DNA of 64,000 nt. It comes from Porogramme epimiltina. Its lineage: Eukaryota; Basidiomycota; Agaricomycetes; Polyporales; Polyporaceae. The position numbers and the translations under genes are program-made. The first letter of the stretch is position 1. Every line of letters starts with the position of its first letter. The DNA lies in NCBI GenBank assembly GCA_900155495.1, contig FTLJ01000382.1, forward strand, positions 38,380-102,379, given 5' to 3'. The notes beneath the pieces were generated by a model. The model did no database searches, was not told the DNA's origin, and saw only the letters and a program-made list of their open reading frames with translations. Positions 1 through 64,000 of this stretch are shown in pieces.

Positions 1-41
1 GTCTACTGGTCCGATGCTGGCTCAGGCTACGGGACGACAGA

Positions 42-47
42 TATAAA
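42..47 (+). promoter_or_regulatory. TATA box of the first sesquiterpene synthase
   Basis: A TATAAA element lies about 157 bases before the ATG at 199, a plausible core-promoter position with a pyrimidine-rich leader between them. It is assigned by sequence and position only. Confidence 0.45.
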
Positions 48-198
48 GGGCGGACATTCAGACTCCCAGGTCAACATCACACAGTGCAACATTCGCCTCC
101 AGTTTCGACTCGCCGCAGCCACTTCCTCTCAGCCAGTCTCCACTCAGCCCCGGGCAGCCTCCTCACCTTCAAACTACTCCCCACCAACTCATCCCGCA

Positions 199-1593
199 AT
201 GTCTACTACTCAGTTCATCCTCCCCGACCTCCACGCCGTCTGCCCACTCGTAGGCTCTACGAGCCCTCATTACGAGAAGGCGGCGGAAGAGTCTCGGGCG
301 TGGGTCAACGGATACAACCTCTTCAAGGGTTCCAAGCTCGTCTTCTTCCTCCAGGGCAGCAATGAACTCCTCGTCTCGCACACCTACCCATACGCGCCCT
401 TTGCGGAGTTCCGCACCTGCTGCGACTTTGTCAACCTCCTGTTCGTCGTCGACGAGACGTCCGACGACCAGGACGGCATCGGCGCTCGCGCTACGGGTGA
501 AGTGTTCCTCAACGCAATGCGCTACCCGGGCTGGGACGACGGCTCGGCGCTGGCTAAGATGACGAGGGAGTACGTACCTCCGGGCCTTTCTTCACGTCAC
601 CGACACTCATGCTGACCGTTATTCGCTTATTTATCCTCCCCTCGCCTCCCTTCAATCTGCGCTCGCGCGCGCGCGTTGCCACGCCCGTCTGCGCCTACGT
701 CACTTGCTTCCCCGTCCGGAACCGTGGTGTTAAGGTTCAAGGAGCGACTTCTGGACCACGCCGGCCCGCGGAGTTACCGACGTTTCCTTGTTCACTGCGC
801 GGACTACATCAACGCCGTCGCGCGTGAGGCGGAGTTGCGCGAACACGGCGAGGTGCTCGACCTCGCCGCGTACATGCCTCTCCGCCGTGAGAACAGCGCG
901 ATCCGGCTCTGTTTTGGGCTCTTCGAGTCTGCCCTTGGCATCGACCTCCCGGACGAAGTCTTCCAGGACGAGCAGTTCATGATGCTCTACTGGTCCGCGG
1001 CCGACATGGTTTGTTGGTCTAACGTGAGTGCTTTCGGGCTTTCTCCACCCACGCTACCCCCGCCGCCACATCGTGTACCCTGCTCGCGACGCGGGTTCGG
1101 AGCCGGGTCTAGTCCGGGCGGGCGGGCTAGTGCGCGCCGTGGCTCGCGGTCGCAATTGTATGTTGATTGATGGCTGACGCGCCCCCGCCCCCGCCCTCGA
1201 CAGGACGTGTACTCGTACAACATGGAGCAGGCACGGGGCCTCGCGGGGAACAACATCGTCACCGTGCTCATGCGCGACCACGACATCGACCTGCAGGCCG
1301 CGTCGGACCGCGTGGGCGCGCACTTCGCCGCGCTCATGGGCACCTTCGAGCGCGCCAAGGCGAGTCTGCGCTCGTTCGGCGACGCTGCGCTCGATGCCGC
1401 GGTCGCGCGCTATGTTGAGGCTATGGAGCACTGGATCATCGGGAACCTCGACTGGAGCTTCCAGACGCAGCGTTACTTTGGACAGGCGTATCGGCAGGTG
1501 AAGGAGACGCACGTCGTCGTGCTCAGCCCGCGCGTCCGCCACGACGACAGCGATGACGAGGACGAGGGCGAGGCGCACGCGGGACGCCAGTGA
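199..1593 (+). CDS. sesquiterpene synthase (Agaricomycete class I terpene cyclase), copy 1
   Basis: The predicted enzyme ionises farnesyl diphosphate and cyclises it to a sesquiterpene in the cytosol. Exons are 199-569, 735-1023 and 1204-1593, giving 349 residues, the usual size for fungal sesquiterpene synthases. The metal-binding aspartate motif DETSD is at residues 85-89. The NSE triad (N220, S224, E228 in NDVYSYNME) is rebuilt exactly across the second intron, which supports that splice. The C-terminal RY pair is at 310-311. The D(E)xxD form and overall pattern resemble the basidiomycete clade that includes delta-6-protoilludene synthases, but the product cannot be read from the sequence. 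Donors are GTACGT and GTGAGT. The C-terminal tail is acidic. The same intron positions and phases occur in the second copy at 6729, so the two arose by duplication. No P450 lies next to it within the window; what lies before position 1 is unknown. Confidence 0.93.
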
Positions 1594-4500
1594 GGTGAGC
1601 AGTTTATTCACCACCTCCCCGCGTGTGCGGGCGCGCGGCGCACGGTGCTGACCACAATCCACTAAGCTGCGAGATGCGGGGCTGACGTCCAGCACGGCCG
1701 CTCGACGTGCAACCGCGTCTACAATCATTCCCCCGTCATCCACGGATCGTTTCACCGCCCGGATGTGAAGGACGAGGGGCGGGCTTAAGGGACTCCCTGC
1801 ATGACCCGACCGCGCAGCTGCTTCCGTTCGTTCATCGCTTGGTGTCCCTTTAGCTTATGTGTACTTGCCGAGATTTGAGATCCGGGGTCTACTCGACTCC
1901 CGGGCCACGATCTTCGTTCTATCTCTTGTATGACTTAGCGCGCCATTTACATTAGCTCTCACGGGCCTCCACTGTATCCCCTACCTACTAGATTGCCTCC
2001 ACCAATACAGTTATCTCCATCTCGACCTACAACCGCCGTGGGCTATGATCATCTTACTACCCTTGCACAGTCGCCACAATCAACTCAACAACCGGCTGCA
2101 TCGGCTTGTTTCCCTGTGGCGTCCCTGTGAAGACTTATCGTCCGCAGTGGCGGTCTCGAACCTCTCCCCATCTCCGGTCCAAACGCGTATCGACCGCTGA
2201 GAGAGGAGCTATACTTGCTCAAGTTACTTGACATGTCCCCTGGATAACCGATGGTGGACCATCTGGGATGTACGGCACTAAATGGCACCACATAATTGGT
2301 GACGAAGGGACGCTGATTTTCAGCGGGCCCCGGCCTGAGGATCAATACGCGACCTGCGCCTCTGGAAGTGATTGCATGCCACTTATGGTTCCGATGTGTA
2401 TTCCGTGCCTGCCAGCTGACAGACCGCCAGGGTGGAGTGCAGGCGACTGAGAGGGATCCGCGCTTGCCAAGGGATTATTCCTTCAGTCGTTATTGAGGGC
2501 CCTAGCTGCGAAGCTCCTTGCTACCGGACGTCGTCACCCGCCCGGCGTTGCAGCGGTGCGATCGCACTTTTTTGTCCGTCGGCGGCATGTGAGGGAGGCA
2601 GAGCGTGGTGATTGACGCACTGCTCCGAGAAAGAGCGGCAAGTGAGCCGCATATAGACGCAGACGTGCTAGAACGGAAGAACACGGGGGACGAGCCCAGG
2701 TTGGTATTGAACGGGTGCAGTGGCCGTCGAGCCGACACCCGGCAGATGCCTAGATCTTGCGTCCGAAATCCAAATCGCCCCAGTGTTCAGCGCGGGCAGG
2801 GTCGGGCACTCATCGGCCTCGACCCCACCGCGGCGGCTGCGGGTGGCGTTAGCTCAGGGACGCGACGTGCGGCGTCAAGCTTGAGAGTTCAGCGTCAGCG
2901 TAGCGACCACCGCCTTAAGATCCATACTTTGCCTGGTGAGACCTAAGAGGCGCGCGGTTGTAAGGGTGCTGTGAACCGCAACAGCGGAAGGCCGCGGGGA
3001 GCGCACAACGCCCTCCCCTCAACATTCGCAACCCCGCGAGGGGACGGATAGGCTTATAATTGCTGTGCTGGTCCTGGTGCGGCCGAACTGCTGTCACGCT
3101 GGAAGGTTCATGAGCATGACGGCATTGAATTGCAAAAGGGTTATGGGAGTGGGGATGTCACGTCCTACGAGTCGGGTGGTGAGTTTTTCCAGAGATGATC
3201 CCACGGGCCACGGAGAAACTCGAGGAACGCGCTTACCTCCCGCGGCGCCTCGCTCATGCCCACGCCCCCCGTCTTGCACCACAAAGAAGCTAGTGTCGAT
3301 GTAGATTGGCTGCCTGCTGCTGCTTGTCGCTCCGAACCGGGGGCAGGCTTTCTGCTCGGCAAAGTTACGACGTTGGCGTTTGTTAACGTGATGAGCTGGG
3401 CCGGGAACCATCCGACTCCTACCGGGCAGTATATTCGGACTCTCGTAACGATTGCTTGGTGATATTTTCGGCTCGGTTCCCCGGTTCGCATCCAATATAG
3501 TCACCTCAGCCGCGGAATGCAACTGTGACAGGAAAAGAGCAATCTGAGAGCGCTATCCTTGGAAGATTTTTGTGATACCCGTTTTCTGCCTATGATTTTG
3601 GAAGAAATCTCTACAGCCGGACCAACGGGCATTACTGGTTTTGACATGAAATTTCGTGAGCGAATAATGATGTGGTAGCTTTCGGAGTCTTCCGTAGGAC
3701 CATCTGGGAGTCATTAGGGTCATGCTGTCTATTGCGGTTGACCAAGCCTGATGGGGGTCGCATCGGAACCACCTCAAGCAATCAGAAGCGGTGCGACGTT
3801 GCGGATGTCAGCGTATCATTTGACGAGTTCTCGAATGTGAGTGGCGAGACAACGAGCCCCATGATCTCGAGTGCGGTCGCTGCTAATTGTCACTAAGACA
3901 TGGTTCAAATTTTCGTGGGAGCATCCAGCCGCAGTGGAACGACGGCAGTGCCCATCTTTCTTGTCCTCGTTGCACGTCTGTGAAGCATCATTGTAGAGTT
4001 ATTCGGAAATCCGGTACTCTACATGCAGTAGATATCACCGGGAAAAGCATCATTGACTGACGTACTTCTCTAGGAAACTATTGCGCGATGCATATCTTAA
4101 CTCCGGGATGGTCGGGATTCCGTGGTTACTGAAATCCATGGTACCTTCTGTGGTGATCGCGGTGGTAGCCCGTTGAGCTCGGGATGAGAGCAATGCTGCG
4201 AAGACAAAAGAAGATGAGAGGACTCACCGTAGGCAGGTTGATTGCTTTGAACCGAAGTCCGTCCTCTGATCGGTTTTGTGTGGTAAAGACATTCTAGAAA
4301 CAGCTGAACAGTACTCTATGTTGCCTGACCAAGACTTGCGGGGCACCTAAGATACCGGATAGAGCCACGTCAAGAGGATCAAGAATAGTGGTTATAGCTT
4401 AATGAATACACAACGCCACGAAGTTGGCCGGACATTTGATCGCATTTGAGCCCGGTAATCAAGGGGCAGAGGGGGTAGAAGTCGCCACAACCAGGTTCCT

Positions 4501-6728
4501 GTGCTCGGTGTGGCAAGAAGCGGAGCCGGGAGGTGCGCAAGATTAGCAGTCGACCTGCGAGATGCGAACGTCAGGGGGAAGGTCCGGACAATGATATAAG
4601 CAAACACTGTGCAAGAAGAATACCACGTTCGACGCTTGCCAGCAGATGACATGATGCCTGGGCATAGTCGCAGAAGTGCTTGCGCGATGTCCGGCCGTCC
4701 ATTCTTCAATGTTGGCCGACTTTCCTAAAGAGAAAGACATAAAACATATTATTGAGCTCGGGACGTTTTGAGCGGGTGCGAGAGTCAACCACGGCGGGTC
4801 GTGGATGCGGTTGGCCGTCCAATCATGCCGTTGATGGTGCCATGGACACCTTATGGGCGCCTCAGACGCGTCCTGCGCAGATGGACAGGCGTAGGGTTAG
4901 GGGTATGACGTCAATCGGAATTTTCCGGGCGGACATGCGCCTCGATGCAAGTTCAATCATGCTTTCTTCTCAACCGCCATGCCTCGGTTTCAATCGCCAA
5001 AACGTTTTCATACTTCCTCGGGGGCACTCCATGCTCCGCCCACCGCGCAACTAACTCCGCCGCTGCGGCTCGGTAATGTGCCATTCTATTGCGCTCACAA
5101 TCAAGATTGACGAGCCTAGAGTTCCAACTGACCATAGCCGTCATGACCCAACGTGGTGTCTTGGACGACCCGACACTGTGTTGCACACTATAACACACTA
5201 ATGCGACCCTGAACCGCGGAGCTTTCAGGGACCGGCTCGGAGGCAAGGGTCCGCCTGTGCGTGAATCTCTGCTCGAAATCGACGGTATAGGACTGCCACA
5301 TGTCACAGCGTCCGTTCCGTGGCCCCATTCTTGGGTGTGTGTGTCGTTTCAGTGATGGAGCTCACCTCAAGCTCGCCGATCCAGACATCATATCTCTAGA
5401 TGGGCGTGCCTGGAATGCACGCCCTACTGGTGCTGTCGGTGCGTGTCTGTCCTAAGATCTTCGTGCGATCTCACCCTTCACCTAGAGGCACTCCCGCGCC
5501 CTTCGATTCATCCTGCCCTATCCTCAACACGACCATATGCTTCAAGCATGACTGCATGAGCCGTAAACGTCTTTTATGGTGCCATTGCCGATTCCAATTG
5601 TTTTCTAGATGATGTCCCTATGCTCTATGCCATAGTCAGATCAGTCTAGGCCTCGCAATTGAATAGAGCTACAGCCCTTGGGTACCGTCGGCGCTCGCAG
5701 CTAGTTGGTCTGCGGCTCCCAGCCATCTAGGGAACAAGTGACGTCGACAACGGAACAGAAAGCGACGACCTTCGCCTGCCTCGCGGGCCTGCGCGCCGGA
5801 GAGAATTAGCACCACTACCTAGATAGCTATTCCCCGACCCTGTCGGCCTCAGATATGGCCAACCGGGCAGGGCGCCAATACGTGGTGCAGACTCCGGTCA
5901 TCGAACACAAACGCCCAGAGCTATTACCTCGTACGCCCTCACTTTCTGGTTTATAACTCGCCGTTTATTTCTTTGTGGTATGCCACGGGGGCTGTCTTCG
6001 CTTCCCGTGATGCTGACGGACGAGCACAACCACCTTCCATATCTATGCTCCCACATCTAGCAGAACTCCCACGCCGGCGGCTCCGAAAATTGGACGATTT
6101 TTGGGTTTTTTCGCGCGGTCCGCTCCACGGACATGAGCGTCTGCCCCAACGCGGTAGCGGTCCGGCGCGGGCGTCCAAGTGTCGCAAGAAATCACTTCCC
6201 GCCACCGGCGTATTGGCTGTTTGCCCGACCGCCCTCCTCTCCCGAAGCCCTCCGGACCATTCGGGCACAATGGTGCACTGGTGGAGGATATCCCGGTGCG
6301 TGACTTTTCTCGTTTCGGTCGACTCACTCCGCTGAAACTCGGTGTTTGGCGCACAACAGGCATCAACCTCACTTACCTACCCTCACGGCGGCGGTTGTCC
6401 CCATGGTCAGGGAGCGCAACAGTCGGAACGCCCTAGCGGCTGTCATGGAACGCGCAATCTCTGGTCGCTCAAGGCCTGTGACCCGCCGGTATGCCTCCGT
6501 CCTCCGTGTCGCGAGAGCCTAGCATTGAGATTCGTGGATCTCGAGTATGCCACACTATATAAGATGGACTCACTTTTGACGAGGTGCAGCACAACACCTC
6601 TACCCTCTACCTTCTCTCGCAGGTCTTCTACCTGCTCTCCTGCCAGCCTCGGCTCGACGCTCTAAGTTATCGCTCCAGCCAACCGATACAACTTCACTTA
6701 ATCCCTCGTCCAATTCTTATAATCCACC
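1594..6728. other. 5.1 kb without a recognisable gene between the two terpene synthases
   Basis: Only short ORFs (up to about 142 codons) occur here, none with a recognisable domain, and base composition is visibly less GC-rich than in the flanking genes. I saw no terminal inverted repeats, transposase motifs or terpene-synthase remnants by eye. It may be old, decayed transposon sequence or simply intergenic DNA. The last part (about 6550 onward) is the promoter of the second terpene synthase. Confidence 0.5.
6556..6562 (+). promoter_or_regulatory. TATA box of the second sesquiterpene synthase
   Basis: A TATATAA element lies about 167 bases before the ATG at 6729, nearly the same spacing as in the first copy. 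It is followed by a CT-rich leader, as is common in filamentous fungi. Confidence 0.5.
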
Positions 6729-7908
6729 ATGTCCTCGCCTTCCGCTTCCACCTCCACCCCCACGTCTTTCGTTCTCCCCGACCTGCACGCCGTGACCCCT
6801 TTCGTGGGCTCGTTCAACCCTCACTACGCCTCCGCGTCCATCGAGTCGTCTGAGTGGATCAACAGCTACCGCGTCCTCTCCGACCGCAAGCGCGCCTTCT
6901 TCCTCCAGGGCGGCAGCGAGCTTCTCTGCGCGCATGCCTACCCGTACGCCGACTACGAGCGGTTCAGGACGACCTGCGACTTCGTGAACCTGCTCTTCAC
7001 GGTCGATGAGATCTCGGACGACCAGAACGAGAAGGGCGCGCACGCCACTGGCCTCACTTTCTACAACGCCATGCGCGACCTCGATTTCGATGACGGCACG
7101 ACGCTCTGCAAGATGACCAAGGAGTGGGTACCGAGCCTAGCCGGGCCTCTCCGTAAAGTCCGACGGCGCTGATGCCCTTCTCCCTTCGATAGATTCACAC
7201 AGCGCCTTCTCAAGCACTGCGGACCGTTCACCTACCGCCGGTTCATCAAGCACTGCAAGGACTACATCGAGGCGGTCGCACGCGAGGCCGACCTCCGCGA
7301 GCACGGCACGGTGCTCGACGTCGATGCGTACGTCACGCTCCGCCGCGAGAACAGCGCCGTGCGCTTCTGCTGCGGCCTCGCGGGCTACGCGCTCGGCATC
7401 GACCTGACCGACGAGGTCGTCGAGCACCCCGCGTTCATGGCCATGCACCTCGCCACCGTTGACATGGTCTGCTGGTCCAACGTGAGTACCGTCTCACGGC
7501 CTTTCAAGCCGATCCGAGAGGCTCACGCGTCTGCGTCGCACACAGGATCTCTACTCCTACAACATGGAGCAGGCCATGGGCCACACCACGAACAACATCA
7601 TGACCGTCCTGATGCGCCACCGGCAGCTCGACCTCCAGGGCGCCGCGGACGCGGTCGGCGTGCACTTCAAGAGCCTCATCGACACCTACCTCTCCACCAA
7701 GGCCGCGCTCCCCTCCTGGGGCTCCAAGGTCGACGGCGAGGTGCAACAGTACGCGATGGCGATGGAGAACTGGGTCATCGGGAACCTCAACTGGTCCTTC
7801 GAGACGCAGCGCTACTTCGGGCACGCCCGCCACGAGATCCGCCGCACGCGCGTCGTGCAGCTCTACCCGCGCCGCGTCGAGGAGCCCGAGTCCGACGACG
7901 AGGCGTGA
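6729..7908 (+). CDS. sesquiterpene synthase, copy 2
   Basis: This is the tandem paralogue of the gene at 199 and belongs to the same class I terpene cyclase family using farnesyl diphosphate. Exons are 6729-7123, 7193-7481 and 7546-7908, giving 348 residues. Exon 2 is 289 nt in both copies and both introns have the same phases (2, then 0). The aspartate motif DEISD is at 93-97, the NSE triad is N228, S232 and E236 (NDLYSYNME, rebuilt across intron 2), and an RY pair lies near the C-terminus (QTQRYFGH). The first intron uses donor GTGGGT, required by the reading frame; using the nearby GTACCG instead breaks the frame. All catalytic motifs are intact, so both copies should be active. Sequence differences near the active site could mean different products, but that cannot be told from sequence alone. 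Confidence 0.93.
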
Positions 7909-8592
7909 GGCGCGACGCGCGCTGCCCCCAAGCCCCGAGATCGCGAGGCGAGCGCTGGGCGCCCGCCAACTTCGGCCTGGCTGCCCTTCCTCTTCCGGGC
8001 CGCAGGCGCCGACCGTGCGCGACGTCTCAGGTGCACCGCCCCTTCCGCGCACATGTGTCCGCCCCGGGCGTCGTCTCCGGCCGGGGGCCAAAACCAAGTG
8101 CTCCGTGTTCCCGCTCCTGCCGTGCCCCGTCCTCGCATCAAACGCTTTCCAAACCATTCTTGGCCCCGTATGTATGACTCGAAGCACCGCCCGCCCGCTC
8201 CGCATAGAACCTAGTAGCTCTTATATACTGCGCCCCGTGTAGTTCTGTACTTACGACTCCCTCCGATTACTCGGCGATAATGGCTTCCCGTCTCCGCCTC
8301 GAATCTGTGGTCGCTGCCTTCTGTATTTACCTCCTGTTATTGTTTCATCCCCCTGTATCTACTGCGCGTTCCTTTTCTAAAATGACGTTCCGATTGCAAT
8401 GTATTGGCTGGGTTGAACAGCCCCGAGCGATATATTCTATGATGGGTCCGATGAACATAGGGATGTGCGGCAGATGGTACAGTTGGATGTAGCGCTACAG
8501 TGGTGGTCGTGAGGAAGCCGAAAAGAAGCAGTCCCAGAAGTCGCGCGCATGCAGCAAGCAGCCGCAAGCGCGTTAGTGAAAAAAAGCATTCA
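7909..8592. other. convergent 3' region between terpene synthase 2 and MET2
   Basis: This stretch holds the 3' ends of two genes that face each other. I see no gene, tRNA or clear repeat. Confidence 0.5.
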
Positions 8593-10180
8593 TCACCACC
8601 GCGTGATGTCCGCCTCGGCCTCCCCAAACATGCTCGTCTTCTTGATCGAGAAGTCGCCCCCGGCATCCGTGGCGTCCCCTTCCTGGAGCGTGTAGTACTC
8701 CGGGAACTCCGCGCGCAGGTAGCGCAGGATGTGCGCGTTGATGAGCTCGAACTCGAGCAGGAACCCGTCGTGGCCCTCCGGGCTCGGGATCATCACAAGC
8801 GCCGCGCCGGGGATGCCCGCCGCGATCTCGCGCTGCTCCGCGGGCATGAACAGGCCGTCGGACTGGATGCCGATCACGAGCGCGCGCGGCGGCTCCGTCG
8901 CGAGCACGCGCGCGAGCGCCGCGTCCTCGCCCTCGCCTTCGCCCTCGCCCGCGAGGAGCCGCCCGCGGGCGACGTCGTGCGTGTCGAGCTTGCGCGTGAT
9001 GTGGATGTAGCAGTTCGCGTCGAAGCGCGCCGTGAACTTGTCGCCCTGGTAGCGCAGGTACGACTGCGCGGAGAAGATCGGCGGGCGCGGGGCGAGGGGC
9101 GCAGCCGCGGACGCGGACGCAGGCGACGTCGGGCGCTCGGCCGAGCTTGAGCTCGCGTCCGCGCTGCTCGGAGCGGCGGCGGGGGTGGGGGTGGGGAGCG
9201 CGCTGGACCTGGGGGTGGAGGGGCGCGACTGCGCGGCGCGCAGGCCGTCGTTGTGCGCGGCGAGCGTGTGGTCCGCGGAAGGAAGCGCGGGGCTCTGCGG
9301 CGGCGTGAGCACGGCGTCCTCGCCGGTCGCAGCGCTGGGGGGCACGGCAGGCCGCTGGGGCTTGCGGCCGAAGCGGCGCTCGAACGAGTCGCGCGAGCGG
9401 TAGGTGAGCAGCGCGGCCATGCGCGCGGCGGCGAGGCCGGACGCGGGCTGTGCCTCGTAGTAGCCGTCTTCGTAGGACGGATCGGAGTAGATGCTCTGCC
9501 GTTGTGCTTCTCCCCAGCTGATGCACCAGGCGGAGTGGCGCGCGGAAGTCGCAATGGGGACGATGCGTCGGACGAAGCCCGGAGGGGAGCAGAGCGGCCA
9601 CTCGAGGACGGCCATGCCGCCCATGGAGCCGCCAATGACGACGGCGACGGAGTTTACACCGAGGTAGTCGAGAACAAGTTTGTGGATTCTGATTAAAAAA
9701 AGTGTTGTGTTAGACGATGCGGTCGAGTATTGGGAATAGGAATCTGCGACTGTACCGGACGTCATCACGGATGGTTGTCAGAGGAAATTCGGGGCCATAC
9801 GGCCGTCCTGTGTCCGGATTGAGCGTCACAGGGGAAGCCGAGCCGTATGGGGACCCCAGGACGTTGGCGCAAAAGATGAAAAAGCGGTTGGCATCGAACA
9901 CCTTTCCGCGCCCCATGAGGGGTCCCCACCTATGGGATAGGGTGAGCAATGATCGGGGAAGGCGAAAAAAAAACACGGCGAGCGGCAGGACCCACCAGTC
10001 CTCGACATCTGAACTGCCGGTGAAGGCGTGGCAGATAATCATAACATTGTCTCTTGATTCATTAAGGGTTCCCCACGTCTTGTACGCAACGGGGACATCC
10101 TTGAGGACGAAGCCGGACTCTAGAGTAAAAGACGGTACGGTAAAGATATTCTGGTCTATGAGATCGGTGTACAAGGACAT
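8593..10180 (-). CDS. MET2: homoserine O-acetyltransferase
   Basis: The enzyme acetylates L-homoserine with acetyl-CoA, feeding homocysteine and methionine synthesis. Exons (minus strand) are 9996-10180, 9756-9929 and 8593-9688, giving 484 residues. It is an alpha/beta-hydrolase fold protein of the MetX/Met2 type. The nucleophile elbow GGSMGG has the serine at 141, the acid is in QSDGLF near residue 397, and the histidine is in EGHDGF near 426. The N-terminal region (HAFTGSSDVEDWWGP, SPYGS) matches Met2 and fixes both splice sites (donors GTGGGT and GTACAG). Roughly residues 200-300 form an Ala/Pro/Ser-rich low-complexity insertion, after which the conserved fold resumes at SAQSYLRYQG. The gene is divergent from the SDR at 10613, with 432 bases between the start codons. 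MET2 is the yeast name for this function. Confidence 0.93.
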
Positions 10181-10612
10181 CAGGGGCAAGCGGGGGTGGT
10201 GGGAGAGGGCAGGCAAGAGAGAGAGGCCGCCCGAGGTCGCTGACCGGGGCTGGACGGGCTTCGAATGGCGCAATGCGGGCGATGTGTGAATTCGCAGAGG
10301 CAAGGCGGAGGGCGACGGGTGGGGTCGACGCTCGTCCGCGGCGGCGCGTTGAGTCAGATCGGGGCCCGATGCGATCGCCAGGGAGAGCCGGGTGGCGGGA
10401 GCCGGCGTCCGGGCTGGCCGAGGGCCACAGTCGCCGGGCGGGGGCGGGCGCACGAGCGCAGTGCGCGGCGGCGCGAGTATGCCCTCACCCCGCTCGCCCC
10501 GCCGTCCTTCTCTCCAGTGCTCGTCTCTCACTCGTCCGCAGAGGGTCCCCATCGGAAGGCCCGCTGCGCGCAGACCCTCTCGCCGCCCAGGCACACACCC
10601 GCACACGCGACA
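10181..10612. promoter_or_regulatory. shared divergent promoter of MET2 and the short-chain dehydrogenase
   Basis: The two start codons (10180 minus, 10613 plus) point away from each other across 432 GC-rich bases. No TATA element is obvious. ORFs that cross this region are shadows of GC-rich DNA. Confidence 0.5.
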
Positions 10613-11850
10613 ATGGACACCCTTTCCTCGATTTTCTCCGTGGAGGCCGCACGGAAGAGCCCCTCTGTCGTCACCATCGCCGCCCTCGCCACTGCGCTCC
10701 TCGTCGCCCGCCGCGCTTGGCACACCCGCCGCCGCCGCACCCGGACTTTGCCCCCCAATGAGGAGCGCGTCCTCGTCCTCGGTGCATCGAGCGGCATCGG
10801 ACAGGCCATCGCCCACGAATATGCCGCACGGGGCGCGCGTGTATGCGTAGTGGGTCGCCGTGAGCGCGAACTGGATGCCGTCGCCGACGAGTGCAGGGCC
10901 CTCTGTCCGAACGCGACCGGAGGGCCCCAATTGACCGACGATATTTTCGCATTCCGGGGTGATTTCACCCGTGCGGAAGACATGGTGGCGTTGCGCGAGG
11001 ACCTGCAGAAGCGTGAGTCTCCAGCATCCAATATCCCGCAATTGCCACAGTGCTTTGATCGCAACGGATGATATTTCGACTTCCTCCAGGTTGGGGAGGT
11101 CTGGACACGTTGATTGTATGCGCCGGAGTGTCCGCGCTCCGCCCCCTCCTCGAAGTCGCTGGCCTCGAGCGGCACGACGGTGCCTTCTCTCCCTCTCAAG
11201 TCACCACCGAAGGCGTCACGCACGCAGTGGGCGTCGCTGAGGCCGCGATGCAAGGCAACTTCTTCGGACCGCTCGTGTCCGCAATCACCTTCGTGCGTGC
11301 TTTGCTCCGCCCGCCCCACCCTACCCCATCACTACTACCACTATCGCTATCACCACAACTACCGTCATTGCTACCACCCCGCGCGCACGTGTGACCCCCC
11401 GCTCATCCACCCCCGCGCCCCGCCCAGATCCCCCTCCTGACCGCGTCCTCGCGCGCGCCCGCAATCTGCCAGCTCTCCTCGCTCGCCGCGCTCTGCCCCG
11501 CGCCGACGCGCAGCCTCTACGCCTCCACCAAGGCCGCGTCGCTCCTGCTCTACCAGGCGCTCGCGATCGAGCACCCGCGCGTCGCGTTCACCGCCGTGCT
11601 CCCGAGCACCGTCGAGGGCGGCTTCCGCGCGTCCGCCGTCGACGGCGGGCCCGTGCGCGAGGCCGATCCCAACAAGCACGGCCTCAAGCGTGCCGCGGTC
11701 GCGCGCGCTGCCGTCGCCGGGATCGACGCGAGCGCGAAGAACGTGTACGTGCCGTACGCGATGGTCCGCGTCGCCCACTTTGGCTACTGGCTCTGGCCCC
11801 GCCTCCTCGAGCGGCTCGCCGCCAGGAAGTACAACTACGGCGCGGAATGA
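10613..11850 (+). CDS. membrane-anchored short-chain dehydrogenase/reductase
   Basis: Exons are 10613-11012, 11090-11292 and 11428-11850, giving 341 residues. A hydrophobic segment at about 18-33 followed by an Arg-rich stretch suggests an N-terminal membrane anchor with the catalytic domain on the cytosolic side. The cofactor motif LGASSGIG is at 57-63 and the catalytic YASTK at 232-236. The preceding serine is in the ICQLSS region, and an NAG-like position reads CAG (VCAGVS). This is a classical SDR of NAD(P)H-dependent type. Resemblance in layout to 3-ketodihydrosphingosine reductase and 11-beta-HSD-like ER enzymes is possible, but the substrate cannot be assigned. All introns have usable GT-AG sites (GTGAGT, GTGCGT). 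Confidence 0.85.
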
Positions 11851-12095
11851 CGTGCACGTTAGGATGGGGGTAGAGTGGGGTTGTCTGGACCTTGCGTGTG
11901 GAGGGTGACGCAGCGGGACGTTGGCTTCGGATCTGTGTGCCTGTGTATGCGCTATATCGTGTATCTTGATTACGTTGGCTATGGTTATGCTCGGGACGCA
12001 CGCAGCAGCTGGGCTCCAACGGGCTGGAGTGATGCAATAAAAAACAAAGCACAGCGGTATTGCTAATTGCTAATGGTACAACTCCGCGCGCGTGA

Positions 12096-13283
12096 CTAAA
12101 CGACCCTGCGCTCGCACCGCGTCTCGTTGTGGACGCCCTCGCAGCTGAGGTCGCAGTACGGCATCGCGCACCTCTTGCACTTGTATTTGCCCCAGTAGCC
12201 GCACACGGAGCACAACAACCTCGGCGGCTCTGCGGGTGGAGGTGCCGCGGCCCGGAGGTACGTGGGCACGCCCGGCGGTAGGTGCTCGATGCCCTGCACC
12301 CCAGTGACCAAGCCGACGACACATCCACCGGGAGAAGCGAGGCGCGAGAGGGGGGGAGGCACGCGTGGTGGCAGAAAACGTCAGCCCGATCGAATGCACA
12401 CACAAAAGACAACGAACGCGCCGCACGGAGCGCGGCGACGAAGCAGCGAACGGACGGAGCGACGCACCGACTCCTCGAGCAGCAGCCCGAGGTTCTTCTT
12501 GTACAAGATCGCCGTGCGCACGTTCATCGACGCCTTGCGCGCGCCCGTCTTGCGCGTCGCTTGCCCCGGCCGCTCCCACGTGCGCTTGTCCGAGATCGTC
12601 GCCTGCCGCGCGCGGCCCTTGGCCGTGCGCGCGCCCCCGTGTGGGCCCGCGCCGTCGTCGTCCCCGTCGTCGTCCCCATCCGCCGCGCCTGTGGCGGGCC
12701 CTCCGCCGGTGGGCTCGGAGTAGTTCGAGCGCTGATCGGGGGGGAGGGGGCGTGATGCGCGCCCACCCGGGCGATGGTGAGGATGGGGATGAGGATGTTG
12801 GAGGAGGGGGAGGGGGCGAGTGCGGAAACGAGCAGCGAGGAGGCGATGGCGCACGCGCGCGCGTGCGGAGCGAGGCCAATTATCGGCGGCGGAATGTGGG
12901 ACGCGGGGCGCGGGAGCGCGGGGAACGGGGCACGAGGTACGGTGGATAGAGCATGGCGCGCGGCGAGGGCGTTTGCAAGCAGGGGGTGGCGAGAGAGCGA
13001 GAGGGAGTTCGCCGATCAGCTCGCGGGTGCAACGGCGCGCGCGCAGGGGGCAGTACGCACCTCCAGCTCGTCGAGATGGCGCCGCGTGCGCTTCGCGAGC
13101 ACGTCCGGGTCGAGGGCCGCGCTCGCGCTCTGCGCCTTGCGTGCCGCTGACGACCCGCGGCCGCAGCGGGTCCCGGGGAGAGGGATGAAATCGCGAGAGG
13201 GGGGAGACGTCAGCCCGGCGCCGGTGACTCAGCGGGCACCCGGATGGGGGGCGGGTGCACTCACGCTGTCGTCGGGGGGGCAT
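12096..13283 (-). CDS. VPS71: zf-HIT protein, SWR1 complex subunit Vps71/ZNHIT1
   Basis: This is the predicted small subunit of the SWR1 chromatin remodeller, which exchanges H2A for H2A.Z in the nucleus. Exons (minus) are 13265-13283 (19 nt), 13061-13146, 12468-12731 and 12096-12293, giving 188 residues. The C-terminal zinc-binding HIT domain shows the CSVCGYWGKYKCKRC pattern, then a YCDLSC pair, and ends in HNETRCERRVV, as in ZNHIT1. Upstream, RRHLDELERSNYSEP and RTAILYKKNLGLLLEE match the family's coiled N-terminal part, and both are rebuilt across introns. The middle contains an Asp/Gly-rich acidic stretch. The very short first exon is placed because its ATG precedes a GTGAGT donor and restores the phase. 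Confidence 0.85.
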
Positions 13284-14402
13284 CCTAGGGACCGCGCACG
13301 TCGCCTGCGTCGCCCAGCGGCAAGGAGGAGTGGTGCGTAAGTGTTAGAGATCCGGGTTCGGCGTCCCGCAGGGGCTGGAGGGTCGGACGCTAGAGAATCG
13401 AGGATCGGAGCGTTTGAGAGGTGCCGAGGCGGTGCGCGTCCCAATGTCGCTAAGTCCGCGACCAGTGGGAAATGGTAGCAGCGTCGAGCGTCGAGCAGCG
13501 GAGGACGGAGGCGCGGCGATGCGCTGCGAGTGCAGCAGATGGTGGTCCGCGTCCAAGGTGGGCTGCAGGACCCTGGGCGCGCGGCCCGGGGGGACACCGT
13601 CCCCGCACTCTGTCACGCCCACGGTGACACGGCCTGTGCCTCGACCCCCGGGGCCCTAGGCCTGTTCGGGCAGGATCACTACTGAACGCCCGGCATCTCA
13701 GGGAATTGACGGGGCGAATGGGGGCGACGCGGGCTTACCGCCACGTGTTGCCGCGTTCCGGCGCACGCCACCCTAGGACCCCGTGTGCAGGGTCCGTGTG
13801 TTACGGGAGGCTCGACGACGTGACCCGGGTGGCGATTAGCTTAAGCTCATCCGGTACCCCACCACGAGGCGCGCGCGCTGCGGTGTGGGTATCTGGCTCG
13901 AGCCAACGTCGAGGTGAAACTGCGGCGACGTGCGGGGGTGTGTGTATCAGCTAACGGACCGCTGTGCGTCGGGCTCGGAGGCAGTTGGCAACGATGGAAG
14001 TCGAGTCTCGAGTGGAGCACGCAATTTGGCTTCACCGGACCTGTGTCTGGTACTCGTGCTTGCCCTCTCTGCGTTTGAGTCACCTCTCGTGTGACATAGT
14101 ATAGAACGGGTAGACGGTGTTGTCTGGATCGGGGAGGCATCCCAGGTGTATAGCAACATCGAACTACGTCTCTCACGCCTCAATGACGAGAGTAGACCGA
14201 ACAGCATGCATTGAACAAGGAAGAAATAACGATAGTGGATATCCAGAGAGTGGCAAGCGCGAGAGTAAAAGAGCGTGCAGGCCCATCGGGCGCACAGACC
14301 CTGTCCTTCGTAATGTACATGTTTACCCGGGGGGGCATCGTCGGCCCCCGTGTCCTCCGTCCAAGCCATCCCTGCGGCACACGTCGAGCACGCACGGCAC
14401 GC
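13284..14402. other. intergenic, VPS71 promoter and 3' region of the aspartic protease
   Basis: No gene is supportable. ORFs of 80-140 codons occur on both strands but overlap each other and show no domain. Composition is GC-rich near 13.3-13.8 kb and more even after that. Confidence 0.4.
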
Positions 14403-15905
14403 TCACGCGAGGGTCGCGAAGCCGACCGCGTTGTTATCGAACGAGAATGCGGTGTACACGTTCTTCATGAACGCGTCGCCGAGCAGCCACACGCCGTCGC
14501 CCAGGCCGAGGTCCTGGCCCGCAAGCGAGGTAACGCAATTGCCGGACCCAGACTCGGTCTCGCCGAGGTTGAGGCTGTCGTGAAGCCACATCCGTTAGCA
14601 TCCGCCACTCTGTCAGGCTACAAGGATCACACTCACTTGTCGGAGGAGATATCCCAGTCCTGCCCGCCCCACGAGAACGCGATGGTGGGGAGCGAGTCGC
14701 AAGGGACGTAGTACAGGCCCTGGTCCGAGTCGTACACACCCGAGCCGTCAATCGCGGCATACAACTTCTTGACATCAGCCGGGGGGCCGTACGCGAGCGT
14801 TGTGCCCGAGTCGATGATCGTCTCGAAGCCGGAGACAACAGTGCTCCCGTCGGCGGATACGGACGCGCCAGTGAGCTGCCAGAAGCCAGTCGACGAGTCG
14901 ATGTCGTGGTACTCGAGAGAGCCCGTGTAAGAGTCAGTGTTCGTGCCGCCGAGGTAGAGCTCGGAGCCGGTAGAGGCGAGCTTGAAGCCGAAGACGCCCT
15001 CGCTGACGGCGCCCTGATCGATCGCGGTGTTGAAGAAGGGGTTCTGTGGGAGCAGAGAGGTTAGCATGAGCGGAGCTGGAGAAATAGTGAATATAATACC
15101 TGGCCGAGGTTGGAGATCGCAGGGTAGGCGAGTCCGAGAATGCCATCAATAGGGTCGTTCGCGAAGCTGCTCGAGAGAGTAGTCACGGCGGACATGTATT
15201 GGGAGGTGACGGAAACGCCTGCGACAGATACTAGGGAGGTACTCCGTCAGCGACATCCATGAGTGCCTCAGCATTGAAGGAAAGCCTACCAGAGTCGGTG
15301 TAGATAGGCCCAGAGACAGTCGAGCCATCCCCGTACTCGATGCTGAACGTGCCGCTCTGCTCGTCGCTGGTCGACGACGACGACGCGTCGTACTTGCTCT
15401 TCGAGCTGCACGTGCTGCTTGAGCAGCCCGAAGACGGGACCCAGAGGTCCGCCGACCCCGTGTCAAAGTCGATCAAGAATGTTTCTTCGGGCGTGCCGAT
15501 CGAGATGTTGCCCGCCCACTCCTCCTCGCTCTCGTCCGTGAGGGACTCGCTCTGGCGCTTCGTGAGGCGGTCGGGGAGCACCGCGAGGGGCTTGATCTCC
15601 GCGCCGGCCTTGAACGCGTGCGCGCCGACGTTCTTCTGGAGGTTGATCAGGTTCGCGCGGTGCTTGCTGCATTAGGAAAAAGGTTAGCGCTGCATCCGGG
15701 CGGGAGCCTACGTCAAGCAAACATACTTCTTGGTCTTGACCGTCTGGATGAGGGCCCGGTCGGGGTTGAACGTGCCGTCCGCGTTCGTGAGCGAGGCGCG
15801 CTTCTGGATGGGGATCGCGATGCCCTTCTTGGGGTGGAGCGGCGCGGGGGTCGCGGACGCCATGAGGGCGAGGGCGACGGTGATCAGGGTGGCCTTGCAG
15901 AACAT
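14403..15905 (-). CDS. secreted pepsin-like aspartic protease (polyporopepsin type)
   Basis: This is an extracellular acid endopeptidase of family A1. Exons (minus) are 15727-15905, 15290-15666, 15100-15230, 14637-15043 and 14403-14574, giving 421 residues. A signal peptide covers about residues 1-20, followed by a basic propeptide with a KR site near 96-97 just before the mature-like QSESLTDE region. The catalytic aspartates are in FDTGS (D128) and IDSGT (D307). A CSSSTC disulfide-type loop follows the first, and a second Cys pair is formed by the exon 4 and exon 5 cysteines. The C-terminus (NNAVGFATLA) is typical of basidiomycete A1 proteases. All four introns are GT-AG with matching phases. 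Confidence 0.92.
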
Positions 15906-18076
15906 GGTCGGCGTGCGGGCGCTGGCGAGCTGAGATCTCGGGAGGCTGTGGGGTGTTGGGGGAGGAGAAAGGAAGGGATGTCCTGCTGGGATCCAGGGAA
16001 CGGGCACCGGCCTATATATGCCATCGAGAAGGCACCGCATCCACCGGCGAGGCAGCCCAGTCCACATGTGTGCGCAAGCAAGCTGACGGGAGAAGCAGCC
16101 CTCGCCTGCGCGCGCGGTTGGCAACTGGGCCGTCTGTCCAAGTGCGCCGCACGGCCCTCGCGCGACGGAGGGCATGCAGCTGATGAAATTGAGGCGGGGG
16201 CAGCGTCGTGATCGACGCATATAGGTGGTCTCCATGTGGTGCTGCGCGCCCCCGCGTCGCCGTAGCACGGGAGAGTGGAGCGCGGACGCATTATCCTGTC
16301 GAGGACTCGTCGGCTGAGTCGAGCCCACGAGGGTGCGTTCCCGGACGGCGCGGGCGGCGGCGGCGAAAGTGCGTCTGGGGCGCATCAGTGGCTGCTGTAG
16401 GGTATGGCTGGAAGGCCGCTCCAGTAAGACTGCATCATTTGTACAATGAACACTCCGGTTTTCTGCTTCCATATCGGACTTGGGGACGGCTTTACCGGAC
16501 GTGCTTGCGAGTTTAATTATAGGCCGTTGCATCACGCGGAGATGGCGCATAGGACCAGTGATCGACCCCGGCCTGCAGCGCCGCCGGCGGTTTTAGCAGC
16601 ACCTCATAGATCCACTAGAACCTCATAGCCGTCAGCGTAAACCTCTACCGCACATCGCCACGACGGAGAGGTTGCTCACCAGCATTGCTTCGACTCTTGC
16701 TGCGTGGAGGCGGGGGCTGCGCAGGTCCTGCGGGGAAGCCCGGGCGTCGGGGGACGTTGCGGATGCAGGTAGAGAGGGGCATGGTGGACACGGAGAACGA
16801 CGGCGCCAAATCTCGCGCGCGGGCGCTCCGCGCCGCCCCGTCGCCCACTTCCGGCGTGGAGCACGCTACGAACGTTCTCCTGACCGCACTAAATGCCGCG
16901 GCGCTGTGGGCATAGGCCACTTATTGCAGAGCATAACCCGAGAACGCAGATGGTCTCTATGTTGGCAGTTGGCCGAACGTCAAAAATTCGGCGATGCAAC
17001 CTTGTATGGTTCGAAGGGAACGGCCTGTGCTTGTTCTGGCCTTTGTAGAAACTTAAAAGGCGTTGCCACCGCGAGCAGTAGAGTGGGAGCTCCCCTTCCC
17101 GGCCATGCTGTGGCAGCACATGGGCCCTCTCAGCCCCCCTCCCCCATTCGTAGCAGCGGTACGCAGCCCTCATCCAGAACTCGGCATTCCACATGCACCT
17201 TGTTGGGCGTCGGCGGTTACTTGCCTCGTGCAAATCTGCAGCCACATGTCCTGGCCGATTAGGGTGGCGCACGCTATCGACCTTGACGTGGACGCACTGA
17301 CGGGGTTTCTAGGGAGGTCTCAACTCGCACCCCACACGCTCACCGGGACCGACGCGCCTCGTGCGAGTGGCTCTGCTGCCAACGGTATCCACTCTCCTTC
17401 GTGCGCCGCTCGTCGTAGAAGGCCTAGAAAGCGTAGAAGACGTAGAAGGCGTACGATACCTGCCGCAGCACCAGACGTCGAGCTTCGGTTAGCAGTACCT
17501 CCACCAGTTCCAGCGTGGTTACGTCATTCACGGTGGCAGCCTGATGCTCCACCTCCGCACGTTCTCTGGGCGCACCGTGGCCACCTCCACCTTCCCCCGC
17601 GCGGCCGACGTTCGCCTCGGGTGCGCTTTCATGCGCCGGGGAGCCGCCGGCTCGCGCGCAGCCTGTTGGTGGAGCGAACCTGGGAATACGAGCCGGTCAG
17701 CGGACGAAGCACAAAACAGAAAGCTCTACTAACTTACGGGGTCGGTATCGGGAATGACGCTCGCAAACATCGACGTCTCGTGACTTGAAAGTTGCAGGAG
17801 AACGCAGCACGAAGAAGGAGTCCAAGAAATATCCTTCGTTGCATTCATCATAAAGGGGCTACGAGTAACATACCATTAAAGCACAAACAGAGGTAGTAGC
17901 GTCGACAGCATCCGTAAACACCGTATAACACAGCCGTCGCGAGCGTGCCCCGGCGGGATACACACAGCGACGAGCACGGTTCTCTCCCCGAGCCCGGAAA
18001 TGTGAGAGAACGTGACAACCACACGTGACTTTCGTCAAGGTCGTAAACCGCCCCTTGGTGGGGGTCGGTAGGGGGC
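15906..18076. other. intergenic, protease promoter and 3' flank of the transporter
   Basis: A TATATA element near 16013-16018 lies about 110 bases upstream of the protease ATG. The rest, about 2 kb, has only overlapping short ORFs and one small tandem repeat (17414-17449). No gene is supportable. Confidence 0.45.
17414..17449 (+). repeat. short tandem repeat, about four 9-nt units of GTAGAAGGC type
   Basis: Four imperfect copies of a GTAGAAGGC-like unit follow each other directly (units differ at one or two bases). It is a minor local repeat without obvious function. Confidence 0.6.
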
Positions 18077-20521
18077 TCATGCGGAGACGGGCACCTTCTT
18101 CTCGTCGCTCTCAGTCGACATGGTGTCGGTCTCGCCGACGAGGCCCATCTGCGAGGTGTCGTACCCGTTCGCCTCGAGGTACTCGCGGAACTGTAGCAGG
18201 ACGGTGAGCTCAAGCGCGGGGGCCTGTAGCGACGGTCACTTGCCTTGATGTCTTCTTCGGCCATGCCGTCGTGCGACAGGGGGCGGATGAAGAAGAACGT
18301 GATGATGGCGCTGAAGACGGCGAGACCTGCATAGCCGCACCACAGTTATGTCTCTATTCCGGTTCACGGGCGGAGCTGTGCTTACCACTGCCGATCCAGA
18401 ACGGACCGGTGTTGCCAATGTTGGGGTCATCGGGGTGCATACGCCCGAAGTCTGTGGTGAGATGAGATGAGAAAATTGGTATTGTATTAAAGAGAATGGG
18501 AGGGTATCTCACCATCGACAATGGCCTGCCAAGCTGTTTTATACGTCCATCAGCATCTCACGACTACAGCTAATTCAACATTGTTGTACGTACCCCAAGT
18601 ACCAGCAAAGGCACCAATCTTGCCGATGGCGGCAGCAATGCCGTAGAACTGCCCACGAACAGCCGTAGGGCCGCTCTTCGCCGCGAGCATGCCCAGGCAG
18701 TTGCCAGGGCCGAGCTCACCGAAGCTCAGGAAAATACCGTAGACGACCTACATTCAATTAGTTTCGTGTTAGAAAAGACAACGGCAAGGACGTACGGCGA
18801 ACGCAGCGATGTGGTTGGTCAGCTGCGTGTAAAGACCGCTCATGATGAAGCCAATCACAGCCTGGGCAAGGAGACCCGTAATCTAGTGTGGTTGTATTGG
18901 TTAGTAGTGTGATAACACTTTTCACGGTCCTGCGCACCATCGTGTACTTGGGCCCGAGGAAGTCGACGACAAAGGCGCCGCCAACGGTTCCAGGGATGTA
19001 GAACAAGCTAAAAATTATCAGCAGCATATTCTTACTAGGTTGATCAAAGCGGAGTATCGAACACTTACTTGATGACGACCGACCAACCAAAGACGACAGA
19101 GAGCGAGTCATTGCCACCCGTAATACTACAAGATCGTTAGACAATGCCGTCACATCGAGATGTTTATCGCTAGATACTCACGTATCGGTTACGGTCGAAG
19201 TGTACAGACCGAACTATGATTGGTGCATCATGGTTAGTCCAAAGACGAGCTCGGATAGCTGCCGGCTACATACGGGGTACCTATTGAAGAGATAGGGCGA
19301 TCAATCTGGTGCCTCCAAATCGCAAAACCTAGGAACTTACGTGATGAAGTCGTAGATGAACCAGGTGATAGAGATTGCCGCAAGGCTAACCCAGTAGCGC
19401 TTGATAATGAGGAGATAAGGCACTTTGGCGTTCGCCATCGAGTCCTTCTTGTACCGCGTAGGCTCCTCCATGCGGAGACGCCACAGCAGCACGGCGAGCG
19501 CCGGGATGACACCCAGACCGAGCGAGAGACGCCATACGGCCCGGAGGTGGTGTTCGCCAAAGATCCAGAAAAGCACGAGCGGGACGAACGACGAGACGAC
19601 GAAGCCGAAATCAATCATAGAGTCTATACGCGGGGCGCGTTAGGTCACACGACTGACAGCGTGTCATTGTGTGAAACGGGTACGTACTCGTCGCAAGAGC
19701 GAACCACCGGTGCTGCGCGTTCTTGGAGATACCAGGCTCCTCCGACTGCTCGGAGGCCGCGACCGACCCACACGGGTACTCCGCACCGACGCCGATACCG
19801 AGGAGGAACCTGTGCAGACGTATGACGAGAGTGCGCGAGGAGGAAACGGGGCCAGGACTCACCGGCACGCGGAGAGCATGGCGAGAAGGCCACCGACGCT
19901 ATGGTGGGCGCCGCTGGAGGCAGCTGACAGGGCGGAGAAAAAGGCGACGATACCGGTGGCGAGCATCTGGGTATGACGTCGTACGCGTCTAGTCCACATA
20001 ACGCGGGCGTTCAACAAGTGTTTGGACTCACCATTCCAAACTTCCTGCCCAGCCTATCTGAGAGATAACCGAAGACGAGCATGCCCACGACGGTGCCCGC
20101 AAACGTGACACTGGAAAGCGTGGTGCTGTAGGACTTCGTGATTTGGGTGCCATACACGCGCTTGAGCACTGGAGAAAGAAGAGGTCGGGGATGCGAGCAT
20201 TAGCCAAGGAAATTGAAGTCACTTACGGGTGTTGACTGTGGAGACCGCAGCAGGTATCTGCTAAGCAAAGTGGCCGGTACATGCGGGACATGACATAACG
20301 CACCCAAACCAATGACACCATTGGCGTAACCTGGAGCGGGCTGTCAGACGGGCGTTCTCGCGGAGGGAGGCCGTCGCGACTCACCGTCAGAGAACAGAGC
20401 CGTCCCACATCTATTTGTATGCAGCGATTGAGGATAAATGCGGGGGGGAGAGAAGCTGGTGAACTCACGCGAAGATGAGGGAGACCTGGGAGAGGCGGGG
20501 TTTCCTGACTACCTCGGACAT
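18077..20521 (-). CDS. MFS glycerophosphoinositol/phosphate-type permease (GIT1-like)
   Basis: This is a plasma-membrane major facilitator transporter of the organophosphate/phosphate:H+ group. It spans 18 exons (minus): 20469-20521, 20385-20410, 20304-20330, 20227-20235, 20032-20168, 19863-19966, 19688-19809, 19341-19623, 19274-19280, 19182-19213, 19069-19125, 18938-19007, 18796-18882, 18594-18747, 18513-18533, 18386-18451, 18244-18326 and 18077-18190. Together they give 1452 nt and 483 residues in a single frame. Family landmarks are [14 protein letters not shown], the MFS signature [49 protein letters not shown] and [12 protein letters not shown]. The exon of 9 nt (20227-20235) and the exon of 7 nt (19274-19280) are required to read GLVNTLL and ITYPFGL. 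The last intron has a GC donor (GCAAGT). About twelve hydrophobic segments fit the MFS fold. The exact substrate is inferred from family resemblance only. A TATATAA lies at 20607-20613 upstream. Confidence 0.88.
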
Positions 20522-21662
20522 CGTCGAGACTTCGCGCGCAAGAGCGGGGTGCGGGGGAAGGACGAGGGGGGCGAGAGGCGAGGGAGCATGGAAGGCGGGT
20601 CTGGGGTATATAACCCTGCGCAGGGCTCCTTTGCCAGTGGCCACACGGGTGTTCTGACGTCCAACATTTTGATCTTGATGGCCTTCTCTCTGCCGTTCCT
20701 GGGAGAAGTTCCCTTATCGAGCCGGCCTGCGCACGTTCGTCTCCCTCCCGCTCCACCCGCTCGCCGTCCCGCCCTCGAATTCACCGGAAATAACAGAGGC
20801 TCGGCTCCCACCGTCCTCCGGCGAGTTCGCGGACCCTGCACGCACAGACTCGGTCGCCTCTCCTCCGCCTCTGCACACGCCTCTTCTCCAAGCCCTCCAT
20901 ATCGCGCTATCTACCCGTCCCGGCAGCTTCCAATCATCCAAAACAAGCCTGAGCTCGCACCACGTGCATCTCCCACATCAAAACTCCCACCTCCAGATCG
21001 TCCGCGGCCCGACTCCCTCGACGTTCGGTCGTCGCAACTCGTCGCCGCCCCTGCGCCGCGCCGCCATCAGCGCTGCAGGGATATCAATATGCTTTCCCGA
21101 CCAACGTTCGTATGTTACCATTTCACATCTACCCAGCGGCGACCGGCCAGAACGCTCAAAATTTGAGGCGTAACGCTATCGCATGGATTCACATCTTCAG
21201 AGTAGATGCACGGTCGCAGAAAACGCGCTAGCGTCGTCAAATTAATTTACGGACCTATGTTTTCCACCACCAGCCCCTAGACAAAAATAGTCGTGTCTGT
21301 CCGGGAGGAAAACCTTCGACTCTGAGACCTGAACTGAGGCCTTGGCAGTGGACGCAAGTGGCGAGGGGCATCCGCAGTGACAGAACTCTCTAGTCACGTT
21401 CCTCCGGGCTGCCAAATCCGGACCGAGGAGATTATAGTTATAGCTTCTTTGGGAGATCGAGCGGGCGGGACTGCGGCGGAATCCTGTCCATCTTGCACCG
21501 AATCCGCATGAGACCGCCACACTCTTGTCTTCTGCATACACGAGGGGCTGAACCTTGGGAGACGCGGACGGAAGGACGGATGCGGAAGAAAGAGGAAGCG
21601 CATCGATACTTGATACATTAGACAGAAGTCCAGAGACAAAATCATCATCGCGAGGAACGCGG
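20522..21662. other. intergenic, transporter promoter and 3' flank of SEM1
   Basis: Besides the TATATAA at 20607-20613 serving the minus-strand transporter, I see no gene. The long plus-strand ORF crossing 20438-21166 is proline/arginine-rich with no domain and overlaps a promoter, so it is treated as spurious. Confidence 0.45.
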
Positions 21663-22151
21663 TCAGTGCTGCATCGGCTCTGCGCCACCGCCATTCCCTG
21701 TTTTCTTCGCGAGCTCGTTTCTGCAACGCACCGCGCGCACATAGACATGTCAATCACACACTCAGGGAAGGAGGAACCGCGCGGACGCACCTCAGCTGCA
21801 CGCTGAAATCGTCCTCGATGTCGTCGTCGTCCCAGTTGTCCTCCCACAGCTTGTCTCCGCCCGACTTCGCGGCGCCGGGCGCCGTGCCGCCCAGGTGCGC
21901 CAAGTCCGTTTGTGAGTCGTCCCAGTCTACACCAGCCAGCAACGATTCAGCCTTCTCCTCCCTTCCACCGGCGTACCCGTACGCGCACGCGAGGGACCAA
22001 GGGAGCCCAAGAACGTACCAGCTACTGCGAACTCCTCAAACTCATCGTCCTCCTCCAAGACGCCGAGGTGCGGGACGTCGTCGTCCTTGGTGTGTTCTGC
22101 AGAAGAGGAGCTCTGGACAGGCTGAGATGTCGATGATGCGGAGGCGGACAT
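21663..22151 (-). CDS. SEM1: 26S proteasome lid subunit Sem1/Dss1
   Basis: This is a small, highly acidic, mostly disordered protein of the proteasome lid that also serves in TREX-2 and BRCA2-type complexes in other eukaryotes. Exons (minus) are 22019-22151, 21791-21926 and 21663-21720, giving 108 residues. Two conserved acidic-aromatic motifs are present: LGVLEEDDEFEEF, and then LWEDNWDDDDIEDDFSVQLR after a Gly/Ala-rich insert. The C-terminal helix begins RNELAKKTG. It is slightly longer than yeast Sem1 because of a Ser-rich N-terminus and the insert between the two motifs. All three exons join in phase with GTACGT and GTGCGT donors. Confidence 0.93.
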
Positions 22152-22285
22152 GGTGGTCTGGACGAAAGCTGGAGCTCAGGTACGGACATCCTGGACGCGT
22201 GAGCGCCGTCTGGGACGCGTCATTGAGCGCGGGGTCGTGGGAAAAAGACGCGTTCCAATATATGTCGTCACTGTACACGACCACC

Positions 22286-23210
22286 TTACAATCGTATGTC
22301 GAGGTATCGACGACAATGTGAGTCTGCGTGTCTCTGTCGAAGCTGACCACATTGGATACTACGAACACAGGTAGATACAACCCAGGGGGGCAGAGAGACG
22401 AAGTCATTGCGCTGCATGCAAGAGGACGCGGAACCAATTCGCCCCTGCGGATTTTTGCCAGATCTGAGGTCAGCGGTAGACAACCTCTTCATCGCCTCGA
22501 GTAACTTGACATCATCTGCCGACCACGCAATCGTCTCGCCTACACGGCTAACGAACGACAGCTCGTCCTGCTCGCACACCGCGCCCTCCCCCGGGACCGC
22601 CTCGTCCTCAGAGTACTCGCGAATGGCCTGCACGGTGCACATCGATTGCGCCGCGGGCGACCCGTACCCGTGCGAGTTCTGCACGACCATCACCGCACGC
22701 GATCGCGCTGAAGGCGTCGTTGAGGTTGGTCCAGGAAGGCGAGGGAGACGAGTAGGACTCACCCTCTCGTCCGCAAGGGCGGTCACGTTGCAGTCCTCGA
22801 GTGCGCGGATTGTGTTTAAGATCGGCGGAAATTCTGCCATCGGTGAGTAAGATGCGTCGAAGAGCTGCTGAAGGAGCACTTCGCGGGTGACTAAGAGTGG
22901 GGAATTGACTAGAGGGACAGACTCGCCGCGGCTCCACCGCTTATATGGCCCGAAAGTAACGGTTGCGGACAACATAGGCAGGTAGCAGTTTATGAAGACA
23001 AAGTTCGCTACTTTTTCCGTATCGAAGAGGTTAGAGTTCGAGAGGGCGGCACGGTAGCCGTAGGAGTCGATTACACGGTCAATGGCGACATGTCCGATCT
23101 TATCTCGGCCCATAACGATGAGGTATTGACTTAGGACAGACCCACGCTCTAAAGCATACCCAATTATATCACGGGTGAGTCCTACCGGAACACTGGTTGT
23201 GACGTTCATC
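22286..23210 (-). CDS. unrecognised ORF, possible gene of unknown function
   Basis: An open frame of about 300 codons runs on the minus strand from an ATG at about 23210 (MNVTTSVPVGL) to 22286. It includes segments with protein-like composition (DKIGHVAIDRVIDSYGY, DDVKLLEAMKRLSTADL). A GTGAGT at the end of the LADER segment could start an 84-nt in-frame intron ending before NSHGYGSP. Directly upstream, another frame reads KLQPVEGGMDVLEIFKTF before a stop, so the true model may have more exons. I do not recognise a family. The local GC content is lower than in neighbouring genes. It could be a lineage-specific gene or a decayed one. Confidence 0.35.
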
Positions 23211-23607
23211 GCACCTAACAGAGCACCTCCTTCCGCACGAATGTCTTGAAGATCTCCAGTACGTCCATGCCACCCTCTACCGGCTGCAGCTTCACAACGT
23301 GTTGTACGACTGACGACGAACGGGGGCACAAAATGCAAGAACATAGATTGAGTACACGAGTCCACCGACCCGCCCATTAAGAAACAGAATCCCACACGAC
23401 GCGTGCACGTTTGTGCTTAGAGGTCTGTGAACACTCTTCTTGCTATGCTTCGTGAGGTTTCGCTGAGCCATGGCAGCGATTCGGGTCCTTGTATTTGAAA
23501 CGCAGATATTTCGCTCATCCGTATCTTCCATCAGCTATGTACAGAGAGTACCACTGTCCCTAACGAGGTCACCGACAGTCTAGCCGCAAACAGTGTCCGT
23601 GCCCCAT

Positions 23608-24065
23608 CTAATTGTCTTCGGACCCATCGAGGAGGCCTGCGTCATCAAAGGCGCGGTCGAGGTTGCGCTCCTGTTTGTACGCGTCGACATTTCTGCCGCG
23701 CGTATAACCCGACACATCCCGTTCATCGGCAGTGGAGCTCGACAGGAGGTCATCTACCTCGCCTGGAACATATTAGACAAGAATGTCAGTACAAGGACGC
23801 CATATCCCCGCCCGAGGAGATGATACGTACGGCGAGGGATTTGTCCAACCTGCTCCGACCGCTCCGTTTCGCGATCCTCTTGCTCAAACTCGCGGGCGGT
23901 CTGCTGGCTGTTTGCGCCACGCACCCCGATGGGCTGCATCTCCGGGTCGGCGTTCTCGTCGAACGCTGCGTTGTCCATGCGCGCATCGGCCTGGGGGTTG
24001 TACGCCATGCTGTCGACGTCGCCGCCGCCAGAAGGGAGGTTGTAGGGACCACGCGAGGTGCTCAT
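23608..24065 (-). CDS. small acidic hydrophilic protein of unknown function
   Basis: Exons (minus) are 23831-24065 and 23608-23762, giving 129 residues. The intron has a GTACGT donor, a CCAG acceptor and matching phase. The protein is hydrophilic and acidic with no signal peptide, membrane segment or cysteine pattern. It has an N-terminal Gly/Asn/Asp-rich part and a charged QEDRETERSE stretch, and ends in DRAFDDAGLLDGSEDN. The clean splice and the continued reading through exon 2 support a real gene. I do not recognise the family. Confidence 0.55.
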
Positions 24066-24756
24066 TGTGTTATAATCGGAGAGAAGAAGAGGCAGTTGGA
24101 GGTGAGTGGTGGTGCTCGGGATGGTGCTGTTTACAGACATCCGAGGTGAAAAGTTCTGCTTAAGTACAGTGGTCGCCAACTAAACTTGGAACAGTCTACA
24201 TTCACTGAAATGCGACGTCATTTTGGGTAGGATCGGCGGGTATTCCCAAGATACGTCTTCTGAGAATGCGCATTGCGGGAGTGACGTCGTAGAGACCTTG
24301 TCCAGTCGATACAGTGACAGCAAGTGTACCACTGTACGTCATGGTGTCGCGGATATGTAGTGTCGATGAGGGGCCTCTCAAAATGGTGGATAGTGATGGT
24401 AACAGTACGAGGAGGCTCCTATCAAAGGGTCCAAGACCCTTGTGAAGGCGCTCCTCTAAATTGGTGACACCACAGCGAATAGGGGGCTGTTGGGTGTTCA
24501 AGTTGGAACGTTTACGGCGTTTGAAGACTTCTCAATATCAATGGTGCACACACCGTCACAAACGGTCGCGAGGCGGGATCACTCAGGAATCATCTGTTAA
24601 TGAAGGACATAGAGATGTGGCACTTACTTGCACATGGCTAAATAGGAACATGATGAAGGGCAAGTTGACCACTGGAGTAGCTTATGTCTGACCCAATGTA
24701 TCACTGTCGAGATGGTACCGCGTCACTATGGCAAGCAGATCTACGAGTAAGATATC
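24066..24756. other. intergenic before tRNA-Arg
   Basis: A 99-codon minus-strand ORF (24202-24501) is the only notable frame and shows no recognisable domain. The rest holds the promoter of the small acidic gene (minus) and the 5' flank of the tRNA. Confidence 0.4.
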
Positions 24757-24837
24757 GGCCGGCTGGCCTAATGGTTAAGGCGTCAGTTTCCGGTTGGGAA
24801 CAGCTGAAGATTCTGGGTTCGAATCCCAGGTTGGTCG
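24757..24837 (+). tRNA. tRNA-Arg (anticodon CCG) with an 8-nt intron
   Basis: The acceptor stem pairs GGCCGGC (24757-24763) with GTTGGTC (24830-24836, three G-U pairs), with discriminator G at 24837. The D arm is GCC/GGC, the anticodon stem TCAGT/GCTGA, and the T arm CTGGG-TTCGAAT-CCCAG. The anticodon loop is 15 nt, which fits a 7-nt loop with anticodon CCG at 24790-24792 plus an 8-nt intron (about 24794-24801) placed one base 3' of the anticodon, as in nuclear tRNA genes. A T run (24841-24845) follows as a Pol III terminator. The A and B boxes are internal. Confidence 0.9.
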
Positions 24838-24839
24838 CT

Positions 24840-24846
24840 CTTTTTG
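24840..24846 (+). terminator. RNA polymerase III T-run terminator of tRNA-Arg
   Basis: A run of five T residues starts three to four bases after the tRNA 3' end, the standard Pol III stop signal. Confidence 0.7.
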
Positions 24847-25145
24847 GTCACCATCCCTCCGAAATGAGTGCTTTTATGCCCATTGATAGTTTGTGGGTTC
24901 CCTCATTTTCCGAGTAGTGTCTATGAATAAAATCATGAAGAGAGTGTTCCGATGTGGCGGCGTATTTTTCTGTTTGAGGAAACGGTCACGCGCTACAAGA
25001 TGAACGCTGTCGCATGTCAGGACCGTGACCGGCCAGTCGGACGGCCTTGGCTTTGTCTCTCACTACTTCTCCCACCCCCTCCCTCCGCCTGCAGCCCCCT
25101 TCGACGCCGACAGTGCTGCGGTAACGCTCCTCTTCAGACGCTAAG

Positions 25146-26905
25146 ATGTCGTTCTTTGCGCCGTCTACGTCTTCCACCTTGGCTGGTGCAAACCCCGTTG
25201 CCGACAAGGACATAGAGGTTGCCGACCCTCCCCCAGACTCCATATCCTCCGTCGCCTTCTCTCCAACAGCGGATTACCTCGCGGTTGGCTCCTGGGACAA
25301 CAATGTGCGCTCTATACATAATACCCTCATTTACCCCCAATTCACGCGACATTATGTTCGATTCTTAGGTCCGGATCTATGAGGTCAACGGAAACGGACA
25401 AACGCAGGGTAAAGCCATGTATGGGCACCAGGGGCCTGTGCTGAGTGTATGTTGGAATAAGGTGAGCACTGTGCTCTCTCGTTAAGCTCTGAACTCCATA
25501 GAAAATGTCCCTCAACGTACCCGTATATAGGACGGAAGCAAGATTCTGTCCGGTGGCGCGGATAACGCAGGACGCATGTACGACGTGACCACAGGCCAGT
25601 CATCCCAAGTCGCCCAACACGACGCGCCAATTCGCGTCGTGCGGTGGATAGAGTCTCCCCAGGGCAGCGTGCTCGCCACCGGCAGCTGGGACAAGACCAT
25701 TAAGGTGTGTGCCCGTTATAACGTTCCACCTCGTGTCCGCGTGTTCATATTCTCGCCGGCGACCGTAGTACTGGGATCTCCGTACACCAAACCCCGTTTC
25801 AACCGTACAACTGCCTGAACGATGCTACACAATGGATGTAGTGTATCCCCTTATGGTCGTTGGGACCGCGGAGCGACACATACAGGTGTTCAACCTCCAG
25901 AACCCCACGCAACCCTTCAAGGTCCGTACCTCTTTACCGCAGCACTGAAACACCGTTACGAAGGCTCGGCCCCCTGTAGACCCTCGTTTCGCCGCTCAAG
26001 TGGCAAACGCGCGTCGTTTCGTGCTTCCCGAGCGCGAATGGCTTCGCCGTCGGTAGTATTGAAGGCCGCGTGGCGATCCAGTGCGTACTTCTTCCTTCCG
26101 GACTCTCTCAGCGCGTATGCGCGCGTTTTCTCACTCACACCCACACAGATACGTCGAGGACAAGGACGCCTCTAACAACTTCTCTTTCAAGTGCCACCGT
26201 CGCGACCAAACACCGACGTCCAAGGACCAGTCGCTCGTGTTCGCCGTCAACGACATTTCCTTCCATCCAGTGCACGGCACCTTCTCTACCTGCGGTACGC
26301 AGCACGGTTCCAATCCTTGGCTTCTCAATCTTACTGACACAAATATGACCCCCGCGCATGCGTCCGGCCGATTGCGTGCACCCACAGGCTCCGACGGTAC
26401 GATTAACTTCTGGGACAAGGACGCGCGCACGCGCCTCAAATGTGCGTCATCCGCATCCTCCACTCACCCTCGTGCCCAGACTTACCCATGCGAACCCCAC
26501 CCCCCGCTCCGCCCTTCCTTCTCCCTTCTTCGCCGCGCTTTCCGCGTCCGGGCCCGCACACGCCCCACACCCTCCCTCCTCACCGCCTCACCGCATCCCT
26601 GCCTTCTCGCCGGTCCCGACCGAACCGCGCCCTCCCGCGACCCTGTCTCACCCCACACCCGCACTGGTCCGCACCACGCCGCACCACGCCGCACGTCCGG
26701 CGCCGCGCCGCGCCGCGCAGCGTTCGACCCCGCGCCCGGCCCCGTGCCGTGCTCGACGTTCAACCGCTCGGGCACGATCTTCGCCTACGCGGTCTCGTAC
26801 GACTGGTCCAAGGGCCACTCGGGCATGACGCCCGGCCACCCGAACAAGCTCATGCTGCACGCGTGCAAGGACGACGAGGTGAAGCGCAAGCCCGCCAAGC
26901 GGTGA
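25146..26905 (+). CDS. RAE1: WD40 mRNA export factor Rae1/Gle2
   Basis: This is a nuclear-pore-associated beta-propeller protein that works with Nup98-type GLEBS motifs in mRNA export. Exons are 25146-25304, 25369-25461, 25531-25704, 25769-25921, 25980-26080, 26149-26294, 26388-26441 and 26721-26905, giving 354 residues, the usual size. WD-type repeats are visible as [55 protein letters not shown] and [13 protein letters not shown]. The C-terminal part ([30 protein letters not shown]) is diagnostic for Rae1. All introns join in phase. The last intron (26442-26720) is 279 nt and C-rich, whereas the others are about 60-95 nt. Confidence 0.95.
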
Positions 26906-27930
26906 GCGGCACCGTCCCACCCCGCGCCCACCCCGCCCCGCGCCGTCCTGTTCTGTTTTGTTCTCTGCGCAGGAGCCGGCGGCGATGTGCGCGCGTGAGG
27001 GGGCGCAGCCCGGTTGTGCAGGGGGAGGGGAGGAGGTTCTCGCTGGTGGCTGGCATTGCCGTGCTGAAGGGGAGGCGAGGCGCTCTCCCGCTGCAGCACG
27101 ACCGGAGGGGGGCTCAGAAAGACCGAGTAAGTATAAGGGGGAAGATGGGGAGAAGGAGAAGAGCGGAAGGGAGCAGAAAAGCGCGCCGTGGAGGCTGTTT
27201 CTGTGGACGTCGCGCCGTCGCCGGTGTTTTGCCCGTGTCTCGTCGAGCTGTTGTTACTATCATCGTCCGTCCGCCTTGTTTTCCTGTCGTATTATATCCA
27301 CCGCCCCGATGCAGCAATGCTCATGCCCTGCACTCACGCACCGTGCTGCTCCGCGCGCCCCGCGCCCGGCGGGCGGGCCACCCCGTTCCGTGCGTTCCAT
27401 TCACCGGTGCACATGGTGTCCGAGGCGTGTGCGCCGCGCTCAGGGACGCGCATTGTCCGGATAGAAGCTCTGTGGCTCCCGCCAGGGCCTCCACAGTCTA
27501 GACGTCCAATGAAACCTTGCAGGAGCGGCGACGCCTCAGGCCTCATCACCGTCCCACATGGGCCCACCACATATCCATCACCCCCCCCCCAAAGTCACGC
27601 GCAGACGGGAGCCGGCCACATTTAATATAGCGGCGGGCGAGAATCGAGCTCCGCGAAACAACAGCAAGAGAATGGCATTAAGGATGAGCTACACGAGAGC
27701 CGGCGGTGCTAGATTAGTTGCGTTCGTCTATGTGTAAGTAGTATCTCGGGAGGGCGTGCGCGCCCCCCACCCGCGCGCGCAACAGCCGCGGCGGCGAGGT
27801 ATCTGCTGTGCGTAGTAATGTACATTGCGCTGGGCGGTCGTGACGGTATCGTGAATAAGCGACGTGATAGATAGACAGCGGGGGGTAACGGGGGTAGTAG
27901 GGGCCCGGGATGCAGGAGAAGGCGCTCTCT
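26906..27930. other. convergent intergenic region between RAE1 and the sterol C-5 desaturase
   Basis: About 1 kb between two 3' ends. The frames in it are GC-rich, overlapping and without domains. No gene or RNA is supportable. Confidence 0.45.
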
Positions 27931-29172
27931 TTATTGCTCCTTGCCCAGCGCGGCCTTTTGCTTCTTCGCCTCGGCGGCCTTGACCTCAAGGAGCGGGTCG
28001 AGCTCGGACTTGGGCTGCCTGTACGAGTTGCCCATGCGGTCCGCCCACGTAAAGTACTACAAGGAGAGGCGAGCGTCAGTGTCCGAGCATCAATCAAGAC
28101 GAAACGAACCGCCGCGCGGTTCGGCGGCGTCGGACGCGCGGACACGTACCTGGCCGTAGTTCACGGTGAAGTAGAGGTGGTGCAGGGTGTGGTGCGCGGG
28201 GCCGTTGATGACCGTCTCCAGCGGGTGGCCGGTGATCATATCCGAGTCGTGGATGAGGATCGACCAGAAGTTCACGAAGACGAACAGGCCGAGGTATACG
28301 TGGCGCTGGAGCGGGAAGAGGAAGATGAAGAGGTGGTAGGGCACGGACTGCAGGTAGCCGTCGAGCGGGTGGAACGCGTGCGACGCGAAGGGCGTCGGGA
28401 CTATGAAGGCGGGATGTCAGTTTTCGGCGCGGAATGCGGCACGCGAGTGGTGACTCACTCAGCCACTTGTGGTGCGGCTTGTGCAGCCATTTGTAGCAGA
28501 TGGGGTGGTGCTCCCAGCGGTGGACCCAGTAGATGCAGTAGTCCGTGAAGACCAGGAAGCTACGCGGCCGGTTAGCTCACCATGGCAGCGCATTCGTGGC
28601 AAACGCTGCACTCACAACGCGACGGAGAAGAAGAGGTACGCCCAGCCGTACTCCTCAATGTCGTTGTAGAGGTAGGAGTGCCCACGGACCTCGGCCACGA
28701 ACCAGGGAAGGGTGTAGATGGTCATCATGGGGAACGCCTTGAGACTGGACTGGATCTCGAGCTTGACCTGGTTTTTGAGGAAGCGGGGGTGCTTCATCAT
28801 CTCGTGGTTGAAGATGTACCTGTATGAGAGGCCGGCGAAAAGGAAGTACATGACGTGGATGCCGACGAGGGTGAGGGTGAGGAGAGAGATGATCTGGCGG
28901 GGCATGTATTCGCGCGGCCATGCGGAGACGGCTTTTTCGGAGGCGAGGAGCGGGGCGGTGAGAACGTCCGCGGGGAGGGGCGGGTGGGGGATGTAGGCTA
29001 TGAGCTGGGACCAGGCGGAGGGCTGGGAGGCGGGAACGGCGGCGACGTGAGAAGAGGCATTGTATAGGCCGGCGGCATTTGCGGACACGGTCTTGAACGC
29101 GGAGGCGGGAAGAAGCGCGGCCCATGCCCTGTCGAGGACGTAGTGGTCCGCGACGCTGAGGAGGAGATCCAT
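27931..29172 (-). CDS. ERG3: delta(7)-sterol C-5 desaturase
   Basis: This ER membrane di-iron enzyme introduces the C-5 double bond in ergosterol synthesis. Exons (minus) are 28616-29172, 28459-28559, 28150-28400 and 27931-28056, giving 344 residues. It carries the fatty acid hydroxylase histidine boxes HRWEHH (from 199), HKPHH (from 212) and HHTLHH near residue 285, and the conserved [15 protein letters not shown] and YGQYFTWADR stretches. Several hydrophobic segments flank the boxes. The C-terminus is Lys-rich ([13 protein letters not shown]), compatible with ER retention. The start is the first ATG in frame. A TATAAG-like element lies about 140 bases upstream on the minus strand. Confidence 0.95.
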
Positions 29173-30781
29173 GGCGGGTGCGGCGCGCGGGGGGCTGCGT
29201 GCGGGATGGGTCCGAGGGACAGACGGAGGCGGCGGCGGAAGCAGCGGCTTGGGCGGAGGCGTCCGAGGCGGCGACGAGGAGGAGGAGGCCCGGGGCTGGC
29301 CCGAGAGCTTATATTCCAGGCGCGCGTTCGGCGCGCGTCTCCAAAGTCGTTCCACCCTCCGAATTTTGCCCCCATGTGATCTGATAAGATGCCCCCGCCC
29401 CCATCTTGGCGCCCGTTCGGTCTCGTCGGTCCCGACGCGAGGCGCGTCCCCGGCCAAGTGGCAAGTGCTGGGCTCCCCCGCCAGGCCCAGGTCCGCACCC
29501 TCGCGGTCTCTAGGCCCTGCGCGTAGAGCCCCCCACCAGCTCCTACCCCGCACTGACGCTGCGGGGCGTCCGCGGGCCCCAGCGCCCCCCGCACGCCAAC
29601 GAAAGTCGAACGACTCACCCGTATATTCCGCACCCGCCACCGTCGTCGCGCTCGCCTCGACCTCGCCCAGCGGTGCCCCGGCGGGCCCAACCCACCCCAG
29701 AGCCCGCGAGGGCCCCGCGCTGTCATCACGCCCCCGTCATGGATCAACCCTCGTATCACCACCCCCATTCACCGCCGCGGATAAGGATGTCCACGACGGA
29801 CACGGCACGTACGTGCGTCGGCTGCCCTAGCTGCTGACCCACCGCCGGCCCACCGCGGCTCCCCGCACAGGGCGTCTCGTCTTCGGGCCCGTCGTGGTCC
29901 CGCAGTGTGGGCCCACTCGCACACTCTCCGTTGTGCGGGGTCGCTCTTGGCCGCGAACGCCCGTTAGGGAACGAGTTTCTCAACGCGCAGGGGTGCAGGA
30001 CAAGCGGGCCAGGGTCGTGGTGGGAGGAGAGTATGCGTGGGGCCATCGTCCGGTGCGAACGGCCAGACGGCTCCTTCCGGAAAGGCCCTGGCCCAGTGCA
30101 AGCGGCCGAGCTGCACATAAATATGTCATGGGACGTTCAACGACGCCCGGCGAGGCCGCTGTGTTCTGCAACTCGTTGTCTGAATAGTGCGTAGTGAACG
30201 TTATCGAAAAAGGACCGACTTCGCTGACTTACTGCATAGGCTCGGTGCGACGCGGAAGACACTGCGGCGCTGTTCCTACGGTTCTGTCGCCAGCGGTTAC
30301 TGGCCATGATCTCACTACCACCTCATCGCCATGTCATCGATATATTTCTCTCCGTCCTCTCTGGTCCTGCAGCACTTCGGGTGTGTCGGGTACTCAGGGG
30401 ATACCAGTGTGCCCGAGGCGACCACACTATCAACTCGCCGCCGGAGGGGACACACCACAGGCAGCGACGCTAGGAGGAAGCAGGGGGGAGACGGGGACCT
30501 CGCCTCCACCTCCCCGCGGGACTGCGCGTAAATTATACCCCCTCCCTCCCGGCCGTCCTCCGTCGGCGCGCGCAAACGCCTCAGAATCCCGCGGGGCGGC
30601 CAAAGTGGCTCTTACGTGCCAAGTCGCCGCTTCTGCTCTTGTCAGCCGCCGCACCGTCGTTCATACGAAGTCCATATCCGCGGTAATATACAGACACCCT
30701 CCCTCTTATATCCGTTCAGCCAAGCAGACCGCCCCAGCCTATATGCCTCTCTCAGATTCCTGCTTCTTTCATTCGCCCCAT
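29173..30781. other. intergenic, ERG3 promoter and 3' flank of the iminopeptidase
   Basis: About 1.6 kb with no supportable gene. The longer frames (29171-29830, 30194-30826) lack domains and run over GC-rich promoter sequence. Confidence 0.45.
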
Positions 30782-32918
<2,137 letters not shown>

Positions 32919-33055
32919 GTGCCCGTATAATTGGCTTCACAAGCTCAATCCAGCGGCGTCTCCCTCGGTGCCTTCTATCGATCGTGGATCGTTCGCCAGT
33001 GGTCTAGCCGCAGCCGCCGGGTGTTCGGACCTTAGGGAGACTATGAAAAAAGTAG

Positions 33056-33135
33056 TGATGAGAGTGGGATTCGAACCCACGCCCTTTCGGACCAGATCCT
33101 TAGTCTGGCGCCTTAGACCGCTCGGCCATCTCACC
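33056..33135 (-). tRNA. tRNA-Leu (anticodon AAG)
   Basis: On the minus strand GGTGAGA pairs with TCTCATC (one G-U pair) and the discriminator is A. The anticodon stem CCAGA/TCTGG encloses the loop CTAAGGA, giving anticodon AAG. There is a long variable arm, as expected for leucine tRNAs, and a T arm with loop TTCGAAT. No intron is present. An oligo-T terminator lies just downstream on the minus strand (A run at 33046-33051 in plus coordinates). Confidence 0.95.
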
Positions 33136-33556
33136 ATGTAAACAGCACGGCTGTCAAAATTTACAACCAGTGCCGATGTGGCTGCGAAGATATTGCTTTC
33201 TGTCCCATGGTCTGACACGTGATATCAACCACCCATCTTTCTCGCCCAACGGGTCCTGGCCAACCTTCGGTCACAGCGCTACATTAACCCTGAACCCAAG
33301 CATAAGAAACACCCTCTACCCAACCTGTGAATGGCTGCAAAGCCCTTAGCCCAGAAAATACCCTTGACCCACTACGACCTCTCTCGATGTCCCGACTGTC
33401 CTGATCTCATTGTCGCTGGAGTCGGGAAGAGCGGGAGGGCGCCGCCGCTCGACCTGAGCGCGCAGCATCGGGAGCCAGCATAAATACGGCCTCGTGGTAC
33501 AGGGCTCAGCACAACACGGGCCCTCATTTCCCAGTGGTCCACATCATACTTCAGAC
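33136..33556. promoter_or_regulatory. promoter region of histidine acid phosphatase A
   Basis: A CATAAATA element at about 33479-33486 lies about 70 bases before the ATG at 33557. A matching CATAAATACC is found at a similar distance upstream of copy C. Nothing else is recognisable. Confidence 0.45.
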
Positions 33557-35640
33557 ATGACCGTCCCTCTCTGTCTCCTCTATGCTCTGTGGACGGCAAT
33601 CGTAGCAGCCGCTGCGGTACCGCACGATGCCACAGGCAGCGCGTCCACATTTGCTGGTTCGACCGTCACTGCCGTCTTCCCGCCCCCTGACGCGACGGAC
33701 ACGTCTGTTGACGCATTCTTTCCTGATGCGTCACAGGTCGGTCATGCCGGCCCTACCCCTAGTACGTTCTCCCGACTTCTGTTTCGAGGATTTATCCTGA
33801 TGTCAATTATACAGCGGGGGATGAGGCCTGGGTACTTCAGACAGCCCCCTCGGCTCCTCTGAAGGAGGACATTTATCCGCTGGTCGCAGCACAGGAGCCC
33901 CAGGAGTCCGGAATAGTAGACTCCACACCTCTTTCATCGCCACCTTTTCAACCTATCCGCAACTGGGGGACTTTGAGCCCCTGGTGGTCACTTGAAGGTT
34001 TCTGGGGCATACCTAATACGTCACAGGTTGTGCCCTCTGGATGCGAGCTAACACAAGTACACCTGCTGCACCGGCATGGTGCACGTTATCCCACCGCCGG
34101 CTCGAGTCCATCTCAGTTTGCAACAAAGATACATGCCGCAGCGAACTCAACGGGTTTCAGTGCTTCAGGTCCGCTCGCATTCTTGAACACCTGGACGTAC
34201 GACTTGGGTGCCGAGTTACTCACTCCCTTCGGGCGGGAGCAATTGTGGGTACCCGGGATTTTCTAATCTTTGACTATGAATAGAACTCATCATACGCTGC
34301 AGGTTCGACTGGGGCATTGCATTCAGGATGAAATACGGCCATCTTCTGAAGGGTTTTACGAATCTTCCGGTATTCAGAACTACTTCTGAAGGTTTGTGGA
34401 AATGATCAATTGTGACATTGATGTGCATTAATTCCCGCTTGCCAGCTCGGATGGTCGACTCCGCGTATGTCCACCGAGCTTGTTTTCCCATATGACCGCC
34501 GTCTAACATCTTCCCAGCCTCAATTTTGCGGCTGGCTTTTTCGGCGTTCAGCAATACCAGACATCCTACCACCAGCTAATTGGGATAGAGGATGACGGGT
34601 TCTTCAACAGCCTTGCGCCTTGGGAAGCCTGCCCAAACGCCAATAACGACATCTCGAACCTTGGCATCGAAGCCCTGTTGAATTGGACTCAGATCTATCT
34701 CAAGGATACCGTGCCTCGCCTCCAACAGTATATTGACGGCATCGAACTCGACACGACCACCCTCCTCGGAATGCAGCAGTTGTGTGCTTACGAAACGATT
34801 GCTCTCGGCTACTCTGCCTTCTGCGACCTGTTCACGGAAGAGGAATGGAAGAGTTACGAGTACGCCATAGGTGTGTCTATACTTTTATGTCTCTGAAGGG
34901 TCGCTGACTTATATTATAAATAGATCTCGAGCTCTGGTACAGTTTTGGTCCTGGGAACCCTACATCTGCCTCGCAGGGCCTTGGATACGTGCAGGAGCTC
35001 GTGGCACGACTGACGCAGGCCCCGCTCACTGATTTCAACTTCACAACTGTCAACAAAACTCTGGATGACAATAATGTCACCTTCCCGCTCACGCAGCCGA
35101 TTTATGTTGACGCCACTCATGATACTGTGATCTCTACAAGTAGGTTCAACTACACAATCCCCTTCAACGTAGTCCTGACCTCTCAACTCGCTCACAGTCC
35201 TTGTGGCATTGAACTTCACCTCGATGACTGCAGCGGGCCCGCTTCCGGTGGATCATATACAGGCGAACCAGGTGAGTTCATAGTCCTTCTACACCCCTCC
35301 TCTCTCTAGCACGCTCGCTTACTTCGCTTTACTTGTACAGGCCTATATAGCGTCTCACATAGTCCCTTTTGCGTCCAACCTCGTCGGGCAAGTCTTGTCG
35401 TGCCCGACGCGAGCTGGGGCTAAGTCCGGCTCATTCATCCGCTTCCTCCTCAACGACGGTGCCGTACCCCTCACCGGTGTGGCCCACTGCCCGGAAGACA
35501 AGGATGGGCTCTGTGAGGCGGAGAGCTTCGTGAGAGGGTTGAAGGAGCGGATCGCGGAGATCGACTTCGAGTACGACTGCTTCGCTAATTACACTGTGCC
35601 ATGGCCGGACACCATCATCGACGGCCGGATGAAGCACTAA
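33557..35640 (+). CDS. secreted histidine acid phosphatase (phytase-like), copy A
   Basis: This is a branch-2 histidine phosphatase, probably releasing phosphate from phytate or other organic phosphates outside the cell. Eight exons: 33557-33761, 33815-34244, 34303-34391, 34446-34464, 34518-34870, 34924-35139, 35198-35271 and 35341-35640, giving 561 residues. It has a signal peptide (about 1-20), the catalytic RHGARYP with R155/H156, and the proton-donor HD pair at 431-432 (THDTVI). Cysteines are spaced as in secreted members, and several N-glycosylation sequons are present (NDNNVT, NFTT). It is longer than classical PhyA phytases (about 440 residues), with an extra N-terminal region of about 100 residues. 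The exon phases are identical to copies B and C. The substrate is inferred. Confidence 0.9.
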
Positions 35641-35914
35641 TGTATGCATACTGTACCTATGAATCTACCTATCCGCCCAAATTAGCACCATCGATTATAA
35701 CCCCGTTGAGGAAGGACTGCTATTCGCATACATCTCCGTAGTATTGGTGCAATGTGTTTGATGCTTCGTATGAGCAACATGGGTGCCTAGCGTACGGCCC
35801 CTCGTAGTAACATTAATTGAACGAATAATATACACAACACCCAACAACTGTGTCCGCGTGGCGAAACTGGAAAGGAGTGGATTGGCGATTAAGAAAGTTT
35901 ATCCTGAAGTCAAA

Positions 35915-38018
35915 TCAGCGCGGCGCCCGCCCGTCGACGATACTCTCCGGCAGCGACACCGTATAGTTCGCGAAACAATCGTGCTGGAAGTCGATCTCCG
36001 TCAAACGCTTCTTCAACCCCTTCACAAATGTATCCACCGGACACAGCCCGTCCTTGTCCTTCGGGCAGTGTCCGAGCCCAGTGAGCGGCACCGCGCCGTC
36101 GTTGAGCAAGAGGCGGATGAACGAGCCCTTGGGGCTGGACGCGCGGGCAGGGCAGGTCATGACCTGCGCGACAAGGTTGGATCCGAACGGGACGATTTGG
36201 GATGAGATGTATGTCTGAGTAGCGGCGTGTGATGTAGATCAGCATCCTCTATAAATGGGTAAGGGGCAGAGCCGTACCTGGCCCTTCTGGATGTGGTCCA
36301 GTGGCAGTGGGCCCCCTGCGGCCATCGAAGTCAAGTTTAGAGCGACAAGGACTGCGGTGACGCAGGCAGTGAGACTAAAGGTGACGGCGGATAAGGAGCG
36401 GAGTTACCTGTGGTAATGACTGTATCGTGAGTGGCGTCGACATAGATTGGCTGGTTGAGCGGGAAAGTGACGTCGTTGTCATCGAGAGTCCGATTGAGCC
36501 CGGACGAGTTGAAAGCCGACTCGGTTAGCGGCGTCTGGGTCAATCTTGCTGCTAATTCTTCGACATACGCGAGACCCTGCGCGGCGGTTGTGGGGTTCCC
36601 GGGGCCAAAGGCGTACCAAACCTCGAGATCTACGCCCACCTGATTAACGAGAGCAGGGGGTGGGAGTGACAACAGGATGTGAGGTCTTACCAAGCGCATA
36701 TTCGTATGCCTTCCATTCTTCTTCGGTGAAAAGGTCACAGAAGGCCGAGAAGCCAAGCGCGACGGTCTCGTACGCGCACAACTGCTGCATGGCGATAACT
36801 GACGTCGGATCGAGTGTGACGCCATCGAGGTGCTTCTGCAGTCGAGGTATAGTCTTATTGAGGTAGACCGTTGCCCAAGTCAGTGCCGCCTCGAGACCGA
36901 GATTTGCGATGGCTGGATTGTACGCGTTAGGGCACGAATGCGAGGGTTCTAGGGAGCTGAAGAATCCCGTGTCCTCGACGGCAATCACTTGGTGATAAGA
37001 TGACTGGTATTGTTGCACCCCAAAGAATCCTGCAGCGAAGTTGAGTCTGTGGAGGGATAGTAGGTCGTTAGATTGATGAGATTTATCGATGCAAGACGTC
37101 CTCATCCTTACGCAGAGTCGACCATACGTGCTAAGGAATCCCGAATGTTCAATTTCAGCATCACTACGTTCAAATTGGACTGAACACACCTTGAGACGTA
37201 GTGCGGAAGACTGGCAGATCCGTGAATACTTTCAAGAGATGTCCGTACTTAACTCGGAATGCTACACCGAGGTCAAACCTATGTATCGGTGTTAGAGAGA
37301 TTGAAGGGGCATGCGTGAAATGGAACCTTACATCTCCTGTCGCCCGAAGGGAGTGAGAAGCTCGGCGCCCAAACTGTACGTCCAAGTGTTCAAGAACTCG
37401 AGTGGCCCAGATGCATTGAAACCGGTAGAGGTGGCCGCTGCGTGGATCTCCGACGCAAATATTGTCGGAACATCGTCCCCATTGGGGTAGCGCGCGCCGT
37501 GTCGATGCAGTAGGTGCACTTGAGTGAGCTCGCACCCCTGCGGGGTGACCTGGGTCGTCTGGGGAAGGCCCCACGCGCCCCCGACGGACCACCACGGACT
37601 GCCGTTACCCCAGTACCGTGTGATGTCGAAAGGAGTCTTAGCCTTTGACTTGCTTACTGGAACTTGCCCACTACCACCCGCAGACGCCACGAGAGGGTAC
37701 GCATCCTCTTTAAGCGGCGCCACAGGAGCGGTCTGGATCACCCAGGCCTCATCTCCAGCTGCGATTATGATAAGTCATCCAGCACTCCTAGAGGCGCGCG
37801 TAGGAAAAGAGCGTACTTGGAGTAGGCCCGGCATGCCCGACCTGGGCGGCGTCGGGGAAGAACGTCTCGACATCAGGCGCGTCCGTCGCGCCAAGCGGCG
37901 GAAACACGGCACTGACGCTCGCGCCAGCAAAGGTGGACGCACGGTCTGCGCGCGGCACCGCCGCTATCACGGACGCCGCTGAGGAAAGTACGCCGAGAAT
38001 GAGAGGGGCGATGACCAT
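35915..38018 (-). CDS. secreted histidine acid phosphatase (phytase-like), copy B
   Basis: This paralogue of the gene at 33557 lies on the opposite strand, so the two are convergent with 274 bases between stops. Exons (minus): 37817-38018, 37332-37758, 37190-37278, 37112-37130, 36691-37046, 36408-36629, 36278-36351 and 35915-36214, giving 562 residues. It has a signal peptide at the N-terminus, the catalytic RHGARYP and the THDTVI motif. Exons 3, 4, 7 and 8 have exactly the same lengths as in copy A (89, 19, 74 and 300 nt). All catalytic residues are intact, so there is no sign of a pseudogene. The upstream element TAATAAAG near 38108 may be its TATA box. Confidence 0.9.
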
Positions 38019-39023
38019 GGTTCAACCAGAGCCAGACGCTGTTCAAAGGACAGTAGGCAATGGAGAGTTAGCGAGATCGATACAGTGCCAGCACCCTGTA
38101 CCGCAAGCCTTTATTAGGAGTGGGGGACGGCGCCTTTGGGCTCGACAACATGTGGTCCGTTTGGTGCCCGGACGCTGGGAAGGGGTGATGGGATGGTATT
38201 GGGCTATGATGAGTATCAGCGACGGTGACCTGACCGCGCCTGTACAATTGCAGCCTCCGTGGCATTGCAGGCAGGTGAGGAGCGTTTTACGGGGAAGGCG
38301 GCTGTCTTGGGGACCATACAGGGACCATATGACCCGAACCACATCTGTGTGCGGAGATCCGACCGCAGCGTGGTAACAGGTCCTGAAGCAAGATGAGAGC
38401 TGGTGCGTAGTCGCAACGAAGAAGCAAGATGGGCGCGGGCGCTTCGAGGCCCAACCGGCACGCTCCCGCCGTGTCCTTTTAGGCTGTGCTACTAGTGAAT
38501 ATATATTTGAGTGGCAGCCACGTCTTTGGTCTGCTCTCGCCACGACCTGTCCAAACTCAATCTAGGCTACTTGGAGTATGCAGGCGTTTCATTCCCTGAG
38601 AGCGGTCCGGTTTGCAAGTGAGGAGGGACATCGTGGCGGGCGTAATTGTAGTCCTGACCTCGCCTGTTCCCCGTACAGTGCCAGTCATCGATAGAAGAAC
38701 ACACAAATGATCCCACATTCCAGAGCATCTGAGGCTCCACCGCTCCGCCGGAATCCGCGGTCCCCCCTCGCAATCATGGCGAAACCGATATCTCACATAT
38801 TGACGTCCATCATCAATTGTTCAAGAAGCACATTCATTCTTCCAGGGCCCATTGCCTGATACACCAGCGACAATCCAGTCCAGAGCGCGCGGGATGTCGT
38901 CACTCACTCACACGGGGATATAGGTCGGACCTGAGCCAGTAAAAGGTGGGTGTATTTTATGACACGCCGCGCGACATGCCCAGGGCGATCTCGAAGGAAG
39001 AACAAGCACCATCCCCTCCAAAA
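38019..39023. other. intergenic, copy B promoter and 3' flank of copy C
   Basis: About 1 kb. It should carry the promoter of the minus-strand copy B. The frames in it overlap on both strands without domains. Confidence 0.45.
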
Positions 39024-41144
39024 TCAGCGCTTCATTCTCCCGTCAATGATCGTGTCGGGCCATGAGACCGTGTAGTTCGCGAAGCAGTCGTACTCGAAGT
39101 CGATCTCCGCAATCCGCTCCTTCAGGCCCTCCACGAAGTTCTCTACCGCGCAAAGCCCGTCCTTGTCCTCCGCACAATGGGCAACGCCGGTGAGGGGAAC
39201 CACACCGTCGTTGAGGAGGAAGCGGATGAAGGAGCCGGACTTCTTTCCCTCGCGCGCGGGGCAGGACATGACTTGTCCAACGAGATTGGCACCGAAAGGC
39301 GCAATATGCGAACTCATGTATGTCTGTGCGACAATCAGCGTCCTGTACAGCGATTTCATGCGTTCAAAACCTACCTGGCCCTTTTGAATGTGATCCACGG
39401 GAAGCGGTCCTGCTGCGGCCATAGAAGTGAAGTTTAAGGCGACCACGACTGTCAAAACAGAGATTAGATGTTGATCATAAGGAACCCATTCGCGCGTCTG
39501 CTTAGCTAAACTTACTCGTTGAGATGACGGTGTCGTGCGTCGCATCCACGAATATTGGCTGGGATAGAGGGAACGTGACGTTGCTAGCATCAAGAGTTTG
39601 GTTGACCGGCGTCGCAGTGAAGTTGGTGAGCGGAGTTTGAGTCAGACGTGCAAGGAGCTCCTGAGCGTATCCAAGTCCTTGCGCCGCAGCCGCAGGGTTT
39701 CCAGGACCGTTTCCGTACCAGAAATCGAGATCTGGCGAAAACGTTAACATCCCATTGACGGAACGCGTATGGGATGGACTGCTTACCATTGGCGTACTCG
39801 TAGCCCTTCCACTCTTCCTCTGTGAAGAGGTCGCAGAATACCGAGTACCCGAGAGCAACAGTCTCGTAGGAGCACAGCTGCTGCATGGCGAACGCGGTCG
39901 ACTGATCGATCTCAACGCCCTTGATATACTTTTGAAGGCGGGACGCTGCATCCTTAAGGTAGATCTGCGTCCAGTTCGAGGAAGCTTCAGAGCCAAGGCT
40001 CGAGATTTCGTTGTTGGCATTGGGGCATGGCTCCCAAGGATTGAGGGAGCTCCAAAAGCCACTGTCCTCGATAGCGATCACCTGGTGATAAGAGGACTGA
40101 TATTGCTGGACACCGAAGAAACCCGCGGCAAAGTGGAGCCTGTCATAGGACAACAAGGTACTGTTGAGGAACACAACTAGGGAAGAGAAGCATGATGGAC
40201 TTACGCAGAGTCGACCATACGAGCTACATAATAATGACATACATTAGCACATATCATGAATTTGCAAACGAAATAAAGACCTTCGGATGTAGTGCGGAAG
40301 ACCGGGAGGTCCGTGAACCCTTTCAGCAAGTGTCCATACTTCACCCTGAAGGCAATTCCCAAATCGAACCTGTAATACTAGTCTATCAGACACGTCACGT
40401 TCCAATGCGTATATTTGGTCTCTTATCACTTACAGCTGCTCCCGGCCAAAGGGGGTAAGCAATTCCGCACCCAGGTTGTACGTCCAGGTGTTCAAGAATT
40501 CGAGTGGCCCAGAAGCCTTGAAGCCGGCCGAAGAAGTCGCGGCAGCATGGACCTTTGCTGCGAAGCTAGCAGGGGCTGATCCCGAGGTGGGGTAGCGCGC
40601 GCCGTGCCGGTGCAGAAGGTGCACCTGCGTGAGCTCGCAGCCCGAGGGCACAATCTGCGACGCATCGCGCAAGCCGAACGCGCTGCTGTCCACAGAAAAC
40701 CACGGGCTGAGGTTTCCCCAGGACCGGACGAGGTCGAATGCGGAAGAGGACGCCACTGATGACGTCACATTTTGCACCGGAACCTGCAGCGACTCCGAGG
40801 AGTCGGATGCCACGAGCGGGTAAACGTCCTGTCTGAGGGGCGCTACGGGGGCAGTTTGGACGACCCAGGCCTCATCTCCAGCTAGAGGGATACGTAGTGA
40901 ACGTCAATGGGGCGACACACGCACGATGGAGGTTGAACGCACTAGGAGTGGGGCCAGCATGGCCAACCTGCGACGCGTCAGGGAAAAAGGTGTTTATGGA
41001 CGTGTCGGTCGCGTTCGGAGGGGGAAACACGGCGCTGACAGTCGAGCCGGCGAAGGTGGACGCGCTGTCGGCACTGGAACGCGGGACTGCGGCGACGAGG
41101 GACGCCGCGGAGAGCGCGCAGAGGAGACGGCTAGCGACAGTCAT
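39024..41144 (-). CDS. secreted histidine acid phosphatase (phytase-like), copy C
   Basis: This is the third paralogue, in tandem with copy B. Exons (minus): 40943-41144, 40434-40881, 40281-40369, 40205-40223, 39787-40139, 39516-39731, 39375-39448 and 39024-39323, giving 566 residues. It has a signal peptide, RHGARYP, a THDTVI-type HD motif (ATHDTVIST) and the same eight-exon structure with identical phases and identical lengths for exons 3, 4, 7 and 8. Exon 2 is slightly longer than in A and B (448 nt) owing to a Ser/Val-rich linker after the signal region. The donor of intron 3 is GTCTTT, poorer than the consensus. A CATAAATA element about 65 bases upstream matches copy A. Confidence 0.9.
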
Positions 41145-41752
41145 CGCGGGCGCGGGTTGAGGACGGCCTTGAGCACGCTACCCGCCCTCATGGCGCGGTG
41201 TGGTATTTATGGGCGGAGAACAAGGCGTCTCCGAGTCAGAAGACGACCGAGATCCCGACGACAGTGTCGGCAGTGGGGTAAGGGTGGTGAGCTGACGGAT
41301 CGGGAGGGATGGGCGGGTGAAAACAGCGGGAAAAGCATTCCAAAGGTGCTGATGGCCCGCGAAGGCGTGATCAGATGTCCTGGGGGGTCTTCGTATTACG
41401 GCTTCCTCAAGAGCCGCCACATCATGTCACCCTTCTTGCCTTCGGTCACCATATGGACGCACGTGCGTCGCATCGCGCCTCGCTTCTACGGAGAAACATA
41501 TCAAGATAACCGTTTGCAGTGGGCCCATTAATCTCCCTAAGCGAACATTCCGTTAGCACCACAATCGTTGGGGAACCCTATGACTCACTTTGAGGTACGT
41601 CATGTACGTATATGTCACCGCTCACTGCTCAAAGTGCACCACGCACATCAAGGATATGACGAACGAGTGTTATCGAGGCATTAATAGAAATACAGCAATG
41701 GTCTGCACAATCAACGTGTCTACTCATTTCACCGACAGAGCGGTATCCATCC
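41145..41752. other. intergenic, copy C promoter and 3' flank of the fusion gene
   Basis: It contains the TATA-like CATAAATA of copy C (around 41206-41215 in plus coordinates). No gene is seen. Confidence 0.45.
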
Positions 41753-44700
41753 TTAAACGTACAGCCATTTGCCTCGGACAGAGGCCCACTTCGACAATTC
41801 CTCAGTGCTGACGCCCTCGAACCGCGCGCGAATCGACCTGGGGAGCGCCCCGCCCTCTCGGTTGGGGTCGGGCGTCATCGGTGGTGAGAGCAGGGTCGTC
41901 TCGCCGTCGTCGTCTTCAAATACGATATCGTCGTACGGCGAAAGGATACCCAGGCCGGATCCGCCTACGGCGGTCACGTAGGGCTGGAAGCTTTCGGCCT
42001 CCAGTGCTGCGATCAGCGCCTTCAAGCTGTCGTCGTGGAAGTCTGTACACGAGGAACACTGTCAGGGTGCTGGTGCACGTTCGTAAGGATGAAACAACTG
42101 ACCGTCAGGGACCAGGGTGACAGCACACCCGCCGCCTCCCGCGCCAGTGAGCTTCGTGCTCAAACTGAAAGGGGCTTCGGCGGTCTTCGCGCGAATGGCT
42201 TCCAGGGACGGGTGGGAGACCCCCATCGAGGCAAGGTGGGCGTGATTCTCGTCGATGAGTGCCTAAAATAACAGCTCGTCAGGCACACAGCGTATCGCAA
42301 ACTTTCCATAAAACATACCGAGAGGCCCGATAGCAGAACTTCTCTCGGAACGTCCGGATCTGCCAGCGCCCGCCTCGCCTCGTCACTGATTGCCTGGATC
42401 GCGTCGAGGAGCTTCTGCACGGCCTCGGGCTCTTCTGCCTTCTTCCGCGCAACGCCCGCCACGAGCGCCTTTGTGTCCCGCGGCACCTTCGAGTCCACAA
42501 GCAGGAAGCGCAACGACTTGAAACCTTGAATCTGGTCCATCCCGCTGCGCTTCCCGAAGCCGGGGCGCACATACGCGAGCGCGCCGCCGAAGACCGCCAC
42601 CGAGTTGTCCACCCCGGACGGGTTTCCGTGGAGAACCTTCTCCGCGACGAACGCCCACCGGTTTGTCTCGTCGGCGATGTCTGGGGGGATCGCGCGCCGA
42701 CCACCGTGCGAGACGTGTACATGTCCGGGCTCACCGGGACCGGGCTCGCGTGACGGGGGAGGTACTGAGGGGAGCTCGATGCGGCCATGGAGAATGAGCA
42801 TAGCTGTCGCGATGCAGACAGAGAAGGACGCTGAGGAGCCAAGGCCTGCACCAATGGGAAGGGTGGAACGGCAGACGAAGTGGAACGCAGGCCTAAGGTG
42901 AACCTGTAAGCTAGGTTCGCTAGATCATAGTGGTATAATATCACTTGCCTGTAAGTGCCGTAGGCCATGGTCATGTAGAGGTAAAGGAACGCGACGGCAG
43001 CTGACTGAGTCTTCGGAGGCATTTCCGACTCTGGTGGAAGTGCCCTAGACTTGATCGCATCCACGAGTCGGTGATCAAGTGAATCGGGGTGGTTTTCGCC
43101 CTTCGGAATGGAAACGACTGCATCCCACGGCAGCTCGTCTATATCCCACTCGTATCTGTAGTTGCTGATGTCCGTGAAATGGACAGACAACTTGTTGTCG
43201 TAACGTGGCGAAGTAAGACCGTAGCACCGGAGGTCCACTGAGGCGGCCACGGCCGTCTACAAAAACAGTAAATATCCATCCAGACCATGAGTTATGAAGT
43301 CACTCACAACTCCGTGCACGACTGCGTGCTCGCCGAACAGGATGACTTTGCCAGGTGCACTGACGAACCACTCCCGGTTTGCCCGTTGACGAGCAGTCTG
43401 GGCCTCCCCAAAAGCGAGCTTCTCAACTGCCCGGCTGATGGGGTTAGGGATGCGGACGTAGTCGTTCGCCGCGAAGGTAATGGCCCCAGCCTGCATCAAG
43501 GCGTGGCGGAGATCGTCAAGCAAGTCTGCCGGGTCTTCGATGCCGACACACAGGCGGATGAGATCCTCAGGAAGACCACGCGCGGCGCGAGTGGCAGGGT
43601 CGATCGAGGCATGCCTAGTAGCAGTGGCAGCTTAATTAGCATGAAGAGGTGAGGGGGAAAACATAGCACTCACGACATCACGCAGGGCATGCTGATCAAA
43701 CTGTTGACACAGCCGAAGCTGACGCTGATACCCCAGAGGCGTGTGGCTGCGACGATGCGCTCGCTCAACTCCTTGTCGCCCGTCTCGAAGGAAAGAACGG
43801 CGCCGTATCCTATGAAGGTACATTCGTGAATACGTGGACGGTCTCACCGTAGTACGAATACTCTTACCATCTGAGATACGGTCGTGGATATCCTTGCCAG
43901 GGTGGGTGGGCAAGCCGGGGTAATGCGTGACAAAGCCAAGCTTCGAGAGCATCTGCGCGACTAGCATAGCAGTAGACTGTTGACGGTCCATGCGGATAGC
44001 GAGTGTCTTCGTGCCTCGAAGGAGAAGGAAAGAGTCAAACGGCGTGAGGGCATTGCCCACAGCATTGATAGTGAATGCGATGTCCTGCAAGAATCGCTTA
44101 TACCTGAGCCGGTGACAAGTAGCGCAGACCGCAAGCAGCACGCACCTTCGCAACGTCGTCACGGTTGCACGTAATGACGCCAGCCATGAGGTCGTGGTGC
44201 CCGCTAAGGTACTTGGTCGCGCTGTCGTACACGATATCCGCGCCGTGCTCGAGCGGGCGCTGGAGGTACGGGCTCATCATCGTGTTGTCGACGACGATGA
44301 GCGCGTCCTCACACTTCTCCTTGACGAGCGCGCTAATGCGCGCCATGTCGACGATCTTCAGGAGCGGGTTCGTCGGCGTCTCGAGGAGGACCATCGCGGT
44401 CTTGCCAGGGTTCAGGAAGGGCACGACCGACTCGGCCTTAGTCGTGTCGACATGGTGGACGGTCACGCCCATGTGCCCGCGGAGATAAGTGAGCAGGCGG
44501 TTCGTGCCGCCGTAGAGGTCGTCTCCTGCGATGACCTCGACGCCGGGCTTGAGGAGACGGGTGATGACATCGAGCGCGGCCATGCCGCTGGACACGGCAA
44601 ACGCATGCTGCGCCGACGAGATCTTTGCGATGTGGTGCTCTGCAAGTCTAATGTCAGAAATCGTATCACAACTCTCCAGACGGCGGGTGTGGGTGCGCCA

Positions 44701-45150
44701 GCGCTTAAATGCCGACGGCCCCCTAGCAGAGTCATTATTTAAATCAAGGTGTGGGGAAGCCCGCCGCATCGATGCCGCATGCACGCGAACAAAGTTGCAG
44801 CTTGCGGAAATTCCACAGTCATCCGGAGAAATGAGAAGAAGCCCCCTCGAGTCCGCATCCTCCTGTTCTGCGCGTGAAGCTAATGACGGCTTACCTAGGT
44901 GAGACCTGGTGGGGTTCCCACTCCGGGTGTAGTCATATTTCTTCCCAACGCCCTTGAACGTCGCCGTCTGGTAGATCGGCACACTCGAGCTGCCGTGCTG
45001 GTCCGAGTGGTCCGCATCGGGAGAGTCCACAGTCGCGCAGAGCGTTGAGAAGCGGTAGGGCTGCCTCTGCAGGCTCATGGAAGGGGTGTCGGGCTCCGGG
45101 GTAGGGAGATCGGGGGTGGGCGCCTGCTTCACGGAGCTGGTCGCCGCCAT
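41753..45150 (-). CDS. predicted bifunctional fusion: cystathionine beta-lyase :: mevalonate kinase
   Basis: Nine exons (minus): 44895-45150, 44146-44639, 43868-44084, 43674-43809, 43308-43614, 42949-43256, 42319-42892, 42103-42262 and 41753-42042. They form one frame of 2742 nt and 913 residues. Residues 1 to about 412 are a Cys/Met-metabolism PLP enzyme: YDYTRSGNPTR, AFAVSSGMAALD, the PLP lysine K228 in YDSATKYLSGHHD, and the family C-terminus GIEDPADLLDDLRHAL. Residues about 413-448 are a linker. From about 449 a GHMP kinase begins (FVSAPGKVILFGEHAVVHG), with LPIGAGLGSSAS, PSGVDNSVAVFGG and KLTGAGGGGCAV, matching mevalonate kinase. Exon 5 (43308-43614) carries the end of the lyase, the linker and the start of the kinase with no stop codon. 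The only in-frame ATG before the kinase is M408, inside the lyase C-terminal helix. The lyase could instead be the related gamma-lyase/synthase. Intron 6 has a GC donor (GCAAGT). Confidence 0.85.
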
Positions 45151-45977
45151 CGTTGGTGCGCGGGTTCAGGGACGGGACAAGGTCGTAGATGGGCAAGGGG
45201 GTGGTAAGAGAACGAGTTTATATGCTGCCAGACGAGCACGGACGGCGTCAGGCGAGCTTTTGGTTTTTCGCAAGTCTGAGTCGGTCGAGCCATGCACAAT
45301 ATCCCCGCATCACGTGCGGCCCGATGGCGCGATATTGGTGCAAGCGCCCGCTCTCTCCCACAGAGTGGCATCGGCCGCCGCGTTTCATCCCGTATTCGGC
45401 CGCCGCAGAACATAACGAACATAGCTCGGGGTCTAGGAGCCGGTCCGTGCTTTCAGAGAGGTCACGCCAGGTACGGGGTGGAAAAAATACATTGACTGAC
45501 GTCGTCTAGATGGTGGAAGAGTTCATAGCAGTAAAACCGTGGGGGACGTCGAGAGAGGACTAGGAAGCTACAGTGATGGGACACCATGGGTGAGCTGCAA
45601 GGGTGAACAATATATGATACGATGGTGACGACAGTGATGCAAGGATTAGAGGCCGGGTAGGTAGGGACAATGGCAGGCGCCGATGTCGGAACACTATGCG
45701 ATGAGTATGAGACGGAATGAGCATGCGTGGCGAGAGATGTAGGGACGAGAAGAGGAGCAACAGGAGTCAGGACGTTGGCAGAGAGGATGAGAGAGGAGAA
45801 ATGTATGCGACAATATGCAGTAGGCCTGTGTGCGACCCGCGACGACCTGGATATAAGCACGGACACGACGGGGAAGATGTTGAAGAAACTGGATGCAACG
45901 AAATGCGGCAGCGTGCGAGGAGGCGGTATTCCAAGATATCATACATAGGCGCTGTACGTAGAGCGATTTGATGGCGG
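45151..45977. other. intergenic, fusion-gene promoter and 3' flank of the histidine kinase
   Basis: About 0.8 kb with only overlapping short frames. It should hold the promoter of the minus-strand fusion gene. No clear TATA box was recognised. Confidence 0.45.
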
Positions 45978-48900
45978 TCATGACACCCCTAGTTTTTGGA
46001 ACATGGAGTCTAGCGTCTTGAACGCGACAGGCTTGACGAGGCTGTGCGGTGCTTATCAGAAGAAGTCGAGACACAAGACCCCGAGAAGGACTCACTATCC
46101 GTCAACGCCGGCCTCGAACGCCCGACGCTTGTCTTCGAGCGACGACATCCCCGTCAACGCGAGGATACGGCTGGGGTGTGACCGGGAGCTGTTTTCGTTC
46201 CTGCGCAAGGACTCGATCTGTCGCATCTGCGTCGTAGCGCCTACGCCATCTAAAATCGGCATCGATAAATCCAAAAGCACAACGCTGCCGGGTCGTACGT
46301 ATCAGCGACAGTACCCCGCAACGAAGACGACGACGACGCCGGCGAAGAGATCAGACTCACTCGAAGTAACCATCCGTCTCGAAAGTCCGCACGCCTTCTA
46401 GCCCGTCCACGGCCTCGCGGTACTCATATCCCTGCGACAATCGCCCCATTAGCCCCGCCCCGGCCCCGGCCTAACGCACGGTGTGTGTGAAGAACGAAAG
46501 AGCACCCACCATATTCCGAAGCCACTTGACACTGCAAATTTGAATCACCGCCAGGTCAGCCCGGCCCGCACACATAAAAAGGGGGCGCAGCGGCCCCCGC
46601 ACCAGAGAGAGAGAGAACCACACACTCACAGCAGGTTCCGCAGGATGCTGTTGTCCTCCACCACCAACACCCGCAGCGGCCCCTCGGGCTCGACCGTCCC
46701 CACCGACGTCCGCAGGAGCGTCCCGCCCGTGCCGACCGAGATCGTCGGGCCCGTCGGCGTCTGCCCCAGCTGCCGCGCGTCCGCCGCCCCCGAGTCCGAC
46801 GCGTCCCCCTCCTCCCCCTCCGCCGTCGACGGCATCTGCGTCCAGCTCGTCAGCGGGTGCGCCGTCGCCGCGCGCCGACCCAGCCCCGGCCGCTGCGGGT
46901 AGCCGCGCGCGGCCCTGCCGTTCCCCGCCACCACCCCCACCGCGTCCGCAGGCGGCCCGTCCGCCTCCGCCGAGTACCGCCGCGCGATCGGCGAGGTCTC
47001 GGGGCGGTCGAACGACGCCGCGCGCGACGGGCTGTCGGGGCGCGGGCTGCCCGTGCCGTTCGCGGCGGCGAGCGCGCTCGCGCGGGTCGCGACGCTCTTC
47101 CCGATGTTGAGCGCGTGCAGGGAGAGCTTGAGCGCGGCGACGAGGCGGCACGGCCCGACGGGCTTGTACACGATCCGGCAGAACCCGCCGATGCCCTCGT
47201 ACTCGTTCACGACCGCCATCAGGCGCGGGTCGCCCCGCGCCGCGGAGAGCACGACGAACGGCCGCGCCGCGTCCTTGCGCTCGATCGCGCGCGTCACCGG
47301 CGTCGGGTCCTCGTTGACGATCGCGATCGCGCCGCTCTCCTCGTCCGCGGCGAGCGGGAAGCCCCAGTCCTCGACGAGGTACTGCGTGAGCACCTTGCGC
47401 AGGAACTGCACCCCGCGCACGGACTCGTCGAACGCGAGCAGGGACACCGTCGGGCGCGGGCCGTGCTCGAGCACCCTGGCGAGGTCCGCGGAGAACGAGG
47501 GCAGCTCGCCGGGGCTCTCCACCACCTCCGCGTCGAATGTGACCTTAATTTCCGTCCCAAGGCCCTCCGCACTCCAGACGTCGACCTTGCCGTCCACGCC
47601 GGGGGAGCGGACGATGCTGTTGACAATGGCGAGGCCGAGCCCGGTCCCTGTCTGGAGCGGGTTCTCCTGCGAAAACGGGTGGAAGAGCTGGTTCTAAAGT
47701 TCAATCAGACGGCGTCAGCTCGCGACTCAGGGGCGTTCCCCGGCACCCGCCGCACCTTGAGGAAATGCTGGCTGATCCCCTGCAAAAAAGAAGGGAAAAA
47801 AAGGTTAGGCTCGTCATCGGCGGACAAACTCTCGATCGCGCGCCGCCGCACCTTGCCCGTGTCAATCACCGACAGTTCTATCCTCACCTTCCCCGGCGGA
47901 GTGTCGCTCGCGGGAGGCAGCTGCCGCAGGATTACGTGTACGTACCCGTCCTGCGTTTGGGGGGGGATCGATCAACCTCCAGTCCGCGACCGCGCCGCGC
48001 AGGCGTTTTCGCGCGCACTCACCGATGTGAACTTGAGGCTGTTCCCGAACACGTTCATGAGGATGCGCCGGATGCCGCCCTTCTCACACCGCAGCGTCCA
48101 GCCCTGGGGGTTCCATGTAAGCTTACCGCGCTTCTCGCGCGCGAACCGGCCCCTCGAGAGAAGAGGGTCCACACATACAGCCTCGCTATGTCCGATCTCT
48201 ATCACGGTCTCGACATGTTTGTTTGGGTGCGGCAACACGACCGACCCCTGACGGTCGGGCTTCGGCGGCGAATACACGCTCCCGATCTCGCTCGTGAACA
48301 TGCGGGCACGGTGGCCAATCCAACAGCCTTCTGTTGCCTCCTCCACGAGCTGCATAAGGTTGACCCTGGAGGAGAGAAAGCGTGCCTGTCAGATAGGGGT
48401 CACAAAATAGATGTAGGCACGGGTGCACTGACTTGCTGAGGTTGATGACGTTCTCGACGCCCCCCGCCTTCGAATTCCCGCTCAGCTTCGTAAAGTCTAA
48501 TACGTGATTGACCGTCTCGACTAGCGACGTCCCACACGCCTGGACTGTCTGCAGGAAGGAAGCCTGGCTGTGATTAAGGGACGTCTCGGACAGCAGCTCT
48601 GCCGACGCAAGAATCTAGATAGATACGTGGTTAAGAATAACCCCCCACGGGAGCAATCTGTCAAACTCACGCCATGAAGTGGAGTCCGGAGCTCGTGCGA
48701 GATGCTATAGGTGGCAGTTAGACCTGGGAGCGCCACACAGAGAAGATTGGACTCGCTTGGAGATGAAGAGACTTTTAGCCTTGTCCGCGAGGACCATGCG
48801 CCGCTTGAGCACGGCCGACAGGATGATGACGCCTAGCGAGATGTCAGCATTTCAATATGAGCTCTGTCATCGGGCCCGCGAACGGCCACTCACCAATTGC

Positions 48901-51900
48901 CCGTAGGTACGAGAGTTCGTGCCCCTCGAGCTAATAAATGATTTGGAATATCAAACCCCGCTCGGCGCCACCGTACCGCAAAGATGTAATACTTACGAAA
49001 GGCGTCGTCCGCTCCCCGGTGCTGTACGCGCACAGCAGCGCAAATGGCCGCTTATCGATGTTGTATATCGGCACCGCTAGCACCGCGAAATCCCGTGAGC
49101 GTTCGTCGAACGTGGCTCACGCTTTCCACGTTGTTCGGGACGGAAATAACTCACCGAGCACGTACTGTATCCTCGCGGGCAAGAACGGCCGCAGTCCCGG
49201 GTGGACGAGCCCCTCGCAAACCTTGCCCTCGGGGTACTTCTCGAAGAAATCGGTGAGCCTGCGGTACTGCTCCGAGCACAAGCTCCGGCTCTGCGGCTCT
49301 AAACCGCCGCTGGCCTCGTGGATCGTGATCGACATCGACGACTCAGAGCCGATCGTCTCGAGGACGTCGACGTGTGAGACGTCCATGACGATCGCGCCCT
49401 CGACGTCCAGGGTCCGTTGGACCAGTTTCGCAGCTCGGACGTATATCTGTTCCATCGACGTTGACGCCGGCGGTCGAGCCTGGGGTTCCTGCTCGTTGAC
49501 CTGCTTGTCCACCTCGAGGCAGTCCCGCGTGAACTGTTCCATGGAGCTTTGAATGCGGTCGCGTATCCGGAGCTGAATCTTGTCTTTCCACAGCTCCAGC
49601 TCTCGCAGTGTAATTTGCTATTGGTGATGTGACATGTCAAAGGGGTACGTAATCCGTCACGGAGTATAGACATACCGCAAATTCCTTGAGGGTATGCCGT
49701 TGACGTGGGCTAAACTCTCGTCTTGGCGTGTCGTCCATGATTGCGAGGCTGCAGGCATGTGAACATGACGTCAGAGACGGTCGAGGCCGCCGGATACCGC
49801 AGCACTCACGTTCCAATGTTGAACCCATCATGCGTCCGGAGGGGACAGCCAGCATAGAAACGGATATGAGGGCGGCCGATAACTAGAGGCTGTAGGCGTT
49901 GTTAGAGGGGCCGGTGTAACCACAAAGAGTCCCACGCACATTCTTCGAAAATCTCCAGTCATCCTGGGTATCAAGAACCACCATGGGCTCATCGTCGCTA
50001 TTTCCTTATCAGCCTGCGGCCGCGTGAGGTTTGTAAAAATCACCCACGGCTGCAAGATAGCATGGGCGCAAAGCGAGCTCGTTCTGGCCATGCTACTGAC
50101 CCCCAGTCCGGCTGCATCTCAACCGTTAATTTATGCGCACACCTACCGGTCGCACAGCACTTACACTCTGATTTCAGAAACCTACGTAAAAACGACCGTC
50201 AGCACCTCCCACCTCCTCCCCCCCGCAAAAAAACCAAACCACTCACTGCTCGTTCCCGTCGATCAGCGCAACGATGACGACCCTCGTGTTGAACACCAGC
50301 TTCACAAGGTGCGCGATCCGGTCAAAGTTCGGGTCCGGCCCCGTGTTCCATATGTTGTACTTGTACAGCGCCCTCCGCCGCTCGAGCTCGTTCGGCGGGT
50401 TCGGCGGCGCGAGGTACCCCAGCTCCCCAAACATCTGCTCCTCCTTCGCCGCCCGCCCCGCGTTCCCGTTCGCATGGCCGTGCGCCGCGGCGTCGCCCAC
50501 CCCGTCCCGCGCCGGCCGCGCCGCGCGCGTCCGCCGCTCGTACAGCGCCGCCGTCGCCACCGTCGGCAGCGGCGCGCTCGTCTGCCGCGTCAGGCAGATC
50601 CGCCGCGGCAGCGCCGGCACCGTCTGCGCGTCCCCCTCGAACGGCGGCGCCGACACCTGCCGCGACATGTCGCCCGCCGAGCGCGGGAAGCTCGGCGCCG
50701 CCACGCCGTCCGCCGCGGGGGGCGGCGGGTGGAGATTCGACAGCGACGAGGCGGAGGTCGAGGTCGACGACAGCGACAGCGCCGAGGGCAGGGCGTAGCT
50801 CCCGAACCGGGACGGCTCCACGGAGCCAAAGTAGTCCTCGTCCGCGGGCTCGGGCGAGGACATGATCGGCGCCGTGGCGGGTGCGATCGCCGGCGGGTGT
50901 GGGTGCGGGTGCGGGTGGTGGCGGGCGAGGGAGCGCGGGCCGGGCGTCGACGCGGGCAGCGGCTGGGGCACGTCACGCAGCTCGCCGACGTCCCCGCCCG
51001 CGCCGCCGTCCGCTGCGTCGATGTCAGACGGAGCGACTTCCATGCCCACGGCGGCGGCGAAGGCGGCGTTGTTGTTGGACCGCTCGTCCACGTCCTGCGT
51101 GCCCTGCCAGAAGCTGCTCAGCCGCGTCTTGCGCACCGTGCTGGGCGAGAGCAGCGGCACGACGGCGCCGTTGCCGCCGCCCTCTGCGGGCGGAGCGAAC
51201 GCGTCGGGCGGGTGCGAGCCGGGTATCGTCGCCGTCACGCCGCGCATGGGGTCCGTGAGCTCGTGCTCGGGCGAGGGCAGCGCGAGGGGCGCGACGGACA
51301 CGCGGGCGGCGGCGAGGCGGATCGCGGCGGCGGTAGCGGTCGCGTCCGCGTGGGGGATGGGCGTGCGCGGGGGGTCGGGCGGCGGCTGCGGGTGGACGAG
51401 CCCCGCGGACGTGCGCAGGTCAGCAAACGAGTTTCGCAGTCGGTGCGAGAACGCGCCCAGGTGGGGCGGCGGCGCGCCCGACTGCTTCGCGGACTTCCGC
51501 GGGCGAGAAGGAGGAGAAGCAGGCGCGTCCGTGGCCGCAGGGCTCACCTGTGCAGCCGAGGAGCGTGGAGCGGGCCCAGCGTGGGCGGTCTGGGCCCGCT
51601 CTCCGTCTGCAGGCTCGGCCATGGGGTCGGGCGGGGGCGGGGGCGCTCCTCGGCGCGAGAGCGGCTCGTACGGCGTCTCCGCGGGCCTCCAGTCTGGCAC
51701 GGAATCGAGCTCGGGCGAATCGAAGAGCGGGTCGGAATTGGCGCCCGCAACGGAGGTGTCGAGCGTCGCGGCGGACGACGACGACGAGAAATGGCTCGGG
51801 ACGGTCAGGTGGGAGCGGGGCTGGAGCGGGGTCTTGAGGGGGTCCCACCGGCCGACCGAGTACGCGTTTATGAACGTCGCCCAGTCGTAGTCGGGCTCGC

Positions 51901-52493
51901 CCATGGCGGAGTCGCGTGCGGGCACGGAGCTCTGGGTGACGTGCGACTCCGCGCCTGGAGAAGGGTCGAAGGGCGACGGGAGGACGTCTGGACGGGAGCG
52001 CGCGAGAACCGTCAACACGGGGTGCTGCTCGGTGCAGGAATGGGAATGAGAACGCACCTAGGCCTGCGAGACGCGACGCCTCCGCGCGCAGCCCGGCGAC
52101 GGCGGCGTGGGCCTTGCGATTCATGTCCTGGATCGAGCGGTCTTCGTGGGACGCAGAGCGGCGGTCCTTGCGGCTGGGCACCCAGAGCGAGGTGGAGCGG
52201 GGTGCGTCTGACGCCGGGGAGAGGGCGGAGGGGGTGAGGTCGCCCATGGGCGGGGCGGGGGGCAGGAGATCGCGCTTGTCCTCTGTGGTGGAGGCGGTGG
52301 ACGGACGCCTGCGCGACTTGGACGGGCGGGCGGGCGGCGGGGCGAGATGGGGGATGGAAGGAAGGAGGATGGCGGCGGGGGAGGGGACTGCGAGGGCGTA
52401 GTGGATGTTGTCGGATGGGGCGGAGGGCGGGTGGGGGAATATCTGGTCTGATCGGGGGAGCTCGACGCGGGGGAGGTCGAGGAAAGGGTCCAT
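45978..52493 (-). CDS. hybrid sensor histidine kinase with GAF domain and receiver
   Basis: A soluble two-component phosphorelay protein. Twenty-one exons (minus): 52058-52493, 50247-51987, 50165-50181, 50048-50111, 49940-49997, 49810-49889, 49676-49748, 49155-49617, 48997-49076, 48894-48930, 48757-48832, 48671-48704, 48433-48614, 48023-48365, 47852-47950, 47756-47779, 46630-47693, 46510-46531, 46361-46431, 46096-46284 and 45978-46041. The total of 5217 nt is in one frame, 1738 residues. Order: a disordered Pro/Ser/Ala-rich N-terminus (1 to about 690); a GAF domain (YKYNIWNTG to GFNIGTLAIMDD); a second GAF-like region; the H-box [10 protein letters not shown] (H1045); HATPase N-box [17 protein letters not shown] and GTGLGLAIV; a long linker; and a receiver with VVEDN, phospho-acceptor D1660 (LLDLSMP), a T in LALTG and K in LVKP. 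No membrane segment is seen. The intron after exon 11 has a GC donor (GCGAGT). Confidence 0.9.
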
Positions 52494-53021
52494 GAGGAGT
52501 GCGGAGGGGGCGCAGTCTGGCAGATGGCAGACGGCGGGGCTGGGGCTGCTAGAGGGCGAGTGGAGCAGACGACATGGGACGAGTGGACGGTCGGACGCGT
52601 CAGAGGCGGGGTGGAGTCGGGCGCGGGCGCGGGACGGCGAGCGGGGGCGCTGCAGGATGGGTGCAAGAAGCAGCAGGCAGGGCCCTGGCAGGCGCAGAGG
52701 GAGAACCCCGGGCAAGGGAGGCGTGGACGGCCAGGTGGGGCAGCAGGTGAGGCAACAGATGCTGAGGGCGCCCGTCGTCTTGCTCTACTTACCTCACGCT
52801 CAAGTTCACCCCGCTGCACCGGCCGGCGTCTCCCACCGACGCACCGAGAACGCTCCCGGTGGCTGTACCCAACGACGTCATCCCCTGCTCCGATCAATTC
52901 ACTCTTCCCCCCACAGGCACGTGCCTAAGACATGTCTCTCTTTCCGGTCCCCCGCTCCACCCCGGCCCACCCAGCATCACGCCGCGTTCGTCAGAGAGGG
53001 AATCCGGATAGTTTGCTCCGT
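52494..53021. other. intergenic, histidine kinase promoter and 3' flank of dolichol kinase
   Basis: About 0.5 kb of GC-rich sequence upstream of the minus-strand kinase. No gene is seen. Confidence 0.45.
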
Positions 53022-56000
53022 CTACGCAGCTACAACAACATCTAGCAACACAACCATCGCCCACATGTACAGCGGCAGCGTCAGGTTGTCGTTCTGCACG
53101 CTGAACGCCTCCAGGCACCCCGCCAACCCCGCAGCGATCCCGAACCGAGCCATCTGTTGGGTGCGTCCGCAAGCGCGAGCGCCCGCCATTGCAATTGCGT
53201 CAGTCCCCCCTGGGTTCCGCCAACTGCTCGTCCCCGCCGCGTACGCACCGAAAACCGCTCGACCGTCCCGAGCACCCGCAGCGCCCACGCGCACGCCCAC
53301 ACCGACGCCACAAACCCCCCGCTGCCCTCCACCGTCTTCGGGTTCGCCGCGAACCACCGGTGCCGACCCACCCGCTTCCCCACAATCGACGCCTGTCCGC
53401 CCGAGTACGTAAACGAGGAGAGCGAGAGATAGAGAGATGGTCAGCCACTGTCACCGCCGCTGCCGCGTCGATCGCACGGTCCCCCCCGTCTCCACGACGC
53501 CGCGCCCAGGCCCTAGGCCCTGGGCCCTGGCGGGAGACTCCGGCGGGAGACCGCGATCGGTGGGGCCGCCGGAGCGGGCAAAACGCAAAAACGCAGACGC
53601 AGACGCAGACGTACCAGAGCGTCTCCGACCCCCAGCACCAGCGTCCCTGTGAACTGCAGCAGCCGCGAGGGGCTGTCGCCGCGCCCGCAGCAACCGTGCC
53701 ATCGCCATCGTCAGCGCCACCGTGCTCGAGCGGAGGAAAAAGGGGGAGGACCCTGGGCGAACGAACGCACCCTTCGAACCAGACCGAGTTCGCGCAGCCC
53801 GTCAGGAGGTAGAAGTGGCTCAGGATCGCCGTCCCGCTGTCCTTGGAGTCCAGGAACTCGTGCATGAACACGTGCACCGCCGCGCCGAACGGGTACAGCG
53901 CAAAGTAGCGCACGTACTCCGTGAACGTGAACAGCGCGAACGCCCCGCTGAACGCGAGGTGCGTGAACGCCGCCTGCAGCAGCAGCAACAGCGCCAGCGG
54001 CGAATGGGGTAAGAGGGAAGGAGGAGGGGTCAACACGTGAGCACGCCGGTATCAGACTACGATGAACGATGACGTACGTCGACCGCGATCCCAGGGACGA
54101 ACATCACCACCGCGAGCGCGTGGAAGAACTTGCGCCGCGCGTTCACGCTCAGCGTCGGGACGTGCTTGTCCGCCGCGTCCAGCAGGTCCGTCGCCACGTT
54201 CGACAGCTGCGCCCCGTTCGGCAGGTCTGGCAGGTTCGGCAGCCGCAGCCCGTACGCGTTCGCGCCCTCCACCGCCGTCGCGCTCGCGCTCGAGTCGCTC
54301 AGCTCCGCCGGCGCCGCCCTCGGGCTGTCCTGCGCCCCGCTCGGCGCCCCCGTGCCCGTGCCTATGCCCGAGGCCGCACCCGCACCCGCGCCCACGCCCG
54401 GCTGCTGCCCCTGGCCCTGCGCTTGCGCCTGTGCCACCGCCGTAGCCGTAGCCGTGGCCCCATACATCCCCGGCGCGACGCCGTACCGCGGGCTAGCGGG
54501 TAGGACGAGCCCCCCGTCCCCGCTCGCGCTGAGCTGCACGCTCCCGGGCGCGCGCGCGCCCCACTGGCGCCAGCGGCGGCTGCGCGCGAGCTGGCGCGTC
54601 CAGCCCGCGACGCTGAGCCCGATGAGGAGCGCCCAGTAGCCGAGGAGCGCGGGGCGCGTCCAGCGCGTGCGGCCCTCGAGCAGCCACAGCGCGGCGTGCA
54701 CCCACGGCGTGCGCCCGCCGAGGCACCAGCGCGTCCACGTCCCGACGAGCCCGCCGACGATGAGCAGCGCGCCCGCGTAGAAGCCGAGCGCGAGCAGCCG
54801 GCGGTGCTTTTGCTTTTCTTGCGGGAAGCGTAGCCGGCGCACGGGGCGCTGCGCGATGTGCCGCGAGAGGTAGAGGAGCGGGGAGAGGAGGAAGCCGGTG
54901 AGGAGGGAGCCGGGGATTAGGGCGATTTGGTAGATGAGGAGGGGTGTGGGGAGTCGGAACGTCTTGATGTAGGTTGTGGTTGCTGGGAGAAGCTATAAAT
55001 ATGGCGGAAGTCAGACCAAGATAGTGAAGGCCAGCATGTCGATCGAGACGGTGAGTTCTATCAAGGTATTTGCAATAGTGGCAGGTAATCCCAAGTTAAA
55101 CCCGAGTCTACTTGAACTTCTTTCGGACCCGCACGTAGGTCGTGCCACTCCATGGATGGTCCCGGCATCATACAAGCCTTCAGTTCACGATTAACGGTAC
55201 CCACCTTCGCAGAAGTCATGTTCATGAGCTCCATAAACAAGACAGTGGCACCAAAGGCCACAAGACCCAATTCTCCGAACGTAAATCCACGGTGGGCTAG
55301 ACGAACGCAAGCGTAGAGCGAAAACTGGAAGAATATAGAACTTGCCACGACCTCCAGGTATGACATGCCTAGACCGATTCATCCGTGAGATTCTGAGACC
55401 CGCTACCGAATTTTGGTACGCACTCTGCCAAATTCCAAGCTTTAACTCCTTGAGCGCGATACGGACGCACAAGATCCACAAGGTGACGCTGAAGGCAAAC
55501 AGCACGTAGAGGTAGGTTCGCCGGCCTTCCTTCCGAGGCACCGAGCTAACCTCGCCCTCCGGAATGACCCGCTTTCTCCGGTGTCGGGCCTCGGTGATCC
55601 ATGACGCAATAACGTGCACGAGAAGGATAGTCGCGCAAAACGTCGCCTGGCTGACCAAGTACCGCCTCGAAAGCAAGAGCGCCTCCAGCGGTGTCGTCGG
55701 CTTCGGCGAGTCGGCAAGGGTCATAGGTGGTTCTATCCGCCACCCGGGGGGCACAGGGTCGCCAGGGGGCGTGGACGCCGACATCGTAAGGGAGACATAC
55801 AACTCCGCGGCCGCGACGAGAAGCCCGCCCAGGAGCCCGGTAAGAATACCGTCGTCCTGCGCGTTTCTGGGCCGGCCCGTCAGCGTGATGACTGTCACTT
55901 CGGAGCTGCGGCCACGTACCTGTAGTTCTTTGGGACAGTCATCCACACGTAGCCCGTGTCGCGGCTCCTTGGGGATCCGTTAGCTAGGTTGAGGGTGGGC

Positions 56001-57233
56001 GGGACCCTTCTCCCCTCGCGTTCTGCTGGCCGATGCAGCGGGGAGGACGGCCGAGACGGCGGCGTAGTTGGCCGTTCGTGCAGGTTTGGGGGTATTCGAG
56101 TCCACGAAACCCGAGTCCATGTACAATACACTATTGATGCAATGACTAGTAGGGCAAGCTCTGGGTGGGTGACGTTCATGAGATAGCCCTGTAAATGCAA
56201 GAATGGAGAAAACGACACCTATTGATATCCACATATCCGGGTCGAAAGGGCCCGCGGCGAACGCGCGGATTTTGACTGCGGCGTACCCCACAGAGCATAG
56301 CAGCAGAATGTTTTCCAGGGCTTGTCGCGTGTCGAACGAGACCTTCAGCCTGGTGCCCGGAATCCGGACGTGGAAGCAGACCGTGCTCGGAAAGAGGGAG
56401 CGAATCGCCACCGGCGGATTACGCCCGTTTCGTGAGAAAAGGGACGGCGAGCCCGGACGCTGCGCGCCGTTGGGGGCCCCATCCGAAGGTGGCTTGACGG
56501 CGGGGGAGCGAGAGCGCGTGAACGTCCTTCGCTCGAACAGCCTGGAGGGGCTGCTCCGTCTCGAATTGCTCGAGAGGGATTGGCCGCTTCCCTGACGTAC
56601 GATGAACGCCCCATTGCTCTTAGCTTTTCCCTTGTGCTCCTTCCGGTGCACTCCTATCTGCCTTTGGGTCGGCTGCCGCCCACGCCCGTCCTGGGGGCCG
56701 GTGTCCGTGCCCTCTTCCTCGCTCGTGAGACCACCCGAGTCTGAGCTACTCGCCACAGTCAAACGTCACGTTTCTCGCCCGGAGGAGCATACTTATTGCG
56801 GACGTACCTGGAGGACCCCGCCTGATAGCTCGTGCTCCATCCTTGCTGCTGGGATTGGGGGGCCGGCACAGGAAGGGCTCCAGACGGCTGTGACGGCCTC
56901 CGCTTGGAGTGCACGCGCGCTCTCTTGGACTGAGCGCGCCCAGAGGGCCTTCGGGCAGGAGGGGAAGGCGAGGAGGGTGAACGAGGCAGCTTGGCAGACG
57001 CGACACCGCCAGCGACGGTGATGAAGAGGTGAGAGGGAATGTGCACACGCCCGCTCTTCCCCAGTGTGTTCGTAGGCCGAAGGCCAGTAGCGCCCACCTC
57101 CGTGTCGCGCGGAAGGAGCACGTGATTCTTTCGGGGATGGATCTAAGATCTAATCTAGCCCCGAGGCTCGGCCGGACGCGGCCGCGCTGATCGCAGCCAC
57201 AATCGCGTCGCGACGCGTCCCAGTCGCGCTCAT
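53022..57233 (-). CDS. SEC59: dolichol kinase (Sec59-like)
   Basis: This ER polytopic enzyme uses CTP to phosphorylate dolichol for protein glycosylation. Exons (minus), 5' to 3': tentative 57201-57233, 56808-57142, about 56190-56745, about 55920-56188, 55424-55866, 55205-55368, 54078-54992, 53771-53973, 53615-53672, 53249-53392 and 53022-53153. The conserved catalytic half is clear: NARRKFFHALAVVMF, TEYVRYFALYPFG, FLDSKDSG, SHFYLLTGCA, GTLVLGVGDALASIVGKR and NPKTVEGSGGF. Many hydrophobic segments precede it. The middle has a Gln/Gly/Ala low-complexity loop. The N-terminal half is less certain. The first exon relies on a weak GTGGCT donor, and between ISIGVVFSILAF and GYLMNVTHPEL the frame shifts by one base at a GGG without a usable intron. 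It is divergent from the uracil-DNA glycosylase gene, 89 bases apart. Confidence 0.82.
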
Positions 57234-57322
57234 TCATGATCCTTCCCTTCCCACCACTATCGTGCCACTTGCTACCTCTAACGCGTCGCACTCTCCTCAA
57301 AACCTTACATACACGTGTCAAT

Positions 57323-58873
57323 ATGGATAAGAAACCCGCCGTCGTGTTCCTCGAAGACCTCGAGACTCCCAAGGCTGCCACGAAGGAAAATGTGTCAGTC
57401 GACGCGTCCAAGGAGAACGCGACGACGGACACCGAGGACTCGGGCGAAACGAAAGGAACGCCGACAAAGGCCTCAGAGAAAAAGACCGCTACCGGCGCTA
57501 CCAAACGCCAGCGGGCCATCACTGATATGTTCTCGAAGGCACCTTCGACCTCTTCGTCGTCAGCACCTGCGACGAAGAAGGCCAGGACCTTGACGGCCAA
57601 CCCATCGCTCAATTCGATTCCGTTTTCGTTGACGGAGTACCAGAATAGTATGAACGATGATGAGAAGAAGTATCTCGCCCTTGAATGTGAGACTATGGGC
57701 AAGAGCTGGTAAGTTGTTGAGCGGGATCTGGTATTGACGCGATGCTGACCCTCAGTAGGCTGAAAGTGCTCAAAGACGAGATTCGCAAGCCTTATTTCAT
57801 CAAGCTCAAGAAGTTCCTGTACGAGCAGGGCGTGAAGAGCGTTGGCGACAGCGCGCCTAGCCTCAGGGTGTATCCGGCGCGTATGTCACCTCACTGTCAC
57901 TTCAGTCTGAACCTCGCTGACTCTTGTACTCCCTCCCGAAGCGAAAAACATCTATTCGTGGTCCAACCTTACGCCTCTGGGTCGTGTGAAGGTGGTTATT
58001 ATCGGTCAAGACCCTTATCATGGGGCGGGTCAAGCTCATGGTGAGGCTGAAGTTACCCTTTCCTGGTCGCCACTCTCTAATCCTACTTAGGCCTTTGTTT
58101 CTCGGTGCCCCCCGGTGTAGCGGTTCCACCGTCCTTGAGAAATGTGCGTGTCGCGACAAGATGGACGATACATCCGCTCACCAGCTTCCAGATCTATGCC
58201 GAAATTAAGGCCGAGTATCCGGACTTTGAGCCACCGAAGCACGGGTGAGAGCGGCTCATGTCTCTCGTGTGCAACTGTCTGCTCATCTGCTCTTGGGACC
58301 ACAGCAACCTGACGTCATGGGCAGAGAACGGCGTCCTCCTGCTCAATACCGCCCTCACCGTTCGCGCATCCGCCGCGGGCTCCCACTCCAATCAAGGGTG
58401 GGAAGACTTCACCGACAAGGTCGTCGAAATCGTCGACCGTTTCGGCGGTGCGAACCTCGGAAGCAAGGACGGCGTTGCCGCCGGCCGCGGCCGTGGGATC
58501 GTGTTCCTCGCGTGGGGAGCCTGGGCTGGAAAGCGCGTCGCGAAGCTCGACAAGGTTCGTGCGCTTCCCTCCCCCTCTTCCTCGTCTCGATCGACAAACT
58601 TAGCCTGCTTTCAAATTGCAATTACATTGTATGCCGCTCGGACGCGCAGAAAAAGCACCTCATTTTGACGAGCGCCGTAAGTGACTCCGGTCGGTGTTTG
58701 TTGTGCTGCCCTTAGCTTACCGTGGGGCTGGTGTTTCTCTCGGCGTGTATCAGCACCCGTCGCCTTTCAGCGCGAACAAGGGGTTCCTGGGCAATGGCCA
58801 CTTCAAAAAAGCCAACGACTGGCTCTCCGAGAAGTACGGCCCCGATGGCTGTGTCGAGTGGACTAAGCTCTGA
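57323..58873 (+). CDS. UNG1: uracil-DNA glycosylase (family 1)
   Basis: The enzyme excises uracil from DNA in base excision repair, in the nucleus and/or mitochondria. Exons: 57323-57708, 57759-57880, 57942-58040, 58091-58143, 58192-58244, 58305-58554, 58650-58676 and 58754-58873, giving 369 residues. Key motifs are IGQDPYHG with the water-activating D193, [15 protein letters not shown], the uracil-contact [10 protein letters not shown], and the DNA-intercalation [11 protein letters not shown] at 331 onward. The N-terminal about 100 residues are Lys/Thr/Ser-rich and disordered, with [12 protein letters not shown] resembling a PCNA-interacting (PIP-like) box. The seventh exon is only 27 nt (KKHLILTSA). 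All phases match. Confidence 0.95.
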
Positions 58874-61256
58874 ACGTGGGGCACATCAAGCAAACTTGTG
58901 AATGTTGCCGGCACGCTTGTATATGTCGCTGTTGATAGTATCCACGTGTGAGTGCCCCCCTTGATAGTGGATGCAATGCGCTGAACAGTCGCGGCCAGTT
59001 CCCCCGACCCTGCAAAAAAACGCCACAAACCCCGCCTTCTGGCCCAGTAATCGCGAAGACGAGCTCCCGACGGTCCTCGGCCCTCTGGTCTGTAGCGCCC
59101 CACGTGCGCCTGACAGTTGTCGCAGTCACTTGCAGTGCGCACCGGCGGGCCCAGCGCACCCACCGACCGGCACCTCGATCGTCCGGCCATCTACCACTCG
59201 CGGAACGCTGTAAATATCACGTCAATGTCGTGTTCTCGTCCAGGCTTTCGTATGCCCGCCTCACCCGCTCCCCGACGAGCCCTGCCGCGACCTGATCATG
59301 CGCCCATCCACCCTCCCCGCCCCTGCCGCCGCCCATACACCACCACTGATCACGTCCTGAAGGCTTGGTTCGCAGCGTGTCCTTGTACCCAGCCCTCTCG
59401 TCCCCGGTCCCATCATCTTCCCGAGATTCCCCACACGCCCTGGTCGCTCTCTTGTAACGGCTGTTACCTAGGAGGCCACGCGCACTCACTTTCCCGTCAA
59501 ACCATATCATTGTCTGGTTCTTGTCTGGTTCTCGCTTGTTTACATACCGTCGTCTGCTCTAGTCGCTATTTTGATTTCGTGCTATCCCCATCGGCCCTGT
59601 CGTTCCCCCACTATCCATCACCTCCGCAGCGCGCTGGTCTGTCTTCGCCGTTCCCGCCCTTCTCGGGGGGCAGATGCGCCGACCCAGACAGACTTGTCGT
59701 TGCGACCCCCACCATCACTCCCGGACTGTGGACATGTCTACTGTAGAACCCGCGCCCCTGCGCCGTCAATACTACCCATGCTCGCCCGCCCCTTGCCCCC
59801 GAAGCGTGTCACGCGATATCAGCTCACTTATGTCGCGCCACATCGCGCTCACAGCATCCCGCCGAGGTGAGCTCTCCCATCGCCACGCGCCCTTCCCGCG
59901 GTCGCTGCTGCTTGCATCCGGGATCCGTCAAGCCGAGCCCTTGTGGTTTCGGCGGCAGGCCCCGGGCTGCGGCAGCACTGCTGCAATGACCAGCAACGAC
60001 TGCGCAGTGCGCGCACGCTCACACACAGCTAGAGCCCCGACACGCGCCCGACGGCAATTCGCAGATGTGCCGCACTTCGCTTCCACGTGCGTGTGTATCC
60101 CCGAAAGTGCGATGCGGCGACGCAGCGTGAGCGCGCCTGTGCGGCGGCGACTCCGCGTTACGGAACGCCTTTTGAGTTCGGGCTCCCGCGTACGCGCACG
60201 TACGCGCATACCTCCGCCGATACCATCCCCCGCGCGTGAACTAGCCTTTGGTTGAGCCGTCCCGGGGGGCCTCGAGGGCAAGGTTTCGTACCTGGCGAGC
60301 CCGGAGCGTCCAGGGGCGCACAGAGTCACAGGCGGGTGGGCGCGCGGCTCGGTCTCTGCCGCCCCGTTCGCCCAAGGTTCGCGATCAGGCCTCAGGGCCC
60401 TCACCCCGGCGCGCAAGAAGGCGATCGTCCTGGGCGCCGCGGCGCGCAATGATGATGATGATGGCGGTGGTGTGTGCCACGAGCCACAAGGCCCCTCCGC
60501 GCTGCACCGCACCGTGCTCCCAAAAGTATTCCATCGGCGATCGCGATCCGCCCGGCTGGGGCCGTGCTCGAGGCACCCACCCACCCACTCACCACCCCCG
60601 GCGCCCATGATCCCCGCCTCCGCCCTCGCCTCGCCTCCCCTTTTCCCTCCTTCCCCCCGCTCCCGCAAATGGCGCGGCGCCCGACCGGGCTGGGGTGGGA
60701 GGCTTGGGAGTCGTGCAGCAGCCGCGGGCGCGTCCGAGAAGCCGCCCCGTCGCGGGCGCGCCGCCAGGCGAAGCACCCGCGTACGTACGCCAGCCGCCAG
60801 CGGCCTCCCTGAAGCCCGAACCCGCGATGCCACCCCCATCCCCCCGCGTCCGCGTCCGCCGTCGGAGGCGCGGCGTCGCGGCGTCGCGCCTCACCGTGCC
60901 CGGACGCGCGCACGAGCGCGACAACCCCCCTCGCTGTCAACACAGAGCACTACTCGCAAACGATCGTCCCCGCCGAGCCCGCGCGCGGACGTGCGGAGGT
61001 GCGGGGGCTGCGCACGCGACCTCGCCTGCACGCGCGCACGCCCGCGGTACCTGCGCCGCGCTCGGGGCGTGCTGACTACGCCGCGCGGCTGTGCGCGGGG
61101 CTCGCGACGGACGCCCTCCTCGGGCCTCAAGGCGACCCCAAAGTTCAGACCTCAGGGCTTCCCCCTCTCCCTCACCGCTGGGCTCGCGCGCGCGCCAGAG
61201 TGCAATGTCGAATGTCGCTTTGCAGCTGAGTTCTCTTGGGCCCGGGGCAGGCGCGG

Positions 61257-61278
61257 CCGACCGACCGACCGACCGACC
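61257..61278 (+). repeat. (CCGA)n microsatellite
   Basis: About five direct copies of a CCGA unit within the GC-rich gene-free region. Confidence 0.75.
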
Positions 61279-63014
61279 CCACGCTAACAGCCACCTGCGG
61301 CGTGCAGGGCGCGCGACACCCACGCCGTGACGATCTCCGTCCATCCGTCCATCCGCCCGCCCGGCCTCGCGCCCCCCGGGCCTCGCGCTCCGGCCCCTGC
61401 CCTCCGGAGCGTGCGCACGCGAAATAATGGCTATCATGCACATCGCGATCAAGGATCAGATTTACAGGACGCGGACGCGGCTGCGCACGCGCGTGCGTGC
61501 GTGCGTGGAAAGGAGGGGATGGCCCGAGCTTCGAAGCGGGAACGAGGTGAGCTGCCATACACGGGTGAGGTGGTCCGCCGGCGCCGCCACCGCCCCCGCA
61601 CAAAGAACAAGAACGCCCTCCTTTGTGCACCTTCGTGGCGCGGCTGCTCGCCCCGCGCCCGTACGTGCGATCAGCCAGGCAGATGTCGACGCCATCATGC
61701 ACGTCCTGAACTCTCTAGAGATCCCCGCAATGATGCTTCCGGGGAAGGGGCGGGGCTCAACGCTCTCGCCGAGGCTCCGAAGCCGCCGGCGGGGCCGCGC
61801 GTCTACGCTCTCTCCCCACTCCCCAGTCGTGAGTGGCCCCCACGACCGCCGGCGCCGCGAGGCGGGCCGCGCGACGCGTCGCGGGACACCATCGCGGCCT
61901 CGCGGCGGGGGCGATAAGGGCCGCGGGGCGTGCTAAGGGCGCATCGTGCCAGACCTCCGAGCGACCGGAGGCTCGAGGGCGGCCTGCCTGCCTCTCTCGC
62001 TCTGGGCGGGTCACCGGTTGGCAGATGGGGGCGCGCGGCCGCCCGCGGCGCGTGCTACCGGCCTCCAACGGTGGTGCCCCCACGCTTCCAGCGTTCCAGC
62101 ATCCCAGCGGATCGCACGGCCACCCACCCGCCCGCCCGCTCGCACGCGCCTCGGTACGACCACGATTCGGAGATGAGTGCAGCGCGTCCCGCTCGCGGCT
62201 CGGCGTGCAGACCCTGCGACGTCGCGACGCTCTTCGCCGTCCGAGTGTGCTTCGCGGCCCGCGCGCCCCGCACCAGCACCAAGAGTCTAGAGATGCATCC
62301 GTCCGTGGTTCCGTTCCAACTCACGACACCGAAGCCATGCGCTAGCGCACCCGGGCGTCCGACGCGCGCCCGGGCCATCGATGGGCGAGCGCACCGAGCG
62401 GGCGCCTCCGCGCTCCTCCCCAGGCTCGCCCCAGAAGCACCCCGGGAGGAGGCGCGCATCGACGCGTCGAAGGCTCGAAGCGTCCCCCCCCCGCGGGTGG
62501 GCGATTGCGCGGGAGCACTAAGTACTCGCGGGCGCGCGCGCACGGCGCAGCGCCCGCCTCGCCCCAAGACCCCCTCCCTGCAGATGCCTAAGGCCTAACC
62601 TTGTCCGCGCGCCGAGGATTGTCGCCCGCCCCCCATTCCCTTCGAAGTTCGCAGTTCGCACACACACGCTCGCTCGCTCACGTTTGCCACCCCATCCCCC
62701 CCCCCCAAGCACTAGCCTCCGAGCCCGACCGGCGCCATCCGCACACATGCACACGCGCACGAGCGCCCACACGAGGGGGAAGAGGCACACCATTGCGTCA
62801 CCGCCCGCTCTCCCGGCGCGTGAGCGTGAGCGGGGGATGCAAGCGCCCGCGGGCGCGGGGGGCGAAGGGGCTGGGCGCCCGCGCTTCGCAATCCCCGCGC
62901 GCTGGGTGGGCGAGCCCGGGTGCGCAGCGGCGCGCGGTGGGACCCGCGCGCGGCAACGCACACGGGCCCGTCCCGATCCGCGGCGGCACTCGCGTGGGGT
63001 GTGGGGCGAGGGCA

Positions 63015-63042
63015 GCAGACAGCAGACAGCAGACAGCAGACA
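63015..63042 (+). repeat. (GCAGACA)4 minisatellite
   Basis: Four exact direct copies of a 7-nt GCAGACA unit. Confidence 0.85.
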
Positions 63043-63255
63043 GGCAGGGCACAGGGGGCCGAGGGAAAGAAGGGAGGGGGGGAAGGGCACAGGGGTGGTG
63101 GCCCGCGGCAGGCGGGGGAGGGGAGGAGGCGAGCGAAGCAGGCAGGGCCCGCGGTCTGGAGCAGCCGCACGTCCACGTCCGCGTCCGCGTCCCGAGGCGC
63201 GACGACGGCCAATGGCCCACGGGGAGCTCGAGGTGGGTGGGGGGGGGGCTGCTGC

Positions 63256-63258
<3 letters not shown>

Positions 63259-63290
<32 letters not shown>

Positions 63291-63337
63291 CCCCCNNGGG
63301 GGGGGGGGGGGGTGGGGGGCCCCCCCCCCCCCCCCCC
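63259..63337. repeat. poly-C / NN gap / poly-G / poly-C homopolymer block
   Basis: A near-pure C run (63259-63295, one G inside) is followed by two N bases (63296-63297), then a G run (63298-63319, one T inside) and another C run (63320-63337). The two Ns mark an unresolved join. The block looks like a sequencing or assembly artefact around a difficult homopolymer rather than true sequence. Confidence 0.9.
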
Positions 63338-64000
63338 GCTGACGCCAGCAGCAGCGTCCAGGCGCAGTCCGTGGACAGTCTCCCGTGAGCTTGTTTCTCT
63401 CTGCGGCTGCGTGTGTGCATCCGCGCGGCGGGCGGCTAGCGATGCCCGTGGCCGGAAGAGTGGCTCCTTCCGATTCCGAATGCGGCGAGAAGGCCAGCAC
63501 GGACGGACGGTGTGGCTGCCGTATGTACGTGACTCGGTCTAATACGCTCGAGCGCGGGGGCGGGGGCGCGCGAGTGCGCGGACGTCCGCGATGGAGACTA
63601 GGACGGGAACACGCAAAGAGGGGCAAGCGCGAGCGCAGACGGACGGACAGATGGACGGTGCGCAGCGGGCTGGGCTCGAGGGGAAAACCACCCGCTCGCC
63701 GGCGTGCGAGCAGCGGCGGGTGGCAAAGCGTCTAGAATACAGGTGGTCGGGGCTCCCATGGTATACCATATAGCATGTGCATATACAGCCATGTCTGCGC
63801 CGCGCATAGGCTCGGCGGGGGTACTAGTATGGGGGTGTAAGGTGTGCGGAGAGTCGAAGAAAAAATAAGCGTAAAACTAAAATGCAGCAAATATAACCGT
63901 ACAGCGACTTGGACATGCGAGGGAGAGATGCGAGAGTGAGAGCGAGATGGGCCGGGCAAGGAGGAGGAGGAGTGGGGAAGGGGTGGGGTAGGGGTGGGGA

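Follow-up and report, generated by a model that had tools for sequence, protein, structure and literature searches.

The stretch of DNA that we analysed (hereafter the window: 64,000 nucleotides of contig FTLJ01000382.1 of the polypore Porogramme epimiltina) carries a gene which is, with high probability, this fungus's version of the basidiomycete metC-MVK (STR3-ERG12) fusion: a predicted bifunctional enzyme, made from one mRNA, with a cystathionine beta-lyase at its N-terminus and a mevalonate kinase at its C-terminus. Cystathionine beta-lyase is a PLP-dependent enzyme that splits cystathionine into homocysteine, pyruvate and ammonia; mevalonate kinase phosphorylates mevalonate with ATP. The fusion of these two enzymes is already known: basidiomycetes widely share it, and its first descriptions date from 2012.

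The gene lies on the minus strand, and its nine exons (Table 1) splice into 2742 nt that end in TAA and encode 913 residues with a predicted mass of 98.4 kDa. Spliced translation thereby reproduces the coordinates, the number of exons and the length given in a preliminary description of this DNA, which had also anticipated a protein of about 100 kDa. The eight introns measure, in order, 255, 61, 58, 59, 51, 56, 56 and 60 nt (656 in total), with GT-AG ends in seven of them and GC-AG in intron 6. This predicted splice model is drawn from splice signals and from homologues: the nearest proteins among the matches listed, those of Epithele typhae, Lentinus tigrinus and Lentinus brumalis, are 86% identical over 100% of the query, and the nine-exon frame is therefore no chance frame. 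Intron 1 stands apart as being far longer than the other introns of the gene and open in frame; by computation its retention would give a protein of 998 residues, with the 85 extra ones inside the lyase.

Table 1. Positions in the window of the parts of the fusion gene and of neighbouring features
Feature	Position	Strand	Basis or remark
Whole fusion coding span	41753..45150	-	spliced translation and full-length homologues
Exons 1-4	45150-44895, 44639-44146, 44084-43868, 43809-43674	-	spliced translation
Exon 5	43614-43308	-	spliced translation
Exons 6-9	43256-42949, 42892-42319, 42262-42103, 42042-41753	-	spliced translation
Exons 1-5: N-terminal extension, cystathionine beta-lyase, linker, first kinase motif	43308..45150	-	translation and profiles
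Exons 6-9: bulk of mevalonate kinase, Pfam GHMP N and C matches	41753..43256	-	translation and profiles
Intron 1, 255 nt	44640..44894	-	multiple of three, no in-frame stop
Intron 5, 51 nt, phase 0	43257..43307	-	directly after kinase residues ...GEHAVVHGV
Intron 6, GC-AG	42893..42948	-	splice ends
Homoserine O-acetyltransferase (MET2/MetX) exons	8593-11200	-	TIGR01392 in two frames
Exons with fatty-acid-hydroxylase-type histidine motifs	28090-29736	-	PF04116, 42.5 bits
Exon with histidine phosphatase branch 2 match	40430-40903	-	PF00328, 39.3 bits
Probable hybrid histidine kinase exons	46095-47693	-	HATPase_c, 27.8 bits

Each half can be assigned by profile. In the lyase half the Pfam domain Cys_Met_Meta_PP covers residues 48-407, and TIGR01329, the profile of eukaryotic cystathionine beta-lyase, matches residues 48-411 with 524.1 bits, above its curated equivalog cut-off of 487.5; the nearest solved structure by sequence is the Arabidopsis cystathionine beta-lyase 1ibj (351 bits). 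In the kinase half GHMP_kinases_N and GHMP_kinases_C cover residues 568-609 and 762-822, TIGR00549 (mevalonate kinase) scores 211.8 bits against a curated equivalog cut-off of 163.05, and the nearest solved structure is the mevalonate kinase 1kvk (213 bits). The names that the preliminary description had given to the two halves, cystathionine beta-lyase and mevalonate kinase, accordingly hold at the level of these cut-offs.

Conservation was read from an alignment of 150 fusions, composed of the window gene, 120 listed matches to the whole frame and 29 rows hand-picked from 116 new records of a search with the kinase half. The PLP lysine K228, together with Y128, D203, S225, T227 and R388, is unchanged in all 150, while Y74 and R76 of the lyase active site are kept in 146, the other four having gaps; the roles given to these eight residues are those of the family. 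K457 of the kinase is likewise kept in 150/150; for S593, E657 and D668 the number is 149, the single exception in each case being a gap in the gene model P0032 or P0202. We take these four positions to be K13, S146, E193 and D204 of the rat enzyme (placed by the 1kvk alignment), which presumably act as catalytic Lys, Mg-binding Ser and Glu, and catalytic Asp. The kinase further contains an extra segment of 37 residues (613-649), a possible counterpart of the 16-residue insertion described in PMC3342255; the corresponding lengths are 15 residues in Sporobolomyces (one row), 17 in Malassezia (two rows) and 22 in Rhodotorula (one row), and an H.GR[RH]A[IL] motif is carried by 105 of the 150 rows.

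The preliminary description had considered this fusion possibly undescribed, a view that two papers of 2012 overturn (PMC3342255; PMC3468542). The first, on the Ganoderma lucidum genome, named the fusion metC-MVK and, in the text available, reports it from 12 basidiomycetes, Laccaria bicolor not being one of them, as their only mevalonate kinase homologue, with an average length of about 886 residues and a 16-residue insertion in the kinase of 7 fungi (PMC3342255). The protein reported here comes from a different species and has the same domain order in a single chain of 913 residues, which fits the metC-MVK pattern of about 880-930 residues with the lyase N-terminal and the kinase C-terminal. 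The second, in its available text, describes basidiomycete orthologues of STR3 whose C-terminus is extended by about 450 residues resembling a mevalonate kinase, present in all basidiomycetes examined but Postia placenta, with no stand-alone kinase and with a kinase equally distant from those of ascomycetes, animals and plants (PMC3468542). In contrast to the exception made there, the Postia placenta record among our matches (P0017, 909 residues) has both domains, and the exception may therefore have been a matter of gene models. Later papers present the same fusion again (PMC4129116; PMC3720577): GME67_g of Lignosus rhinocerotis, a different species that likewise belongs to the Polyporales, has the same two domains in the same order and a nearly equal length of 918 residues (PMC4129116). 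In Umbelopsis sp. PMI_123, unlike in the fungus studied here, two separate proteins, a lyase (P0262, 416 residues) and a kinase (P0234, 426 residues), are each homologous to one half of the fusion. Among the papers surveyed, mostly at the level of titles and abstract openings, we recognised no functional test of the fusion. Many of the 120 listed fusion records bear the name cystathionine beta-lyase, and the fusion can thus hide a mevalonate kinase from pathway annotation; in Ustilago maydis, according to the part of the source available, mevalonate kinase is the one enzyme without a KEGG prediction (PMC7396576).

The search with the whole frame scored 7996 candidate proteins and gave 570 matches; candidates had to measure between 0.55 and 1.75 times the query, a range that excludes stand-alone enzymes. 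The 120 of these that are listed measure 818-952 residues; the lyase domain is present in every one and at least one kinase Pfam domain in all but P0032. Their named sources are Agaricomycetes. The same two-domain order in other Agaricomycetes, for which the preliminary description had suggested looking, is thus found in the 120 listed of 570 matches, each of these database entries being in turn a gene model. When the kinase half served as query, further fusions from Sporobolomyces, Rhodotorula, Rhodosporidiobolus and Malassezia were listed. Of the 116 new records of that search (P0121-P0236), 53 have fewer than 700 residues, and the kinase start motif is present in 21 of the 53. Twenty of these 21 were rejected as stand-alone kinases, fusion linker or lyase sequence preceding the motif when read by eye; the only true start of the stand-alone type is that of Umbelopsis P0234, outside the basidiomycetes. 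That reading covered the motif-bearing records; the other 32 short ones include two that bear the name mevalonate kinase, P0164 from Inonotus and P0235 from Rhizoctonia. Short lyase records, Vanrija P0258 and Austropuccinia P0324 among them, were rejected as stand-alone lyases, linker or kinase pieces being present in them. Three stretches of viral contigs fitted a pattern, and none of the three encodes a relative.

Stand-alone copies of either enzyme, a check that the preliminary description had proposed, were sought in this genome exon by exon in six frames: neither a second mevalonate kinase nor a second close cystathionine beta-lyase was found, in a search that by its exon-wise nature is incomplete. 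Phosphomevalonate kinase is absent from the same exon-wise screen, so that failure to find a stand-alone mevalonate kinase is no proof of absence. With E up to 10 the kinase half has five matches in the genome. Four of these belong to the fusion gene itself, and the remaining one (C419) is a galactokinase-like open piece, a fragment scoring 111.6 bits, below cut-off. Other GHMP loci are a homoserine kinase (C695) and a diphosphomevalonate decarboxylase (C411), both above their cut-offs. The lyase half has 15 matches, five being its own exons and ten others. For the best of the others (C91, 42% identity) gamma-type models score 288 bits against 226 for the beta-lyase model, with all scores below cut-off and the piece a fragment; pieces on C251, C295, C320 and C788 carry no class assignment. 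An exon piece on C171 is O-acetylhomoserine-sulfhydrylase-like (178.6 bits to TIGR01326, below cut-off), and this putative locus suggests a second route to homocysteine that would bypass the lyase.

As a bifunctional fusion enzyme, the protein would have both halves active, and the lyase and kinase reactions would run independently of each other, with one promoter and one protein level serving both usual reactions. The fusion would have been fixed in an early basidiomycete ancestor and would then have been kept because its kinase half, having no start codon of its own, came to depend on the lyase promoter. No benefit of the fusion shows in the data. If it is the sole source of both activities, enzymes of ergosterol and methionine synthesis could not be separately lost or regulated in mushrooms and their relatives.

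The preliminary description had gone further, proposing that the fusion couples methionine synthesis with isoprenoid supply and so fixes their ratio; such a coupling or channelling of flux we regard as unlikely. It is established that sterol C-24 methylation consumes S-adenosylmethionine, and in Ganoderma lingzhi a mevalonate kinase gene is reported to be a target of SREBP, its expression being raised on SREBP overexpression (PMC9810662, from the text available). The Ganoderma records among the listed matches (P0004, P0005, P0006, P0008 and P0010) are fusions, so that the SREBP target is probably the fusion gene too, and its lyase would rise along with the kinase. This would be the best, if indirect, support for a coupling of methionine and sterol synthesis. 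Both halves may plausibly be regulated together, with the sterol regulator SREBP as one candidate. On the other hand, the two reactions have by established biochemistry no common intermediate, a fixed ratio of proteins does not thereby fix a flux, the C171 locus points to homocysteine synthesis without the lyase, and no test of such coupling was recognised in the literature, again mostly at the level of titles and abstract openings. A confident arrangement of the domains is also lacking from the structure predicted for the relative P0001 with a hand-picked 50-row alignment (pLDDT 79.2, pTM 0.54): as modelled, it leaves the mutual placement of the lyase and kinase halves unfixed. The best 50 Foldseek matches to this model are all lyase-type PLP enzymes (TM by target length 0.80-0.84, rmsd 6.1-8.3), and the list hence says nothing on the kinase half.

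Splicing offers another way of setting the two activities. Intron 5 follows directly upon the kinase residues GEHAVVHGV, and its retention would, by computation, end translation at the TAG within the intron's acceptor, leaving 486 residues with the whole lyase and almost no kinase, so that splicing could set the amount of kinase made per lyase. A search with the lyase half gave 119 records, 15 of which extend as far as the kinase motif GEHAVVHG. In nine of the 15 the match to the kinase breaks off immediately behind ...HAVVHGV, namely in P0238 of Pleurotus ostreatoroseus, P0258 of Vanrija humicola and seven more (P0241, P0242, P0245, P0247, P0255, P0257 and P0337); from nine frames diverging at the same codon the position of intron 5 appears to be old. 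Genomic frames, however, end at any intron, and hence speak to the position of an intron and not to its retention in mRNA; the remaining six records (P0237, P0239, P0240, P0244, P0246 and P0256) continue into spliced kinase sequence. Moreover, retention of any of introns 2-8 shortens the protein, and introns 6, 7 and 8 also spare the lyase, so that intron 5 is distinctive only in leaving almost no kinase. We consider such a switch improbable. Less probable still is the compound idea that in basidiomycetes the fusion puts methionine synthesis under sterol control, with splicing of the conserved intron yielding the lyase alone when isoprenoids are plentiful; were it true, either ratio of the two enzymes could be obtained from one gene.

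The preliminary description had placed the join within exon 5 and both enzymes in a single frame, and both statements are borne out: there is neither a stop nor an intron between the domains, and the 913-residue spliced frame has full-length homologues. Within this exon the lyase ends with ...GIEDPADLLDDL, 49 residues follow, and the kinase starts with SAPGKVILFGEHAVV. The 49 residues separate L403 from the kinase motif SAPGK (S453) and contain a single in-frame Met, M408, beyond which the lyase profile TIGR01329 extends, up to residue 411. Across the aligned fusions the linker is 39-80 residues long (median 47), and its mean agreement with the window protein is 0.46, a value that rises to 0.81 in the lyase and 0.66 in the kinase. 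Position 420 of the linker is nonetheless Y or F in 134 of the 150 rows, R422 is kept in 143, and most rows have an AVEKL-like stretch; in the P0001 model this stretch is a low-confidence helix with a pLDDT of about 48. No conserved start codon ahead of the kinase was found in the 150 aligned fusions. Across 149 relatives, identity to the window protein in the lyase half correlates with that in the kinase half (r 0.89), as expected if the two were inherited together.

Five contigs of only 2883-2922 bases (P0004, P0030, P0060, P0085 and P0116) contain a complete frame of 900-919 residues and have 146-201 bases left over, as against 656 intron bases in the window gene, from which we infer that they resemble spliced transcripts; three further short contigs (P0047, P0064 and P0104) with 280-424 spare bases are less telling. 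In Pleurocybella porrigens the fusion is present, according to the text available, in a unigene, that is, a contig assembled from mycelial transcriptome reads (PMC3720577). Evidence for a single transcript thus comes from these short contigs with the whole frame and from the published mRNA assembly, while the linker's conservation, the scatter of its Met residues and the rarity of M408 favour, at the level of sequence, one polypeptide. That the two domains are instead made separately, from an internal promoter or start for the kinase, with the open frame of exon 5 incidental, is thus very improbable: M408 does lie upstream of the kinase motif and some Met occurs in the linker region of 44/150 fusions, but M408 is Met in just four of the 150, the window gene included, the other linker Mets lie at scattered positions, and the spliced-looking contigs and the published assembly cover both halves.

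The DNA around the fusion gene offers several further observations. Upstream of its start codon, by 160 bases, lies a TCACGTG at 45310, which we take to be a Cbf1-type word; the window has 5 copies against 10.5 expected, and this one upstream copy therefore says little. The SREBP motif GRVGRVGRVGR (PMC9810662) occurs 228 times in the window against 33.7 expected, and is thus useless as a test of SREBP control. The exons of the methionine-pathway enzyme homoserine O-acetyltransferase lie roughly 32 kb from the fusion and match TIGR01392 with 263 and 142 bits, below the whole-protein cut-off; a second MetX-like locus is on C872. The N-terminal part of the product of the exons with fatty-acid-hydroxylase-type histidine motifs resembles, as we would assign it, C-5 sterol desaturase (ERG3); counting the MET2 exons and the fusion too, genes of methionine and of sterol synthesis would fall within about 37 kb. 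A long run of G occupies 63259-63279 and nearby positions, close to unresolved assembly bases. The exon with the histidine phosphatase match adjoins the 3' end of the fusion gene. For the probable hybrid histidine kinase, the frame neighbouring the HATPase_c match contains a DLSMPILDG stretch, which we take to be receiver-like.
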